The position numbers were made by a program, and so were the translations under genes. DNA of 64,000 nt, taken from NCBI RefSeq assembly GCF_008107695.1, contig NZ_VIRG01000070.1:1178001-1242000 (forward strand). The letters are read 5' to 3'. This DNA is from Stappia sp. BW2 (GTDB taxonomy: Bacteria; Pseudomonadota; Alphaproteobacteria; Rhizobiales; Stappiaceae). Under the pieces are notes generated by a model, which did no database searches, was not told the origin of the DNA, and saw only the letters and a list, made by a program, of their open reading frames with translations. Shown here piece after piece: positions 1-64,000 of the stretch. Numbering within the stretch: position 1 is the first letter of the stretch; each line of letters starts with the position of its first letter.

Positions 1-2
1 TG

Positions 3-86
3 TCTGCATCGGTGATGCTGAGCAAAAGTTTCCGTGTTAAAAAGCTGGAAGCGCTAGGAACGGGGAAAGACGAGCCCGCGGTATGA
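3..86 (+). CDS. C-terminal end of an unidentified upstream gene (partial)
   Basis: The frame is open from the window edge to a TGA at 84-86, giving 27 residues with a basic middle section. The stop overlaps the ATG of the penicillin-binding protein gene in an ATGA arrangement, which suggests translational coupling. In related genomes an N-acetylmuramoyl-L-alanine amidase often precedes this gene, but too little is visible here to identify the product. The open frame could also be chance. Confidence 0.35.
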   Translation, partial: SASVMLSKSFRVKKLEALGTGKDEPAV

Positions 87-2563
87 GATTTTTGGTGAAG
101 TTTTTTGGCTACCTGTTCGGAATCGGCGCGATCTTTGCGTTGCTGATTGCCGCTGGAGTCTGGATGTATTTGCAGGACCTGACCAAGGATCTGCCGGATT
201 ATACCGCCCTGAAGAACTACGAGCCGCCGGTCATGACCCGCGTGCACGCGGCCGATGGCAGTCTGATGGCCGAATATGCGACCCAGAGGCGCATGTTCCT
301 GCCGATCCAGGCGATTCCGGATCGGGTCAAGGAAGCCTTCATCGCGGCCGAAGACAAGAATTTCTACACCCACATCGGTGTCGACCCGGAAGGCATTGCC
401 CGTGCAGCGGTGCGCTTCATCCAGAATTACGGCTCGGGCCGTCGTCCGGAAGGGGCTTCGACCATCACGCAGCAGGTGGCAAAGAACTTTCTGTTGTCGG
501 ATCTCGTGAGCGAGGAGCGCGAACGCCGCTCTGCCGCCTATGAGCGCAAGGTCAAGGAAGCCATTCTGGCGCTGCGTATCGAGCAGGCCTACTCCAAGGA
601 CGAAATTCTCGAGCTTTATCTGAACGAGATCTATTTCGGTTTTGGTGCCTATGGTGTTGCTGCCGCGTCGCTGATCTATTTCGACAAGTCCGTTCACGAG
701 CTCTCGCTTGAAGAAATCGCCTATCTGGCAGCTCTGCCGAAGGGGCCAAGCAACTATCATCCCTACAGGAAGACAGAAGCTGCAATCGCGCGGCGCAACT
801 ACGTGCTCGACCGAATGATCGCTGATGGGTACGTGAGTGCCCAGGAAGGCGAGGAAGCCAAACAGAAGCCGATTGTCGTCAAACCGCGTGAAACCGGTTC
901 CCGACTGGTCTCCGCCGAGTATTTTACCGAAGAAGTCCGCCGCGAAGTGGCTGACATTTTCGGCGACAAGCGCCTTTATGAAGGTGGGCTTTCGGTTCGC
1001 TCCACGCTTGATCCGGAAATGCAGAAACTCGCCCGCAAGGCGCTTATGAATGGTCTGATCGACTTCGATCACAAGCGCGGAGGCTGGAGAGGTCCGGTCG
1101 ACAAAATCGAGATTGGCGCTGATTGGGGAATTGATCTGGCGAAGGTGGAAGCCTTGGGCGACCTTCCCGAATGGAAGCTCGCAGTGGTTCTGGAAGCTGG
1201 CGGCGACGAAGCCAAGATAGGCCTTCAGCCGGAACGTGAAGTCAGTGGCAAGCTCTCCGACGAACGCAAGACCGGCCCCTTGTTCCTGAGCACCATGAAA
1301 TGGGCCCGCGTCAAGGGCAAGACGCCCAGTGCCGTCTCTGACGTCCTGACGCCTGGCGATGTTGTTTATGTGGAAGAGAGCCCGGTTGCACCGGGAACCT
1401 ACGAACTGCGTCAGATCCCGAAGGTATCCGGCGCGCTGGTTGCGATGGACCCCTATACAGGCCGTGTGCTTGCCCTGGTGGGCGGATTCAGCTTCGCGCA
1501 GAGTGAGTTCAACCGCGCAACGCAGGCCTACCGGCAGCCGGGTTCGTCCTTCAAGCCGTTCCTTTACGCTGCTGCACTAGATAATGGCTACACACCGTCA
1601 TCGGTGATCATGGATGCGCCTCTGGAAATCAGCCAGGGACCGGGCCTCGGCACGTGGCGGCCGCAGAACTACGGCGGCAAATTCTACGGCCCGTCGACCT
1701 TGCGCACGGGGATCGAGCTGTCGCGAAACGTCATGACCGTCCGCCTCGCGCAGGACATGGGCATGCCGCTGGTTGCTGAATATGCGAAGCGCTTCGGCAT
1801 TTACGACAACATGCTTCCGGTCCTTTCCATGTCGCTTGGTGCGGGGGAAACCACCGTGCTGCGCCTGACGACCGCCTATGCAACGATCGCCAATGGCGGC
1901 AAGAAAGTGCGGCCGACCCTGATCGACCGTATTCAGGATCGGTATGGCCGCACCATCTACAAGCACGACAGCCGCATTTGCGACGGCTGCACGCAGGACG
2001 TCTGGGAGGGGCAGGACGAGCCGACCCTCATTGATGACCGCGAGCAGGTTCTCGATCCGATGACCGCCTATCAGATCACCTCCATGATGGAAGGTGTGGT
2101 TCAGCGCGGCACGGCGACATCCGTGCGGGCGGTCGGGCGTCCGGTCGCCGGCAAGACCGGCACCACCAACGACGAAAAAGACGCCTGGTTCATGGGGTTC
2201 ACCCCGGATCTGGCCGTTGGCGTCTTCGTTGGCTATGACACCCCGAAACCGATGGGCCGCGGTGCAACCGGCGGTCAGGTGGCAGCGCCTATCTTCATCG
2301 ACTTCGTGAAGGCTGCGCTGGCCGACAAGCCACCGGTGGAATTCCGGGTGCCCAAGGGCCTCCAGCTGATTCCGATCAACCGCCGCACCGGTCTGAGAAC
2401 CGCGGCAGGTGCGCCGGGATCTATTCTGGAAGCCTTCAAACCGGGCATGGCTCCGCCGGACAGCTACTCCGTCATCGGGTTCCAGGACACGATGGGGGTT
2501 CCGACGGCCGTTTCTCCGGAAGCGCAGCAGGCCGTAACGGTCGGCACAGGTGGACTTTACTGA
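83..2563 (+). CDS. mrcA: Penicillin-binding protein 1A, bifunctional glycosyltransferase/transpeptidase
   Basis: This class A PBP polymerises lipid II into glycan strands and cross-links the stem peptides in the periplasm. The 826-aa product has a single N-terminal membrane anchor at about residues 8-30. The GT51 glycosyltransferase domain carries the catalytic Glu90 in an AAEDKNFY motif. The transpeptidase domain carries the three penicillin-binding motifs: SSFK with nucleophile Ser488, SRN at 547-549 and KTGT at 691-694. The length fits family PBP1A, including the OB-like insert between the domains. The start follows a purine-rich GGGGAAAGA stretch and overlaps the preceding stop. The symbols ponA and mrcA are both in use for this gene in alphaproteobacteria. 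Confidence 0.95.
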   Translation: MRFLVKFFGYLFGIGAIFALLIAAGVWMYLQDLTKDLPDYTALKNYEPPVMTRVHAADGSLMAEYATQRRMFLPIQAIPDRVKEAFIAAEDKNFYTHIGVDPEGIARAAVRFIQNYGSGRRPEGASTITQQVAKNFLLSDLVSEERERRSAAYERKVKEAILALRIEQAYSKDEILELYLNEIYFGFGAYGVAAASLIYFDKSVHELSLEEIAYLAALPKGPSNYHPYRKTEAAIARRNYVLDRMIADGYVSAQEGEEAKQKPIVVKPRETGSRLVSAEYFTEEVRREVADIFGDKRLYEGGLSVRSTLDPEMQKLARKALMNGLIDFDHKRGGWRGPVDKIEIGADWGIDLAKVEALGDLPEWKLAVVLEAGGDEAKIGLQPEREVSGKLSDERKTGPLFLSTMKWARVKGKTPSAVSDVLTPGDVVYVEESPVAPGTYELRQIPKVSGALVAMDPYTGRVLALVGGFSFAQSEFNRATQAYRQPGSSFKPFLYAAALDNGYTPSSVIMDAPLEISQGPGLGTWRPQNYGGKFYGPSTLRTGIELSRNVMTVRLAQDMGMPLVAEYAKRFGIYDNMLPVLSMSLGAGETTVLRLTTAYATIANGGKKVRPTLIDRIQDRYGRTIYKHDSRICDGCTQDVWEGQDEPTLIDDREQVLDPMTAYQITSMMEGVVQRGTATSVRAVGRPVAGKTGTTNDEKDAWFMGFTPDLAVGVFVGYDTPKPMGRGATGGQVAAPIFIDFVKAALADKPPVEFRVPKGLQLIPINRRTGLRTAAGAPGSILEAFKPGMAPPDSYSVIGFQDTMGVPTAVSPEAQQAVTVGTGGLY

Positions 2564-2663
2564 TCCAGCCGGCCGAGAGGCAGCTTGACTGGCCGGGCGG
2601 TTGGCGATCCGTTTCGACGGTTTACAGCGCAGTCCGGCTTGAGTAATGTCCCGCTCCAATTCT

Positions 2664-2695
2664 CGGCCCGGTGCCTCTTTGTGGAGACCGGGCCG
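2664..2695 (+). other. GC-rich hairpin in the mrcA-prfB intergenic region
   Basis: A perfect 9-bp inverted repeat (CGGCCCGGT / ACCGGGCCG) encloses a 14-nt loop and ends 25 nt before the prfB start codon. No U-tract follows, so it is not a standard intrinsic terminator. It could be a leader structure of the prfB mRNA or a processing or stabilising element at the end of the mrcA message. Confidence 0.4.
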
Positions 2696-2720
2696 CTTCA
2701 CATCAAAAGCGAGGTATCCG

Positions 2721-3852
2721 ATGCGCGCCGAAATGGAAGCGATCGTTGATGAAATCAAGCAGGCCATAAGCCTGCTGAGGAGGCATCTTTGACTGGGACC
2801 AGGCCGTTGTCCGTCTGGAAGAGCTGAACGCCCTTTCTGAAGATCCGAACCTGTGGAATGAGCCCTCGAAGGCGCAGAAGATGATGCGTGAGCGTCAGCA
2901 GCTCGATGACAGCATCTCTGGCATCAAGTCTCTGGAGCAGGACCTTTCCGACAACATCGAACTGATCGAACTTGGCGAGATGGAAGACGACAAGTCTGTC
3001 GTCGCCGATGCCGAGGAAGCTCTTCGCGGTCTGAAAGGCAAGGTCAACCAGCTTCAGCTCAATTCGCTGCTGTCCGGCGAAGCTGATGCAAACGACACCT
3101 ACCTGGAAATCAACTCGGGTGCCGGTGGGACCGAGAGCCAGGACTGGGCTTCCATGCTGCTGCGCATGTATCGCCGGTGGGCGGAAAAGCGCGGCTTCAA
3201 GGTCGAGGTGCTGGAATATCATGACGGTGAAGAGGCGGGTATCAAATCCGCGACCTTGCTGATCAAGGGTGAGAACGCCTACGGCTGGATGAAGACGGAG
3301 TCGGGCGTGCACCGGCTCGTTCGGATTTCGCCCTACGACAGCAACGCGCGCCGTCATACCAGCTTCTCCAGCGCCTGGGTCTATCCGGTGATCGACGATT
3401 CCATCGAGATCGACATCAACGAGAGCGACTGCCGCATCGATACTTACCGAGCGTCCGGCGCGGGTGGTCAGCACGTGAACACTACCGATTCCGCCGTGCG
3501 TATCACACACCAGCCAACCGGCATCGTGGTGCAGTGCCAGTCCGAGCGCTCGCAGCACAAGAACCGGGCAACCGCCTGGTCGATGCTGAAGGCCCGTCTT
3601 TATGAAGCCGAGCTGAAAAAGCGTGAAGAAGAGGCGAGTGCAGAAGCTGCCTCAAAAACCGATATCGGCTGGGGGCATCAGATTCGCTCCTACGTCCTGC
3701 AGCCCTATCAGCTGGTCAAGGACCTGCGCACGGGCGTTGAAAGCACGTCTCCGGGGGATGTGCTTGATGGCGATCTGGACGAGTTCATGGAAGCTGCGCT
3801 GGCTCAGCGTGTCTTTGGTGGAGACCCGGTCGAAGTTGCGGACATCGATTAA
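2721..3852 (+). CDS. prfB: Peptide chain release factor 2, expressed by programmed +1 frameshift
   Basis: RF2 recognises UGA and UAA stop codons and triggers hydrolysis of peptidyl-tRNA on the ribosome. The gene begins with a 23-codon frame from ATG 2721 that ends in TGA at 2790-2792. An internal Shine-Dalgarno-like AGGAGG (2778-2783) and the slippery CTT TGA C follow the classic prfB frameshift layout. After a +1 slip, reading resumes at 2791 and gives a 376-aa protein. The peptidyl-hydrolysis GGQ lies at about residues 248-250. The stop-codon recognition tripeptide is SPY at 203-205, where E. coli has SPF. Because termination at the internal UGA needs RF2 itself, low RF2 raises frameshifting and so its own synthesis. 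A strong terminator follows at 3876. Confidence 0.96.
2778..2793 (+). promoter_or_regulatory. prfB programmed +1 frameshift site
   Basis: AGGAGG, CAT and CTTTGAC stand in the order and spacing of the known RF2 autoregulatory signal. The upstream frame stops at TGA 2790, and the long RF2 frame continues from GAC at 2791 without its own suitable start. This is directly visible; the mechanism is established for prfB. Confidence 0.95.
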
Positions 3853-3875
3853 GGACACATCGTCCAACGCACATG

Positions 3876-3906
3876 AAAACGGGGCCGTCTTGGCCCCGTT
3901 TTTTTT
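3876..3906 (+). terminator. Rho-independent terminator of prfB
   Basis: An AAAACGGGGCC / GGCCCCGTTTT stem with a 4-5 nt loop is followed by a run of eight T. It lies 24 nt after the prfB stop. The A-run on the 5' side means it may also work for the convergent M23 gene. Confidence 0.9.
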
Positions 3907-3919
3907 GTTGGAATGACTT

Positions 3920-5272
3920 TCAAAGTGCCAGCGCAGCAAAGCGATCGCCGGCGGCCAGAAAGGGAGCCGGATTGCTGGGCTTGTTGTTTCGACGAATCTC
4001 ATAGTGAAGATGCGGGCCAGTGGACCGACCGGTGGAACCGACATTGCCGACTAGGTCTCCAGCCAGGACATGATCGCCTTTTGAAACTTTAATACGGCTC
4101 ATATGGGCGTAACGGGTGATGAAGCCATTGGCATGGCGGATTTCCACCATATTGCCGTAGCCGCCATGACGTCCCGCGCTGATCACCGTGCCAGGTGCCG
4201 TTGCAACAACATTTGCGCCATAGGCGACCTTGAAATCGATACCGGTGTGCATCGCCAGCCGTCCCAGAAACGGGTCGACGCGCGGGCCATAGGTGCTGGA
4301 TACGGAGCCGTTGCGGACGGGCCGTTGGATTGGGAGACGCAGCGCTGTGAACTTCACGCGCCTCAGAGTTTCAAGGGCGGTGTTGGCACGGTCCAGGCGG
4401 TCAGGGAAGTTCTCGTCATTGAGCGGCTGAAACGGACCGCCGAGAGATGTCTTTTCGCGTAATGTCGCGTTAAGCCCGGGCGTAATGGACCGCGTGATGC
4501 CCAGGATGTCCTCTATACGGCCTTCCGTGGCGATGGTGATCGCGTCGACAGCGGCCGTGCTTTCCTCGCCCATCACGGAGATATGCGCTTTTACGGCATC
4601 AAGCGCAGCTTGCTTTTCAGAGTTTTTTTTTAAGTCAGCGTCTGATGCGGCGGCATCTTTCACCGGCTGCTGAAGAATGGTCAGCGGATCGAACGACCGT
4701 GTCGACCCATCACGCAAGCCTAGAGCCTTGACCGGTTCTTCAATCAGTTCGCTCTCGCCGCCGATTGCCGACTTGTCGTTGCCATCCAGGGAGGCGAGGT
4801 TACGCTCATCGATGGAGGGTTTTTCCGGCGGCATCGGCTTGCTATCGCTCAGGTAGATCCCGACGCTTTCTGCCCGTGCCACAAGGTCGGCAACGATGGC
4901 GTGGCGCTGATTGAGATCCTGCTGCCGGCGAAGCACGTCCATGACCTTGATCTCGACAGTTTCCCGGTCGACCATCTGGCGGCTCGTCAGGTTGGCGATT
5001 TCGGTGCGCAGACGGTCGATATGGTCCTGATACTCCAGCACCAGTTCCGTCCGTTCCGCGCTGGCCTCAGCCATCATGTCGCTGCGCAGGGCGTAGTAAC
5101 CTATCGTGCCTGCGACTGCCAAGGTTGCCGTCACGCAACCGATTGCCCCGCAAATCAGGTGAACCGGCCTCACACTGTAGGTGGTTGTCTTTGCGCCCTT
5201 TTCCAGAGCCGGGTGATGTGGCTCTGTCCGGGGGGCTTGATAGGTCCGCGTCGTTTCTTGGCGCTGTTGCAT
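3920..5272 (-). CDS. M23 family metallopeptidase (murein DD-endopeptidase-like), membrane-anchored
   Basis: The product is about 450 aa. A cytoplasmic basic N-terminus precedes one transmembrane segment at about residues 40-62, and a long predicted coiled-coil/linker region follows. The C-terminal M23 (LytM) domain retains its zinc ligands: HTGIDF supplies the first His and the Asp, and HLHYE near residue 421 supplies the last His. Such enzymes cut peptide cross-links in peptidoglycan or act as envelope regulators. The intact ligands argue for an active enzyme rather than an EnvC-like activator. I prefer ATG 5272 to the GTG six bases upstream, though the ribosome site is weak for both. The gene converges on prfB. 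Confidence 0.85.
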   Translation of the reverse strand: MQQRQETTRTYQAPRTEPHHPALEKGAKTTTYSVRPVHLICGAIGCVTATLAVAGTIGYYALRSDMMAEASAERTELVLEYQDHIDRLRTEIANLTSRQMVDRETVEIKVMDVLRRQQDLNQRHAIVADLVARAESVGIYLSDSKPMPPEKPSIDERNLASLDGNDKSAIGGESELIEEPVKALGLRDGSTRSFDPLTILQQPVKDAAASDADLKKNSEKQAALDAVKAHISVMGEESTAAVDAITIATEGRIEDILGITRSITPGLNATLREKTSLGGPFQPLNDENFPDRLDRANTALETLRRVKFTALRLPIQRPVRNGSVSSTYGPRVDPFLGRLAMHTGIDFKVAYGANVVATAPGTVISAGRHGGYGNMVEIRHANGFITRYAHMSRIKVSKGDHVLAGDLVGNVGSTGRSTGPHLHYEIRRNNKPSNPAPFLAAGDRFAALAL

Positions 5273-5362
5273 TGTCACTCAGTCACTGTCTGCATTCTGC
5301 AAGAGATCTGAGCCTGATTAGAATTTGGTAAGGTTAATAATTCGTCTTCATGCGCGTGAAAT

Positions 5363-6184
5363 TTATCCGGCAAGACGCGCAAGAGGCTTGTAAAAACCGG
5401 GGGTTAGTCCTGCTTCAGAACGCGCGCGGTCGTTGAAAGGCGGTTTCAGCGCTCCCCGGAAATGGCGCCGCACAAAGCCCTGGAAAGCCGGTTCGGGTCT
5501 GATTCCCTGCCGGTCACACAAGAATCGGAACCATTTTGCACCGAAGGCGACGTGGTTCTTCTCGTCGCGATAAATGATGTCGAGGCATTTTGCGGTGTCC
5601 TCGTCATCGATTTCGCGTGCCTTTTCGATCATCGGCGGCGTGATGTCGAGGCCTCTGGCCTCCAGGACCAGGGGAATGATGGCCAGACGCGCTGCAAGGT
5701 CGTGCCCGGTGTCCTGGGCTGCCTGCCATAGACCATCATGGGCGGGAAAATCTCCATAGGAGGCATCCAGCTTCGCCAGGCGCTCCTGCAGCATGGCAAA
5801 GTGTTTTGCTTCCTCCAGCCCGACCCGAACCCAGTCGTCATAGTAGGAGCGTGGCAGCCGGACGTACGCAAATCGGCCAATCAGATCCCATGTCAGATCC
5901 ACTGCGTTGAGTTCGATGTGCGCCAGCGAGTGAATCAGGGCAAGGCGGCCTGCCTTGCCCTTCAAATTGCGTTTGGGCATGTCGCGCGGTGCCAGCAGAA
6001 CCGGCTTGTCGGGCCGCCCCGGCCGGTCCGGCATTTCTCCGTCAAGGGAAGGGGAGCCGAGCGCCAGGTCCCGTTGAAACCACGCCCTTGAAACAGCATA
6101 GGCAAGCCGAACCTTTTCGGTCGTGTCTGGTGCGCAGACAATCGCCTTTGCTCCGGCAACGAGGCTGTGGGGCATGGTTTCCAT
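5363..6184 (-). CDS. DUF455 family ferritin-like di-iron protein
   Basis: The product is about 273 aa. It contains the DUF455 ferritin-like helix motifs with candidate di-iron ligands: HIELNAVDL, EAKHFAML and RDEKNHVAFG, i.e. repeated Glu and ExxH elements. The biochemical role of the family is not settled; some relatives are linked to tRNA hydroxylase (MiaE)-like folds. The start at 6184 avoids the overlap with bcp that a longer frame to 6253 would require; ATG 6175 is an alternative. It lies 46 bp downstream of bcp on the same strand, so the two may be co-transcribed. Confidence 0.75.
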   Translation of the reverse strand: METMPHSLVAGAKAIVCAPDTTEKVRLAYAVSRAWFQRDLALGSPSLDGEMPDRPGRPDKPVLLAPRDMPKRNLKGKAGRLALIHSLAHIELNAVDLTWDLIGRFAYVRLPRSYYDDWVRVGLEEAKHFAMLQERLAKLDASYGDFPAHDGLWQAAQDTGHDLAARLAIIPLVLEARGLDITPPMIEKAREIDDEDTAKCLDIIYRDEKNHVAFGAKWFRFLCDRQGIRPEPAFQGFVRRHFRGALKPPFNDRARSEAGLTPGFYKPLARLAG

Positions 6185-6230
6185 TCCGGGACGCTTCACT
6201 GGTTGGCAGGTCGTTGTCGAGGAGAAGACC

Positions 6231-6698
6231 TCACAGGGCTTGCGCAGCCTCAAGCACGGCGTCCGCGTGACCGGGAACTTTTACCTTGCGCCAGATCTGC
6301 GCGATCTTGCCGTCCGGACCGACGAGAAACGTGGAACGTTCGACGCCCATGTATTTCTTGCCATACATGGATTTTTCGACCCAGACGCCATAAGCTTCAG
6401 CGGCTTCCTTTTCCGTATCCGCCCCAAGTCTGATCGCAAGATTATGTTTGGCGATAAACTTGTCGTGCTTTGCGGCAGTATCAGGCGACAGCCCGATAAT
6501 GGTCACGCCGAGTTTGGCAAACGCGTCGGTCTGCTCCGTGAAGGCGATAGCCTCCTTGGTGCAGCCCGGAGTGTCATCCTTGGGATAGAAATACACCACG
6601 ACGGGTTTTCCTTTCAGGGCGCTCAGCGACACCTTCTTGCCGCCATCCCCCTCCAGTTCGAAATCCGGTGCGACATCCCCGACGGCCAATTCGCTCAT
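6231..6698 (-). CDS. bcp: Thioredoxin-dependent thiol peroxidase (bacterioferritin comigratory protein)
   Basis: This 155-aa peroxiredoxin reduces H2O2 and organic peroxides in the cytoplasm. The peroxidatic cysteine sits in the typical DDTPGCTKEA motif. The resolving cysteine that many Bcp proteins have five residues later is absent (EAIAF), so this looks like a 1-Cys type that needs an external thiol for resolution. Two adjacent ATGs (6701 and 6698) follow an AGGAAGG ribosome site; the second has the better spacing. It is probably the first gene of a two-gene unit with the DUF455 gene. Confidence 0.92.
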   Translation of the reverse strand: MSELAVGDVAPDFELEGDGGKKVSLSALKGKPVVVYFYPKDDTPGCTKEAIAFTEQTDAFAKLGVTIIGLSPDTAAKHDKFIAKHNLAIRLGADTEKEAAEAYGVWVEKSMYGKKYMGVERSTFLVGPDGKIAQIWRKVKVPGHADAVLEAAQAL

Positions 6699-6838
6699 CA
6701 TGCCTTCCTTCTGTCAAAGTTTGTGCGTTAATGCCGGTTTCCGGCTGCTACTGCAATGGCTGTGGTCGCTTTTAGCAAAGCTTTCGCAGTATCATCAATC
6801 GCCAAGCGACTCGTCCGGAACAGCGGCGGCATAACGCG

Positions 6839-9800
6839 TTGCCTTGCTCCAAACTCGAACCCAAGCGCCTGTCTTACGCATACAGGCGAAAGATTGGATT
6901 GACGTATTTGCCAAAATCCGGCGAACCTGAGAACACGCCCAAAAAGGGGCGGCAAAAACGCAAGCGTTTGCGCTACTTTGCCGCCGCGGTTCTGATAGGT
7001 CTCGTTGCCGGTCTCATCTTTCTTTTTGCCACTGGCCCGGTACGCATTCCGCTTCTCGGGAGCCTTCTTGCCTATCAGGGCACGCGCGGCCAGGTGCAGC
7101 TGTCCATCGGCAGTGCGAGCGTCGATTTTACCGCTCCAGAAGGCATCAATATCCTGGTATCCGATGCGAAGGTGGACATTGCCGGCGGATCGCCTGTCAG
7201 CATCAGTTTTCCTGAATTGACCGCACCGCTGAACCGGGATGCGCTGCTTTCCGGCGAGGTTCATTTCTCGTCGCTTAACCTCGTGAAACCTCATGTCCGG
7301 ATCGTTCTGGCTGGTGGGCCGGCAAAGCTCCCCAAAATGGGGCCGCTCATGGAGGCGGTCGACAGGGTGAGCGATGTCGTGGACGACCAGTTCGCCCGCC
7401 GGGGGCTCAGCTTCGTCAAGATCCGGGATGCTACTTTCGAATTGGCCGGATCATTTCCCAGGCGCTACTCGGGCATCGATGCGGACATTCTTCGCGACGA
7501 GAACCGCTCGATACGCGCCTTCGCCCGTGTCGCCGGGAACATATCAACCTGGCGGCTGGAGCTTGCCCGCAATGCCCCCCCAGGTGCGGATGCCAAGAGC
7601 ATCGGCGTTGTGGTCAACGGCATCACACTTGCCGAATTGCTCGGTCCAAGTGCCAGATCGGTGCAGGGCAAGGGACTGGGACTTCCGGCTTCCGCGAAAA
7701 TCGAAAGCCGGCTGACGGGAGACGGCAAATTCATTTCTGCCAATGCGGTTGCCCGCATTCGCAATGGCTGGTTTCAACTCGGCAAGACACTGGTGGCCTT
7801 TGACGATGCAGCACTGTCGCTGCTGTTCGAGGCAGGACAGGACACGATTGAAATTACCAAATCGCATGTCATTCGCGGTAACTCGCGCATCTTTTTTACA
7901 GGGTCTATCGGGCCTGTCGCAGGTGATTCACACGAGTGGCAGATCAATCTCGATTCGGAATATCCGCAGTTTGGATCTGCCGATGTTCCGGAAGAGCCGA
8001 ATATGCTGGATGGCATCCAGGTCCGTGCACGGTTTGATCCGCTTGAGAAACTGCTGACGGTTGACCGTTTCACGGCTCGCGCCGGCAAGGCGGTAGTCCA
8101 TGGGGTTGCTTCTCTGCAGATTACCCCTGAAGGGCCATATCTGGCGCTCGCCGCCGACGGCGAACTTATACCGCTTGCCGTCGCGAAGCAGCTTTGGCCG
8201 ATCACGCTTGTGCCGCCGGCACGCCGCTGGATCATCGATCGCCTGAAGAACGGTCTGATCGAGACGGTTTCCTATACGGGTGCGCTGCGTCCGCCGGCAT
8301 TCGATCCGCGTAACCCTGATCCGGGCTGGTCGGGCAACGATATGAGCCTCGACATGACGTTTTCCGACGGCGCGGTGACGCCTGTGGGTGACGTTCCCGA
8401 GATCGCCGGTCTCGAAGGCACGCTCACAATCAAGGATGAGACGTTGACCGTTTCAGCTAAAAACGGAACGGCGACGTCTTCGAAAGGTGGCCCGGTTGCC
8501 GTGCCGGATGGTGTCTTCCAGATTCATCACCTGCCGCTGCGGGATGGCAAGATGGCAAACGTGAACGCGCGTATGGAGGGAGCAGCGGCTGATCTCGGGG
8601 CAATGGTCAACAGCGCGCCTTTCCGTGTGCTGGACCGGGCAGACCTCAAGAATGACGGCGTTGAAGGATCAGGTGAACTCGACATTACCGCGTCGTTTCC
8701 GTTGGGCAGGGAAATCGATCTTACCGATATCGACTGGCAGGCGACAGGCCAGCTGAAGAATTTCTCGGACAGCAACCCGATAATGGGGCACACGGTCCGC
8801 AAGTCGGATGTTGCGCTGGATGCCAACAAGGATCAGGTCGCAATTACCGGAAAGGGCATCCTGGATGGACTTCAGGCCGATATCGACCTGGTCGTGCCCT
8901 TGGGCGAGTCCGGCGTTGCTGCGCGCCAGGATGTGGTGGTGTCACTCAACGCCCAGCAACTGAAGGACAAGGGTGTTGATCTGACGACCTTTCTTCAGGG
9001 CAACATGAAGCTCAGCGTTGCCAAGGTCAGTGACGGACAGGAATTTGTCATCGATCTGAAGCAGACGGATGTCAGGCTTCAGGCGCTTGGATGGCAGAAA
9101 GCCAAGGGCGTTCCTGCGAAGGCATCCTTCAAGCTGGTCGAGACAGATAAGCAGCGCCGGGTGAAGGACTTCAAACTTGTCTCGGAAGGGGTCGACGTTG
9201 CCGGTTCCATGCGATTGTCGCTGGCCGGTGATCTCGTCAGCGCGGCCTTCAGCACGTTCAAGCTGCGTCCGGGTGACAATGTCGAAGTCGACATCCAGAA
9301 AGCGTCCGACGGGCGCTACGATATCATATTTGCCGGATCCTCTTTCGACGGCCGTGGGCTGATCAAGAGCATGCGCAGCCCAGGCAGCAGCAAGGGCGCG
9401 GGCGATTTTTCAGGTGGCGCAAGAATTGCCGCCAATATCGACCGGGTCACCGGGTTCAACAATCAGGCCATCGAAAAGTTCGTGGGCAAGATCGATACCG
9501 GCGCCAAGGGACTGATTTCAGCAGATTTGAGAGGGCTGGTGAACGGTCGCGCGAATTTCGAATTCACCGTGACGGACCAGGGAGGCTCGCAAGCGGCCAT
9601 CGGCCGGTTCGAGAACACCGGTGCGACGCTTCGGTTTCTCGATCTCTACAAGCGGATGCGCGGCGGAACTGGCGTCCTCAACGTTGCAATGGCCGACGAG
9701 AACAGTTGGGTTGGCGACTTCAACGTTCGCTCGCTAAGGATCACGGAAGATCCGGCCATCCAGCGTATCCGGGAACAGAATCGTGCCAAAAAAATTCCCG

Positions 9801-10189
9801 ACGGGCGGCCGGTCAACAGCAGTGAAGCGGCGGATACCGCGAGTTTCGAAACGCTCGATATCAACTTCTCGCGGGACGGCGATTTGCTGACCATCAGCCG
9901 CGGTGCTCTTGAAGGCAATGCTCTTGGAGGAACTGTCAGCGGTTCGGTGGATCTGTCGCGACAAACGCTCAACCTGACAGGCACTTTCGTGCCGATCTAC
10001 GCACTCAACAACTTCTTCGCCAAGATACCGTTGCTGGGTTTTGCGCTCGGCGGCGGTTCAGGCGAAGGCCTGATCGGCGTGACCTATCGTCTGTCGGGGC
10101 CCGTTTCCGATCCGGTGCTTTCCGTCAATCCGATTTCGGCGATTGCCCCTGGTATCTTCCGCAAGATGTTCGAGTTTCAGCCAAACTGA
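6839..10189 (+). CDS. Large AsmA/YhdP-like envelope protein (DUF3971 and AsmA-like C-terminal region)
   Basis: The product is about 1,100 aa. A basic cytoplasmic N-terminus and one transmembrane helix (about residues 44-64) precede a very long beta-rich periplasmic region. The C-terminal part, with its ISRGALEGNALGGTVSGSVDL-like repeats and an LGGGSGEGLIGVTYRLSGPVSDP-like end, is typical of the DUF3971/AsmA_2 family. YhdP-group proteins form bridge-like grooves that carry phospholipid between inner and outer membranes; that role is inferred here. No ATG is available at the 5' end, so the start is a TTG. 6839 is the longest choice; another TTG at 6899, preceded by AGGCGA, is equally possible. 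Confidence 0.8.
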   Translation: MPCSKLEPKRLSYAYRRKIGLTYLPKSGEPENTPKKGRQKRKRLRYFAAAVLIGLVAGLIFLFATGPVRIPLLGSLLAYQGTRGQVQLSIGSASVDFTAPEGINILVSDAKVDIAGGSPVSISFPELTAPLNRDALLSGEVHFSSLNLVKPHVRIVLAGGPAKLPKMGPLMEAVDRVSDVVDDQFARRGLSFVKIRDATFELAGSFPRRYSGIDADILRDENRSIRAFARVAGNISTWRLELARNAPPGADAKSIGVVVNGITLAELLGPSARSVQGKGLGLPASAKIESRLTGDGKFISANAVARIRNGWFQLGKTLVAFDDAALSLLFEAGQDTIEITKSHVIRGNSRIFFTGSIGPVAGDSHEWQINLDSEYPQFGSADVPEEPNMLDGIQVRARFDPLEKLLTVDRFTARAGKAVVHGVASLQITPEGPYLALAADGELIPLAVAKQLWPITLVPPARRWIIDRLKNGLIETVSYTGALRPPAFDPRNPDPGWSGNDMSLDMTFSDGAVTPVGDVPEIAGLEGTLTIKDETLTVSAKNGTATSSKGGPVAVPDGVFQIHHLPLRDGKMANVNARMEGAAADLGAMVNSAPFRVLDRADLKNDGVEGSGELDITASFPLGREIDLTDIDWQATGQLKNFSDSNPIMGHTVRKSDVALDANKDQVAITGKGILDGLQADIDLVVPLGESGVAARQDVVVSLNAQQLKDKGVDLTTFLQGNMKLSVAKVSDGQEFVIDLKQTDVRLQALGWQKAKGVPAKASFKLVETDKQRRVKDFKLVSEGVDVAGSMRLSLAGDLVSAAFSTFKLRPGDNVEVDIQKASDGRYDIIFAGSSFDGRGLIKSMRSPGSSKGAGDFSGGARIAANIDRVTGFNNQAIEKFVGKIDTGAKGLISADLRGLVNGRANFEFTVTDQGGSQAAIGRFENTGATLRFLDLYKRMRGGTGVLNVAMADENSWVGDFNVRSLRITEDPAIQRIREQNRAKKIPDGRPVNSSEAADTASFETLDINFSRDGDLLTISRGALEGNALGGTVSGSVDLSRQTLNLTGTFVPIYALNNFFAKIPLLGFALGGGSGEGLIGVTYRLSGPVSDPVLSVNPISAIAPGIFRKMFEFQPN

Positions 10190-10274
10190 GTAAAAGCTCT
10201 TCCGCGCCGGGCCGGTTCTCCGATTTGCGGTCTCCGTCTGGCTGCGTTCGAGACGACTGGTCAGGAGGGCGGAA

Positions 10275-10304
10275 CAAAAAAGCCGGGCATGGGCCCGGCT
10301 TTTG
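10275..10304 (-). terminator. Rho-independent terminator of tyrS (possibly bidirectional)
   Basis: AGCCGGGC / GCCCGGCT forms an 8-bp stem around ATGG. On the minus strand it is followed by a T-run (AAAAAA on the plus strand), and on the plus strand by TTTT. It therefore ends tyrS and may also stop transcription from the AsmA-like gene. Confidence 0.85.
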
Positions 10305-10325
10305 TCCGTCGAGAGCTTGGGTCGC

Positions 10326-11579
10326 TTAGACCGGCTTGAGAAGCACGTGCTTTTTCTTGCCGAGCGACAGTTTGACGATGCCGTCTCCGGTGACATCTGC
10401 AAGCGTGATCTGGCGCTTGTCGTCCTGTTCGCCCTTGTCGTTGATCTTCACGGCACCACCCTTGATGTTGCGGCGAACGTCTCCGTTGGAGGCGCAAAGC
10501 CCGGCGGTTACGAATGCGGACAGGACCCCGAGGCCCGCTTCCAGATCCGCTTTTGCGATTTCCACCGTCGGCAGGCCCTCGGCCGTCTGGCCTTCTTCAA
10601 AGGCCCTGCGTGCGGTCTCTGCAGCCGCTTCGGCGTTTTCCCGCCCGTGGATCAATGCGGTTGCTTCCGTGGCCAGGATCTTCTTGGCCTCGTTGATTTC
10701 GGAGCCTTCAAGCGCGGCCAGGTGGGCGATTTCGTCCATCGGCAGAACCGTGAACAGCTTCAGGAATCGCTCAACGTCCGCGTCTTCCGTATTGCGCCAG
10801 AATTGCCAGTAGTCATAGGCGGAAAGCTGCTCTTCGTTGAGCCACACCGCACCGGCGGCGGTCTTGCCCATTTTCGCGCCCGACGAAGTGGTCAGAAGCG
10901 GAGAGGTGAGGGCGTACGCTTCGACATCGCCCAGTCGGCGGACGAGATCCGTGCCAGACAGGATATTGCCCCATTGGTCGGAGCCGCCCATTTGAAGGCG
11001 GCAGCCCGTACGCCGGTAAAGCTCCAGATAGTCATAGCCCTGAAGGAGCATGTAATTGAATTCGAGGAAGGACAGATGCTGCTCGCGTTCCAGGCGCAAG
11101 CGCACACTGTCTCGCTGGATCATCTGATTGACCGAGAAATGCCGTCCGATATCGCGCAGAAATTCGACGTAGTTCAGTTTCAGCAGCCAGTCGGCATTGT
11201 CTACCATAATGGCATCCGTCGGGCCGTCGCCGAAGGTGAGGAGCTTTTCGAAAACCTTGCGAATGCCGGCCTTGTTTTCCTCAATCACCTCTTCGGTGAG
11301 AATCTTGCGGGATTCGTCCTTGCCTGAGGGATCTCCGACGCGCGTTGTGCCGCCACCCATCAGCGCGATGGGACGGTGGCCGGTTTTCTGGAACCAGTGC
11401 AGCATCATGATCGGCACAAGAGAGCCGGCATGAAGGCTCGGAGCGGTGCAGTCGAAGCCGATATAGGCTGTTACGGTTTCCTTCGCGCAAAGAGCGTCCA
11501 GACCGTTGGGGTCGGAGATCTGATGAATGAAACCGCGTTCTGAAAGAACGTTTAGAAAGTCCGATTTGAACTCGCTCAT
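10326..11579 (-). CDS. tyrS: Tyrosyl-tRNA synthetase
   Basis: The 417-aa class I synthetase charges tRNA-Tyr. The HIGH-equivalent motif is HAGS at residues 50-53, and the KMSKS loop is represented by KMGKT in a [11 protein letters not shown] context, as in TyrRS of the TyrS type. The C-terminus carries an S4-type RNA-binding domain with [20 protein letters not shown] 11579 gives the usual MSEF-type N-terminus; a longer frame to 11729 adds 50 residues of unlikely composition. Confidence 0.95.
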
Positions 11580-11703
11580 GTTCGCCTGTCCGTCCGTCTT
11601 GTGTGCCTGCCGGCATTCCTGCGGTCGTGCTCTAGCGCGTGCCGCAGGACTTGTAAATTGCGACGGCCGGAAAATCGGGAGCGCAGATGCTCTCAGGCGG
11701 CGG

Positions 11704-11922
11704 TTAGTTGCCTGCCTGGCCGTTGGCACGCACTTTCACGCAGACGAATTTCAGCTCGCCACCTTCCCAGGCAAGGCGCATGCCTTCCGAGAGTGTCCGC
11801 GGGACGGCTTCGCTGAGTGCTGCCTGGCATTCCGTCTCATCCTGAAACGTGCCTTGATCGGCAACAGCCCAGACATTCGGACCACTTAAAAGCTGAATGG
11901 AAACCGCCATAATCACCCACAT
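11704..11922 (-). CDS. Small hypothetical protein with hydrophobic N-terminus
   Basis: The product is 72 aa. ATG 11922 is chosen because an AAGGAG ribosome site stands 6-7 nt upstream; a longer frame to 11982 lacks one. The first about 20 residues are hydrophobic and could be a signal peptide or an anchor. The rest is a short soluble domain with two cysteines (in TECQAAL and KFVCVKV) that could form a disulphide. I do not recognise a family. Confidence 0.6.
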
Positions 11923-12104
11923 GGAAAACTCCTTTTTTCTTGCCGGACCGCGAGGGGCCGGCGACTTCAAACATACTTTCAAGCTTAATCCGGCGAAAGT
12001 GAAGCATCGTGATGGTGGTCACAGCCAAAGTTGCCGGCAACTCCTAAATTGAAATCATCAGCAGCGCACGGAAAGCCGCTGTTCAACAATCGAAAGGAGT
12101 CGTC

Positions 12105-12374
12105 ATGTTTCGCAAGTTTGCAATAGCCGCCGTCACAGTCGCCACCATGGCTACCGCTGCCGTCACCATTACTCCGAATGAAGCTCATGCCAAGAACCGC
12201 GGCGGTGCGATTGCCGCTGGTGCCATCATCGGCCTTGCCGCCGGCGCCATCATCGCTTCCCAGGCTCAGCCGCGCTACTACCAGCCGGTCCGCTGCCAGA
12301 AGCGCCCGGTGACCCGTTGGAGCCGTTATTACGGCCGCTACGTTGTCGTCGGTTACCAGCGCGTCTGTTACTGA
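12105..12374 (+). CDS. Small exported protein with glycine-zipper segment
   Basis: The product is 89 aa and starts after a clear GAAAGGAG ribosome site. A Sec-type signal peptide with an AHA cleavage motif (about residues 27-29) is followed by a Gly/Ala-rich segment that alternates small residues, as in glycine-zipper peptides. The Tyr/Arg-rich C-terminus holds two cysteines. It resembles small periplasmic or outer-membrane-associated proteins of alphaproteobacteria, but no function can be assigned. A terminator follows. Confidence 0.7.
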   Translation: MFRKFAIAAVTVATMATAAVTITPNEAHAKNRGGAIAAGAIIGLAAGAIIASQAQPRYYQPVRCQKRPVTRWSRYYGRYVVVGYQRVCY

Positions 12375-12398
12375 TCTCATCCACAATGTCTGCGAATG

Positions 12399-12419
12399 GC
12401 CTCCTTCGGGAGGCTTTTT
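12399..12419 (+). terminator. Rho-independent terminator
   Basis: GCCTCC-TTCG-GGAGGC with a stable UUCG-type tetraloop is followed by TTTTT, 24 nt after the small exported protein gene. Confidence 0.88.
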
Positions 12420-12483
12420 CGTCTTGAGATTTGGTTGATCCTGCTTTTCAACACGGAACAGTGAAATTTTCATCCGGTGTTCC

Positions 12484-13530
12484 ATGTCTTCCAATCTCCC
12501 ACAGTCTCCTTCCCGGGCTCATGGCCTCATCTGCGGCACTCTGGAGCCTGGTCCCCTGAACGCCATCACGGATATCGACGGTGTTGCTGTCGGCCATCGG
12601 ACCTTGAACGAGGGCGATCTCAGAACCGGGTTCACCGCTCTTGTGCCACATCCCGGCAATCTCTTTCGCGAGAAGCTTCCAGCCGCTGTCGAAGTCATCA
12701 ACGGCTTTGGAAAGAGCGCTGGTCTGATCCAGGTCGATGAACTGGGAACGCTGGAAACACCGATCCTGCTGACAAACACCTTTGGCGTTGGAACCGGCGT
12801 AAACGCGCTTATCCGCCGGTCGATTGCCGAAAACCCGGAGATTGGCCGCTCTACAGGAACCATCAATCCAGTGGTGATGGAATGTAACGATGGCTATCTG
12901 AGCGACATTCAGGCAATGGCCTTGAGCGAAGCCGATGCCGAGGCGGCCCTGAATGCGGCCGGTAGAACGGTTGAACAGGGCAGCGTCGGGGCCGGGACGG
13001 GCATGAGTGCCTTTGGTTTCAAAGGTGGTGTTGGTACGGCGTCTCGTGTCTTTGATCTTGGCGAACGTCAACACAGGCTTGCCGCTTTGGTGCTTGCCAA
13101 TTTTGGCCGGCCCGGCGATCTGGTGCTGCCGGATGGACGGCGGCCGCACCCAAAACAGGCCAGGCAAAGCGAAGAACGCGGTTCTGTCATCGTCGTTCTG
13201 GCGACGGATGTGCCTCTGGAAAGCCGGCAATTGAAACGGATTGCGCGGCGGGCCGGGGCAGGGTTGGCTCGGCTGGGTGCCTACTATGGCAATGGAAGCG
13301 GCGATATCGCGCTCGCTTTTTCAACTGCCTCAAGGGTTTCGCACTTCGAAGAGAGCGACTTTGTCGCTCGCGATATTCTTAGAGAAGACAAGATCGACGT
13401 CCTGTTTCAGGCGGCTGCCGAAACGACGCAGGAATCCGTTCTTAACGCAATGATCGCATCTCCGGCGATGCGCGGACGGGGGCGCAGCAAGCGGCCGTCA
13501 CTTGCTGACTGGTTGCGCGTAAACGCTTAG
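12484..13530 (+). CDS. P1/S58 family peptidase (DmpA-like N-terminal nucleophile aminopeptidase)
   Basis: The 348-aa product belongs to the DmpA/BapA/NylC family, whose precursors cut themselves to expose an N-terminal nucleophile. In DmpA the cut precedes a Ser in a GSIIV-like motif. Here the equivalent is GSVIVVLATD, predicting cleavage between Gly233 and Ser234. Other family marks are the early HxT...GxTAL region (VGHRTLNEGDLRTGF), SVGAGTGM and NGSGDIALAFST. Substrates could be N-terminal D- or beta-amino acids, or amides; this cannot be told from sequence. The start lacks a strong ribosome site. Confidence 0.85.
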   Translation: MSSNLPQSPSRAHGLICGTLEPGPLNAITDIDGVAVGHRTLNEGDLRTGFTALVPHPGNLFREKLPAAVEVINGFGKSAGLIQVDELGTLETPILLTNTFGVGTGVNALIRRSIAENPEIGRSTGTINPVVMECNDGYLSDIQAMALSEADAEAALNAAGRTVEQGSVGAGTGMSAFGFKGGVGTASRVFDLGERQHRLAALVLANFGRPGDLVLPDGRRPHPKQARQSEERGSVIVVLATDVPLESRQLKRIARRAGAGLARLGAYYGNGSGDIALAFSTASRVSHFEESDFVARDILREDKIDVLFQAAAETTQESVLNAMIASPAMRGRGRSKRPSLADWLRVNA

Positions 13531-13662
13531 ATCGTGTGCGATTTATTTGAGCGAGATCCATTTCAAGCCGAGCTTGAGGCCTGCTGAGGGCGGTGGCCAC
13601 CAGGACACTTTCAGCGTCACAGGTGTCCGGCGAATGCAAAGACATCGTTACGCTGACCAAAC

Positions 13663-13690
13663 AAAAAGGCCGGGCAAATGCCCGGCCTTT
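13663..13690 (-). terminator. Rho-independent terminator of glnA
   Basis: AAAGGCCGGGC / GCCCGGCCTTT encloses a short AAAT loop. Read on the minus strand it ends in a T-run, 24 nt beyond the glnA stop. Confidence 0.88.
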
Positions 13691-13713
13691 CCGTTGATCT
13701 GAACCTGATGGGA

Positions 13714-15123
13714 TCAGACAGAGTAGTACATGTCGAACTCGACCGGGTGCGGGGTCATTTCGTAACGCTCGACTTCTTCCATCTTCAGTTCGATGTAAGC
13801 GTCGATCTGGTCGTCGTCGAACACACCGCCAGCTTTCAGGAACTCACGGTCTGCATCGACTTCTTCCAGTGCTTCACGCAGAGAGCCGCAAACGGTCGGG
13901 ATTTCTGCAAGCTCTTCGGCCGGAAGGTCGTAGAGGTTCTTGTCCATTGCATCGCCCGGGTGGATCTTGTTCTTGATCCCGTCGAGGCCGGCCATCAGCA
14001 GAGCGGAGAAGCAGAGGTACGGGTTCGCGGTCGGATCCGGGAAACGAACTTCAACGCGCTTTGCCTTCGGAGAAGCCGTGAACGGAATACGGCAGGAAGC
14101 CGAACGGTTACGCGAGGAATAGGCCAGCAGAACCGGAGCTTCATAGCCCGGGACCAGACGCTTGTAGGAGTTGGTCGACGGGTTGGTGAAAGCGTTCAGC
14201 GCTTTGGCGTGCTTCAGGATACCGCCGATGAAGTACAGGCAGTTTTCCGAAAGATCGGCATACTGGTTACCGGCAAAAGTCGGCTCGCCGTTGTTCCAGA
14301 TGGACAGGTGGCAGTGCATGCCGGTGCCGTTGTCGCCGAATACCGGCTTCGGCATGAACGTGGTGGTCTTGCCGTAAGCATGAGCTACCTGATGGACGAC
14401 ATACTTGTACTTCTGCATGTTGTCGGCGCAACGGGTCAGGTTGTCGAACTTCATGCCGAGTTCGTGCTGGGCAGCAGCCACTTCGTGGTGATGCTTTTCG
14501 GTCGGAACGCCCATTTCTGCCATGACGGACAGCATTTCGGAACGGATGTCCTGAGCGCTGTCGACCGGCGGAACCGGGAAGTAGCCGCCCTTGGTGCGCG
14601 GACGGTGGCCGAGGTTGCCGGTTTCGTATTCGGAACCCATGTTGGACGGCAGTTCCGAGCTGTCGAGAATGAAGCCGGTGTTGTACGGGTCAGCGTTGAA
14701 GCGGACGTCGTCAAACATGAAGAATTCAGCTTCCGGACCGACGAACACGGTGTCGCCGAAGCCGCCGGACTTGACGTAGGCTTCTGCCTTTTTCGCGGTC
14801 ATGCGCGGGTCGCGGTTGTAGCCTTCGCCGGTGACCGGGTCGACGATGTCGCAGAAGATCGCCATGGTGGACTGCGCGAAGAACGGGTCGATGTGTGCAG
14901 ATTCCGGATCGAGGATCAGCATCATGTCGGACTCGTTGATGGCCTTCCAGCCGGCAATGGACGAGCCGTCGAAAGCAACGCCTTCAGCGAACATGTCTTC
15001 GTCAACGAGTGCTACGTCCATGGTGACGTGCTGCATTTTACCCTTAGGATCGGTAAAGCGCAGGTCGACGAATTTCACGTCTTTTTCCTGAATCTCCTTA
15101 AGGATTTCAGCGGCAGTGGTCAT
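13714..15123 (-). CDS. glnA: Glutamine synthetase type I
   Basis: The 469-aa enzyme joins ammonia to glutamate with ATP in the cytoplasm and is the main route of ammonium assimilation. Catalytic regions include [15 protein letters not shown], the ATP/metal region [12 protein letters not shown] and the glutamate-binding [10 protein letters not shown]. The adenylylation site NLYDLPAEE is present, placing it in the GSI-beta group, which GlnE switches off by modifying the Tyr. ATG 15123 has AAAGGG nine bases upstream; the ATG three codons earlier overlaps that site. It follows glnB by 127 bp and is probably read from the same nitrogen-controlled promoter. Confidence 0.97.
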
Positions 15124-15250
15124 AGTGTCCATCCCTTTAGTTTTTCATGTGAACGGTTGGGTACTGTTCCGGTCCTGCAAAGTGTCTAATATTTGGCTCC
15201 GTTGCGTGGGACCGGAATTCGGATTGCCGGCGGTTGCCGGAATGGGTGGG

Positions 15251-15610
<360 letters not shown>

Positions 15611-15701
15611 TTAAAGGCCGGATAAGTTCGGCGTGCCCTTTTCCGGTGCGCAGGTCAAAGCGACCCACCCGAGCCCGGAAGGGACCGTTGTCAGCAATAA
15701 A

Positions 15702-15716
15702 GCACGATGTGTGCCA
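15702..15716 (-). promoter_or_regulatory. Sigma-54 (RpoN)-type promoter of glnB-glnA
   Basis: On the minus strand the sequence is TGGCAC-ACATC-GTGC, against the -24/-12 consensus TGGCAC-N5-TTGC. Only the first T of the -12 element differs, and the GG and GC dinucleotides have the right spacing. The predicted start lies about 100 nt before glnB. Confidence 0.75.
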
Positions 15717-15988
15717 ACCCGGCATGCCACCCCGGAAATTTTACCCGTTCGGGGAAATCCGCCACTAAAAGCGGCAAATTATACGAACGGAATGATTGCC
15801 TACCACACATGACATTGGTCATATGATGTTAAATTGAGCAAACAGATTAAAAAGTAGGCTGTATTTTATCATTTGGTCCAGACGTACATCCGCTGTGCGC
15901 ATGGTGATTTGCACAATCTCACGTCAATCGAGTGCGGCAACAAGGCGGTGAAAAGGACGTAGGCCGAGATAGCGCAATTTCCGAGCGA

Positions 15989-16013
15989 GGAACCATCCTT
16001 ATCGTTGTGCGTT
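15989..16013 (+). promoter_or_regulatory. EcfG (general stress response)-type promoter
   Basis: GGAAC and CGTT are separated by exactly 16 nt, matching the alphaproteobacterial PhyR-EcfG consensus. The predicted start is about 20 nt before the DUF1328 ATG at 16042. The site is exact; its use by EcfG is inferred. Confidence 0.75.
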
Positions 16014-16041
16014 GCAGACACACGGGAGAATGGAGACACTT

Positions 16042-16203
16042 ATGCTCTTTTATGCTTTGGCTCTCGTGGCCATCGCACTTGTCGCCGGCACGTTCGGTTT
16101 CTTGGGAATGGGAGGTGCAACGGTGCCGGTTGCTCTCATCCTGGCCGGATTGTTTGGTGCGGTTTTAGTACTTTCGCTCATCGCGGGCGTGCTACGAAGG
16201 TAA
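16042..16203 (+). CDS. DUF1328 family small membrane protein
   Basis: The product is 53 aa with two hydrophobic helices separated by a glycine-rich turn (GTFGFLGMGGA) and a basic C-terminal RR. This is the pattern and length of DUF1328 peptides, which are widespread, often stress-induced and of unknown function. ATG 16042 is chosen because GGAG lies 6 nt before it; the ATG at 16030 has its purine run too close. An EcfG-type promoter precedes it, and the degenerate kinase gene starts 31 bp after its stop. Confidence 0.82.
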   Translation: MLFYALALVAIALVAGTFGFLGMGGATVPVALILAGLFGAVLVLSLIAGVLRR

Positions 16204-16234
16204 ACGCGAGAGTGCCAGTCCCTGCTGGTTTTTG

Positions 16235-17323
16235 ATGAACGCAGCGTCTGGTCTGCAAATTTTAGTGAGGAAATCTTTGCGCAGGCTTACATGGCACAAT
16301 GCCAGCCAGTCCGATGAGCAGCTTCGGGAATACCTCATTCTCGCCCTGTTGCGTTCGCGTACCTGCGTCATGCTGCAGGACGACTTGCTGAATTACCTCT
16401 ACATCACGAACCTGCCGCATATTTGGTCAGCGCCTGTCGGGGATGCCCCGACGGATGAGGAAATCTTTGGTGCGGGCATCGGCAGGCAGCTCGGTGAGGC
16501 AAAGAAGGTGGTGCTGCAAACCGGGCAAGCGGCTAAACTGCAGGTCATGACCGACAGTGGTCAGATTTTTGAAGTCCACATCGAAACGATTGCCGGTGTC
16601 AAAGACGTTTCACAGGTTCTGACAACCATCGTCGACATCACTGAAAGCAGCCGCAGGGAGCAGGCGCTCAAGGATCTGCTGCTTGAGGTCAGCCACAGGT
16701 CGAAAAATCTTCTGGCGGTCATTCAGAGCCTTGCCACGCAGTCCGCGCGCTATTCAGGGTCTCTTGAGCAGTTCATAGCCGAGTTTCAGGGGCGTATCTT
16801 TTCCCTCTCCAATTCCCAGGACCTTGTGACGGAAGCTGACTGGTTCGGTGTGCGCCTTTTCGATCTTGCGCGATCTCAAATGCTGCTGTTCGGCGCAAGG
16901 CGCGTTGTTCCGATTTCTACGACAGGCGAAAACCCGCTGCTGACGCCCAATGCTGCGCTTTATGTGGGGCTTGGGCTGCATGAATTGATTGCTTCGACGT
17001 TTTCCGATTCAGGGCTGGAGGGTGTTGGCAACATATCTCTTACCTGCAAGACGATACTGCATCGGGGGCGGGCGTGTCTGTCCATCAACTGGACTGCCGG
17101 CTGTGCCGCTGCACCGGAAGCTGATGAGAAAACGGCAGGTAGCGTGGAAGAGCAGCACAGAAGTGCCTTTTCAGCGTTGTTGCTCGAAACGGTGTTACCG
17201 CAGTCCCTGAGCGGGTCTGCTACATTCAGTGTGTCCGCCGGCAGCATTTCGTACAGCCTGTTGTTTCCCAAAACAGACTACAACGTTCGTCAGGAGGGGC
17301 GTGAAGATATGATCTGGGCCTAG
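16235..17323 (+). CDS. PAS/HWE-family histidine kinase homologue with degenerate ATP-binding domain
   Basis: The soluble product is 362 aa. A PAS domain (about residues 40-140) ends in a typical TTIVDITESSRREQ PAC segment. The H-box SHRSKNLLAVIQ keeps the phospho-accepting His seen in HWE/HisKA_2 kinases. The catalytic part is eroded: the N-box reads HELIASTFSDSG instead of HELATNAxKYG, losing the essential Asn. The G-box region reads AFSALLLE in place of GFGxxL. It may therefore act as a phosphotransfer or phosphatase partner rather than an autokinase. The preceding gene is only 31 bp away, which suggests joint control by the EcfG-type promoter. A TTG adjoins the ATG start, and no good ribosome site is seen. 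Confidence 0.8.
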   Translation: MNAASGLQILVRKSLRRLTWHNASQSDEQLREYLILALLRSRTCVMLQDDLLNYLYITNLPHIWSAPVGDAPTDEEIFGAGIGRQLGEAKKVVLQTGQAAKLQVMTDSGQIFEVHIETIAGVKDVSQVLTTIVDITESSRREQALKDLLLEVSHRSKNLLAVIQSLATQSARYSGSLEQFIAEFQGRIFSLSNSQDLVTEADWFGVRLFDLARSQMLLFGARRVVPISTTGENPLLTPNAALYVGLGLHELIASTFSDSGLEGVGNISLTCKTILHRGRACLSINWTAGCAAAPEADEKTAGSVEEQHRSAFSALLLETVLPQSLSGSATFSVSAGSISYSLLFPKTDYNVRQEGREDMIWA

Positions 17324-17556
17324 GATTTTCGTTGATCTGCTTAAGGCCTTGAGGGAATGTGTTCGACTTAACGTTGTTCCCGGATTTAAGCTTACGTATT
17401 TTTTGATTGATACTGTCGCGAATACTGAAATTAACAAATGTTATGAAGATTCTTGTTGTTTTCATGTTCGTTTTGCAAATGATTTTGTTGCCGGGCCCGT
17501 GAAAACTTTCTAATTCTGAGTCCTTCAAGCTTTCTTCCAGGGTCAGGCCAGCGGCG

Positions 17557-19176
17557 ATGAAAAGACACATACCCCTTCTTGTGTTCGTGATAAGTGCGGC
17601 GATTGGCCTGTCGCTCACCTATGTCATTCTGGACAGGGAGCGGGCCGTTGAGCGACGCGAATTCGAAATACTCGCCGAAGAAGCTGTTGACCGTATTCGC
17701 GGACGCACCGAACAGAATTTTTCCCTCATTGCGGCAACGCATTCGTTTTTTGAAGCCGATCGCGGGTCGATATCTCGGCCCAAGTTTCAGAGCTTTGCCT
17801 TGGGGCTTTTCCTCAAGGGGCATCTGTCGGGAATGCAGGGGATTGGCTTCGCCAGATTGACACGGGCCGGTAGCGAGGATGAAGCCAGCCAGCTGTTGCT
17901 GGAGAACTATGACCTGGAACGTCAGGTCTGGCCGGCTACAGATCAGCCGTATCGTACTCCCATCGTTTTGATTGAGCCGCTGGATCTGCGTAACAAGGCT
18001 GCTCTGGGCTACGATATGTTTGCCGATGAAACACGCCGTAAAGCGATGATTGCGTCAGCTGAAAATTTTGACGTGAAGGCCTCGGCCCCTGTGATGCTTG
18101 TTCAGGAAATCACAAACGAAAAGCAAACCGGCTTTCTGGCGTATCTGCCCCTTTTGGCAGTGGAGGATGGCAGCGGAGAAACGCTGAACGGGGAAGATCG
18201 GATCGAAGGCTTTGTTTATGCGCCATTTCGTACCGGAGATCTGCACAAGGCTGCGCTGACGTCACCAACTCCGGTTCCGGTTCTCGTCAACACCACCGAT
18301 GTTACGGACGGTGCCGCCGAACACCTTTATACATCGGAAGGTTTTGAAGAGCGTGCCGGAGAGGCGCGCTATCTTGTAACGCGGCAGATTGAAGTTGGCG
18401 GGAGAGTTTGGGAGATCTCGGTTATCGAAGCAGCCCACAAGGACAATGCCTTTCTTTATTGGCGTACCTTCATGCTTGGCTCGGTCTCTCTGCTTTTCTC
18501 TGCGGCTTTCGCGGTTTCGATTCGTTCCCGGTTGCGGGCGAGAGAGGCCAATCAGCGCCTGAAGGAAATGTCTGAAAAGACGATCCAGGAAAAGGACCTG
18601 ATGCTTCAGGAAATGAAGCACAGGATCAAGAATTCGATTGCGCGCATTCTTGCAATTGCCCGCCAGACAGCCGGAGCTTCCGAAAGTCTGGAGGAATTCA
18701 ACGATTCGTTCAGTTCACGGTTGCAGGCGATGGCAAATGCCCAGGATCTCCTGACCCGCTCCAGATGGTCAAAGGCCGATCTGAAGGCATTGCTTCTGCA
18801 AGAGCTTGAACAGGTTTTCGGCGAAGGAGCCCAGGGCATCAAACTTGCGGGGCCGGCGGTTCAGCTCAGTGAGACCGGCACTCATGCACTCGGGCTGGTG
18901 TTTCACGAACTTGCGACGAACGCGATGAAATATTCCGATGTCTTCGCTCAGAACGGGCGCTTCGAAGTGGTCTGGAGGGTCGTCCCGGCAAAAAAGGGCA
19001 TGCAGCTTGAGCTCGATTGGCTTGAGGAGACCGGCAAGGTGGTCGAGTCTCCGAAGACCTTCGGCTTCGGCAGCAGGCTTATGGAAGCCTTGGTGGCTGG
19101 CGAGATGAACGGCAAGATCGATCGGCAATTCACCGCCAAAGGTGTCGCCATCCGCATTTCCGTGCCTCTGGTCTGA
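17557..19176 (+). CDS. CHASE-domain HWE histidine kinase, membrane-bound
   Basis: The product is 539 aa. TM1 lies at residues 5-25. A periplasmic CHASE-type sensor domain contains FFEADRGSISRPKF, GYDMFADETRRKAM and TGFLAYLPL. TM2 lies at about residues 305-328, followed by a short coiled coil and the HWE kinase core. The H-box MKHRIKNSIARILAIARQT, N-box HELATNAMKYS and G-box FGFGSRL are intact, so it should be an active kinase, unlike its neighbour. CHASE domains usually bind small molecules; the ligand is unknown. HWE/HisKA_2 kinases commonly signal to single-domain regulators or PhyR. No response regulator gene lies nearby. Confidence 0.88.
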   Translation: MKRHIPLLVFVISAAIGLSLTYVILDRERAVERREFEILAEEAVDRIRGRTEQNFSLIAATHSFFEADRGSISRPKFQSFALGLFLKGHLSGMQGIGFARLTRAGSEDEASQLLLENYDLERQVWPATDQPYRTPIVLIEPLDLRNKAALGYDMFADETRRKAMIASAENFDVKASAPVMLVQEITNEKQTGFLAYLPLLAVEDGSGETLNGEDRIEGFVYAPFRTGDLHKAALTSPTPVPVLVNTTDVTDGAAEHLYTSEGFEERAGEARYLVTRQIEVGGRVWEISVIEAAHKDNAFLYWRTFMLGSVSLLFSAAFAVSIRSRLRAREANQRLKEMSEKTIQEKDLMLQEMKHRIKNSIARILAIARQTAGASESLEEFNDSFSSRLQAMANAQDLLTRSRWSKADLKALLLQELEQVFGEGAQGIKLAGPAVQLSETGTHALGLVFHELATNAMKYSDVFAQNGRFEVVWRVVPAKKGMQLELDWLEETGKVVESPKTFGFGSRLMEALVAGEMNGKIDRQFTAKGVAIRISVPLV

Positions 19177-19236
19177 ACCTGGTTGCAGGGCGCAAGATCC
19201 GGTTAGGCTGGGGCGAAGAGAAGAGGTGGCTGAAAA

Positions 19237-20772
19237 ATGAGCCAGCACGACGCTATGTTGCAATGTGCGCTGCTGACCCCGCAGGAAATGGGAACTGCGG
19301 ACCGACTCACAATAGAGGGCGGCGTTCCGGGAATTGACTTGATGGAACGTGCGGGCCTGGCCGTGGCGAAAGCTGCCGCGGATATGGTGCATGCATCGGG
19401 CCGGATCGTCGTTCTGTGCGGACCCGGCAACAATGGCGGCGATGGCTTCATTGCAGCGCGTTGTCTGGCCGCGGCGGGATACGACGTTGAAGTCAGGCTG
19501 CTCAAGTCACCAGATGGTCTGAAAGGGGATGCGCTTGAAGCTTTTCAGCGTATGAAACTTTCTGCCCTTCTTGCGGCAGAGGGCGATCATGTCGTGGGCG
19601 ACTTAAACACTTCTCTGACAGATGCCGATTTGATTGTAGATGCTCTTTTCGGTGCCGGATTGGACCGGGCTTTGACCGGTGGTGTTGCGGAGGTGGTCCG
19701 AGCTGTCAATGCTTCCGGTACCGCTGTGCTTGCCGTGGATCTGGCGTCGGGAGTTCAGGGGGCAAACGGGGTGGTTGATGGCGAGGCCGTCAGCGCACGT
19801 GAGACTGTCACCTTTTTCCGTCAGAAACCGGGACATCTGCTTTATCCCGGCCGGCAACTCTGTGGCCGGATCAGTGTTGCGCAGATCGGCATCGAAGCGG
19901 GTGTGCTCGATCAAATCGCGCCCGCCGTATTCGCCAACGGTCCCGAACTCTGGTTGGGCAGTTGGCCGCAAGTCGCGCCCACCGGACACAAGTATTCCAG
20001 AGGACATGCGGTTGTTTTCGGCGGGCCGGTTGCGGCGACAGGCGCTGCGCGGCTGTCTGCCGGAGCTGCATTGCGGGCAGGGGCGGGCCTCGTCACGCTG
20101 GCCTCGCCCCCGGATGCGCTTCTGGTCAATGCCAGCCATCTGACGGCAGTGATGCTGAAGAAGGTTGCATCCGAAACCGGAATTCGCGACCTCTTGTCAG
20201 ACAGGCGCCTCAATGCGGTTCTGATAGGTCCAGGCTATGGTGTCGGGGAAAAGACGCGCTTGGCAGCTGCGGATATTCTGGATGGCAAGCGGGCAAGCGT
20301 TCTCGATGCCGATGCGCTGACGAGTTTCGCGGACGACCCATCCGAATTGTTCGTTCGTCTGAAATCGCATCCGGAGCCTGTTGTCCTGACGCCGCATGAG
20401 GGGGAGTTTGTCCGTCTTTTCCCTGATCTTTCCGGTGACAAGTTATCCCGCGCTCGCGCGGCTGCGCGTAGATCCGGGGCTGTCTTGATTTTGAAGGGGC
20501 CGGACAGTGTTGTTGCAGCACCGGATGGGCGGGCGGCGATCAATTGCAATGCGCCGCCATGGCTTGCAACGGCAGGGTCCGGCGACGTGCTCGCCGGAAT
20601 CGTTGTCGGTCTGCTGGCGCAGGGCGTTCCCGGCTTTGAGGCGGCGGCAATGGCGGTCTGGCTACACGGTGAAGCGGGCCGGGAGGCGGGACCGGGGCTG
20701 ACCTCAGAGGATCTTGAGACAGCCCTGAAACCTGCGCTTCGCACACTTGTGGAGAAGTCCGGTTTCCGATGA
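19237..20772 (+). CDS. nnr: Bifunctional NAD(P)H-hydrate epimerase / ADP-dependent NAD(P)HX dehydratase
   Basis: The 511-aa fusion repairs hydrated NAD(P)H. The N-terminal YjeF_N epimerase domain has GPGNNGGDGFIAAR at about residues 65-78. The C-terminal kinase-fold dehydratase domain has LTPHEGEFVRLF and the GSGDVLAGI nucleotide motif near residue 450. The fused architecture matches E. coli Nnr (YjeF). The start follows GAAGAGGTGG. In many alphaproteobacteria this gene neighbours glnB-glnA, as here. Confidence 0.93.
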   Translation: MSQHDAMLQCALLTPQEMGTADRLTIEGGVPGIDLMERAGLAVAKAAADMVHASGRIVVLCGPGNNGGDGFIAARCLAAAGYDVEVRLLKSPDGLKGDALEAFQRMKLSALLAAEGDHVVGDLNTSLTDADLIVDALFGAGLDRALTGGVAEVVRAVNASGTAVLAVDLASGVQGANGVVDGEAVSARETVTFFRQKPGHLLYPGRQLCGRISVAQIGIEAGVLDQIAPAVFANGPELWLGSWPQVAPTGHKYSRGHAVVFGGPVAATGAARLSAGAALRAGAGLVTLASPPDALLVNASHLTAVMLKKVASETGIRDLLSDRRLNAVLIGPGYGVGEKTRLAAADILDGKRASVLDADALTSFADDPSELFVRLKSHPEPVVLTPHEGEFVRLFPDLSGDKLSRARAAARRSGAVLILKGPDSVVAAPDGRAAINCNAPPWLATAGSGDVLAGIVVGLLAQGVPGFEAAAMAVWLHGEAGREAGPGLTSEDLETALKPALRTLVEKSGFR

Positions 20773-20793
20773 GGCAAAGCACCGCTTTTTCCT

Positions 20794-20821
20794 TTGACGG
20801 GAAAATTTGCGATGCTATAGA
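20794..20821 (+). promoter_or_regulatory. Sigma-70-type promoter of tRNA-Leu
   Basis: TTGACG and TATAGA are separated by 16 nt and end 42 nt before the mature tRNA. The match to the housekeeping consensus is good. Confidence 0.65.
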
Positions 20822-20863
20822 GGCCCCGCTTAAATCGCTGGGTGCCGGGTCACTCACTGCGAT

Positions 20864-20948
<85 letters not shown>

Positions 20949-21459
20949 TTCTTCTCTATGATCGATATTTCCATGCCTGCTGGTATTCGGGCTGATTTAG
21001 GCTTCTCCCTTTGAGCCATGATCCGGTGCGGTCGTCACTTGTTGGGCTGGGTGTTGAAAGCCTTGCAGGCGCTACGCGCTCAAGTGCCGCCTTGGTAAGG
21101 AGCATCGTTGTGGTGCAGCTGGTGCGGCAGGCGCAGTGTTCGGCTGCGACATGTGCTGCGGGAATACCGGTGAAGCCAGGGGCGAACGTTTCGGCCCAGG
21201 TGGTCGGCAAAGATCAAATGACCTTGCCGAAAGAGCCGATTTCAGGCGATTTACGCCAGCAAAACCCTTGTCTCCCCTTGACACTTTCGGGCCTACGCAG
21301 TATCGCGCTCCCATCGTGCGTCTTGGACTGTGTTCAAGGCGATGCGTTGCCGTTTGAACGCTCCCGGCAAAAGGGGAGTGCAGGCAATGCGGCACACGGG
21401 ATTTTAAAAACGAAACCTCCGGGGCGGATTGCCGCTCGGGACCGAGGACGACAAAACCC
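20949..21459. other. 511-bp region between tRNA-Leu and tig
   Basis: No gene can be supported. An open frame on the plus strand (21011-21469) runs into tig and has no ribosome site or recognisable features. A strong promoter for tig is at 21278-21306, leaving an untranslated leader of about 150 nt. The 330 bp upstream of that promoter have no assigned role. Confidence 0.6.
21278..21306 (+). promoter_or_regulatory. Sigma-70-type promoter of tig
   Basis: A perfect TTGACA -35 box is followed after 17 nt by TATCGC. The predicted start lies about 147 nt before the tig ATG. Confidence 0.6.
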
Positions 21460-22809
21460 ATGCAGGTAACCGAAACCCTCTCCGAGGGCCTTAAGCGTGA
21501 GCTGAAAATCGACATTCCGGCTGGTGATCTCGCCGCCAAGCTCGACGATTACATGGCCGACCTGAAATCCAAGGCCAACATCAAGGGCTTCCGCCCGGGC
21601 AAGGTTCCGCTGGCCCATCTGAAAAAGATGTATGGCCGCCAGGCCATGGCCGAGATCCTGTCGAACACCATCCAGGAAACGACTCAGAAGGCCGTTGAGG
21701 AGCGCTCCGAGCGCCCGGCTCTGACCCCGGAAATCGATCTGCCGGAAGAAGATGCCGAGAAGATCATGGCCGGTGACGCCGATCTTTCCTTCAAGATGAC
21801 CTACGACATTCTGCCGAGCTTCGAGATCGTCGATTTTTCCGGTATCGAAATCGAGCGTCCGGTCGTTGAAATCGCCGAAGAAGAAGTCGACGAGCAGGTT
21901 TCGCAGATTGCCAAGAACAACGCTCCGTTCGACGCGAAAGACGGTGCGGCTGCCGACGGCGACCGCGTCACCATGTCCTACCTTGGCAAGATCGACGGCG
22001 AGCCTTTTGAAGGCGGTGCCGACGAAAACGGCATGCTGGTTCTCGGTTCCGGTCAGTTCATCCCGGGCTTCGAAGAGCAGCTCGTTGGCGTGAAGGCTGG
22101 CGACGAGAAGGTCGTGGAAGTGTCCTTCCCGGACGACTATCCGGCTGCACATCTGGCCGGCAAGGCAGCAACCTTTGACGTCGTCGTCAAGGAAGTTGCA
22201 GCTCCCGGCGAAGCCAAGGTCGATGATGAGTTTGCGAAGAACCTCGGCCTTGAGTCTCTCGACAAGTTGAAGGAAATCGTCCGCGGCCAGATCGAAGGCC
22301 AGTTCGGTCAGATGACCCGTCAGCGCGTCAAGCGCCAGCTGCTCGACAAGCTGGACGAGCACTATTCGTTCGACCTGCCCGAGAAGCTTCTGAACTCCGA
22401 GTTCGATGTCGTCTGGCGTCAGGTCGAAGAAGACATGCAGCGCAACGAGAAGACCTTCGAAGACGAAGAAACGACGGAAGAAGAAGCGAAAGCGGAATAC
22501 CGCAAGATCGCTGAACGCCGCGTCCGTCTTGGTCTTGTCCTGTCCGAAATCGGTGAGCAGAACAACATCCAGGTGACTGACGAAGAACTGCAGCGCGCTC
22601 TGTACGACCGCGTCCGCCAGTTCCCGGGTCAGGAACAGCAGGTGTTCGAATTCTACAAGAACAACCAGCAGGCTCTGGCTTCCCTGCGTGCGCCGATCTA
22701 CGAGGAAAAGGTCGTCGACTTCATGCTGGAACTCGCCAAGGTGACCGACAAGACGGTGACCAAGGAAGAGTTGGAGAAGCTGGTCGCTGAGGAAGAAGAC
22801 GAATCCTAA
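21460..22809 (+). CDS. tig: Trigger factor, ribosome-associated chaperone
   Basis: The 449-aa product binds near the ribosomal exit tunnel and shields nascent chains. The N-terminal ribosome-binding domain contains the signature GFRPGKVP at about residues 44-51. An FKBP-type prolyl isomerase domain (about 155-245; DRVTMSYLGKIDGEPFEGG) and a long helical SurA-like C-terminal domain follow. A GAGGA ribosome site precedes the ATG. The gene stands before clpP-clpX-lon, the usual order. Confidence 0.97.
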   Translation: MQVTETLSEGLKRELKIDIPAGDLAAKLDDYMADLKSKANIKGFRPGKVPLAHLKKMYGRQAMAEILSNTIQETTQKAVEERSERPALTPEIDLPEEDAEKIMAGDADLSFKMTYDILPSFEIVDFSGIEIERPVVEIAEEEVDEQVSQIAKNNAPFDAKDGAAADGDRVTMSYLGKIDGEPFEGGADENGMLVLGSGQFIPGFEEQLVGVKAGDEKVVEVSFPDDYPAAHLAGKAATFDVVVKEVAAPGEAKVDDEFAKNLGLESLDKLKEIVRGQIEGQFGQMTRQRVKRQLLDKLDEHYSFDLPEKLLNSEFDVVWRQVEEDMQRNEKTFEDEETTEEEAKAEYRKIAERRVRLGLVLSEIGEQNNIQVTDEELQRALYDRVRQFPGQEQQVFEFYKNNQQALASLRAPIYEEKVVDFMLELAKVTDKTVTKEELEKLVAEEEDES

Positions 22810-22816
22810 GGTCAAA

Positions 22817-22846
22817 CCGCTATCGAGAGCATCCTCTCGATAGCGG
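22817..22846 (+). other. Perfect 13-bp hairpin after tig
   Basis: CCGCTATCGAGAG and CTCTCGATAGCGG enclose a CATC loop. The hairpin starts 7 nt after the tig stop codon. No T-run follows, so it more probably stabilises the 3' end of the mRNA or marks a processing point; the actual terminator appears 95 nt later. Confidence 0.6.
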
Positions 22847-22940
22847 CCAATCTGGCCAATCGGTTTTCCCGTCTATCCCCAGATGTGGCTGCAGATTTAA
22901 CCTTGCATTCACGCCGCATCTGTCATGACTTTGCGTTGAG

Positions 22941-22975
22941 GGCGACATCCCATATATACGGGGTGTCGCTTTTTT
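22941..22975 (+). terminator. Rho-independent terminator between tig and clpP
   Basis: GCGACATCCC pairs with GGGGTGTCGC (one G-T pair) around an AT-rich loop, and six T follow. It separates tig from clpP transcription. Confidence 0.8.
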
Positions 22976-23061
22976 CGAGTCAGGCCCTGAATCGATGCGC
23001 TTCAAGGCCTGTTTCCTGTCTGGAGAGTCTCCAGGCAACATCTCAAGCATATGGATGAGGT

Positions 23062-23697
23062 ATGAAGGATCCTGTCGATATCTACATGAACACTCTCGTG
23101 CCTATGGTGGTCGAGCAGACCAACCGGGGAGAGCGGGCCTTCGATATCTATTCGCGCCTGCTGAAGGAGCGCATCATCTTCCTGACCGGCCCGGTCGAGG
23201 ATCATATGGCAACCCTGGTAAGCGCTCAGCTTCTGTATCTGGAAGCTGAAAACCCGAGCAAAGAGATCGCGATCTACATCAATTCCCCGGGAGGTCTCGT
23301 GACCTCCGGTCTCGCGATCTATGATACCATGCAGTTCATTCGTCCGGCTGTGTCGACGCTCTGCATTGGCCAGGCCGCTTCCATGGGCTCGCTCCTTCTG
23401 ACCGCAGGCGAGAAGGGTATGCGCTACATCCTGCCGAATGCGCGGGTGATGGTGCACCAGCCTTCCGGCGGTTTCCGCGGTCAGGCGGCCGACATCATGC
23501 TTCATGCACAGGAAATCCTGGCTATGAAGCGCCGGCTGAATGATATTTACGTGAAGCACACCGGCCGTACTCTCGACCAGGTCGAGGGCGCGCTGGAACG
23601 TGACAACTTCATGACCGCTGAAAAAGCTAAAGAATTCGGGATCGTCGACAAGGTGATCACCGACCGCAACACGCTCGGCAGCGACGAAGAGAAGTGA
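23062..23697 (+). CDS. clpP: ATP-dependent Clp protease proteolytic subunit
   Basis: The 211-aa serine protease forms a tetradecameric barrel that degrades substrates unfolded by ClpX or ClpA. The catalytic Ser is in [11 protein letters not shown], the His in [13 protein letters not shown], and the Asp lies in the helix around [11 protein letters not shown]. The N-terminus [19 protein letters not shown] aligns with alphaproteobacterial ClpP, which supports this start even though the GAGG ribosome site is unusually close. clpX follows 237 bp downstream. Confidence 0.96.
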
Positions 23698-23706
23698 GAG
23701 AGTTAC

Positions 23707-23747
23707 CCGGCTTTAAGCATGGATTGAATTTCCACGCTTAAAGCCGG
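23707..23747. terminator. Long imperfect hairpin after clpP
   Basis: CCGGCTTTAAGC-TGG and CCA-GCTTAAAGCCGG form a stem of about 15 bp with one mismatch, starting 9 nt after the clpP stop. Only a short A-rich run follows on the plus strand, so termination would be weak in that direction. It may partly separate clpP from clpX. Confidence 0.5.
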
Positions 23748-23934
23748 AAAATCCTCGGGTGATGCCGGGTTTTCATCTTCGCCTTAAACCTATATTGATT
23801 TTTACTGGCGAAGCATGATGACATCACAATGTGAAGTGGCGCGTGTGCGCCGCTTCTGAACCGGTTCAGTCATAATTTGGCCTTAACCGGAGAGATTAAG
23901 GGGAAATATCCCCCGTAAACGCGAGGTTGACTAC

Positions 23935-25200
23935 ATGACCAAGGCCAGCGGCAGCGATTCCAAGAATACGCTTTACTGCTCCTTCTGCGGCAAGAGCCAG
24001 CATGAAGTTCGCAAGCTGATCGCCGGCCCGACTGTTTTCATTTGCGATGAATGTGTCGAGCTGTGCATGGATATCATTCGTGAGGAGAACAAATCCTCGC
24101 TAGTGAAATCACGGGACGGGATCCCGACTCCTCAGGAAATTCGCGATGTTCTGGATGACTATGTCATCGGGCAGGGCAGCGCGAAGAAGGTTCTGTCGGT
24201 CGCCGTTCACAACCATTACAAGCGCCTCAATCACGCATCGAAGAACAACGATGTCGAGCTGGCGAAATCAAACATCCTGCTGGTCGGGCCGACCGGTTGC
24301 GGCAAGACGCTGCTTGCGCAGACCCTTGCCCGCATTCTGGACGTGCCTTTCACCATGGCAGATGCCACCACGCTGACCGAAGCCGGTTACGTGGGCGAGG
24401 ACGTTGAGAACATCATCCTGAAGCTTCTGCAGTCCGCCGACTACAATGTCGAGCGTGCGCAGCGCGGCATCGTTTATATCGATGAGGTCGACAAGATCAG
24501 CCGCAAGGCCGACAATCCGTCGATTACCCGGGACGTTTCGGGCGAGGGTGTTCAGCAGGCACTTCTGAAGATCATGGAAGGCACTGTTGCTTCTGTTCCG
24601 CCTCAGGGTGGTCGCAAACATCCGCAGCAGGAATTCCTGCAGGTGGACACGACCAACATCCTGTTTATCTGTGGTGGTGCTTTTGCCGGTCTCGACAAGA
24701 TCATCTCCGACCGCGGAACGCAGACCTCCATCGGCTTCCAGGCCAAGGTCCATGCACCTGAAGATCGCCGCATTGGTGAGCTGTTTTCCGAACTGGAACC
24801 GGAAGATCTGCTGAAATTCGGTCTTATTCCTGAATTCGTCGGCCGTCTGCCGGTGATTGCGACCCTTGAAGACCTCGATGAGGACGCCCTGGTCACGATC
24901 CTGACAGAGCCCAAGAACGCTCTGGTCAAGCAGTATCAGCGTCTCTTCGAAATGGAACAGGTTGAACTGTCCTTCCACGAGGAAGCCCTCAAGGCAATCG
25001 CCCGCCGGGCCATCGAACGCAAGACCGGTGCTCGTGGCCTGCGCTCGATCCTTGAATCCATCCTGCTCGATACGATGTATGAGCTGCCGGGTCTGAAGGG
25101 CGTGAAGGAAGTCGTGATCTCTCCGGAAGTCGTGAAGGGCGAGGCGCGCCCGCTCTACATTTACGAAGACCGTGAAGAAACATCGGCTACCAGCGCCTGA
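23935..25200 (+). CDS. clpX: ATP-dependent Clp protease ATP-binding subunit ClpX
   Basis: The 421-aa AAA+ unfoldase feeds substrates to ClpP. The N-terminal zinc-binding domain has CSFC and CDEC cysteine pairs. Walker A is GPTGCGKT and Walker B is IVYIDEVDK. The IGF loop that docks to ClpP is present (SIGFQ), as is the arginine-sensor region EFVGRLPV. In alphaproteobacteria ClpXP also controls cell-cycle regulators such as CtrA; that link is family knowledge. The ATG follows GAGG, 8 nt before it. Confidence 0.98.
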
Positions 25201-25530
25201 GGCGCTGAAGTCTGTTTCCAGTGACTTTGACGAAATGCCGCTCCAACCGAGCGGCATTTTGTTTTTGGGCGACAGGGCCATGTGGTGCAGCGTTTTCCAC
25301 CGGCACGATGAGTCGTCAACAGACAAGACCTGTGGGCAGCAACCGATTGCCTTGACACCGGCAGGTCTGGTGTCCACCTAATAGGCCTAAGGACGGCTTA
25401 TGCGGATTGTCGGCGCGCCCATCAGGGGTGCCGTGGTCTGGCCTTCAGGACCTTCGGTTCGAAGCCGTTTTCCAGTGTTTTGGCTGCCTTTTACCGAGTG
25501 GGGCCGGGACACGCTGAGAAAGGAAAAAAA
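25201..25530. other. 330-bp clpX-lon intergenic region
   Basis: It holds the clpX terminator and then about 260 bp leading to lon. A TTGACA at 25352-25357 may be a -35 element, but no -10 box has good spacing. A heat-shock (RpoH) promoter is expected for lon but cannot be pinned down by eye. Confidence 0.5.
25233..25266 (+). terminator. Rho-independent terminator of clpX
   Basis: AAATGCCGCT / AGCGGCATTT encloses CCAACCG and is followed by TTTGTTTTT. Confidence 0.88.
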
Positions 25531-27960
25531 ATGAGCGACGCAGAAATTCGCGCCACAGATCAGGACAGCACGTCTGTCTACCCCGTCTTGCCCCTGCGCG
25601 ACATCGTTGTCTTCCCGCATATGATCGTGCCGCTGTTCGTCGGCCGCGAGAAGTCAATCAAGGCGCTCGAAGAGGTGATGACCACCGACAAGCACATTCT
25701 TCTGGCGACACAGATGAATGCCGCTGACGATGATCCCAATCCGGACCAGATCTACAACGTCGGCACCCTTGCGACCGTCCTGCAGCTTCTCAAGCTGCCC
25801 GACAACACGGTCAAGGTTCTGGTGGAAGGCGGCGCACGTGCGCAGATCGGCGATTACACCGACCGTACCGACTACTTCGAAGCCTCCGCAACGGTTCTGC
25901 CGGAGCGTGATGGCGAGAACATCGAAATCGAAGCGCTTGCGCGCTCGGTCGTGTCCGAGTTCGAAAACTACGTGAAGCTGAACAAGAAGGTTTCTCCGGA
26001 AGTTCTGGGTGCGATCAATCAGATCGACGATTATTCCAAGCTGGCCGATACGGTTGCGTCTCATCTGGCAATCAAGATTCCGGAAAAGCAGGAAATCCTC
26101 GGCGTGGTTTCCGTCGCAGAGCGGCTTGAGCGCGTTCTGGGCATGATGGAGAGTGAAATCTCTGTCCTGCAGGTTGAAAAGCGCATTCGCTCCCGCGTCA
26201 AGCGGCAGATGGAGAAGACCCAGCGCGAGTATTATCTGAATGAGCAGATGAAGGCCATTCAGAAGGAACTCGGCGACAGCGAGGACGGCCGCGACGAGAT
26301 TGCCGAACTCGAAGACAAGATCAAGAAGACCAAGCTGACCAAGGAAGCGCGTGAACGCGCCGCGGCCGAGATAAAGAAACTGAAACAGATGAGCCCGATG
26401 TCCGCGGAAGCGACCGTCGTGCGCAACTATCTGGACTGGATGATCGGCATTCCGTGGAACAAGAAGTCCAAGGTCAAACACGATCTTGCCTTCTCCGAGA
26501 AGGTGCTCGACACCGACCATTATGGCCTGGAGAAGGTCAAGGAACGGATCGTGGAGTATCTGGCAGTGCAGAGCCGGGCCAACAAGCTGCGTGGTCCGAT
26601 CCTGTGTCTCGTTGGCCCTCCCGGCGTCGGTAAGACCTCGCTCGGCAAGTCAATTGCGAAGGCCACTGGACGTGAATTCGTTCGCATGTCGCTTGGCGGT
26701 GTGCGTGACGAAGCGGAAATCCGCGGTCACCGCCGGACGTACATTGGCTCGATGCCCGGCAAGGTTATTCAGTCGATGAAGAAGGCGAAGAAGTCCAACC
26801 CGCTCTTCCTGCTCGATGAAATCGACAAGATGGGCATGGATTTCCGCGGCGATCCGTCTTCGGCTCTGCTGGAAGTGCTGGATCCGGAACAGAACTCGTC
26901 CTTCATGGACCACTATCTGGAAGTCGAATACGACCTCTCGGATGTGATGTTCGTTACGACGGCGAACACGCTGAACATTCCGGGCCCGTTGATGGACCGT
27001 ATGGAAGTGATCCGCATTGCCGGCTACACGGAAGAAGAGAAGGTGGAAATCTGCCGCCGTCACCTCATTCCGAAAGCCGAGAAGGATCACGGCCTGCGTG
27101 AAGGTGAGTTCTCCATCGAGGATGAAGCGCTTCACTTCATCGTGCGCCGCTACACCCGTGAAGCAGGTGTGCGTAACCTTGAGCGTGAAATGGCAACCCT
27201 GGCCCGTAAGGCGGTCAAGGACATCCTGATGAGCGACAAGGAAAGCATCACGGTGACGAGCGAAGTTGTCGAGAAATATCTCGGCGTTCCGCGTTACCGT
27301 TACGGTGAAGCTGAACTTGAAGATCAGGTCGGTGTCGTGACTGGCCTTGCCTGGACGGAAGTCGGGGGTGAGTTGCTCACCATCGAAGGCGTCATGATGC
27401 CTGGTAAAGGCAAGATGACCGTCACCGGCAACCTGAAAGACGTGATGAAGGAATCGATTTCTGCAGCGGCGTCCTACGTCCGTTCGCGGGCGATCGATTA
27501 CGGCATCGAACCGCCGACCTTCGAGAAGAAGGACATTCACGTCCACGTTCCGGAAGGCGCCACCCCCAAGGATGGCCCGTCCGCGGGTATTGCCATGGCA
27601 ACGGCCGTGATCTCGACCATGACTGGAATTCCGGTTCGCCGGGATGTGGCGATGACTGGTGAAATCACCCTGCGCGGTCGCATCCTTCCGATCGGTGGTC
27701 TGAAGGAAAAGCTGCTGGCCGCTCTGCGTGGAGGCATCAAGCTGGTCATGATCCCGGAAGACAACGCCAAGGATCTGGCGGACATTCCGGACTCGGTCAA
27801 GAACTCGCTTGAGATCATCCCGGTTTCGGGCATGGAAGAAGTGCTGAAAAACGCTCTTATCCGTCAGCCTGAACCCATCGAATGGGATGAGACAGCCCAC
27901 GAGGCCGCAACCAAAGCGCGTGAAAAGGACGATGACGCCTCCGGTGTTCTTGCCCACTAA
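25531..27960 (+). CDS. lon: ATP-dependent protease La (Lon)
   Basis: The 809-aa homo-oligomeric AAA+ protease removes misfolded and regulatory proteins. An N-terminal substrate-binding LON domain (about residues 15-210) and a coiled-coil region precede the AAA+ module, with Walker A GPPGVGKT and Walker B FLLDEIDK. The C-terminal S16 protease domain has the catalytic Ser in [12 protein letters not shown] and the Lys in the [10 protein letters not shown] region. ATG 25531 follows GAAAGGAAAAAAA; a frame 17 codons longer has no such site. Confidence 0.98.
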
Positions 27961-27988
27961 TCGCGACATTGCAGTGCATAAATTGGAG

Positions 27989-28016
27989 AGCCCCGGGAAA
28001 ACCGGGGCTTTTCTTT
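27989..28016 (+). terminator. Rho-independent terminator of lon
   Basis: AGCCCCGG-GAAAA-CCGGGGCT is followed by TTTCTTTT. Confidence 0.9.
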
Positions 28017-28147
28017 TGAATAATCGGTCGAAATGGCTGTTTTCTGCGAAAAAACCACTTGCGTTTCAGTTCAAATCAACCGAATTTCGCGCAACGGCGC
28101 TGACAGGAATCGTCGGCAATCTGCCGTTTCTTAGAAAGGTATCTGCT

Positions 28148-28423
28148 ATGAATAAGAACGATCTGATCGCAGCTGTTGCAGAAAAGACCGGCCTCACCAA
28201 GGCGCAGGCAGGCGAAGCAGTTGACGCAACTTTTGATGCTGTGACCCAAACGCTGAAAAGCGGTGACGAAGTCCGCATCATCGGTTTTGGTAACTTCACT
28301 GTTTCCGAACGTGCAGCAACCGAAGGCCGTAATCCGCGGACTGGCGAAACGATTCAGATCCCGGCTTCTAAGACGCCGAAGTTCAAGGCCGGCAAAGGCC
28401 TGAAGGACGCCGTGAACGCCTAA
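28148..28423 (+). CDS. hupB: DNA-binding protein HU
   Basis: The 91-aa histone-like protein bends and compacts DNA as a dimer. The N-terminal helices ([22 protein letters not shown]) and the beta-arm region with RNPRTGE and the [16 protein letters not shown] end are canonical. Mature length starts at ATG 28148, preceded by AGAAAGG. Its place after lon is typical in proteobacteria, and it has its own terminator. Confidence 0.97.
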
Positions 28424-28450
28424 TAGCGCTCACCTGCGATTTCTTCGCTG

Positions 28451-28484
28451 AGCCCCGTATCCGGAAACGGATGCGGGGTTTTTC
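28451..28484 (+). terminator. Rho-independent terminator of hupB
   Basis: CCCCGTATCCG-GAAA-CGGATGCGGGG (one G-T pair) is followed by TTTTTC. Confidence 0.9.
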
Positions 28485-28586
28485 TTGTCTGGCTGATCTA
28501 TTTTGGGTGGAGGGCTGGCGACGTGCGCCGTCTTCAGTATAGTCCGCCTGTCGTGAGGCGATGCCAATTGCTCGACAGGAGTTGGA

Positions 28587-29243
28587 ATGTCACTGCAAGC
28601 CTTGATCCGCAGGCGCCAGCGGGCGCTTTTTGATGCCTGGGTCCGTAACCCTCTGGTGCAGGTTCAGGTGGAACACCCTGAAGCCCTTGGCCACCTGGTG
28701 TTCCTCGATGATTTTGATGATGACGTACACACTGCCAAAGTCGGCAGGAGCAGCCTGAAAAACGTTGCTGTCGTGCGGAAACCCGGCAATCCGGATGAAT
28801 ATGCCAGCGTCTGGGTGAGGGCGGGTTATTCCTCCTATCAGAAAGCCTGGCTGCGTTTTGTCGAACAGGTCTATGGCATCAAGGCGACGCCATCCGACCT
28901 TGCCGGCTATAATATCGATCACCTTCTCAACAAGGCGCGCAGTCCCAACAAGGCCGGTTTCATTCGGGTCGAGGCTATCAATGATGCCGTCAATCAGGCC
29001 TGGGGCGGCTTGTTCGAACGTGCCGCCAGCAATCCCGACTTCAGCGCAAATCAGAATCGTCTTCGCCGGACGATGTCCTGGATTATAGCCGCAAAGCTCA
29101 TGGATCAGCCGCCGCCGAGGGGACCGAACGATCAGCAAGGGATTGCCCGTCTGGTGCAATTCTTCAATCAGAACGGTCTTGCCGCGGACAACCCGCAGCG
29201 CGGGCTCGTCGACATGCTCGAGTTTGCCTACAAGTTCCAGTAG
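28587..29243 (+). CDS. Hypothetical protein, about 218 aa
   Basis: The start is well supported by an AGGAG ribosome site, and composition matches the neighbours, so the gene looks real. The product is soluble, mixed alpha/beta, with no signal peptide or membrane segment. A central stretch (about residues 107-133) reads YNIDHLLNKA, then a loop, then RVEAINDAVNQAW; the DH...N pattern faintly recalls HNH/treble-clef nuclease cores but is not convincing. The C-terminal third is Gln/Asn-rich. The gene ends 2 bp from the convergent amine oxidase gene. I do not recognise a family. Confidence 0.75.
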   Translation: MSLQALIRRRQRALFDAWVRNPLVQVQVEHPEALGHLVFLDDFDDDVHTAKVGRSSLKNVAVVRKPGNPDEYASVWVRAGYSSYQKAWLRFVEQVYGIKATPSDLAGYNIDHLLNKARSPNKAGFIRVEAINDAVNQAWGGLFERAASNPDFSANQNRLRRTMSWIIAAKLMDQPPPRGPNDQQGIARLVQFFNQNGLAADNPQRGLVDMLEFAYKFQ

Positions 29244-29245
29244 GC

Positions 29246-30610
29246 TTACCTGGCGTGCGCGATTGCCTCTTGCGCGACGCGTTGTCCGGAAAGCCAGGCG
29301 CCGTGTACGGTTGCCGGATAGTCGGCAACTGTTGCTTCTCCAGCAAAGAAGACCCGGCTGTTGAGGTTCGCAGCCAGAGCTGTTCTTGCACCGGGCGCCA
29401 CATCAACCGGCAAGAAAGAGTAGGAGCCTTGTGTCCACTTATCCTGTTGCCAGGCTGAGCTTATGCTGGTGACAGGTGGCGGTATGTCGCGTCCGAACAT
29501 GGTCTGCAGCGCTTCAAAGGCGGCGCGTCTGCGGTTCTCTTCACTGAGCTTTTCAAGTTCCAGCGCAAAGGCTCCGGCATTCAGTGCGCAGAGAATCGGT
29601 TTTCCGGTGACGGGAAAAAGATTTGGCCAATAGGCAAATGCGTCATGGGTGGTGGAGATGCGGCCGAAATTCAGGACGGTTTCGTGCCAGAAGGGTTCTG
29701 GAAACGACAGATAGACCTTGTCGAGCAAGCCCATCCCGAGAGCATCGATAGCGCGGCGCTTGGTATCGGGGAGAGGCGGGGAAAAGGCGATTGAACCAGC
29801 CTTCAGGGCACCGAGAGGCACCGTGCAGACCGCATAATCAGCCTCAAGAACCTTGCCTGCGACGCTGACGCTGACGCCTTTCGAGGAATGCTCGATGCGG
29901 TCCACGACGGCTTCGGTGAGGATGGTCAATCCTTGAGATACCCCTAGTGCAATCTTGTCGTAGCCGTCTGGCAGCACCGCATCGGGTCCACCAAATGCCG
30001 TGCCTTCGTCTACGCCCGCCAGCGACAATTCGGTGGTTGAAGCTGCGAATTCCTGCTCCAGCAGGCTATGCGCCAGAAAGCCGATTTCGTCATCTGTGAG
30101 CTGCAACAGGGATCTCTGTTGGCGAATCTTCCTGATGGCATTCTTGGCGGAAATCCGGGAGAGGGAGGTTTCATTTTCCTCCATGAAGCCCTCCAGAGCA
30201 TCTGCGAAGATCTCGAAACGCTCGACCGAGCGGCCATCATGTCCGGTCAGATCGAAGACCTCCTCGTTATCATAGTCCCAGTCGAACAGTGGTTGAGAGA
30301 AACGCTGTGCGAGCTCCGTGATCGGGTTGGCTCTGGTTCCGTGGATCCAGCTTGCTCCAAGATCCAGCGGCGTACCCAGTGACCTGTCGGTATGCAGACG
30401 GCCGCCGATCCGGCTGCGAGCCTCAAGCACGATTACAGAAAAACCACTGTCTGCCAGCGTTTTCGCCGCAGCCAAACCGGCGATACCTGCGCCGATGACC
30501 AACGCTTTGCGGCCATTGGCAGAAGAGGCAGCGCGGGCTCCTTTCAAAAGCGGCAGAGCGAAGAGACCTGACAAAATTCCTGTCAGAATTGACCGGCGTG
30601 ACGTCAGCAT
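29246..30610 (-). CDS. Flavin-containing amine oxidase, Tat-exported
   Basis: The 454-aa product has an N-terminal twin-arginine signal (SRRSILTGI followed by a hydrophobic stretch and an ARA site near residues 25-27). The FAD-binding Rossmann motif VIGAGIAGLAAAKTL is followed by EARSRIGGRL, the hallmark of the monoamine/polyamine oxidase family. The C-terminal FFAGEATVADYPATVHGAW motif closes the FAD site. It probably oxidises an amine in the periplasm with release of H2O2 and aldehyde; the substrate cannot be inferred. It stands alone. Confidence 0.88.
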   Translation of the reverse strand: MLTSRRSILTGILSGLFALPLLKGARAASSANGRKALVIGAGIAGLAAAKTLADSGFSVIVLEARSRIGGRLHTDRSLGTPLDLGASWIHGTRANPITELAQRFSQPLFDWDYDNEEVFDLTGHDGRSVERFEIFADALEGFMEENETSLSRISAKNAIRKIRQQRSLLQLTDDEIGFLAHSLLEQEFAASTTELSLAGVDEGTAFGGPDAVLPDGYDKIALGVSQGLTILTEAVVDRIEHSSKGVSVSVAGKVLEADYAVCTVPLGALKAGSIAFSPPLPDTKRRAIDALGMGLLDKVYLSFPEPFWHETVLNFGRISTTHDAFAYWPNLFPVTGKPILCALNAGAFALELEKLSEENRRRAAFEALQTMFGRDIPPPVTSISSAWQQDKWTQGSYSFLPVDVAPGARTALAANLNSRVFFAGEATVADYPATVHGAWLSGQRVAQEAIAHAR

Positions 30611-30756
30611 GGTGTTGGCTTTCTCCTGCTTCCGGAATAGCCAGTTTGCCTTCAGTTCCCACCGTCATCCACAGGCTTTGGCATGGAAGTAGAAATCTGA
30701 GATTTTGCTCTTGCCAAGCAGCTGGCGAGCCCCTAAAAGGCGTCTCACCTCGTTGA

Positions 30757-30832
<76 letters not shown>

Positions 30833-31098
30833 TTCCCCCTCGTAAAATCCGCCAATTGAACCCACGGTGTCTGTGCATCGGGGGCTATTTGCATTGTTTG
30901 CTGTCGTTAGGCTCCGCCAAGCGACCGGCTGGCGGAGACGGTCAAACTCACATTGTCTCCCGGGTTCCTGCGCTCGGTTGCGCTTTTGTGCTGTGTTGAT
31001 TTCGTTTTGCCTTCGATTGGTGAGTTTTCTTTTTCCTTTTTGTCCGATAAACTTCTTCGGCTAAATAAAAAACTGTTTGAAGGTAGCTACTTGGCGCG

Positions 31099-32757
31099 AT
31101 GGGGATCCTAGTTTTCATCAAGATGTTCGGGGCGGTCATGCTGCTCCTGTACGCGGTTCGGATGGTGCGAACGGGGTTTGAAAGAGCTGCCGGGCCCTCG
31201 CTCAGGCGTGCCATTGGCAAGGCGTCTGCCGGGCCGGTTGCCGGCGCCTTGTCGGGAACAGCTGTTGCCATCTTGCTGCAAAGCGCAACAGCGGTTGCGA
31301 TTCTGGCGGCAGGATTTGCGACATCCGGTTTTATTACCACCGCTGCCGGATTGGCGGTGCTGTTGGGGGCCGATCTCGGCTCGGCGCTTGTCGTACAGTT
31401 CCTGGTCTTCGATCTCAGTTGGCTGGTGCCTCTCTTGTTGGGAGGTGGCGCCTGGCTGTTCCTGAAGCTCGACGCGCGGTCTGCAAAGCAGATCGGACGC
31501 ATTCTTTTGGGAATTGCCTTTATTCTGATTGCGCTGCAAATGATCGGCGAGGCGACAACGCCTTTGAAGGAAGCGCGATTCATGCCGCAGTTTGCAGGCT
31601 ACCTTGCGCAGGACACGCCGACGGCAATGGCCGTTGGCGCTCTGCTGGCGTTTCTGGTGCATTCCAGCGTGGCAGCTGTTCTGATGATCGCTGCCCTGGT
31701 GCAGAAGACAGGTCTGCCGCACGAGGCCGCCATTCCGCTTGTTCTGGGGGCAAACATCGGTGCCGGTATCGTCGCGCTCTGGCTGACGCGCGGCATGGAC
31801 CGCAAGGCCAAGCTTCTGCCACTCGGAAATTTTGTGTTCAGATCCACCGGTGCTGTGCTGGTGATGCTGGCGCTAGAAGTTCACGATTTGCCGCTGGCAG
31901 CGCTCAGCACGGATCCGGCACAGCAGATTGTTGCCGTTCATGTCCTCTTCAATCTTCTTCTCGTTCTTGTCTGTCTGCCACTGACGAAGCCGGTGGCCTG
32001 GCTGGTCGAGCGCCTGGTGCCTGACACTCAGGAAGCAGAGGAGAGGGACCGGCTGATGCCGCAAAGCGCGCTCGACAAACAACTGATCGGCAATCCCAGG
32101 CTCGCCCTTGCCAGCGCTACACGCGAGTTGCTGCGCATGGGAGAGCTGGTCGAGGTGATGGCCAGACCGGTTCTCATGATGCTGGAGAAGGGCAGTGAGC
32201 CGGAAATCAGGCGCCTGCAGCAGTTGGACAATCAGGTCAACGCGATCCACTCCTCGGTCAAACTCTATATCGCGGAGGTAAACCGAGGAGAGCTGACTGG
32301 AGAACAGGCCGAACGCAGCATGGAACTGGTCGGTTTCGCGGTCAATCTGGAGAGGGCAGGTGACCTGGTGGCAAAGAACCTTCTCGAACTTGCGCTTGAA
32401 CTGCAGAAAAACAAGATCAGCTTTTCGCAGGAAGGGCTGAAGGAGCTGACCTGGATGCACGACCGCGTTCTGGCAAATATGGAGTTGGCCCTCAATGTGC
32501 TGGTCTCCGCCGATGTCGCTTCCGCGCGTGAGCTGATTGCAGAAAAAGACAAGATGCGCACGCTGGAGAGGGAAAGCCATAACCGGCATCTTGAGCGATT
32601 GAAGTCCAAGACGGTTGAGAGCATGGAATCGAGCAACGCCCATCTGGAGGTGATGCGCAGTCTCAAGGAAATCAATTCTTTGTTCGCTGCCGCGGCCGTT
32701 CCAATTCTCGCCAAGGAAGGCCTGCTGCGCGACACGCGGCTGGTGCCTGCGGAATAA
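31099..32757 (+). CDS. Na/Pi cotransporter family protein with PhoU-like C-terminal domain
   Basis: The product is 552 aa. The N-terminal half contains about eight membrane helices with two inverted repeats of the NaPi-II type. The first repeat carries QSATAVAIL, and the second has the corresponding SSVAAVLMI region. The cytoplasmic C-terminal half (about residues 325-545) is helical and PhoU-like. Family members import or export phosphate with sodium, or regulate it. I found no clear Pho box upstream. Confidence 0.88.
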   Translation: MGILVFIKMFGAVMLLLYAVRMVRTGFERAAGPSLRRAIGKASAGPVAGALSGTAVAILLQSATAVAILAAGFATSGFITTAAGLAVLLGADLGSALVVQFLVFDLSWLVPLLLGGGAWLFLKLDARSAKQIGRILLGIAFILIALQMIGEATTPLKEARFMPQFAGYLAQDTPTAMAVGALLAFLVHSSVAAVLMIAALVQKTGLPHEAAIPLVLGANIGAGIVALWLTRGMDRKAKLLPLGNFVFRSTGAVLVMLALEVHDLPLAALSTDPAQQIVAVHVLFNLLLVLVCLPLTKPVAWLVERLVPDTQEAEERDRLMPQSALDKQLIGNPRLALASATRELLRMGELVEVMARPVLMMLEKGSEPEIRRLQQLDNQVNAIHSSVKLYIAEVNRGELTGEQAERSMELVGFAVNLERAGDLVAKNLLELALELQKNKISFSQEGLKELTWMHDRVLANMELALNVLVSADVASARELIAEKDKMRTLERESHNRHLERLKSKTVESMESSNAHLEVMRSLKEINSLFAAAAVPILAKEGLLRDTRLVPAE

Positions 32758-32977
32758 TAATGCCCGGCCAGCTTGCTGGAGCCGCGCAAACCTGAGTCAC
32801 CTTGTGTGCCGGCGAAACGGTCTTGCTTGAAGCCAACAGAAAATGGCCGCTCAAGGCACAGACAATTCCGTTACGAAACAGGAAGTTATCCACATTGAAT
32901 GGCAAAGCAGCCTTGGGGAAAATCTGCGATTGGGCGCGGCTTTGTCAAAAAACGGCAATTCGGATGGAATAGGGTGC

Positions 32978-33006
32978 TTGACTTCCCAAACCAGCCGCCG
33001 TACATC
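32978..33006 (+). promoter_or_regulatory. Sigma-70-type promoter of the tRNA-Asp pair
   Basis: TTGACT and TACATC are separated by 17 nt and end 37 nt before the first tRNA-Asp. The rest of the 286-bp gap from 32758 holds nothing I can assign apart from a lone DnaA-box-like TTATCCACA at 32886. Confidence 0.55.
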
Positions 33007-33043
33007 AGCGCCACTTCAGGGCGACAACGCGTTGCCTGACGAA

Positions 33044-33120
33044 GCGGGTGTAGCTCAGTTGGTTAGAGTGCCGGCCTGTCACGCCGGAGGTCGCGGGTTC
33101 GAGCCCCGTCACTCGCGCCA
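33044..33120 (+). tRNA. tRNA-Asp (anticodon GUC), copy 1
   Basis: The 77-nt sequence has a GCGGGTG/CACTCGC acceptor stem, the anticodon loop CTGTCAC (GTC) between CCGGC and GCCGG, a T-arm with GGTTCGAGCCC and an encoded CCA. Confidence 0.97.
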
Positions 33121-33174
33121 CTTCCCATCAATGTACTTTGGTGCAACGGGAAATGGCGCAGATACCGTGAATGT

Positions 33175-33251
33175 GCGGGTGTAGCTCAGTTGGTTAGAGT
33201 GCCGGCCTGTCACGCCGGAGGTCGCGGGTTCGAGCCCCGTCACTCGCGCCA
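33175..33251 (+). tRNA. tRNA-Asp (anticodon GUC), copy 2
   Basis: It is identical in all 77 positions to the copy 131 bp upstream. The 54-bp spacer has no obvious promoter, so both are probably cut from one transcript. A T/C-rich stretch follows and may end it. Confidence 0.97.
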
Positions 33252-33759
33252 CTCACGGTTTCTCTTCTTCACCAGATAAATCTGCCGAAATGGTTACGCC
33301 GCGCTTGAAGCGGTTGTCTTGTTGCGTCGGTCGTCGCCCCCCTTGGCATCGACGGTAATATGACTATCATGCGTTCAATGCAGGTGCGGCGCAGTTCATT
33401 CAAATTTCAGCTCTTTTGGTGTTTGAATGTCGCAGTTCGCGATTCTGCGCGCGGGTTGAATACGAACGCAGGTGCGGCATATTTCCTGAAGGGTTGTGCA
33501 AAGTTTTTGCCCACCTGCAAACTGGCTGAAATTAAGGATTTGTCGGGGGTAGGTGCGAAGTAGGTGCAAACATGGCAAGAGTTTGACCGCATGTGGGTCT
33601 TGCGTTGCACCAAGTCGTAAGCTAAGCGTGCGATCGCATGTTGGTTTCATTATGCCGACGGGCACTGCGTGACCTGCCGGTATAATGAGGCAACGGGGCG
33701 CGCAGCCCCGGCACCGGATCGCCTCCCGATCCGCCTCCATATGCAAGGACGCGAAAGAC
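33252..33759. other. 508-bp region between tRNA-Asp and nuoA
   Basis: No gene can be supported; a 67-codon frame at 33360-33563 has no ribosome site. The 11-mer GCAGGTGCGGC occurs at 33380 and 33468, with related GTAGGTGCRAA copies at 33549 and 33560. A perfect TATAAT lies at 33681, and a GGGGC/GCCCC hairpin follows at 33695-33708, probably in the nuo leader. Confidence 0.5.
33681..33686 (+). promoter_or_regulatory. Candidate -10 element of the nuo operon
   Basis: A perfect TATAAT lies 74 nt before the nuoA ATG. No good -35 box is found 16-18 nt upstream, so an activator may be needed, or the match may be chance. Confidence 0.4.
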
Positions 33760-34125
33760 ATGGAAGAACTCTTGCGGGAATATGTCCCGATCGTCGTGTT
33801 CATCGGCATTGCGCTGGTGATCGGCCTTGCGCTGCTTATTTCGCCGTTCATCCTGGCTTACAGGAATCCGGATCCGGAAAAGCTGTCGGCCTATGAGTGC
33901 GGTTTCAACGCCTTCGACGATGCGCGCATGAAATTCGACGTGCGCTTTTATCTGGTCTCGATCCTATTCATCATCTTCGACCTTGAAGTCGCGTTCCTGT
34001 TCCCCTGGGCAACTGTTTTCGGTGACCTTGGCTGGTTCGGCTTCTGGTCCATGATGGTCTTTCTCGGTGTCCTGACCGTCGGCTTCATCTACGAATGGAA
34101 AAAGGGAGCGCTGGAATGGGATTGA
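33760..34125 (+). CDS. nuoA: NADH-quinone oxidoreductase subunit A
   Basis: The 121-aa membrane subunit of complex I has three transmembrane helices. The conserved loop [21 protein letters not shown] is intact; in this family it lies at the junction with the quinone site. ATG 33760 gives the usual N-terminus. The gene overlaps nuoB by 10 bp and opens the operon. Confidence 0.96.
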
Positions 34126-34694
34126 CCACGACCAAGCCGCTCGTCGCGCCGCAGCCGCAGGGTGTTATCGACCCGAACACGGGCAAGCCTGTCGGCGCGG
34201 ATGACGCATTCTTCATGGAAGTCAACAACGAGTTGGCCGACAAGGGTTTCCTCGTCACCTCCACCGACAACCTCATCCAGTGGGCCCGCACCGGCTCTTT
34301 GATGTGGATGACGTTCGGTCTGGCGTGCTGCGCCGTGGAAATGATGCAGATGTCCATGCCGCGCTACGATGCCGAGCGCTTCGGTTTCGCGCCGCGCGCT
34401 TCTCCACGCCAGTCCGATGTCATGATCGTTGCCGGAACGCTGACCAACAAGATGGCGCCGGCGCTGCGCAAGGTCTACGACCAGATGCCTGAGCCGCGCT
34501 ATGTCATCTCCATGGGCTCCTGTGCCAATGGTGGCGGTTACTACCACTATTCCTATTCTGTGGTGCGTGGATGTGACCGGGTCGTGCCGGTCGATATCTA
34601 CGTGCCGGGCTGTCCTCCGACAGCCGAGGCGCTGCTCTACGGCGTGTTGATGCTTCAAAAGAAGATCCGCCGTACGGGCACGATCGAGCGATAA
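34116..34694 (+). CDS. nuoB: NADH-quinone oxidoreductase subunit B
   Basis: The 192-aa subunit carries the terminal iron-sulphur cluster N2 that hands electrons to quinone. The cluster ligands are visible as the adjacent pair in FGLACCAVE, then GSCAN and VPGCPP. ATG 34116 follows GGGAG and overlaps nuoA; an in-frame ATG seven codons earlier is less well placed. Confidence 0.97.
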
Positions 34695-34698
34695 GGAT

Positions 34699-34725
34699 CT
34701 GCCGCCGGAGAGGCGGCGGATTTTT
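34699..34725 (+). terminator. Terminator-like hairpin between nuoB and nuoC
   Basis: CTGCCGCC / GGCGGCGG forms a stable stem with a GGAGA-type loop and is followed by ATTTTT. It lies 5 nt after the nuoB stop in a 182-bp gap, inside what should be one operon. Partial termination would lower expression of nuoC onward relative to nuoAB; alternatively it protects the upstream mRNA. Confidence 0.6.
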
Positions 34726-34876
34726 GAGGAAATGGGCGCATGGCGCCCGTAAAACTGACTGACCGGGCCGCGTCCTGTGGGGCGCACTGAAGACCCGGCA
34801 AACTGGATCGATCTGCAGTTGGCACGTAACCGGAACCGGTTAGCCGCCTGTTGATCCACGAGTGAGGTCGAACACG

Positions 34877-35482
34877 ATGGACGAGACGTTGAAGGAACTC
34901 GCTGAGCATATCGAGCTCGGTCTGGGTGAGTCCCTTGTGTCCTGGAAGGTCGAATACGGTGAGCTGACGCTGACCGTAAACGCGACCGATATTCTCGATG
35001 CGATCCGCTTTCTGCGCGACAACAGTTCGTGCAAGTTTGTCAATCTGACGGACATTTGCGGTGTGGACTATCCGTCGCGCGAAAAGCGCTTCGACGTTGT
35101 CTATCACTTCCTGTCTCCTGTTCAGAACCAGCGCATCCGCGTGAAGGTGGCCACCGACGAGAATACGCCGGTCGCATCCCTGACACCGCTGTTTCCTGGT
35201 GCTGAATGGTTCGAGCGGGAAGCCTACGACATGTATGGCATTCTGTTTTCCGGCCATCCGGATCTTCGCCGTATCCTGACCGACTACGGTTTCGACGGCC
35301 ATCCGCTGCGCAAGGACTTTCCGGTTACGGGCTTTGTGGAAGTTCGCTACGACGACGAGAAGAAACGCGTTGTCTACGAACCGGTACGCCTGAATCAGGA
35401 AATGCGCTCCTTCGACTTCCTCTCGCCCTGGGAAGGCACGGACTACGTGCTGCCTGGTGACGAGAAGGCAACGACGAACTGA
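34877..35482 (+). CDS. nuoC: NADH-quinone oxidoreductase subunit C
   Basis: The 201-aa subunit of the peripheral arm contains the 30-kDa signature region [22 protein letters not shown] followed by [14 protein letters not shown]. It is separate from nuoD, as in alphaproteobacteria and unlike E. coli, where the two are fused. ATG 34877 follows AGTGAGGT; a GTG five codons earlier is possible. Confidence 0.96.
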
Positions 35483-35496
35483 GGGGCGGAGCAGGA

Positions 35497-35940
35497 ATGA
35501 GCGAACGACTTTCAGGTGGTTGTCTTTGCGGCGAAGTGCGGTTTACCGCAACGCCCGTTGACGGCGAAATGGGGGTCTGCCACTGCGCCATGTGCCGCCG
35601 CTGGACCGGTGGTACCTACATGGCCGTCAGCTGCGGATCGATGGACAGTCTTGATGTTGAAGGTGAGGATGCGCTCGGCGTGTATAAGTCTTCCGACTAC
35701 GGCGAACGGGTTTTCTGCAGCAAATGCGGTTCCTCACTGATGTGGCGCATGGCCGATGGCTCGCATGTGAACGTTTCCGCGCAAGCCTTTGACGACCCTT
35801 CCGTGTTCAAGTTCATGTCCGAAATTTTCGTTGACGAACAGCCGGAAAACTACGCTTTCGCTAATGAAACCCGCAGAATGACCGGTCCCGAAGTCATCGC
35901 CTATTTCACGCAAAAAATGCAGGAACCTCAAAATGGCTGA
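35497..35940 (+). CDS. GFA / CENP-V family zinc protein inserted in the nuo operon
   Basis: The 147-aa product has the glutathione-dependent formaldehyde-activating (GFA) fold, with zinc ligands in [19 protein letters not shown] and FCSKCGSSL. It begins 14 bp after nuoC, and its last 8 bp overlap the nuoD start, so it is transcribed and probably translationally coupled with complex I genes. GFA proteins handle glutathione adducts in some cases, but most have no proven function. Its position suggests a link to complex I assembly or thiol/metal protection; this is inference. Confidence 0.88.
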
Positions 35941-37117
35941 GGCTCAGGTTCGTAATTTCAACATCAACTTCGGTCCGCAGCACCCGGCGGCGCACGGTGT
36001 GCTGCGCCTCGTGTTGGAACTCGACGGCGAAGTGGTAACGCGTGTGGATCCGCACATCGGTCTCCTGCACCGTGGAACCGAAAAGCTGATCGAGCAGAAG
36101 ACGTATCTGCAGGCCGTTCCTTATTTCGATCGCCTCGACTATGTGGCGCCGATGAACCAGGAACATGCGTTTGCCCTCGCTGTTGAGCGCATGCTCGGTG
36201 TTGAGGTTCCCAAACGCGGCCAGTTGATCCGCGTCCTTTACTCGGAAATCGGCCGTCTGTTGTCGCACCTTCTGAACGTGACGACCCAGGCCATGGACGT
36301 CGGCGCCCTGACGCCACCGCTTTGGGGCTTTGAGCCCCGCGAAGAGCTGATGGTGTTCTACGAGCGAGCCTGCGGTGCGCGTATGCACGCCGCTTACGTC
36401 CGTCCGGGCGGGGTTCACCAGGATCTGTCGCGCGAGTTGCTCGACGATATCTGGGACTTCTGCGATCCGTTCCTGCAGACGCTCGACGATATCGAGGGGC
36501 TTCTGACCGACAACCGTATTTTCAAGCAGCGTAACGTTGACATCGGCGTTGTCGATCTGGATGACGCCTGGGCTTGGGGCTTCTCCGGTGTGATGGTTCG
36601 CGGTTCCGGTGCACCTTGGGATCTGCGCAAGTCGCAACCTTATGAATGCTATTCCGAACTTGATTTCGATATCCCGATCGGCAAGAACGGTGATTGCTAT
36701 GACCGCTACCTGATCCGCATGGAAGAAATGCGCCAGTCAGTCCGGATCATGAAGCAGTGTCTTGAAAAGCTGACCGTCGAAACCGGTCCGATTTCCTCTA
36801 TCGACGGCAAGATCGTGCCGCCGAAGCGTGGTGAGATGAAGCGTTCCATGGAAGCGCTTATTCACCACTTCAAGCTTTACACCGAAGGCTATCACGTGCC
36901 CGAGGGCGAAGTTTACGCCGCCGTCGAGGCACCGAAGGGTGAATTCGGCGTCTACGTGGTCGCGGACGGTACCAACAAGCCGTACCGTTGCAAGATCAAG
37001 GCTCCGGGTTACAGCCACCTACAGGCCATGGACTTCCTGTGCCGCGGGCACATGCTTGCCGACGTTTCGGCAGTGCTGGGGTCGATGGACATCGTGTTCG
37101 GTGAGGTCGACCGCTGA
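35933..37117 (+). CDS. nuoD: NADH-quinone oxidoreductase subunit D
   Basis: The 394-aa 49-kDa subunit forms the quinone pocket with NuoB. The N-terminal [21 protein letters not shown] and the [10 protein letters not shown] motif are conserved, as is the C-terminal [13 protein letters not shown] lies 8 nt before the ATG, which overlaps the GFA gene. Confidence 0.97.
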
Positions 37118-37198
37118 TGCGGGCGGCTCACAACCAATTTTCGATCCTGGCAGCCGCCCGTCCGGCTCCGGTCATTATGACAGAACGGGGATAACACC

Positions 37199-38512
37199 AT
37201 GGCAGTTCGTCGACTTGCCGCGGAACAACCAGAAAGCTTCGCGTTCACCGAGAAGAACCTCGAGTGGGCGAAGAAGCTGATCGACCGTTATCCGGAAGGC
37301 CGTCAGGCCTCCGCGGTCATTCCGCTTTTGTGGCGTGCGCAGGAACAGAACGATGGCTGGGTGAGTGAGCCGGCGATCCGCTATATAGCGGAGCTGCTGG
37401 ACATGCCGAAGATCCGCGTTCTGGAAGTGGCAACGTTCTATACCATGTTCCAGTTGCAGCCGGTCGGAAAGAAGGCGCACATCCAGGTTTGCGGTACGAC
37501 GCCCTGTCAGCTGCGCGGTTCCGAAGACCTGATCAAGATCTGCAAAAGCCGCATTGCCAAGCACATGCATGAAATTTCCGAGGACGGCATGTTCTCCTGG
37601 GAAGAAGTCGAGTGCCTGGGAGCCTGCGTGAATGCGCCGATGGTGCAGATCTTCAAGGATACCTATGAAGACCTCACGCCGGATAGCTTCAACGAACTGA
37701 TCGATGATATTGCCGCCGGCAAGGAAGTGACTCCGGGCCCGCAAAACGGTCGCCGGTTTGCCATGGCCGAAGGCGGTCAAACGAGCCTGACCGAGATCGA
37801 TGACGATACAAAGGGTGTTCTGCCTGTCCCGCATCTGGTCGATGGATCTGAAGTAGCCTCTCATGCCTTTGCCGGTCCTTCGATCAACGCAGGCGGCAAC
37901 GATTATGATGGTGTGCCGACGCCGGCTGAAGACGCGGTCGCTCGTGTGAGAGCTGCTCATGCAGCCAAATCCGAGCAGAAGACCGAAGAACCTGTTGGCA
38001 AAGTTGCCGCTCCGGAGAAAGCAAAGCCTGCAGCGCCCAAAAAGGCGCAGTCTGGCGGGGGCGACGCCGCAACGTCTCCTTCCACACCCAAGGCACGCAG
38101 CGAGAACAAGGGTCGTCCCGATTCAAACGACCGGACAGAAGTCGAGGTTGCTCGCACCGCTGATGCCAGTGATGACGAGACCTCCGCAGCGGACAAGGGC
38201 GGTAAGGTCGAGAAAGAGCCTGAGCTGCTGAAGTCAGCGCGTGACGGCAAGGCAGACGACCTCAAGAAACTCAAGGGCGTCGGACCCAAGCTGGAAGAAA
38301 CGCTCAACGAACTCGGGTTCTACCATTTCGACCAGGTCGCAAACTGGGGTCCTCAGGAGATTGCCTGGGTCGATAGCCGGTTGAAGTTCAAGGGCCGGAT
38401 CGAGCGTGATGGCTGGGTCGAACAGGCAAAGATCCTCGCTTCCGGCGAGGAAACGGAATTTTCCAAGCGCGTGGAAGCCGGTGAAGTGGCCTCCTCCAAG
38501 AGCGAAGACTAG
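37199..38512 (+). CDS. nuoE: NADH-quinone oxidoreductase subunit E with long C-terminal extension
   Basis: Residues 1 to about 175 form the 24-kDa thioredoxin-like subunit that binds cluster N1a through [10 protein letters not shown] and [10 protein letters not shown]. The protein continues to 437 aa. A low-complexity Ala/Lys/Glu-rich linker leads to a C-terminal domain of about 80 residues with [20 protein letters not shown], a helix-hairpin-helix-like motif. Similar long NuoE proteins occur in Rhizobiales. The extension may anchor the NADH module or bind nucleic acid; neither can be shown here. Confidence 0.93.
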
Positions 38513-38521
38513 GGGGAAGAG

Positions 38522-39823
38522 ATGCTGAAGGATCAGGATCGGATCTTCACCAATATCTACGGTCTCCACGACTGGGGCCTGGAAGGCGCCAAGAAGCGCG
38601 GACAGTGGGACGATACCAAGGGCCTCATCGACAAGGGGCGCGACTGGATCATTCAGGAAATGAAGGATTCGGGTCTGCGTGGCCGTGGCGGTGCGGGCTT
38701 CCCGACTGGCTTGAAATGGTCGTTCATGCCGAAAGAGTCCGATGGCCGTCCGGCATATCTCGTCGTCAACGCCGACGAGTCCGAGCCAGGCACCTGCAAG
38801 GACCGCGAAATTCTGCGGCACGATCCGCACACGCTGGTCGAAGGTTGCCTCGTCGCCGGTTATGCGATGGGTGCCATTGCTGCCTATATCTACGTACGCG
38901 GCGAGTTCATTCGTGAGCGCGAACGCCTTCAGGCAGCTATCGACCAGGCGTATGATGCCGGTCTGATCGGCAAGAACAACAAGAACGGCTACGACTTCGA
39001 CATTTATGTCCACCACGGTGCAGGCGCCTACATCTGCGGCGAGGAAACTGCGCTGCTGGAGAGCCTGGAAGGCAAGAAGGGCCAACCGCGCCTGAAGCCG
39101 CCATTCCCGGCCAACGTCGGCCTCTATGGTTGCCCGACCACGGTGAACAACGTGGAATCGATCGCTGTTGCTCCGACCATCCTGCGCCGCGGTGCTGCAT
39201 GGTTCTCGGCGCTCGGCCGTCCGAACAACACAGGTACCAAGCTTTTCTGCGTTTCCGGTCACGTCAACCAGCCGTCGACCTTCGAGGAAGAGCTGGGCGT
39301 TCCGTTTGCCGAGATGATCGACAAGCATTGCGGTGGCATCCGGGGCGGTTGGGACAATCTGCTTGCCGTTATTCCGGGCGGTTCATCTGTTCCGTGTCTG
39401 ACGTCGGAGCAGATCAAGGACGCGCCGATGGACTTCGACACGTTGCGCGGCCTTGGCTCCGGCCTGGGCACGGCGGCCGTGATCGTGATGGACAAGTCGA
39501 CGGACATCATCAAGGCCATTGCCCGCCTGTCCTACTTCTACAAACACGAAAGCTGCGGCCAGTGCACGCCGTGCCGTGAAGGCACGGGCTGGATGTGGCG
39601 TGTGATGGAACGCATGGTCAAGGGTGAGTCCTCCTATGAGGAAATCGACATGCTGTTCAAGGTGACCAAGCAGGTCGAAGGCCACACGATTTGCGCACTC
39701 GGGGACGCGGCCGCCTGGCCGATCCAGGGTTTGATCAAGAATTTCCGGCCTGTTATCGAGCAACGCATCGATGACTATGTCGCCAAGTCGAAGTCTTCTT
39801 CGACCATGGTGGCGGCTGAGTAA
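38522..39823 (+). CDS. nuoF: NADH-quinone oxidoreductase subunit F
   Basis: The 433-aa subunit binds NADH and FMN and holds cluster N3. Visible motifs are the nucleotide site [10 protein letters not shown], the FMN site [19 protein letters not shown] and the 4Fe-4S ligands in [13 protein letters not shown] strong AGGGGGAAG ribosome site lies 9 bp after nuoE. Confidence 0.98.
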
Positions 39824-39849
39824 GCGGAACGGGATTTGGAGAGCAACGG

Positions 39850-41913
39850 ATGACGAAGCTCATCATCGACGGCAAGGAAGTGGAAGTCCCGGCGGATTAC
39901 ACGCTGCTTCAGGCCTGTGAAGAGGCGGGCGCCGAGGTTCCGCGCTTCTGTTACCATGACCGGCTGTCGATTGCCGGCAACTGCCGCATGTGCCTGGTGG
40001 AAGTGAAGGGTGGACCGCCCAAGCCGACCGCCTCCTGCGCCATGGGTGTGAAGGACCTGCGTCCGGGACCCAACGGCGAGCCGCCGGTGGTCGAGACCAA
40101 GTCCGAAATGGTCAAGAAGGCCCGCGAAGGGGTGATGGAGTTCCTGCTCATCAACCACCCGCTGGATTGCCCGATCTGTGACCAGGGCGGCGAGTGTGAC
40201 CTGCAGGACCAGGCGATGGCCTATGGCGTCGACGGATCCAGGTTCCACGAGAACAAGCGCGCCGTCGAGAACAAGGAAATCGGTCCGCTGATCAAGACGA
40301 TCATGACCCGCTGCATCCACTGCACACGTTGCGTCCGTTTCACGACGGAAGTGTGCGGTGTCACCGATATGGGCCTGATCGGCCGCGGCGAAGATGCGGA
40401 AATCACCACCTATCTCGAGGCGGCTCTGTCGTCCGAAATGCAGGGTAACGTCGCAGACCTTTGCCCGGTTGGTGCCTTGACGCACAAGCCTTATGAGTTT
40501 CACGCCCGTCCTTGGGAATTGACCAAGACCGAAAGCATCGACGTGATGGACGCGGTTGGCTCTGCGATCCGTGTCGACACGCGCGGCAAGGAAGTCATGC
40601 GGGTGATGCCACGCCTCAACGAAGAGGTGAACGAGGAGTGGATCTCCGACAAGTCCCGTTACATCTGGGACGGTCTGAAGACCCAGCGCCTCGACCGGCC
40701 TTATGCCAAGAAGGACGGCAAGCTGCAGCCTGTGTCCTGGGGCGAAGCGTTCCAGATCATCGCCGACAAGGTGAAGGCCACGAGCGCTGACAAAGTCGGT
40801 GCTCTGGCCGGCCAGATGGCAGGCGTTGAGGACATGTTTGCGCTGAAGACCCTGATGGAAAAGCTTGGTGTTGCCAACATCGACAGCCGCTTCCCGGGAT
40901 CTCCGCTGCATCCGAAAAATGGCCGTGCAAGCTATCTCTTCAACAGCACCATCCAGGGCATTGAAGACGCTGACGCGATCATGCTGATTGGCACCAACCC
41001 GCGCCAGGAAGCACCGGTTCTGAACGCCCGTATCCGCAAACGCTGGGTCCGGGGCGACGTGACCATCGGCCTGATCGGCGAAAATGCAGACCTGACCTAT
41101 CCGGTGACCTATCTGGGGGCCGGTCCGGACAGCCTGAAGCAATTCGTGAAGCACGCTCCGGCAAAGTCCGAGCGTCCGATGTTCATCATCGGCCAGGGTG
41201 CGCTGAACCGTCCGGACGGGGCTGAAATCCTGGCAACGCTTGCCGAGGCTGCCAAGTCTCTGGGTGTCGTGAAAGACGGCTGGAACGGTTTCAACATCCT
41301 GCACACCGAAGCTTCGCAGGTCGGCGCGCTCGATCTCGGTTTCGTACCGGGCGAGGGTGGCAAGGACACCGGCGCAATGCTCGAGCCGGGCGCACTGGAT
41401 GTGCTGTTCCTGCTCGGCGTCGATGAAGTTGAAGTTCCGGAAGGGGCTTTCGTTGTCTACCAGGGGACGCATGGCGACCGCGGTGCACATCGTGCCGACG
41501 TGATTCTGCCAGGTGCCGCCTACACGGAAAAATCCGCGATCTACGTCAACACCGAAGGCCGCGTTCAGATGGCTGACCGGGCTGCGTTCCCTCCGGGCGA
41601 TGCCCGCGAGGACTGGGCAATCCTGCGGGCATTGTCTGCGGTTCTTGGTCAGACGCTGGAGTTCAACTCTCTTGCCGAATTGCGTGCCAAGCTGTTTGAA
41701 GCTGTGCCGCACATGACGGGCATCGATGCGATCGAGGCCGGTGATGCTGGCGATATCGAAAAGCTCGGTAACGCCAAGGCCAATATGGATAGCGCGGGCT
41801 TCGCCAATGTGATCCGCGACTTTTACCTGACCAACCCGATCGCTCGCGCGTCGAAGACGATGGCCGAGTGTTCGGCGCTCGCCAAAACGCGAGCGGCAGA
41901 AGCAGCAGAATAA
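39850..41913 (+). CDS. nuoG: NADH-quinone oxidoreductase subunit G
   Basis: The 687-aa subunit is the large iron-sulphur protein of the NADH module. The N-terminal 2Fe-2S ligands are in RFCYHDRLSIAGNCRMCLVE. Further ligands are in HPLDCPICDQGGECDLQD and RCIHCTRCVRF. The rest is a molybdopterin-oxidoreductase-like domain without the cofactor. Start after GGAGAGCAACGG. Confidence 0.97.
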   Translation: MTKLIIDGKEVEVPADYTLLQACEEAGAEVPRFCYHDRLSIAGNCRMCLVEVKGGPPKPTASCAMGVKDLRPGPNGEPPVVETKSEMVKKAREGVMEFLLINHPLDCPICDQGGECDLQDQAMAYGVDGSRFHENKRAVENKEIGPLIKTIMTRCIHCTRCVRFTTEVCGVTDMGLIGRGEDAEITTYLEAALSSEMQGNVADLCPVGALTHKPYEFHARPWELTKTESIDVMDAVGSAIRVDTRGKEVMRVMPRLNEEVNEEWISDKSRYIWDGLKTQRLDRPYAKKDGKLQPVSWGEAFQIIADKVKATSADKVGALAGQMAGVEDMFALKTLMEKLGVANIDSRFPGSPLHPKNGRASYLFNSTIQGIEDADAIMLIGTNPRQEAPVLNARIRKRWVRGDVTIGLIGENADLTYPVTYLGAGPDSLKQFVKHAPAKSERPMFIIGQGALNRPDGAEILATLAEAAKSLGVVKDGWNGFNILHTEASQVGALDLGFVPGEGGKDTGAMLEPGALDVLFLLGVDEVEVPEGAFVVYQGTHGDRGAHRADVILPGAAYTEKSAIYVNTEGRVQMADRAAFPPGDAREDWAILRALSAVLGQTLEFNSLAELRAKLFEAVPHMTGIDAIEAGDAGDIEKLGNAKANMDSAGFANVIRDFYLTNPIARASKTMAECSALAKTRAAEAAE

Positions 41914-41929
41914 GGGGTAGGGGACCGAT

Positions 41930-42988
41930 ATGTCTGAGTTCATGACGACCTACGGTTGGCCGTTCCTCTGGATGGCGTTCCAGAGCATTCTGCTGATGGT
42001 CGTGCTTCTGGTGATTGTCGCCTATGTGCTTTACGCAGACCGCAAGATCTGGGCTGCCGTCCAGATCCGCCGTGGTCCGAACGTGGTTGGCCCATGGGGC
42101 TTGCTGCAGAGTTTCGCCGACCTCTTGAAGTTCGTTCTGAAAGAGCCGGTGATCCCGTCCGGTTCCAACAAGGTGCTGTTCCTGCTGGCGCCACTGGTGT
42201 CCGTGCTTCTGGCTCTTGCAGCCTGGGCTGTTATCCCGGTGGCGGACGGTTGGGTGATCGCCAACATCAACCTCGGCGTTCTCTTTGTCTTCGCGGTGTC
42301 ATCGCTGGAAGTCTACGGTGTCATTATCGGTGGTTGGGCATCCAACTCCAAGTACCCGTTCCTGTCGGCGCTGCGTTCCGCCGCGCAGATGGTTTCCTAT
42401 GAAGTTTCCATCGGGTTCGTCATCGTAACCGTGCTTCTGTGCGCCGGAACGTTGAACCTGTCCGGGATCGTACACGCTCAGCAAACCGGTCTTGCCAACA
42501 TGCTCGGCGTGCCGTGGCTGTCGTTTCTGAACTGGTACTGGTTGCCGCTGTTCCCGATGTTCGTGGTGTTCTTCATCTCCGCGCTGGCTGAAACCAACCG
42601 TCCGCCATTTGATCTTGCGGAAGCGGAATCGGAACTGGTTGCCGGCTTCATGGTGGAATACGGCTCGACCCCGTACATGATGTTCATGCTCGGAGAATAT
42701 GTCGCCATCTGCCTGATGTGCGCCCTGATGAGCATCTTCTTCATGGGGGGATGGCTGCCGCCGTTCGACTTCGCACCCTTCACCTGGGTTCCGGGCATCG
42801 TCTGGTTCCTTCTGAAGTGTCTCCTTGGCTTCTTCATGTTCGCCATGGTGAAGGCGATGGTCCCGCGCTACCGCTATGACCAACTGATGCGCCTGGGCTG
42901 GAAAGTGTTCCTGCCGCTGTCGCTTGCCATGGTCGTGGTCGTTGCCGCAGTCTTGATGATCATGGGCTGGGCACCGGGCTCAGCGTGA
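41930..42988 (+). CDS. nuoH: NADH-quinone oxidoreductase subunit H
   Basis: The 352-aa membrane subunit with about eight helices links the peripheral arm to the proton-pumping arm. The cytoplasmic loop [21 protein letters not shown] is characteristic, as is [14 protein letters not shown] near the N-terminus. Its stop overlaps the GTG of the next small gene by 4 bp. Confidence 0.97.
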
Positions 42989-43221
42989 CCATCTCGCTCG
43001 CCGGTGCGATCGGCGCCGCCGTCGGACTTTATGTCGGCTGGCTCGATTGGAAGATCCTGAAGGGTATGCTTCAGGCGGCTGAGACGAAGAACAGACAAGC
43101 TGGCGGCGACGGTGGTGTCGCAGCCAGACACAAGGCGCTCCTGGGCGCACTGGTTTTTGGAGTTCCGGTGTTCGGTTTCCCGATCATCGGCTATTGGGCC
43201 GCCAGTCAACTGGCTGGTTGA
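42985..43221 (+). CDS. Small membrane protein between nuoH and nuoI
   Basis: The product is 78 aa and starts with GTG in a GTGA overlap with nuoH, implying coupled translation. Two hydrophobic helices (about residues 5-22 and 52-74) are joined by a polar loop rich in Lys, Gly and Gln. It ends 20 bp before nuoI. No complex I subunit of this kind is in the standard 14-subunit set. I do not recognise a named family. Confidence 0.75.
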
Positions 43222-43241
43222 GGAAAGAGAGGCTAAAAGCG

Positions 43242-43730
43242 ATGGGACTTAGTCAAGCCGTCAAATCGCTGTTTCTGCAGGAGTTCGTGTCTGCCTTCGT
43301 TCTGGCGATGCGCTACTTCTTCAAGCCGAAACCAACGGTCAATTATCCGTTTGAAAAGGGCCCGGTGAGCCCGCGTTTCCGTGGGGAACATGCTCTGCGC
43401 CGTTATCCGAACGGCGAAGAGCGCTGCATCGCCTGCAAACTGTGCGAAGCGATTTGCCCGGCACAGGCGATCACCATCGAGGCCGGTCCGCGCCGCAACG
43501 ATGGCACGCGCCGCACCACGCGTTACGACATCGACATGGTCAAGTGCATCTATTGCGGCTTCTGTCAGGAAGCCTGCCCGGTGGATGCGATCGTCGAGGG
43601 CCCCAATTTCGAATTCGCTGCGGAAACCCGTGAAGAGCTTTACTACGACAAGGAAAAGCTGCTTGCGAACGGCGACCGTTGGGAACGCGAAATTGCCCGC
43701 AACATTGAAATGGATGCTCCTTACCGTTAG
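43242..43730 (+). CDS. nuoI: NADH-quinone oxidoreductase subunit I
   Basis: The 162-aa ferredoxin-like subunit holds clusters N6a and N6b, with two CxxCxxCxxxCP motifs: [12 protein letters not shown] and [15 protein letters not shown] 43242 follows GAGAGGCTAAAAGCG and yields the usual [10 protein letters not shown] start; a longer frame begins inside the preceding gene. Confidence 0.97.
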
Positions 43731-43819
43731 GAGCATACACACCAATGGATTCTAGCCCGGCAATCCGGTCGGGCACAGCACTTCCGGCCGCAAGGCCACA
43801 CGACAGGCAGGTCTTCGAA

Positions 43820-44434
43820 ATGATCCTGAAAGCCCTCTTTTTCTACCTGTTTGCCGGCGTCACACTGGCGTCAGCATTCATGGTGATCGCGTCGCGCAAT
43901 CCGGTGACGTCGGTTCTGTTCCTGATCCTGGCGTTTGTGAATTCCGCAGGTCTTTTCATTCTGCTGGGTGCCGAATACCTGGCCCTTCTGCTGGTGGTCG
44001 TCTATGTCGGCGCGGTAGCGGTGCTGTTCCTGTTCGTCGTCATGATGCTGGATGTGGACTTTGTCGAATTACGACAGGGCTTCCTGCAGTATCTGCCTAT
44101 CGGCACTCTGGTCGGTGTGATTCTGCTGGTCGAGCTGCTGATGGGCCTCGGTGCCTGGGTCATCGCACCGGGCGTTCTCGGCCATGGGGCCGAACCAATG
44201 CCCGCGCTGAGCGAGGTGAGCAACATCCAGGCAATCGGATCGGTGCTCTACACCAAGTACATCTACTTCTTCCAGGTCGCTGGCCTGGTTCTTCTGGTGG
44301 CCATGATCGGGGCAATTGTCCTGACCCTGCGCCACAAGCCAAATGTCAAACGTCAAAGCATTCCGGACCAGGTTGCGCGCAATCGCGAAACCTCTATCGA
44401 GGTCCGCAAGGTGGAAACGGGCAAGGGTATCTGA
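43820..44434 (+). CDS. nuoJ: NADH-quinone oxidoreductase subunit J
   Basis: The 204-aa membrane subunit has about five helices, including [19 protein letters not shown], the family's conserved segment. ATG 43820 gives the normal N-terminus [13 protein letters not shown]; the frame is open further upstream to 43745, but those residues look non-native. Confidence 0.95.
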
Positions 44435-44531
44435 CGCAACCACGTTGCGTTTTCGAGAAAGTCCGGGAACCGGCACGCTCCTCCGTGCTGTTTCCGGTTT
44501 GGGTAAACGAGGGGAGCACGGCGAGGCGCCC

Positions 44532-44840
44532 ATGGAAATCGGTCTGTCGCACTATCTGTCGGTCGCGGCGATCCTGTTCACAATCGGGATCTTCGGGATC
44601 TTCCTGAACAGGAAAAACGTGATTGTTATCTTGATGTCTATCGAATTGCTTTTGCTGTCGGTGAACATCAACTTTGTCGCCTTCTCGTCGTTCCTCGGCG
44701 ACATGATGGGCCAGATCTTCACCATGCTGGTTCTTACCGTGGCTGCCGCAGAGGCCGCCATCGGCCTTGCGATCCTGGTGGTCTTCCACCGGAACCGCGG
44801 CTCCATCGCCGTGGAAGACGTCAACGTGATGAAAGGGTAG
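44532..44840 (+). CDS. nuoK: NADH-quinone oxidoreductase subunit K
   Basis: The 102-aa subunit has three membrane helices and keeps the conserved membrane glutamates in [11 protein letters not shown] and [12 protein letters not shown], which are essential for proton transfer. It begins 97 bp after nuoJ, a gap that holds an imperfect CCGG...CCGG inverted repeat (44463-44498). Confidence 0.96.
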
Positions 44841-44846
44841 GAGCTG

Positions 44847-46850
44847 ATGTATTCCGCAATCCTGTTCCTGCCGCTGATCGGCTTCCTGATCGCCGGTCTT
44901 TTTGGCCGCGCTATCGGAGCCAAGGCCAGTGAATATATTACCAGTGGTCTGCTGATTGTTGCAGCACTGCTGTCCTGGATCACCTTCTTCGGGTTCTGGC
45001 TCGGCGGCTCCGAATTGCAGGTCGTTGATCTGTTCCGCTGGATCAATGCCGGTGACCTGAAGGTATCCTGGTCCATCCGGGTCGATACATTGACTGCCGT
45101 GATGCTGATCGTGGTGACCACGGTCTCCGCGGTGGTGCACGTCTATTCGATTGGCTATATGCATCACGACCCGCATCGGCCGCGTTTCTTTGCCTATCTG
45201 TCGCTGTTTACGTTCGCGATGCTGTCGCTGGTAACAGCCGATAACCTGCTGCAGATGTTCTTCGGCTGGGAAGGTGTGGGCCTTGCCTCATACCTCCTGA
45301 TCGGCTTCTGGTACCAGAAGCCATCTGCAAACGCGGCCGCGATGAAGGCATTTGTCGTCAACCGCGTTGGTGACTTCGGATTTGCGCTCGGCATTTTCGG
45401 CGTTTTCTACCTGTTCCAGAGCATCGATTTCACGACCATCTTCAACGATGCGCCGTCCTTCATTCAGGAGCACGGCGAGGTGATGACGTTCCTCGGTTAT
45501 CATCTTGATCCGCATGCCGCGATGACGGTCGTCTGCCTGCTGCTCTTCATGGGCGCCATGGGCAAGTCGGCTCAGTTCCTGCTGCACACCTGGCTGCCGG
45601 ACGCCATGGAAGGCCCGACGCCGGTGTCGGCGCTTATCCACGCGGCAACCATGGTGACTGCGGGTGTCTTCATGGTGGCGCGCCTGTCGCCGTTGATGGA
45701 ACTCTCTCACACAGCGCTGACAGTGATCGTGTTCTTCGGTGCAACGACGGCCTTCTTCGCCGCGACCATCGGTCTGGTGCAGAACGACATCAAGCGCGTG
45801 ATTGCCTATTCGACCTGTTCTCAGCTCGGCTACATGTTCGTCGCGCTTGGGGTAGGGGCTTACTCAATCGGTATCTTCCACCTGTTCACGCACGCCTTCT
45901 TCAAGGCACTCCTGTTCCTATGCGCCGGTTCGGTCATTCACTCCGTTTCCGACGAGCAGGACATGCGCAAGATGGGCGGGTTGCGGAAGCATATTCCGAT
46001 TACCTACTGGACGATGATGATCGGCACGCTCGCTCTGACGGGTGTCGGTATTCCGTTCACCCATATCGGTTTCGCAGGCTTCATTTCCAAGGATGCGATC
46101 ATCGAGGCGGCCTTTGCAGGCTCCACGGGCGAACACGCCAATCCGATGGCGCTTTACGGCTTCTGGATGACCGTGATCGCTGCTGCACTGACGTCGTTCT
46201 ACTCCTGGCGTTTGACCTTCATGACCTTCCACGGCAAGCCGCGTGCTTCTGTCGATGTCATGAAACACGTGCATGAATCGCCGCTGGTGATGACCGTGCC
46301 GCTGTTCATCCTGTCCATCGGCGCCGCACTTGCCGGCATGGTCTTCTACGGTTCGTTCTATGGCGAGGGCTATGCGGAGTTCTGGAAGGGCGCGCTGTTC
46401 ACAGGTGAAACCAACCACGTGTTGCATGCCATGCATGACGTACCCGGCTGGGTGACGGTCTCGCCGTTCGTGATGATGGTTCTGGGCTTCCTGGTTGCCT
46501 ACCAGTTCTATGTCCGCTCTCCGGAGATGCCGAAGCAGCTGGCGGAGCGCCATTCCGGCCTCTATCAGTTCCTGCTCAACAAGTGGTACTTCGACGAGCT
46601 CTATAACTTCATCTTTGTCCGTCCTGCCATGTGGCTCGGCCGGGTCCTCTGGAAGAAGGGCGATGGAACCGTGATCGACGGTTACGGCCCGAACGGTGTT
46701 GCCGCCCGTGTCCAGAACCTGACCGACTGGGTCGTCAGACTGCAGACCGGATATCTCTATCACTATGCATTTGCGATGCTGATCGGTGTGGCTGCGCTTA
46801 TCACCTGGTCGATGTTCACCGGTGCGGGCACCGGCGGGGGTGCACACTAA
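44847..46850 (+). CDS. nuoL: NADH-quinone oxidoreductase subunit L
   Basis: The 667-aa antiporter-like subunit is the distal proton channel. It shows the family core [17 protein letters not shown], the broken-helix region [27 protein letters not shown] and the long lateral-helix C-terminus. GGTAGGAG precedes the ATG. The stop TAA shares its last A with the nuoM start. Confidence 0.97.
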
Positions 46851-48376
46851 TGATTGACTGGCCAATTCTGTCACTCACGACGTTCTTGCCGCTGCTGGGC
46901 GTGCTCTTCATTCTCCTGGTTCCGGGAAATGACGAGGGCAGCAAGAAGAACATCCGTATGGTCGCTCTGGTGACCACCTCGGTGACCTTTCTTCTGTCAC
47001 TGTTCATCTGGGGCAATTTTGACTACGAGAACTCCGGTTTCCAGTTCCTGGAGCACCGCGAATGGCTGGGTAGCAACATCAGCTACCGCATGGGCGTTGA
47101 CGGTATTTCCGTCCTCTTCGTGATCCTGACCACCTTCCTGATGCCGTTCTGCATCCTGGCCTCCTGGGACAGCGTACAGAAGCGGGTAAAGGAATACATG
47201 ATCGCGTTCCTCGTTCTGGAAACGCTGATGATCGGCGTCTTCTGCGCGATGGATCTGGTCGTGTTCTACGTCTTCTTCGAAGCCGGCCTTATTCCGATGT
47301 TCCTGATCATCGGTGTGTGGGGCGGTCCACGCAGAGTCTACGCGTCCTACAAGTTCTTCCTCTATACGCTGCTCGGCTCCGTTCTGATGCTGATCGCCAT
47401 CATGGCAATGTACTGGAACGCCGGCACCACCAACATTGAAGAGTTGCTGGTGCATCAGTTCCCGGGTGGAATGCAGACTTGGCTCTGGCTGGCTTTCTTC
47501 GCGAGCTTTGCCGTGAAGATGCCGATGTGGCCGGTGCATACCTGGTTGCCGGACGCGCACGTGGAAGCGCCGACTGCCGGGTCCGTCATTCTGGCGGGCG
47601 TGCTTCTGAAGCTTGGCGGTTACGGCTTGCTGCGCTTCTCGCTGCCGATGTTCCCGCTTGCCTCCGACATGTTTGCGCCCTTCGTGTTCACCCTGTCTGT
47701 GGTGGCTATCATCTACACGTCTCTCGTGGCACTCGCCCAGGAGGACATCAAGAAACTGATCGCCTATTCATCGGTTGCTCACATGGGCTACGTCACCATG
47801 GGCATCTTCACGATGACAGAGCAGGGCGTGCAGGGTGGTATCTTCCAGATGCTTTCCCACGGCATTGTCTCCGGTGCGCTGTTCCTTTGTGTGGGCGTCA
47901 TCTATGACCGGATGCACACGCGTGACATCACGGCCTATGGCGGTCTGGTGAACCGGATGCCCAAGTATGCGGTCGCGTTCCTGATCTTCACCATGGCCAA
48001 CGTCGGTCTTCCGGGAACATCCGGATTCGTTGGTGAAATCCTGACGCTGATGGGGGCGTTCCAGGTCAATACCTGGGTGGCGTTCTTTGCGACCACGGGT
48101 GTTATCCTGTCTGCCGCCTATGCGCTTTTCCTGTACCGCCGTGTCGTTTTCGGCGCGCTGGAAAAGGAAAGCCTCAAGTCGATCCTCGACCTCAACCTGC
48201 GGGAAAAGGTCATCCTGGTTCCCATGATCATCCTGACCATCTTCTTCGGGTTCTATCCGATGGCGATCCTGGATGTGACACAGGGGGCAGTCGACAATCT
48301 CATCAATCAATACACCGCGGCGCTCGACGCGGCTGGCATAGTCCAGCACGCAGCATCCGCCGCCGTGGCCCACTAG
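46850..48376 (+). CDS. nuoM: NADH-quinone oxidoreductase subunit M
   Basis: The 508-aa antiporter-like subunit has about 14 helices, with the conserved [17 protein letters not shown] and [21 protein letters not shown] segments. It starts in a TAATG junction with nuoL. Confidence 0.97.
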
Positions 48377-48398
48377 GTTTCGAGGACGAGACAGAGCT

Positions 48399-49838
48399 AT
48401 GTCTGAATTGACCCTATTGCCAGATCTCAAGCCGGTTCTGCCGGAGATCATCCTGGCCCTCGGAGCCATGGTGCTGCTGATGATCGGCGCCTTTGGCGGC
48501 AAGCGTGTCAGCTACGCCGTCTTCGGCGGAGCAATGGGCCTGCTCGGCGGCACCTTCCTGGTGCTTCTGTTCGTGCCGGCCTATGGTGAAACCTTCGGCG
48601 GTTCCTTCATCCTGGACGATTTCGCCTACCTGCTCAAATTGCTAGTGCTGGCGGGTTCGTTCTTTGCCATCGCCATGTCCTGGGCCTATGCCAAGAGCCA
48701 GTCCTTCGACCATTTCGAATATCCGATCCTGATCGTTCTGGCGACGCTCGGCATGATGCTGATGTTGTCGGCCAACGACATGATCGCGCTTTATCTCGGT
48801 CTGGAGCTGCAGAGTCTCGCACTCTACGTCGTTGCCGCCATCAACCGTGACAGCGTTCGCTCGACGGAAGCCGGTCTGAAGTATTTCGTGCTCGGCGCGT
48901 TGTCCTCTGGCATGCTGCTCTACGGCATGTCACTGGTCTATGGCTTTACCGGTCAGATCGCTTTCGATGGCATTGCAGAAGCGTTGGCGCACGACGGCGC
49001 GTCTATCGGTCTCGTGATTGGTCTGACGTTCATTCTTGCCGGTATTGCCTTCAAGATTTCCGTGGTGCCGTTCCACATGTGGACGCCGGATGTCTATGAA
49101 GGTGCGCCAACTCCAGTCACTGCCTTCCTGGCGGCTGCGCCCAAAGTCGCTGCGATGGGCATGCTGGTCCGCATCGTGATCGAGGGCTTCCAGCCGGTTA
49201 CGAGTGACTGGCAGCAGATCATCGTGTTCGTGTCGATTGCGTCCATGGTGCTTGGTGCTTTTGCTGCTATTGGGCAGCACAACCTGAAGCGACTGATGGC
49301 CTATTCGTCCATTGGTCACATGGGTTACGCGCTGGTCGGCCTGGCCGCCGGCACCCAGACGGGTGTAGAAGGCGTGATCTTCTACATGATCGCCTATATG
49401 GGCATGACGCTTGGCGTCTTTGCCTGCATCCTGTCCATGCGCCGCAAGGATGGCATGGTCGAAGAGATCAACGATCTGGCCGGCCTGTCTCAGACCAATC
49501 TGCCGATGGCTATTCTGCTGGGCCTCTTGATGTTCTCGCTCGCCGGTATCCCACCGTTGGTCGGTTTCTTTGGCAAGTGGTATGTCTTCAGCGCGGCAGT
49601 CGAGGCGGGGCTGTTCCCGCTGGCCATTATCGGTGTGGTCGCGTCTGTTGTCGGGGCCTATTATTACCTGCGTATCGTCAAGGTGATGTTCTTCGATGAA
49701 CCGGCTGAAGCCTTCGAGGCCATGCCGATGGAGCTTCGCGTTGTTCTTGGTCTGTCGAGCCTGTTCGTGATCTTCTTCTGGCTGGCACCAGGGCAGATCG
49801 TCGGCGCGGCAAGCACTGCTGCGCAGTCGCTCTTCTGA
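48399..49838 (+). CDS. nuoN: NADH-quinone oxidoreductase subunit N
   Basis: The 479-aa antiporter-like subunit closes the nuo set. [14 protein letters not shown] and [20 protein letters not shown] are conserved. birA starts 8 bp after its stop, so transcription probably continues. Confidence 0.97.
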
Positions 49839-49846
49839 CCGACCTT

Positions 49847-50620
49847 ATGATGCTGAATGGATCTGAACGTCCGGCGCCCGGTGCGCCGGACTTTCGCGTT
49901 GTGGAACTCGAAACTGTGGGTTCCACTAATTCGCTCTGTTTTGACCGTGCCCGGCAAGGCGACGCCGGGAGATTGTGGATCCGGGCAGAAGAACAGACCT
50001 CCGGGCGTGGCCGAAGGGGACGTGACTGGTCCTCACCGAAGGGCAATCTGTTCGCAAGTTTGCTTTTGATCGACCCCAAACCGGCCGAACGGATTGGCGA
50101 ATTGCCGCTTGCTGCCGCTGTTGCGCTTGCTGAAGCCGTTGACAAAGCTGCCGGTACACTGCAACTGGTAAGTCTGAAGTGGCCGAACGATCTGCTTGTT
50201 GAGGAGGCGAAGCTGTCCGGCATACTGCTGGAGGCTGAAACACTGGCGGATGGACGCCAGGCGGTTGTCCTCGGTTTCGGTGTGAATTGTGTTTCCCACC
50301 CGCCGTTGTCTCTGTACCAGGCGACAGATCTGAGGAGCCTGGGCTATCAGGTTACAGCTCAGCGGCTGCTCGACTGTCTGGCAGAGACGGTTGCGGACAA
50401 TCTGTCCCGCTGGCAGCAACCAGATGGGTTCAATGAAATTCGCCTTGCCTGGCTGAAACGGGCGGCGCATCTGGGCAAGACCATAACGGTTCGAACCGCC
50501 CAGGAAGAAATTACCGGCACTTTTGCCGATCTGGACGCACGCGGATACCTGGTCTTGAAGCAGGACGGTGGCGGCGAGCGTACGATTTATGCGGGTGATG
50601 TGTTTCTGCCTGGTGCCTGA
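49847..50620 (+). CDS. birA: Biotin--[acetyl-CoA-carboxylase] ligase
   Basis: The 257-aa enzyme activates biotin with ATP and attaches it to carboxylases. The catalytic domain has STNSLCFDRA and the biotinyl-AMP loop SGRGRRGRDWSSPKGN. There is no N-terminal helix-turn-helix, so this is a group I ligase that cannot act as a biotin repressor. A small C-terminal SH3-like domain ends the protein. Two adjacent ATGs (49847, 49850) are possible starts. Confidence 0.94.
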   Translation: MMLNGSERPAPGAPDFRVVELETVGSTNSLCFDRARQGDAGRLWIRAEEQTSGRGRRGRDWSSPKGNLFASLLLIDPKPAERIGELPLAAAVALAEAVDKAAGTLQLVSLKWPNDLLVEEAKLSGILLEAETLADGRQAVVLGFGVNCVSHPPLSLYQATDLRSLGYQVTAQRLLDCLAETVADNLSRWQQPDGFNEIRLAWLKRAAHLGKTITVRTAQEEITGTFADLDARGYLVLKQDGGGERTIYAGDVFLPGA

Positions 50621-50662
50621 GCGCCGGGCCGTTGCCCGATCTGACGTTTAAAGGAGTAATTC

Positions 50663-52348
50663 ATGGCTTCGGCCAAGAACAAGAACAACAACAACGATAT
50701 CGTGTTTCTGCCATTGGGCGGGGTTGGCGAAATCGGCATGAACCTCGGTCTGTACGGCTACGGGCCGGAGGACGACCGGACATGGCTCATCGTCGATTGC
50801 GGCGTGAGTTTTGCCGGACCGGAGCTCCCGGGTATCGATGTGGTCGTCCCGGATATCAAGTTTCTGGAAGATGAAGTCGACAATATCGCCGGCATGGTGA
50901 TCACCCATGCGCATGAGGACCATTACGGTGGCATCCTGCACCTTTGGCCTTACCTGAAGGTGCCGGTCTATGCGACGGCCTTCACTGCCGGGCTGCTCGC
51001 CGCCAAGACGGAAAGCGAGCCGGGTGCTGAAGAAGTGCCGGTGACGGTTGTCAAGCAGGGGGAGCGCCACAAGATCGGTCCATTCGATGTCGAATTTGTA
51101 GCGATGGCGCACTCCATTCCCGAGCCTTGTGCTCTGGCGATCCGTACACCGGCCGGAATGGTGCTGCATACCGGCGACTGGAAGATTGACCGCACGCCTG
51201 GCGTCGGGCTTCCGATCGATCTCGATCGGCTTGCAGAGCTTGGGCGGGAAGGCGTGATGGCGCTTGTCTGCGACAGCACCAATGCTATCCGCGAAGGGGT
51301 CAGCCCGAGCGAGGCCGATGTTTCCGTCGAGCTGAAGAAAGTGATGGCCAAGGCCAGCAAGCGCATTGCCGTCACCACATTTGCGTCCAACGTGGCGCGT
51401 ATTCGCGCCATCGCGGAAGCAGCTGCTGCCAACGACCGCGACATGGTGATTGTCGGCCGCTCGATGCATCGGGTGATCGAGGTTGCCGGCGAGCTGGGAT
51501 ATCTGGATGGGCTGAAGTCGTTCCACGATGAAGAGGCTTACGGCTATCTGCCCCGCGAAAAGACGGTGCTCCTGTGCACTGGCTCCCAGGGGGAGGCGCG
51601 TGCCGCACTTGCCAGGATCGCGGCCGGAGAGCACCGTAATATCGCGTTGTCAAAGGGCGATATGGTCATCTTTTCCTCGCGCACGATTCCCGGCAACGAG
51701 AAAGCCGTTGCTGAGGTGCTGAACAATCTTGCTGACAAGGATGTCAACATTGTCACCGACCGCGACGCGCTCGTGCATGTGTCCGGTCACCCACGCAGAG
51801 GCGAACTCGAGCAGCTTTACAAGTTGCTCCAGCCGAAAGTCGTGCTTCCCGTTCATGGTGAACCGTTGCATCTTGCGGCCCACGCTGCGCTTGCAAAGGA
51901 CCTTGGTGTGCCTGAAGTGGTGCGCGGCAAGAACGGGGACATCATCCGTCTGAGCGCGGGCCGTGCCGCAATCATCGATGAGGCTCCTTCGGGCATTCTG
52001 GTGAAAGACGGCGACATCCTGGACGATCCGGAAGTCACCGGCGTAAGAGAACGGCGTAAACTGTCGTTCGCAGGCGCTGCCGTGATTGCACTGGTGGTCA
52101 ACCGGGCAGGGGATCTTCTGGACGACCCCAACGTGGCGCTTCTGGGCTTGCCGGACACCGATGATGAAGGTGATCCGATGGAGGATATCGTCATCAAGGC
52201 CGTAAGGGGGGCTGTCACCAGCATCCCGAAGGGTCGGCGCAAGGACAAGGATCTGGTTGCTGAGGCCGCGCGCCGTGCAGCTCGATCCGAGATCCAGAAG
52301 GTCTGGGGCAAAAAGACGCTCTGCAAGGTGATGGTGACCCAACTATAG
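50663..52348 (+). CDS. rnj: Ribonuclease J
   Basis: The 561-aa metallo-beta-lactamase/beta-CASP nuclease has 5'-3' exonuclease and endonuclease activity on RNA. The metal site THAHEDHYGG is at about residues 77-86, with HTGDWKID and SGHPRRGEL further on and a C-terminal dimerisation domain. AAAGGAG precedes the ATG. Alphaproteobacteria use RNase J for rRNA 5' maturation alongside RNase E. Confidence 0.95.
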   Translation: MASAKNKNNNNDIVFLPLGGVGEIGMNLGLYGYGPEDDRTWLIVDCGVSFAGPELPGIDVVVPDIKFLEDEVDNIAGMVITHAHEDHYGGILHLWPYLKVPVYATAFTAGLLAAKTESEPGAEEVPVTVVKQGERHKIGPFDVEFVAMAHSIPEPCALAIRTPAGMVLHTGDWKIDRTPGVGLPIDLDRLAELGREGVMALVCDSTNAIREGVSPSEADVSVELKKVMAKASKRIAVTTFASNVARIRAIAEAAAANDRDMVIVGRSMHRVIEVAGELGYLDGLKSFHDEEAYGYLPREKTVLLCTGSQGEARAALARIAAGEHRNIALSKGDMVIFSSRTIPGNEKAVAEVLNNLADKDVNIVTDRDALVHVSGHPRRGELEQLYKLLQPKVVLPVHGEPLHLAAHAALAKDLGVPEVVRGKNGDIIRLSAGRAAIIDEAPSGILVKDGDILDDPEVTGVRERRKLSFAGAAVIALVVNRAGDLLDDPNVALLGLPDTDDEGDPMEDIVIKAVRGAVTSIPKGRRKDKDLVAEAARRAARSEIQKVWGKKTLCKVMVTQL

Positions 52349-52393
52349 TCATCTCGGCGGCCCGGGTGGCCGCCGACAGCGGAGGTTTGTCAA

Positions 52394-52798
52394 ATGATCG
52401 GACGGCTCAATCATGTCGCCATTGCGGTTTCGGATATCGAATCGGCAACGGCAGTTTACCGGGATACGCTCGGGGCTGAGGTTTCAGCCAAGGAAGAGCA
52501 ACCGGATCACGGCGTCAGCACGGTGTTTATCCACCTGCCGAACACCAAGATCGAGCTGCTCGAACCGCTCGGAGAGAATTCTCCCATTGCGAAGTTTCTG
52601 GAAAAGAACCCCTCCGGCGGCATTCATCACGTCTGCTACGAGGTTGATGACATCATTGCCGCCCGCGACAAGCTGCTGGCAGATGGTGCCAGGGTGCTTG
52701 GCGATGGTGAACCGAAGATCGGTGCGCACGGAAAGCCTGTTCTGTTTCTCCATCCCAAGGACTTTCTCGGCACCTTGACCGAACTGGAAGAGGCTTAA
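52394..52798 (+). CDS. mce: Methylmalonyl-CoA epimerase
   Basis: The 134-aa VOC-fold enzyme interconverts (R)- and (S)-methylmalonyl-CoA in propionate metabolism. It has the metal-binding NHVAIAV start, KIELLEPL, GIHHVCYEV and a C-terminal TLTELEEA. CGGAGG precedes the ATG by 9 nt. Confidence 0.93.
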   Translation: MIGRLNHVAIAVSDIESATAVYRDTLGAEVSAKEEQPDHGVSTVFIHLPNTKIELLEPLGENSPIAKFLEKNPSGGIHHVCYEVDDIIAARDKLLADGARVLGDGEPKIGAHGKPVLFLHPKDFLGTLTELEEA

Positions 52799-52801
52799 TT
52801 C

Positions 52802-53092
52802 ATGTCGATCCCGTTTGGCATGGCCATCTATTTCATACTCTGGTGGATTTTCCTGTTCGCCATGCTGCCCTTCGGGTTGCACCGGACGCAGGAGGAAGCA
52901 GGCGAGATTGTTCCTGGCTCCGAGCCAAGCGCTCCGGAGCGTCCCAATTTCAGTCGGGTCATCATCCTGACCACCGTCGTGACGACGGTGGTCTTTGTCG
53001 GGTATCTCGGTTTGCGCAGTTCAGGATTTGGGCTCGACGATATCCCGTTCCTGAACCCGCCCGCAGGCAGCTATAGCCACCCGTCCGACTGA
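52802..53092 (+). CDS. DUF1467 family membrane protein
   Basis: The product is 96 aa and starts 3 bp after the mce stop. The first helix contains AIYFILWWIFLFAMLPFG, the family's signature, and is followed by a polar loop; the second helix is at about residues 55-72. The function of DUF1467 is unknown, but its place between mce and proS is common in alphaproteobacteria. Confidence 0.87.
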   Translation: MSIPFGMAIYFILWWIFLFAMLPFGLHRTQEEAGEIVPGSEPSAPERPNFSRVIILTTVVTTVVFVGYLGLRSSGFGLDDIPFLNPPAGSYSHPSD

Positions 53093-53174
53093 CGAGGCGC
53101 TGTCGGGATGTCTCGAACCGGGCTCTATGAGTATCGAAGTTCAGAGCAAAGAAAACCGGCAGCGTAGCTGCAAA

Positions 53175-53203
53175 GAAAAAAGGCAGAGCCAAGCTCTGCC
53201 TTT
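53175..53203 (-). terminator. Rho-independent terminator on the minus strand
   Basis: GGCAGAGC-TTG-GCTCTGCC, read on the minus strand, is flanked by AAA and followed by TTTTTTCTTT. The T-run is strong only on the minus strand, although the stem may also help to stop transcription from the DUF1467 gene. Confidence 0.85.
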
Positions 53204-53371
53204 GAAAAGTTCCGCGTCTAAATTCGACCCTGTACCCTTACCATCCGGTATTCCCGTATGGCTGGGCGGCTGCAACCCAGAAGGTGCGCCTAAGGGTCCT
53301 TCCTCCCAAGACTCAGACCGCGATGTCCTTGAGCCTCTTGGCATTTCTGCCAAGGCATCTTTTTCTTATTG
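53176..53371 (-). ncRNA. Candidate structured small RNA, about 195 nt
   Basis: A promoter-like pair on the minus strand (53378-53406) and a strong terminator (53175-53203) bracket a stretch with no credible gene. The RNA would begin with a 7-bp hairpin closed by a GAAA tetraloop (53337-53354). Two nested long-range helices follow: AGACGCG-type pairing of 53213-53219 with 53315-53322, and TAAGGGT/ACCCTTA pairing of 53234-53240 with 53291-53297. They leave a large internal loop between them, and smaller hairpins fill the apical part. A 6S RNA is one possibility, but I cannot recognise the family. Confidence 0.55.
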
Positions 53372-53377
53372 AAAGGG

Positions 53378-53406
53378 AAACTAGCGGATAGATTCAGTCT
53401 TGTCAC
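53378..53406 (-). promoter_or_regulatory. Promoter candidate of the minus-strand RNA
   Basis: On the minus strand GTGACA is followed after 17 nt by TAGTTT. The -35 box differs at one position; the -10 box is weaker. Confidence 0.45.
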
Positions 53407-53653
53407 CTATTTGTCGTGCACAGGCTATTTTTTTTGCTTGCCTATTTCCTTGGCGGTAATTTGGGCCAAGTTGCTGGTTCCAAAACTGTCTAAAAATTAG
53501 ACGGAAAATCGCAGCCAATGCCCGCGTTCGTGCGCTTTTTTGCCGTCATTTCTGTATAAGGCAGCCCTGCCTGCGCAAAGGACTTGTATTTGGTGGCTGC
53601 TTGCGCTTTGACTGCGCACAAAACAGGCGATGCCCTAGATTGAGAGAACATTC

Positions 53654-54982
53654 ATGCGTCTTTCCCGTTACTTCCTGCCCATTTTGAAAGAAACACCCAA
53701 GGAAGCGGAAATCGTGTCCCACCGGCTGATGCTGCGTGCCGGCATGATTCGCCAGCAGTCTGCCGGAATCTATTCCTGGTTGCCGCTTGGGTTGAAGGTC
53801 CTGCGCAAGATCGAGCGGATCGTGGAAGAAGAACAGGCCAGGGCAGGGGCCATTCAACTGCTGATGCCGACCATCCAGTCGGCGGACCTGTGGCGGGAAA
53901 GTGGTCGCTACGATGCCTATGGCAAAGAAATGCTGCGCATCACCGATCGTCATGAGCGGGACATGCTGTTCGGGCCGACCAACGAAGAAATGATCACCGA
54001 CATCTTCCGCGGGTACGTGCGTTCCTACAAGGACCTGCCGCTGAACCTCTATCACATTCAGTGGAAGTTCCGCGACGAAGTGCGCCCGCGCTTCGGTGTC
54101 ATGCGTGGTCGTGAGTTCCTTATGAAGGATGCCTATTCGTTCGATCTGGACAAGGAATCGGCTCGTCATGCCTATAACCGGATGTTTGTCGCCTACCTGC
54201 GCACATTCGCCCGGATGGGGCTGAAGGCGATTCCGATGAAGGCCGACACAGGCCCCATTGGTGGCGACATGAGTCATGAGTTCATCATTCTGGCCGACAC
54301 CGGCGAGAGCGAAGTGTTCTGCGACAAGTCGCTGCTGGAGCTGCCGACGCCTGGGGAAGACACGGATTTCTTCTCAGATCTGACGCCGATCGTGACCGAG
54401 TGGACGTCTCCCTATGCGGCGACGGACGAAATGCACGACGAAGCCGCATTCGGCGCGTTGCCTGAGGATACCCGGGTTTCGGCACGCGGTATCGAAGTGG
54501 GCCATATCTTCTACTTCGGCACCAAATATTCCGACGCTATGGGGGCCAAGGTCGCGACTGCAGAAGGCACGGAAGTGCCGGTCCACATGGGCTCTTACGG
54601 GGTGGGTGTGTCGCGCCTTCTTGGTGCCTTGATCGAAGCCAATCATGACGAGAATGGAATCGTCTGGCCGAAATCCGTCGCACCGTTCCATGTGGGGCTG
54701 GTCAACCTGAAGCCGGGTGACGAGCTGACGGATCCGGTGTGTGAAGATCTCTATGCCAAGTTTGAAGCTGCCGGCATCGAGGTTCTTTACGACGACACGG
54801 ACACGCGTGCAGGCGCCAAGTTCGCGACAATGGATCTGATCGGCTTGCCGTTCCAGGTCGTTGCCGGACCGCGCGGCCTGAAAGACGGATTGCTGGAGGT
54901 CAAGGACCGGGCAACTGGGGAAAAGGAAATGCTTTCTCCGGAAGCCACCTTGAACAAGCTGACGGCGGCATTGACGGACTAA
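53654..54982 (+). CDS. proS: Prolyl-tRNA synthetase, short form without insertion domain
   Basis: The 442-aa class II synthetase charges tRNA-Pro. Motif 1 ([18 protein letters not shown]), motif 2 ([23 protein letters not shown]) and motif 3 ([20 protein letters not shown]) are present. It lacks the editing insertion of about 180 residues found in E. coli ProRS, as is usual in alphaproteobacteria, where free-standing editing proteins may compensate. A C-terminal anticodon-binding domain follows. Confidence 0.96.
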
Positions 54983-55106
54983 CCAAGTCCGGTGATCCTC
55001 TGTGCGGGGATTCGGTCGCAGCGGAAGTTGCGGCCAGTCGGTCTGCCTGCAGTGCTTCGGTGGGCGGCTGTGCTGAATTTTGGGGCTGTGCTGAACTGGA
55101 TGGACA

Positions 55107-56411
55107 ATGACAGCGGTAGAGACGGCGGACATTGACGACGGTCGCAAACCGGCAGCTCCAACACGTGCCTTTTCCGCATTTGAATGGATGATCGCAGGTC
55201 GCTATCTGCGGTCCAGGCGGCGCGAGACCTTCATATCCGTTATTGCAGGCTTTTCGTTCGCCGGCATCATGCTTGGCGTTGCGACGCTGATTATCGTGAT
55301 GGCCGTGATGAACGGTTTCCGCACGGAACTACTCGGCAAGATCCTTGGGATCAACGGGCATATGCTGGTTCAGCCCATCGATCAGCCTCTGACGGACTAC
55401 GATGCCGTCTCCGGCCGGCTCAAGGGCGTGCCGGATGTTATCAGCGCGATGCCCTTCGTCGAAGGACAGGCGCTGGTCTCCGGGCCCGCGGGAAATTTCG
55501 GAGCGCTGGTGCGCGGTCTTCATGAAAGCGATCTGCGCCAGGTGCCGCTGATCGCGAATAATGTCCGCCTGGGTTCGCTGGATGGTTTCGACAAAGGCGA
55601 AGGGATTGCGATCGGCTCGCGCATGGCGCAGCAACTTGGGGTCACCCTCGGTGACAATGTCACGATCATCTCGCCGCGCGGCAGCGTGACCCCGATGGGT
55701 GTGACACCGCGGCTGAAGGCTTATCCGGTCACCGCCATCTTCGAAATCGGCATGAGCGAGTATGACGCGACCTTCCTGTTCATGCCGCTGGAAGAGGCGC
55801 AGGCCTATTTCAACATGGACGGTAAGGCGACCGGTATCGAAGTCTATGTGGCGGACCCGGACAAGGTCGGCGCCATGAAGAGCATGATCGAGGAAACCGC
55901 GGACCGTCCGACGTTTGTGACCGATTGGCGCCAGCGCAATGTGACGTTCTTTTCGGCACTGGAAGTCGAGCGCAATGTGATGTTCATCATCCTGACGCTG
56001 ATTGTTCTGGTGGCAGCGCTCAATATCATTTCCGGCATGATCATGCTGGTGAAAGACAAGGGCAAGGACATTGCGATCCTGAGGACCATGGGTGCAACGC
56101 GCGGGTCGATCATGCGCATTTTCCTGATTACCGGGGCCAGCATCGGGTTCGTCGGAACGTTCGCAGGGTTCTTTCTGGGGCTTCTGGTGTGCCTCAACAT
56201 TGAATCTATCCGTCAGTTCGTTTCCTGGCTGACGAGAACCGAACTTTTCGACCCGACACTTTATTTCCTGTCCCAGTTGCCTGCGGAAATCGATTCAGGC
56301 GAGACGACCACTGTGCTCATCATGGCGCTTGTTCTGTCGCTGCTGGCGACAGTCTATCCGGCCTGGCGGGCGGCAAGGCTCGACCCCGTCGAAGCCCTCA
56401 GATATGAATAG
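55107..56411 (+). CDS. lolC: Lipoprotein-releasing ABC transporter permease (LolC/LolE type)
   Basis: The 434-aa permease has one N-terminal helix (about residues 45-72), a large periplasmic MacB-like domain and three C-terminal helices. With LolD it extracts lipoproteins from the inner membrane for transfer to LolA. Only one permease gene is present, so a homodimer is likely, as in many alphaproteobacteria. lolD follows after 11 bp. Confidence 0.93.
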
Positions 56412-56422
56412 GGAGACGGGAG

Positions 56423-57139
56423 ATGAACATGGCCGTTGACCCCAGCCAGACACCCGGACTGGCACCAGCCGCCCTCCAACTGTCGGGTATTACCCGCAGT
56501 TTTGAAGAGGGGAGCCGCGAACTTCATATATTGAATGGTGCAGAGTTGCGCATCGAGGCAGGTGAGATGGTTGCCCTGGTGGCGCCATCCGGGACCGGCA
56601 AGTCAACCCTGTTGCATATCGCCGGCTTGCTGGAGCGTCCGGACGAGGGCGATGTATTTCTGGGGCCGGTCAATTGCTCCGATCTGTCGGATGACGATCG
56701 TACTGCCATCCGGCGCAACGACATCGGTTTCGTCTATCAGTTCCATCACCTGCTGCCGGAGTTCACCGCGCAGGAGAACGTGATGATGCCGCAAATGATC
56801 CGCGGTCTTTCGCGTAAGATGGCCGCAGAGCGTGCGGACGAACTTCTGAAATACATGCGTCTTGGGGATCGTGGCAGCCACCGCCCGTCCGAGCTTTCCG
56901 GTGGGGAACAGCAGCGGGTTGCCGTTGCACGTGCCGTTGCGAATGCGCCGCGGATCCTCCTTCTGGACGAGCCTACGGGCAACCTGGACCCCAATACAGC
57001 GGGTTACGTGTTCGACGCGTTGCAGGCTTTGGTGCGGGCGTCTGGCGTTGCAACGCTGTTTGCGACCCACAACCTGGAACTGGCGGGCCGCATGGACAGG
57101 GCAATCACGCTCGCCGATGGTCTCGTCAAGGACCTCTAG
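56423..57139 (+). CDS. lolD: Lipoprotein-releasing ABC transporter ATP-binding protein
   Basis: The 238-aa ATPase powers LolC. Walker A is APSGTGKST with Ala at the first position, the signature is [14 protein letters not shown], and Walker B is [23 protein letters not shown] precedes the ATG. Confidence 0.94.
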
Positions 57140-57351
57140 TTTCCCCAAACAGTTCTCTGAAGCCAAAAGTTTCCACTGTGGCTGTGCCTGGCTGTCTTCA
57201 GGTGTTGCTGCGATGAAGAACAAAGCAAAAACTCTCAGTTTTCAGCAAATTTGATTTGTCTGGTGGCAAGAGGAACAAAAAGGGCTTGCAAAGAGAACAA
57301 ATATGGAACATACTCCAATTACGTAATGAGCCAAGGTTGGAGGGTGTGATG
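57140..57351. other. lolD-micropeptide intergenic region with SOS-type promoter
   Basis: It holds no gene. An SOS promoter occupies 57286-57314. The first 140 bp are AT-richer than their surroundings and have no assigned role. Confidence 0.6.
57286..57314 (+). promoter_or_regulatory. Sigma-70 promoter overlapped by a LexA (SOS) box
   Basis: TTGCAA (57286-57291) and CATACT (57309-57314) are separated by 17 nt. Between them lies GAAC-N7-GAAC (57295-57309), the exact direct-repeat LexA box of alphaproteobacteria (GTTC-N7-GTTC on the other strand). A repressor bound here would block RNA polymerase. Confidence 0.75.
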
Positions 57352-57450
57352 ATGATCCATGTCGCTCGTGATTTTGCCGCTTTCGGTGCAATGGTTTGTT
57401 TCTGCACGACGCTTGCCGTCTGGGGCGATGTGTTGCTCTCCGTCGGTTGA
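57352..57450 (+). CDS. SOS-type micropeptide, single-pass membrane protein of 32 aa
   Basis: The frame starts at ATG 57352 (another ATG directly precedes it at 57349), behind a strong GGAGG ribosome site. The peptide has a short N-terminus with one Arg and one Asp and a single hydrophobic helix (about residues 9-30, with two Cys and one Trp). The LexA-overlapped promoter lies about 40 nt upstream. SOS-induced one-helix inhibitors of cell division, such as the 29-aa SidA of Caulobacter, are a precedent; similarity is by size, topology and control only. dnaE follows 196 bp later. Confidence 0.65.
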   Translation: MIHVARDFAAFGAMVCFCTTLAVWGDVLLSVG

Positions 57451-57646
57451 TCCTTTCCGGCTGTGTCAGTCTCGTATCGGCAGCTAATGCCGGTTCGACT
57501 TCATAGTGAACCGGGGCCTATGCCGCCGATGGGGTGGCAGGCCTTGGGGCAAAGAACAGCGGGAACAACTCTCCTGGCGTCTCGACAGGCAATTCTGAAC
57601 GCGCTTCACTTGAGCGCTGATTCTGGAAGATGCTAAGAGAGCCGCC

Positions 57647-61147
<3,501 letters not shown>

Positions 61148-61150
<3 letters not shown>

Positions 61151-61165
61151 GCTTGTTTAAGCCTA
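61148..61165. other. Palindrome formed by two convergent stop codons
   Basis: TAGGCTT-GTTT-AAGCCTA contains the dnaE TAG at its left end and, on the other strand, the VOC gene TAG at its right end. It is a 7-bp hairpin without T-runs. Confidence 0.6.
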
Positions 61166-61564
61166 AGTTCCGGCTGGCCAGATAATCTCCAGCCGGATGC
61201 CGCCCGGCTCTGTGAACATCATGTGCTTGCGCGGGCCGCCGCCGAGGGGCTCAGGCTCAAATTCAATTGTAATGCCCGGCCACGTGCGAATTCTGGCTGC
61301 AAGGTCAAGAAGCTTTTTCTCGCTTTCAACTTCCAACGCCACGTGGTGCAGGCCGATATTGGTCTTGCGATCGAACTTCGTCGTGGGCCGCGAGCGGTCG
61401 GCTTGCCAGAGAGTGAAACGCGCTGTGCCGTCCGAGACGGTGGTGCGCGGATAGCTGTCATCGCGCGCCAGCAGGTTCCAGCCGAGCAGCTCGGTAAAAA
61501 AGGCGGTGGTCTGGTCCAGGTCCTGGACGGTGAGGCCGAGGTGGTTGATGCCTTTGGTGGTCAA
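61163..61564 (-). CDS. VOC family protein (glyoxalase/bleomycin-resistance fold)
   Basis: The 133-aa product has paired beta-alpha-beta-beta-beta modules, with NHLGLTVQDLDQTTAFFTELLGW at the start and LHHVALEVESEKKL and PGGIRLEIIW later. Putative metal ligands are His and Glu. The start is TTG with GGAG 8 nt upstream, since no ATG is available. The substrate is unknown; resistance or glyoxalase roles cannot be distinguished. Confidence 0.8.
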   Translation of the reverse strand: MTTKGINHLGLTVQDLDQTTAFFTELLGWNLLARDDSYPRTTVSDGTARFTLWQADRSRPTTKFDRKTNIGLHHVALEVESEKKLLDLAARIRTWPGITIEFEPEPLGGGPRKHMMFTEPGGIRLEIIWPAGT

Positions 61565-61630
61565 GACGAGGCTCCGTGAAAAGTAGCGGAAGCCTATCCA
61601 TACATGCGCGGACTGATTCTGTCCTTACCG

Positions 61631-62521
61631 TCAGAGCAGCGCAATGATTGCCGTCCCGCCGACCACTGCAAAGGCGCCAAGCGTGGCCAGAGGTTTTGGC
61701 GCCTGTTTTTCCTTAAGCCAGAGGATCGGCAAGACAAGGACCGGAGACAGCGACCCCAGGATGGCAGCCAGGCCGGCGTGGAAATTATTGAAGGCGTAAA
61801 GCAGCAGCGATGTCGAAATGATGTAGCCAATGACGCCAGGAAGGATCGTCTGCCCAAGAAGCGGAACGGTCAGTTGGCTCTTGGGTTTGAAAACCAGGGT
61901 GGGCCACAGCGCGATCACGGATATGATAAAGGCGGCACCAGGAAGCCGGACCGCGGAAACAGCGAGGGGGCTCATGCCTTCCGCCATAGCGGGCTTTACC
62001 GCCAGAAAACCGAACCCCTGACACAGAACCGCAACAAGACCCAGCAGAACAACGGCCCAGAGTTGGCCGTTGAGCCGATCGCAGTCCGAGTTTTCATTGC
62101 TGCAAAACTGGACTGCCAGCAGCAGACCCGAAAGAACGACAAGACCACCAATGATATCCCAAGTGCCGAGGGTTTCACCGAACCAGAAGAATGCCATCAC
62201 GGCGACAACAGGTCCCTTCAGCGACAACATCAGTTCCGTCCGCCTCGGTCCTCCCAGGCGCAGGCATTCAACCATGGCGAGATTTCCGGCGAGGATGCCG
62301 AAGGTCGTGCTCAGAACGAATGCGGGCCAGTGGTGCCAGGGGATGGACGACCAGTATCCGAGGATGGCGCAGAGCGCAGAGACAAGTGCCGCGCAGGCGG
62401 TCAACTGGATTCGCGTGAATTCGAACGCTCCTAGAAGCCTTGCTGGTGTCTGGGCAAGAACAATGCCCGTTGCCCAACCGGTTGAAGCGCCGACGGCGGC
62501 AGCGATTGGCAGAAGCAGCAT
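61631..62521 (-). CDS. DMT-superfamily (EamA) transporter
   Basis: The 296-aa product has about ten transmembrane helices in two EamA repeats, each ending in a short membrane segment followed by a basic loop (FFWFGETLGTWDIIGG and LWLKEKQAPKPLATLG). It probably exports a metabolite. ATG 62521 gives the hydrophobic start MLLLPIAAAVG; the frame is open further upstream, but that part overlaps the divergent regulator. It is divergent from an HxlR regulator, which likely controls it. Confidence 0.85.
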   Translation of the reverse strand: MLLLPIAAAVGASTGWATGIVLAQTPARLLGAFEFTRIQLTACAALVSALCAILGYWSSIPWHHWPAFVLSTTFGILAGNLAMVECLRLGGPRRTELMLSLKGPVVAVMAFFWFGETLGTWDIIGGLVVLSGLLLAVQFCSNENSDCDRLNGQLWAVVLLGLVAVLCQGFGFLAVKPAMAEGMSPLAVSAVRLPGAAFIISVIALWPTLVFKPKSQLTVPLLGQTILPGVIGYIISTSLLLYAFNNFHAGLAAILGSLSPVLVLPILWLKEKQAPKPLATLGAFAVVGGTAIIALL

Positions 62522-62539
62522 GACAGGTGATCCTTGGTT

Positions 62540-62574
62540 TGCTACATATTCAGTAGCGATACCAATGCTACATA
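62540..62574. promoter_or_regulatory. Operator candidate: TGCTACATA direct repeats with an inverted half
   Basis: TGCTACATA occurs at 62540 and 62566, 26 nt apart, and GTAGC at 62553-62557 forms an inverted pair with the first copy. The group fills the 73-bp gap between the divergent transporter and HxlR genes, the expected place for regulator binding. Confidence 0.55.
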
Positions 62575-62594
62575 AATAATAGCAAGGAAAATAC

Positions 62595-62948
62595 ATGGCA
62601 ACTTCCATACCCAGGCCCGGGCTGCCGGTGCGTGGATCAAAGTCCGGCAAACCTATCATGGCGTTGTTCGATCTGCTCGGGCGCAGCTGGGCACTGGGAA
62701 TCATCTGGCAGCTCTCGGAAGGCAGCCTCACTTTCCGACAGTTGCAGGATCTTTGCGAAGGTGTGTCGCCAACGGTTCTCAATAAGCGATTGAAAGAACT
62801 GAAGGAATGCGCATTGGTAAAGCATGACGGCAGTGGCTACCTTTTGACAGACCTTGGGTTGGAACTGTTTGAACTGCTGGCGCCGTTCGGCGGTTGGTCG
62901 CAAAAGTGGTCGCAGGCGGTTTTGGAGAAAATCGAAGTCAAGAAATAG
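62595..62948 (+). CDS. HxlR family transcriptional regulator
   Basis: The 117-aa winged-helix protein has the family core [17 protein letters not shown], then [25 protein letters not shown] and the wing YLLTDLG. HxlR proteins respond to reactive electrophiles or ligands and often control the gene next door. Here that is the divergent transporter. An AAGGAAAATAC run precedes the ATG. Confidence 0.88.
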
Positions 62949-63031
62949 AGCTGAACCGAAGGTAGGATGCAGGCGATGCAGGCAAAGGTCTGCAAAGGTG
63001 CAAAACCGGCAAGAAAACCGGCCCTTAGGCC

Positions 63032-63060
63032 TTGAAATAAACTTTCCAGCCAACTATAAG
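63032..63060 (+). promoter_or_regulatory. Strong sigma-70 promoter of rpsB
   Basis: TTGAAA and TATAAG are separated by exactly 17 nt. The predicted start near 63067 leaves a leader of about 120 nt before rpsB. Confidence 0.75.
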
Positions 63061-63066
63061 GCGCGC

Positions 63067-63186
63067 ATTCCACACGCAAGGGGCGGAAACCGAGCTTATC
63101 GGTATCCTTCCGGTGGCCGAAGGGAAATCTCTACGGTCCACATCCTCTTGCGGAGGTCAAACCGGAAAACTCAGGAGATAAGGGCC
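63067..63186 (+). promoter_or_regulatory. Structured 5' leader of rpsB
   Basis: Three small hairpins can be drawn: ACCGA/TCGGT (63089-63103), CCTTC/GAAGG (63106-63123) and CCTC/GAGG (63144-63156). S2 autoregulates its operon through the leader in E. coli; a similar role here is inferred. Confidence 0.45.
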
Positions 63187-63987
63187 ATGGCATTGCCCGA
63201 TTTCACCATGCGTCAGCTGCTGGAAGCTGGCGTTCACTTTGGTCACCAGAAACACCGTTGGAACCCGCGTATGGGTCAGTACATCTTTGGTGTACGCAAC
63301 GATGTTCACATCATGGACCTGTCACAGACCGTTCCGCTGTTTCACCAGGCACTCAAGGCCGTGTCCGACACGGTTGCCGGTGGTGGTCGCGTTCTGATCG
63401 TCGGTACCAAGCGTCAGGCTCAGGAAGCCGTTGCTTCTGCAGCGCGCAACTCCGCTCAGTATTATGTCAACGCACGTTGGCTCGGCGGCATGCTGACGAA
63501 CTGGAAGACCATCTCCCAGTCCATCCAGCGCCTGCGCAAGCTGGAAGAAACCCTGTCTTCCGATGCTGCTAACGCTCTGACAAAGAAAGAGCGTCTGTTC
63601 ATGGACCGTGAGCGTGAAAAGCTCGAGCGGAACCTTGGTGGTATCAAGGACATGGGCGGTATCCCGGATCTGATCTTCGTGATCGACACCAACCGTGAAG
63701 CCATCGCCATTCAGGAAGCCCGTCGTCTGGGTATTCCGGTTGCTGCGATCCTCGATTCCAACTCCAATCCGGAAGGCATCACCTATCCGGTGCCGGGTAA
63801 CGACGATGCAGGCCGCGCCCTGTCGCTGTACTGCGACCTGATCGCACGTGCTGCCATCGACGGTATCTCCCGTGCACAGGGTGCTTCCGGCATGGACATC
63901 GGCGAAGCGGAAGAAGCTCCGGTTGAAGAAGTTCTTGCCACGGCTTCCGAGGAAGCTCCGGCTGAAGCAACAGCTGCCGAGGCTTAA
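63187..63987 (+). CDS. rpsB: 30S ribosomal protein S2
   Basis: The 266-aa protein belongs to the small ribosomal subunit. The S2 signatures [28 protein letters not shown] and [25 protein letters not shown] are present. A C-terminal acidic Ala/Glu tail of about 35 residues extends beyond the E. coli length, as is usual in alphaproteobacteria. CAGGAG precedes the start. tsf is expected just beyond the window. Confidence 0.97.
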
Positions 63988-64000
63988 GCCTCTCCTGCCG

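What the first reader, a model, noticed from the sequence alone, without database searches (positions are those of the whole stretch)
57286..57450. LexA-controlled 32-aa membrane micropeptide upstream of dnaE
A direct-repeat LexA box (GAAC-N7-GAAC) sits exactly between the -35 and -10 boxes. About 40 nt downstream, a strong GGAGG site precedes a one-helix peptide of 32 aa with Cys and Trp residues in the helix. This is the layout of SOS-induced division inhibitors such as Caulobacter SidA, yet the sequence looks different and the gene is too short for routine annotation. Its place before the replicative polymerase gene adds to the case for a DNA-damage checkpoint role.
Basis: partly seen in the sequence, partly recalled or inferred. 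Interest (0 to 1): 0.75.

Follow-up and report, generated by a model that had tools for sequence, protein, structure and literature searches.

The report
Unannotated SidA-like DNA-damage division inhibitor
A 32-residue membrane peptide gene with a DNA-damage switch in its promoter sits just before the replicative DNA polymerase gene; it looks like a divergent, unannotated relative of SidA, the peptide that stops Caulobacter dividing while its DNA is repaired.

Summary
The ORF (57349 or 57352 to 57450), its ribosome site and its LexA box (57295-57309) are present and conserved. A profile of the peptide matches in 86 of 87 genomes of the window's family; of 82 such loci read, 74 have an exact GAAC-N7-GAAC box. 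In the genus the ORF evolves as protein (median dN/dS 0.11), and conservation collapses just after the stop codon.

In Caulobacteraceae the same place, before dnaE and mostly behind a LexA box, holds the 29-31 aa inhibitor SidA. The family's residues 1-18 match the SidA profile (probability 90; 0 of 300 column shuffles as good), but the second half differs and the curated SidA cut-off is not met. I read it as a divergent SidA orthologue: released by LexA cleavage, inserted in the inner membrane, blocking septal wall synthesis. Homology and operator are supported here; induction and division block are inferred. In a class sample, 15 of 88 dnaE-upstream regions have an exact box, and all 15 have a hydrophobic micro-ORF behind it.

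The parts
57349..57450 (+). SidA-like membrane micropeptide ORF, 33 aa from ATG 57349 or 32 aa from ATG 57352 (MIHVARDFAAFGAMVCFCTTLAVWGDVLLSVG)
   Evidence: profile in 86 of 87 family genomes; median dN/dS 0.11; one helix
57295..57309 (+). LexA box GAACAAATATGGAAC, in the promoter spacer
   Evidence: exact in 38 of 45 genus loci and in 25 of 25 loci of other family genera read in that call; own lexA has two exact boxes of the same type
57286..57291 (+). -35 element TTGCAA
   Evidence: TTGCAA in 38 of 45 genus loci, TTG in 45 of 45; consensus scan negative
57309..57314 (+). -10 element CATACT, 17 nt after the -35, overlapping the last base of the LexA box
   Evidence: inference, no start site mapped
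57273..57276 (+). extra GAAC half-site 22 nt (two helical turns) upstream of the LexA box
   Evidence: 45 of 45 genus loci, 3 of 25 in other genera
57218..57232 (+). degenerate distal box GAACAAAGCAAAAAC, 77 nt (7 x 11) upstream of the LexA box
   Evidence: GAAC at -77 in 35 of 45 genus loci, 3 more at -76
57339..57343 (+). Shine-Dalgarno GGAGG, 5 nt before ATG 57349
   Evidence: conserved in the genus alignment
57549..57630 (+). second conserved block, probable own control region of dnaE, with a GANTC site at 57619-57623
   Evidence: a GANTC lies within 150 nt before the DnaE motif in 39 of 45 genus loci; promoter role inferred
57647..61150 (+). dnaE, DNA polymerase III alpha subunit
   Evidence: NCBIfam PRK05673 1486.5 bits, over cut-off
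56423..57139 (+). lolD, upstream neighbour
   Evidence: TIGR02211 E 1.5e-73, best match but below its cut-off

Best explanation
A divergent SidA orthologue. LexA bound between -35 and -10 keeps the promoter off. DNA damage activates RecA, LexA cleaves itself, and the short ORF is translated from a strong ribosome site into a 32-33 aa single-helix peptide that enters the inner membrane, probably with its basic N-terminal end (ARD) inside. By analogy with SidA it acts on the late divisome (FtsW, with FtsI and FtsN) and holds septal peptidoglycan synthesis off until repair is done; then LexA re-represses the gene. Supported here: coding constraint, conserved operator, position, remote homology with SidA, one helix. 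Inferred: LexA binding, induction, membrane insertion and orientation, target and division block.
For: The same place in Caulobacteraceae (upstream of dnaE, mostly behind GAAC-N7-GAAC) holds a 29-31 aa peptide that the curated SidA equivalog NF033228 recognises (59.7 and 70.8 bits, cut-off 35; 25 of 25 chosen members match). hhalign of family profile A1 with SidA profile A2: probability 90 over residues 1-18; 0 of 300 full column shuffles and 4 of 300 core-only shuffles score as well. Profile A3 (other families of the order, themselves found with A1) also matches A2 (probability 89; 0 of 300 and 2 of 300 shuffles). SidA is the NCBIfam family matched by most of 35 family members (2 of 35, best E 0.0032, below cut-off). 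Strong coding constraint and a conservation island limited to operator plus ORF. The genome's lexA carries two exact boxes and recA one-mismatch boxes. FtsW is present, 337.2 bits against a cut-off of 337.5. SidA as a 29-aa inner-membrane inhibitor acting through FtsW: PMC4211646, passages.
Against: The curated SidA cut-off is met in none of 87 family genomes; weak matches (E<=1) occur in 46 of 87, and by my comparison of coordinates only 5 of these include the locus itself. Direct BLASTP between window peptide and a Caulobacter SidA gives nothing at E<=100, and the C-terminal half differs (Trp at residue 24 in WGDVL, against FVWMMC at 17-22). Similarity of short hydrophobic helices can be convergent; core-only shuffles reach the score in 4 of 300. 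No expression, damage-induction or filamentation data for this organism. 73 of 88 sampled dnaE-upstream regions of the class have no exact box.
Confidence: 0.77

Rival explanations
1. The ORF is a cis-acting leader (uORF) and the LexA box serves to induce dnaE; translation of the peptide tunes dnaE expression.
For: It lies upstream of dnaE on the same strand, and the simple terminator scan found none between them. dnaE is listed as reported SOS-regulated in C. crescentus (PMC3323433, passage), and S. meliloti sORF25 was named among possible uORFs, in the 5'-UTR of dnaE1 (PMC10117765, passages).
Against: The amino-acid sequence of the whole helix is conserved. The distance from its stop to the DnaE motif varies from 197 to 457 nt in 45 genus loci, and the intervening DNA is unconserved except a separate block next to dnaE. 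SidA, at the same place in Caulobacteraceae, acts in trans from plasmids in Caulobacter (PMC4211646, passages).
Confidence: 0.12
2. SOS-induced membrane toxin of the TisB/DinQ kind: a one-helix peptide that depolarises the membrane and drives dormancy rather than acting on the divisome.
For: One-helix peptide under a LexA box; DinQ is described as an SOS-linked toxic single-transmembrane peptide (PMC3567139, start of abstract in the listing).
Against: Remote homology and position point to SidA. I did no search for an antisense RNA partner and did not compare the sequence with TisB or DinQ.
Confidence: 0.07
3. Chance ORF behind a regulatory site for dnaE; no functional peptide.
For: The exact box alone is expected by chance in a window of this size (2.29 expected).
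Against: Profile matches in 86 of 87 genomes, codon-position entropy 0.52/0.19/1.25, median dN/dS 0.11, and 15 of 15 box-bearing dnaE-upstream regions in a class sample carry a hydrophobic micro-ORF.
Confidence: 0.01

Closest known systems
SidA, SOS cell-division inhibitor of Caulobacter crescentus (NCBIfam NF033228)
   Same: LexA box in promoter, directly upstream of dnaE in Caulobacteraceae, about 30 aa, one hydrophobic helix, N-terminal pattern A-R-[DE]-x-x-A-[LF]-x-[SA]-x-x-x-F. C. crescentus itself was not among the loci read; Caulobacter segnis, C. ginsengisoli and C. hibisci were.
   Different: 32-33 aa instead of 29; second half unlike SidA; below curated cut-off; no functional data.
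sORF25 of Sinorhizobium meliloti (5'-UTR of dnaE1, ribosome profiling study PMC10117765, passages)
   Same: Small ORF directly upstream of dnaE1, in what I take to be the same order.
   Different: Its sequence was not seen (supplements not open to me), so identity with this family is a lead only; the paper suggests a possible uORF role, and its main text holds neither SidA, SOS nor LexA by word search.
DidA, second damage-induced inhibitor of Caulobacter (PMC4211646, passages)
   Same: Small one-helix membrane inhibitor acting on the FtsW/I/N complex.
   Different: 71 aa and SOS-independent, induced by DriD.
YneA and SosA, SOS-induced inhibitors of Bacillus and Staphylococcus (PMC13396833 and PMC6851548, listing only)
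   Same: SOS-induced division inhibitors; YneA is said to interact with FtsW (title).
   Different: Not compared in sequence; analogues by recall.

Membership tests
SidA (NCBIfam NF033228 equivalog) | Score over curated cut-off of 35 bits | tested here: not met
   No match for P0002; 0 of 87 family genomes over cut-off, C. vibrioides among the controls that ring; 2 of 35 A1 members match weakly, best E 0.0032; A3 0 of 15
SidA | Profile-level homology in the N-terminal half | tested here: met
   hhalign probability 90 over residues 1-18; 0 of 300 full shuffles, 4 of 300 core-only shuffles as good
SidA | Same C-terminal half (FVWM-C core) | tested here: not met
   alignments A1 and A2; the hhalign alignment ends at residue 18
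SidA | About 30 aa, single membrane helix | tested here: met
   32-33 aa; helix 2-31, mean pLDDT 92; maximal 17-residue hydropathy 1.9; membrane insertion itself not tested
SidA | LexA box in its promoter | tested here: met
   57295-57309; exact in 74 of 82 family loci read
SidA | Located directly upstream of dnaE | tested here: met
   same in Caulobacteraceae
SidA | Induced by DNA damage through RecA and LexA | not testable with these tools
   needs expression data
SidA | Blocks division through FtsW/FtsI/FtsN | not testable with these tools
   needs overexpression, two-hybrid and suppressor genetics
DidA | 71 aa, SOS-independent promoter | tested here: not met
   32-33 aa with a LexA box

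The most novel reading that the evidence does not exclude
SidA is not a Caulobacter speciality but one branch of an old, mostly unannotated family of LexA-controlled membrane micropeptides held before dnaE in several orders of Alphaproteobacteria. The N-terminal membrane-entry half is kept while the C-terminal half is re-tuned lineage by lineage, perhaps to lineage-specific divisomes, including those of polar-growing Hyphomicrobiales. In the window's genus the operator is further elaborated with GAAC half-sites phased at 11 bp.
Probability: 0.55. Interest if true: 0.72.

Novelty: new variant of a known kind. Interest (0 to 1): 0.6.

Why it matters
The DNA-damage division checkpoint is well understood in only a few bacteria. 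No SOS division inhibitor of Hyphomicrobiales (rhizobia and relatives, which grow from one pole) appeared in the listings of the searches made here (open-access papers only, at most 20 titles shown per search). If this family is SidA-like, the checkpoint peptide becomes directly testable in these groups, and comparing lineages would show which residues of a 30-residue helix decide its divisome target. It is also a case of a conserved gene that the annotation models searched here do not name.

Tried and rejected
Direct homology searches: Pfam gives only a sub-threshold Otopetrin match (E 0.064); NCBIfam, PHROGs and PADLOC nothing for the window peptide. A class-wide profile search gave 31 of 385 genomes at E<=0.1; apart from the window's own genome and G121 these matches are weak, mostly partial and often inside longer frames, and I set them aside. 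I then asked by position, upstream of dnaE, instead.

Rows dropped or missed: alignment A1 holds 35 peptides chosen for variety from the 70 loci; A2 and A3 are likewise chosen sets (25 and 15). In one search, 2 of 30 Caulobacteraceae loci had no DnaE motif found by my pattern and 10 of the other 28 no exact box within 900 nt; the other 18 have box and peptide. In one search my pattern found a peptide in 60 of 80 named loci and an exact box in 63 of 80 (some loci are cut short by contig ends; the two sets can overlap). In one search, L119 was read at a wrong offset because its contig is short and is not counted; of the other 18 loci outside the family (L112-L118, L120-L130) 11 have an exact box near by and 7, all of family f44, a degenerate second half-site. 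In one search, 17 of 20 have an exact box, 3 one with one mismatch. In one search, 109 of 300 pairs had saturated or undefined dS. For the class survey 88 regions were read out of 362 genomes with a DnaE match, chosen mainly one per family from the listed best matches, so 15 of 88 is not an unbiased frequency; it holds the window itself and four genomes of one family.

FtsW suppressor positions were looked at and not used: the paper argues that the strongest suppressors do not act by loss of binding. LexA control as a means to raise dnaE, and a uORF role, are kept as a rival. Two papers, the original SidA paper (Modell et al. 2011) and Erill et al. 2004, were looked up by id and are not held; the first id was recalled, and I take nothing from either.

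Full report
What is there. Between lolD (56423-57139) and dnaE (57647-61150), both named by NCBIfam models although lolD stays below its cut-off, lies TTGCAA-N17-CATACT with GAACAAATATGGAAC in the spacer, then GGAGG and a short ORF ending at 57450. Two in-frame ATGs give 33 or 32 aa: the 5-nt spacing from GGAGG fits 57349, the residue count of most relatives fits 57352.

Is it more than chance? The box alone is not (2 found, 2.29 expected). The peptide searched as protein matches in 82 of 87 genomes of the family at E<=1; a profile of 35 chosen members matches in 86 of 87 at E<=0.001, one of them with a stop codon inside (the profile was made from these same genomes). I read 82 of these loci (L031-L100, L109-L111, L385-L393). 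An exact box lies upstream in 38 of 45 genus loci and 25 of 25 loci of other genera, 3 of 3 and 8 of 9: 74 of 82. In the genus, codon positions have mean entropies of 0.52, 0.19 and 1.25 bits and median dN/dS is 0.11. A genus alignment shows a conserved island from the operator through the ORF, a drop to 0.0-0.5 per ten bases after the stop codon, and a new block before dnaE. This is a selected, coding gene.

LexA control. The genome's lexA has two exact boxes of the same type upstream; recA has two one-mismatch versions. In Caulobacter the LexA box is the same motif read on the other strand (GTTC-N7-GTTC; PMC12700426, passages). Binding here is inferred.

Relation to SidA. Caulobacter genomes were found through PopZ and then DnaE. 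Of 30 Caulobacteraceae loci read first, 18 show a box followed by a peptide of about 29 aa upstream of dnaE; among 80 named loci my pattern found the peptide in 60 and an exact box in 63. The curated model for cell division inhibitor SidA recognises it (25 of 25 chosen members). C. crescentus dnaE is CC1926 (PMC1839093, table passage), and SidA is a 29-aa inner-membrane protein acting through FtsW (PMC4211646, passages); C. crescentus itself was not among the loci read. The window family's profile matches the SidA profile over residues 1-18 (probability 90), better than each of 300 column-shuffled profiles; if only the hydrophobic core is shuffled, 4 of 300 do as well. The second half is different, BLASTP sees nothing, and the curated cut-off is met in none of 87 genomes, where weak matches mostly fall elsewhere in the genome. 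Orthology therefore rests on position, operator, length and the N-terminal half together.

How far it reaches. In the order, the profile matches in 127 of 297 genomes at E<=0.1, 12 of them of the window's own family; many of the weak matches were not checked. Of 38 loci outside the family that I could read, 28 have an exact box upstream, and lolD or dnaE is recognised in 35 (L119 left out). In a class-wide sample of 88 dnaE-upstream regions, 15 have an exact box within 600 nt, and these 15 have a hydrophobic micro-ORF whose ATG is 28-59 nt after the box start. Against this, 0 of 30 other box matches of the window's genome have such an ORF within 15-60 nt. 73 of the 88 have no exact box, so the arrangement is patchy or degenerate elsewhere. 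In print, dnaE appears as SOS-regulated in C. crescentus (PMC3323433, passage), and S. meliloti sORF25 in the 5'-UTR of dnaE1 was reported from a ribosome-profiling study (PMC10117765, passages). I could not see its sequence; if it is this family, translation in a relative is already shown.

How it most likely works. LexA sits between -35 and -10. Damage removes it. The peptide is made, inserts as one helix (AlphaFold2: residues 2-31, mean pLDDT 92), and by analogy with SidA keeps FtsW/FtsI/FtsN inactive. FtsW is present (337.2 bits, just under the cut-off of 337.5). All steps beyond the operator and the coding constraint are inference. dnaE probably has its own promoter in the second conserved block; a GANTC site lies within 150 nt before the DnaE motif in 39 of 45 genus loci (its link to CcrM/GcrA is recalled). 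So the LexA box seems to serve the peptide first.

An extra. In the genus the box is accompanied by GAAC half-sites at -22 (45 of 45) and -77 (35 of 45, 3 more at -76); 82 of 92 upstream GAACs are at multiples of 11 bp. The loci are related, so these counts are not independent events. Other genera have the -22 site in 3 of 25. This could be an extended, phased LexA operator; it is unexplained.

Verdict. The open point is function in this lineage.

Noticed in passing
window 57218-57309: GAAC half-sites upstream of the LexA box lie on an 11-bp phase (-77, -22, 0, +11) and are conserved in the genus but mostly not in other genera.
   Followed up: partly
window 57549-57630: Second conserved block just before dnaE; a GANTC site lies near it in 39 of 45 genus loci, suggesting a separate, perhaps cell-cycle-linked, dnaE promoter.
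   Followed up: partly
G000:C17:303092-304963 (outside the window): Four GAAC-N7-GAAC matches spaced exactly 619 bases apart, three of them identical (GAACAATTAGTGAAC), point to a tandemly repeated unit carrying the motif.
   Followed up: no
L098, L390 (window's family); L160, L167, L169, L221, L226, L235, L240 (Caulobacteraceae): Doubled operators: two exact LexA boxes 11 nt apart sharing a half-site in two loci of the family, and two boxes 16-25 nt apart in several Caulobacteraceae loci.
   Followed up: no
L274, L277, L278, L286 (one family of the class): A different one-helix peptide (ending FW[AS]-[ED]-IV...TG) sits behind a LexA box before dnaE; possibly a further branch of the family or a replacement.
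   Followed up: no
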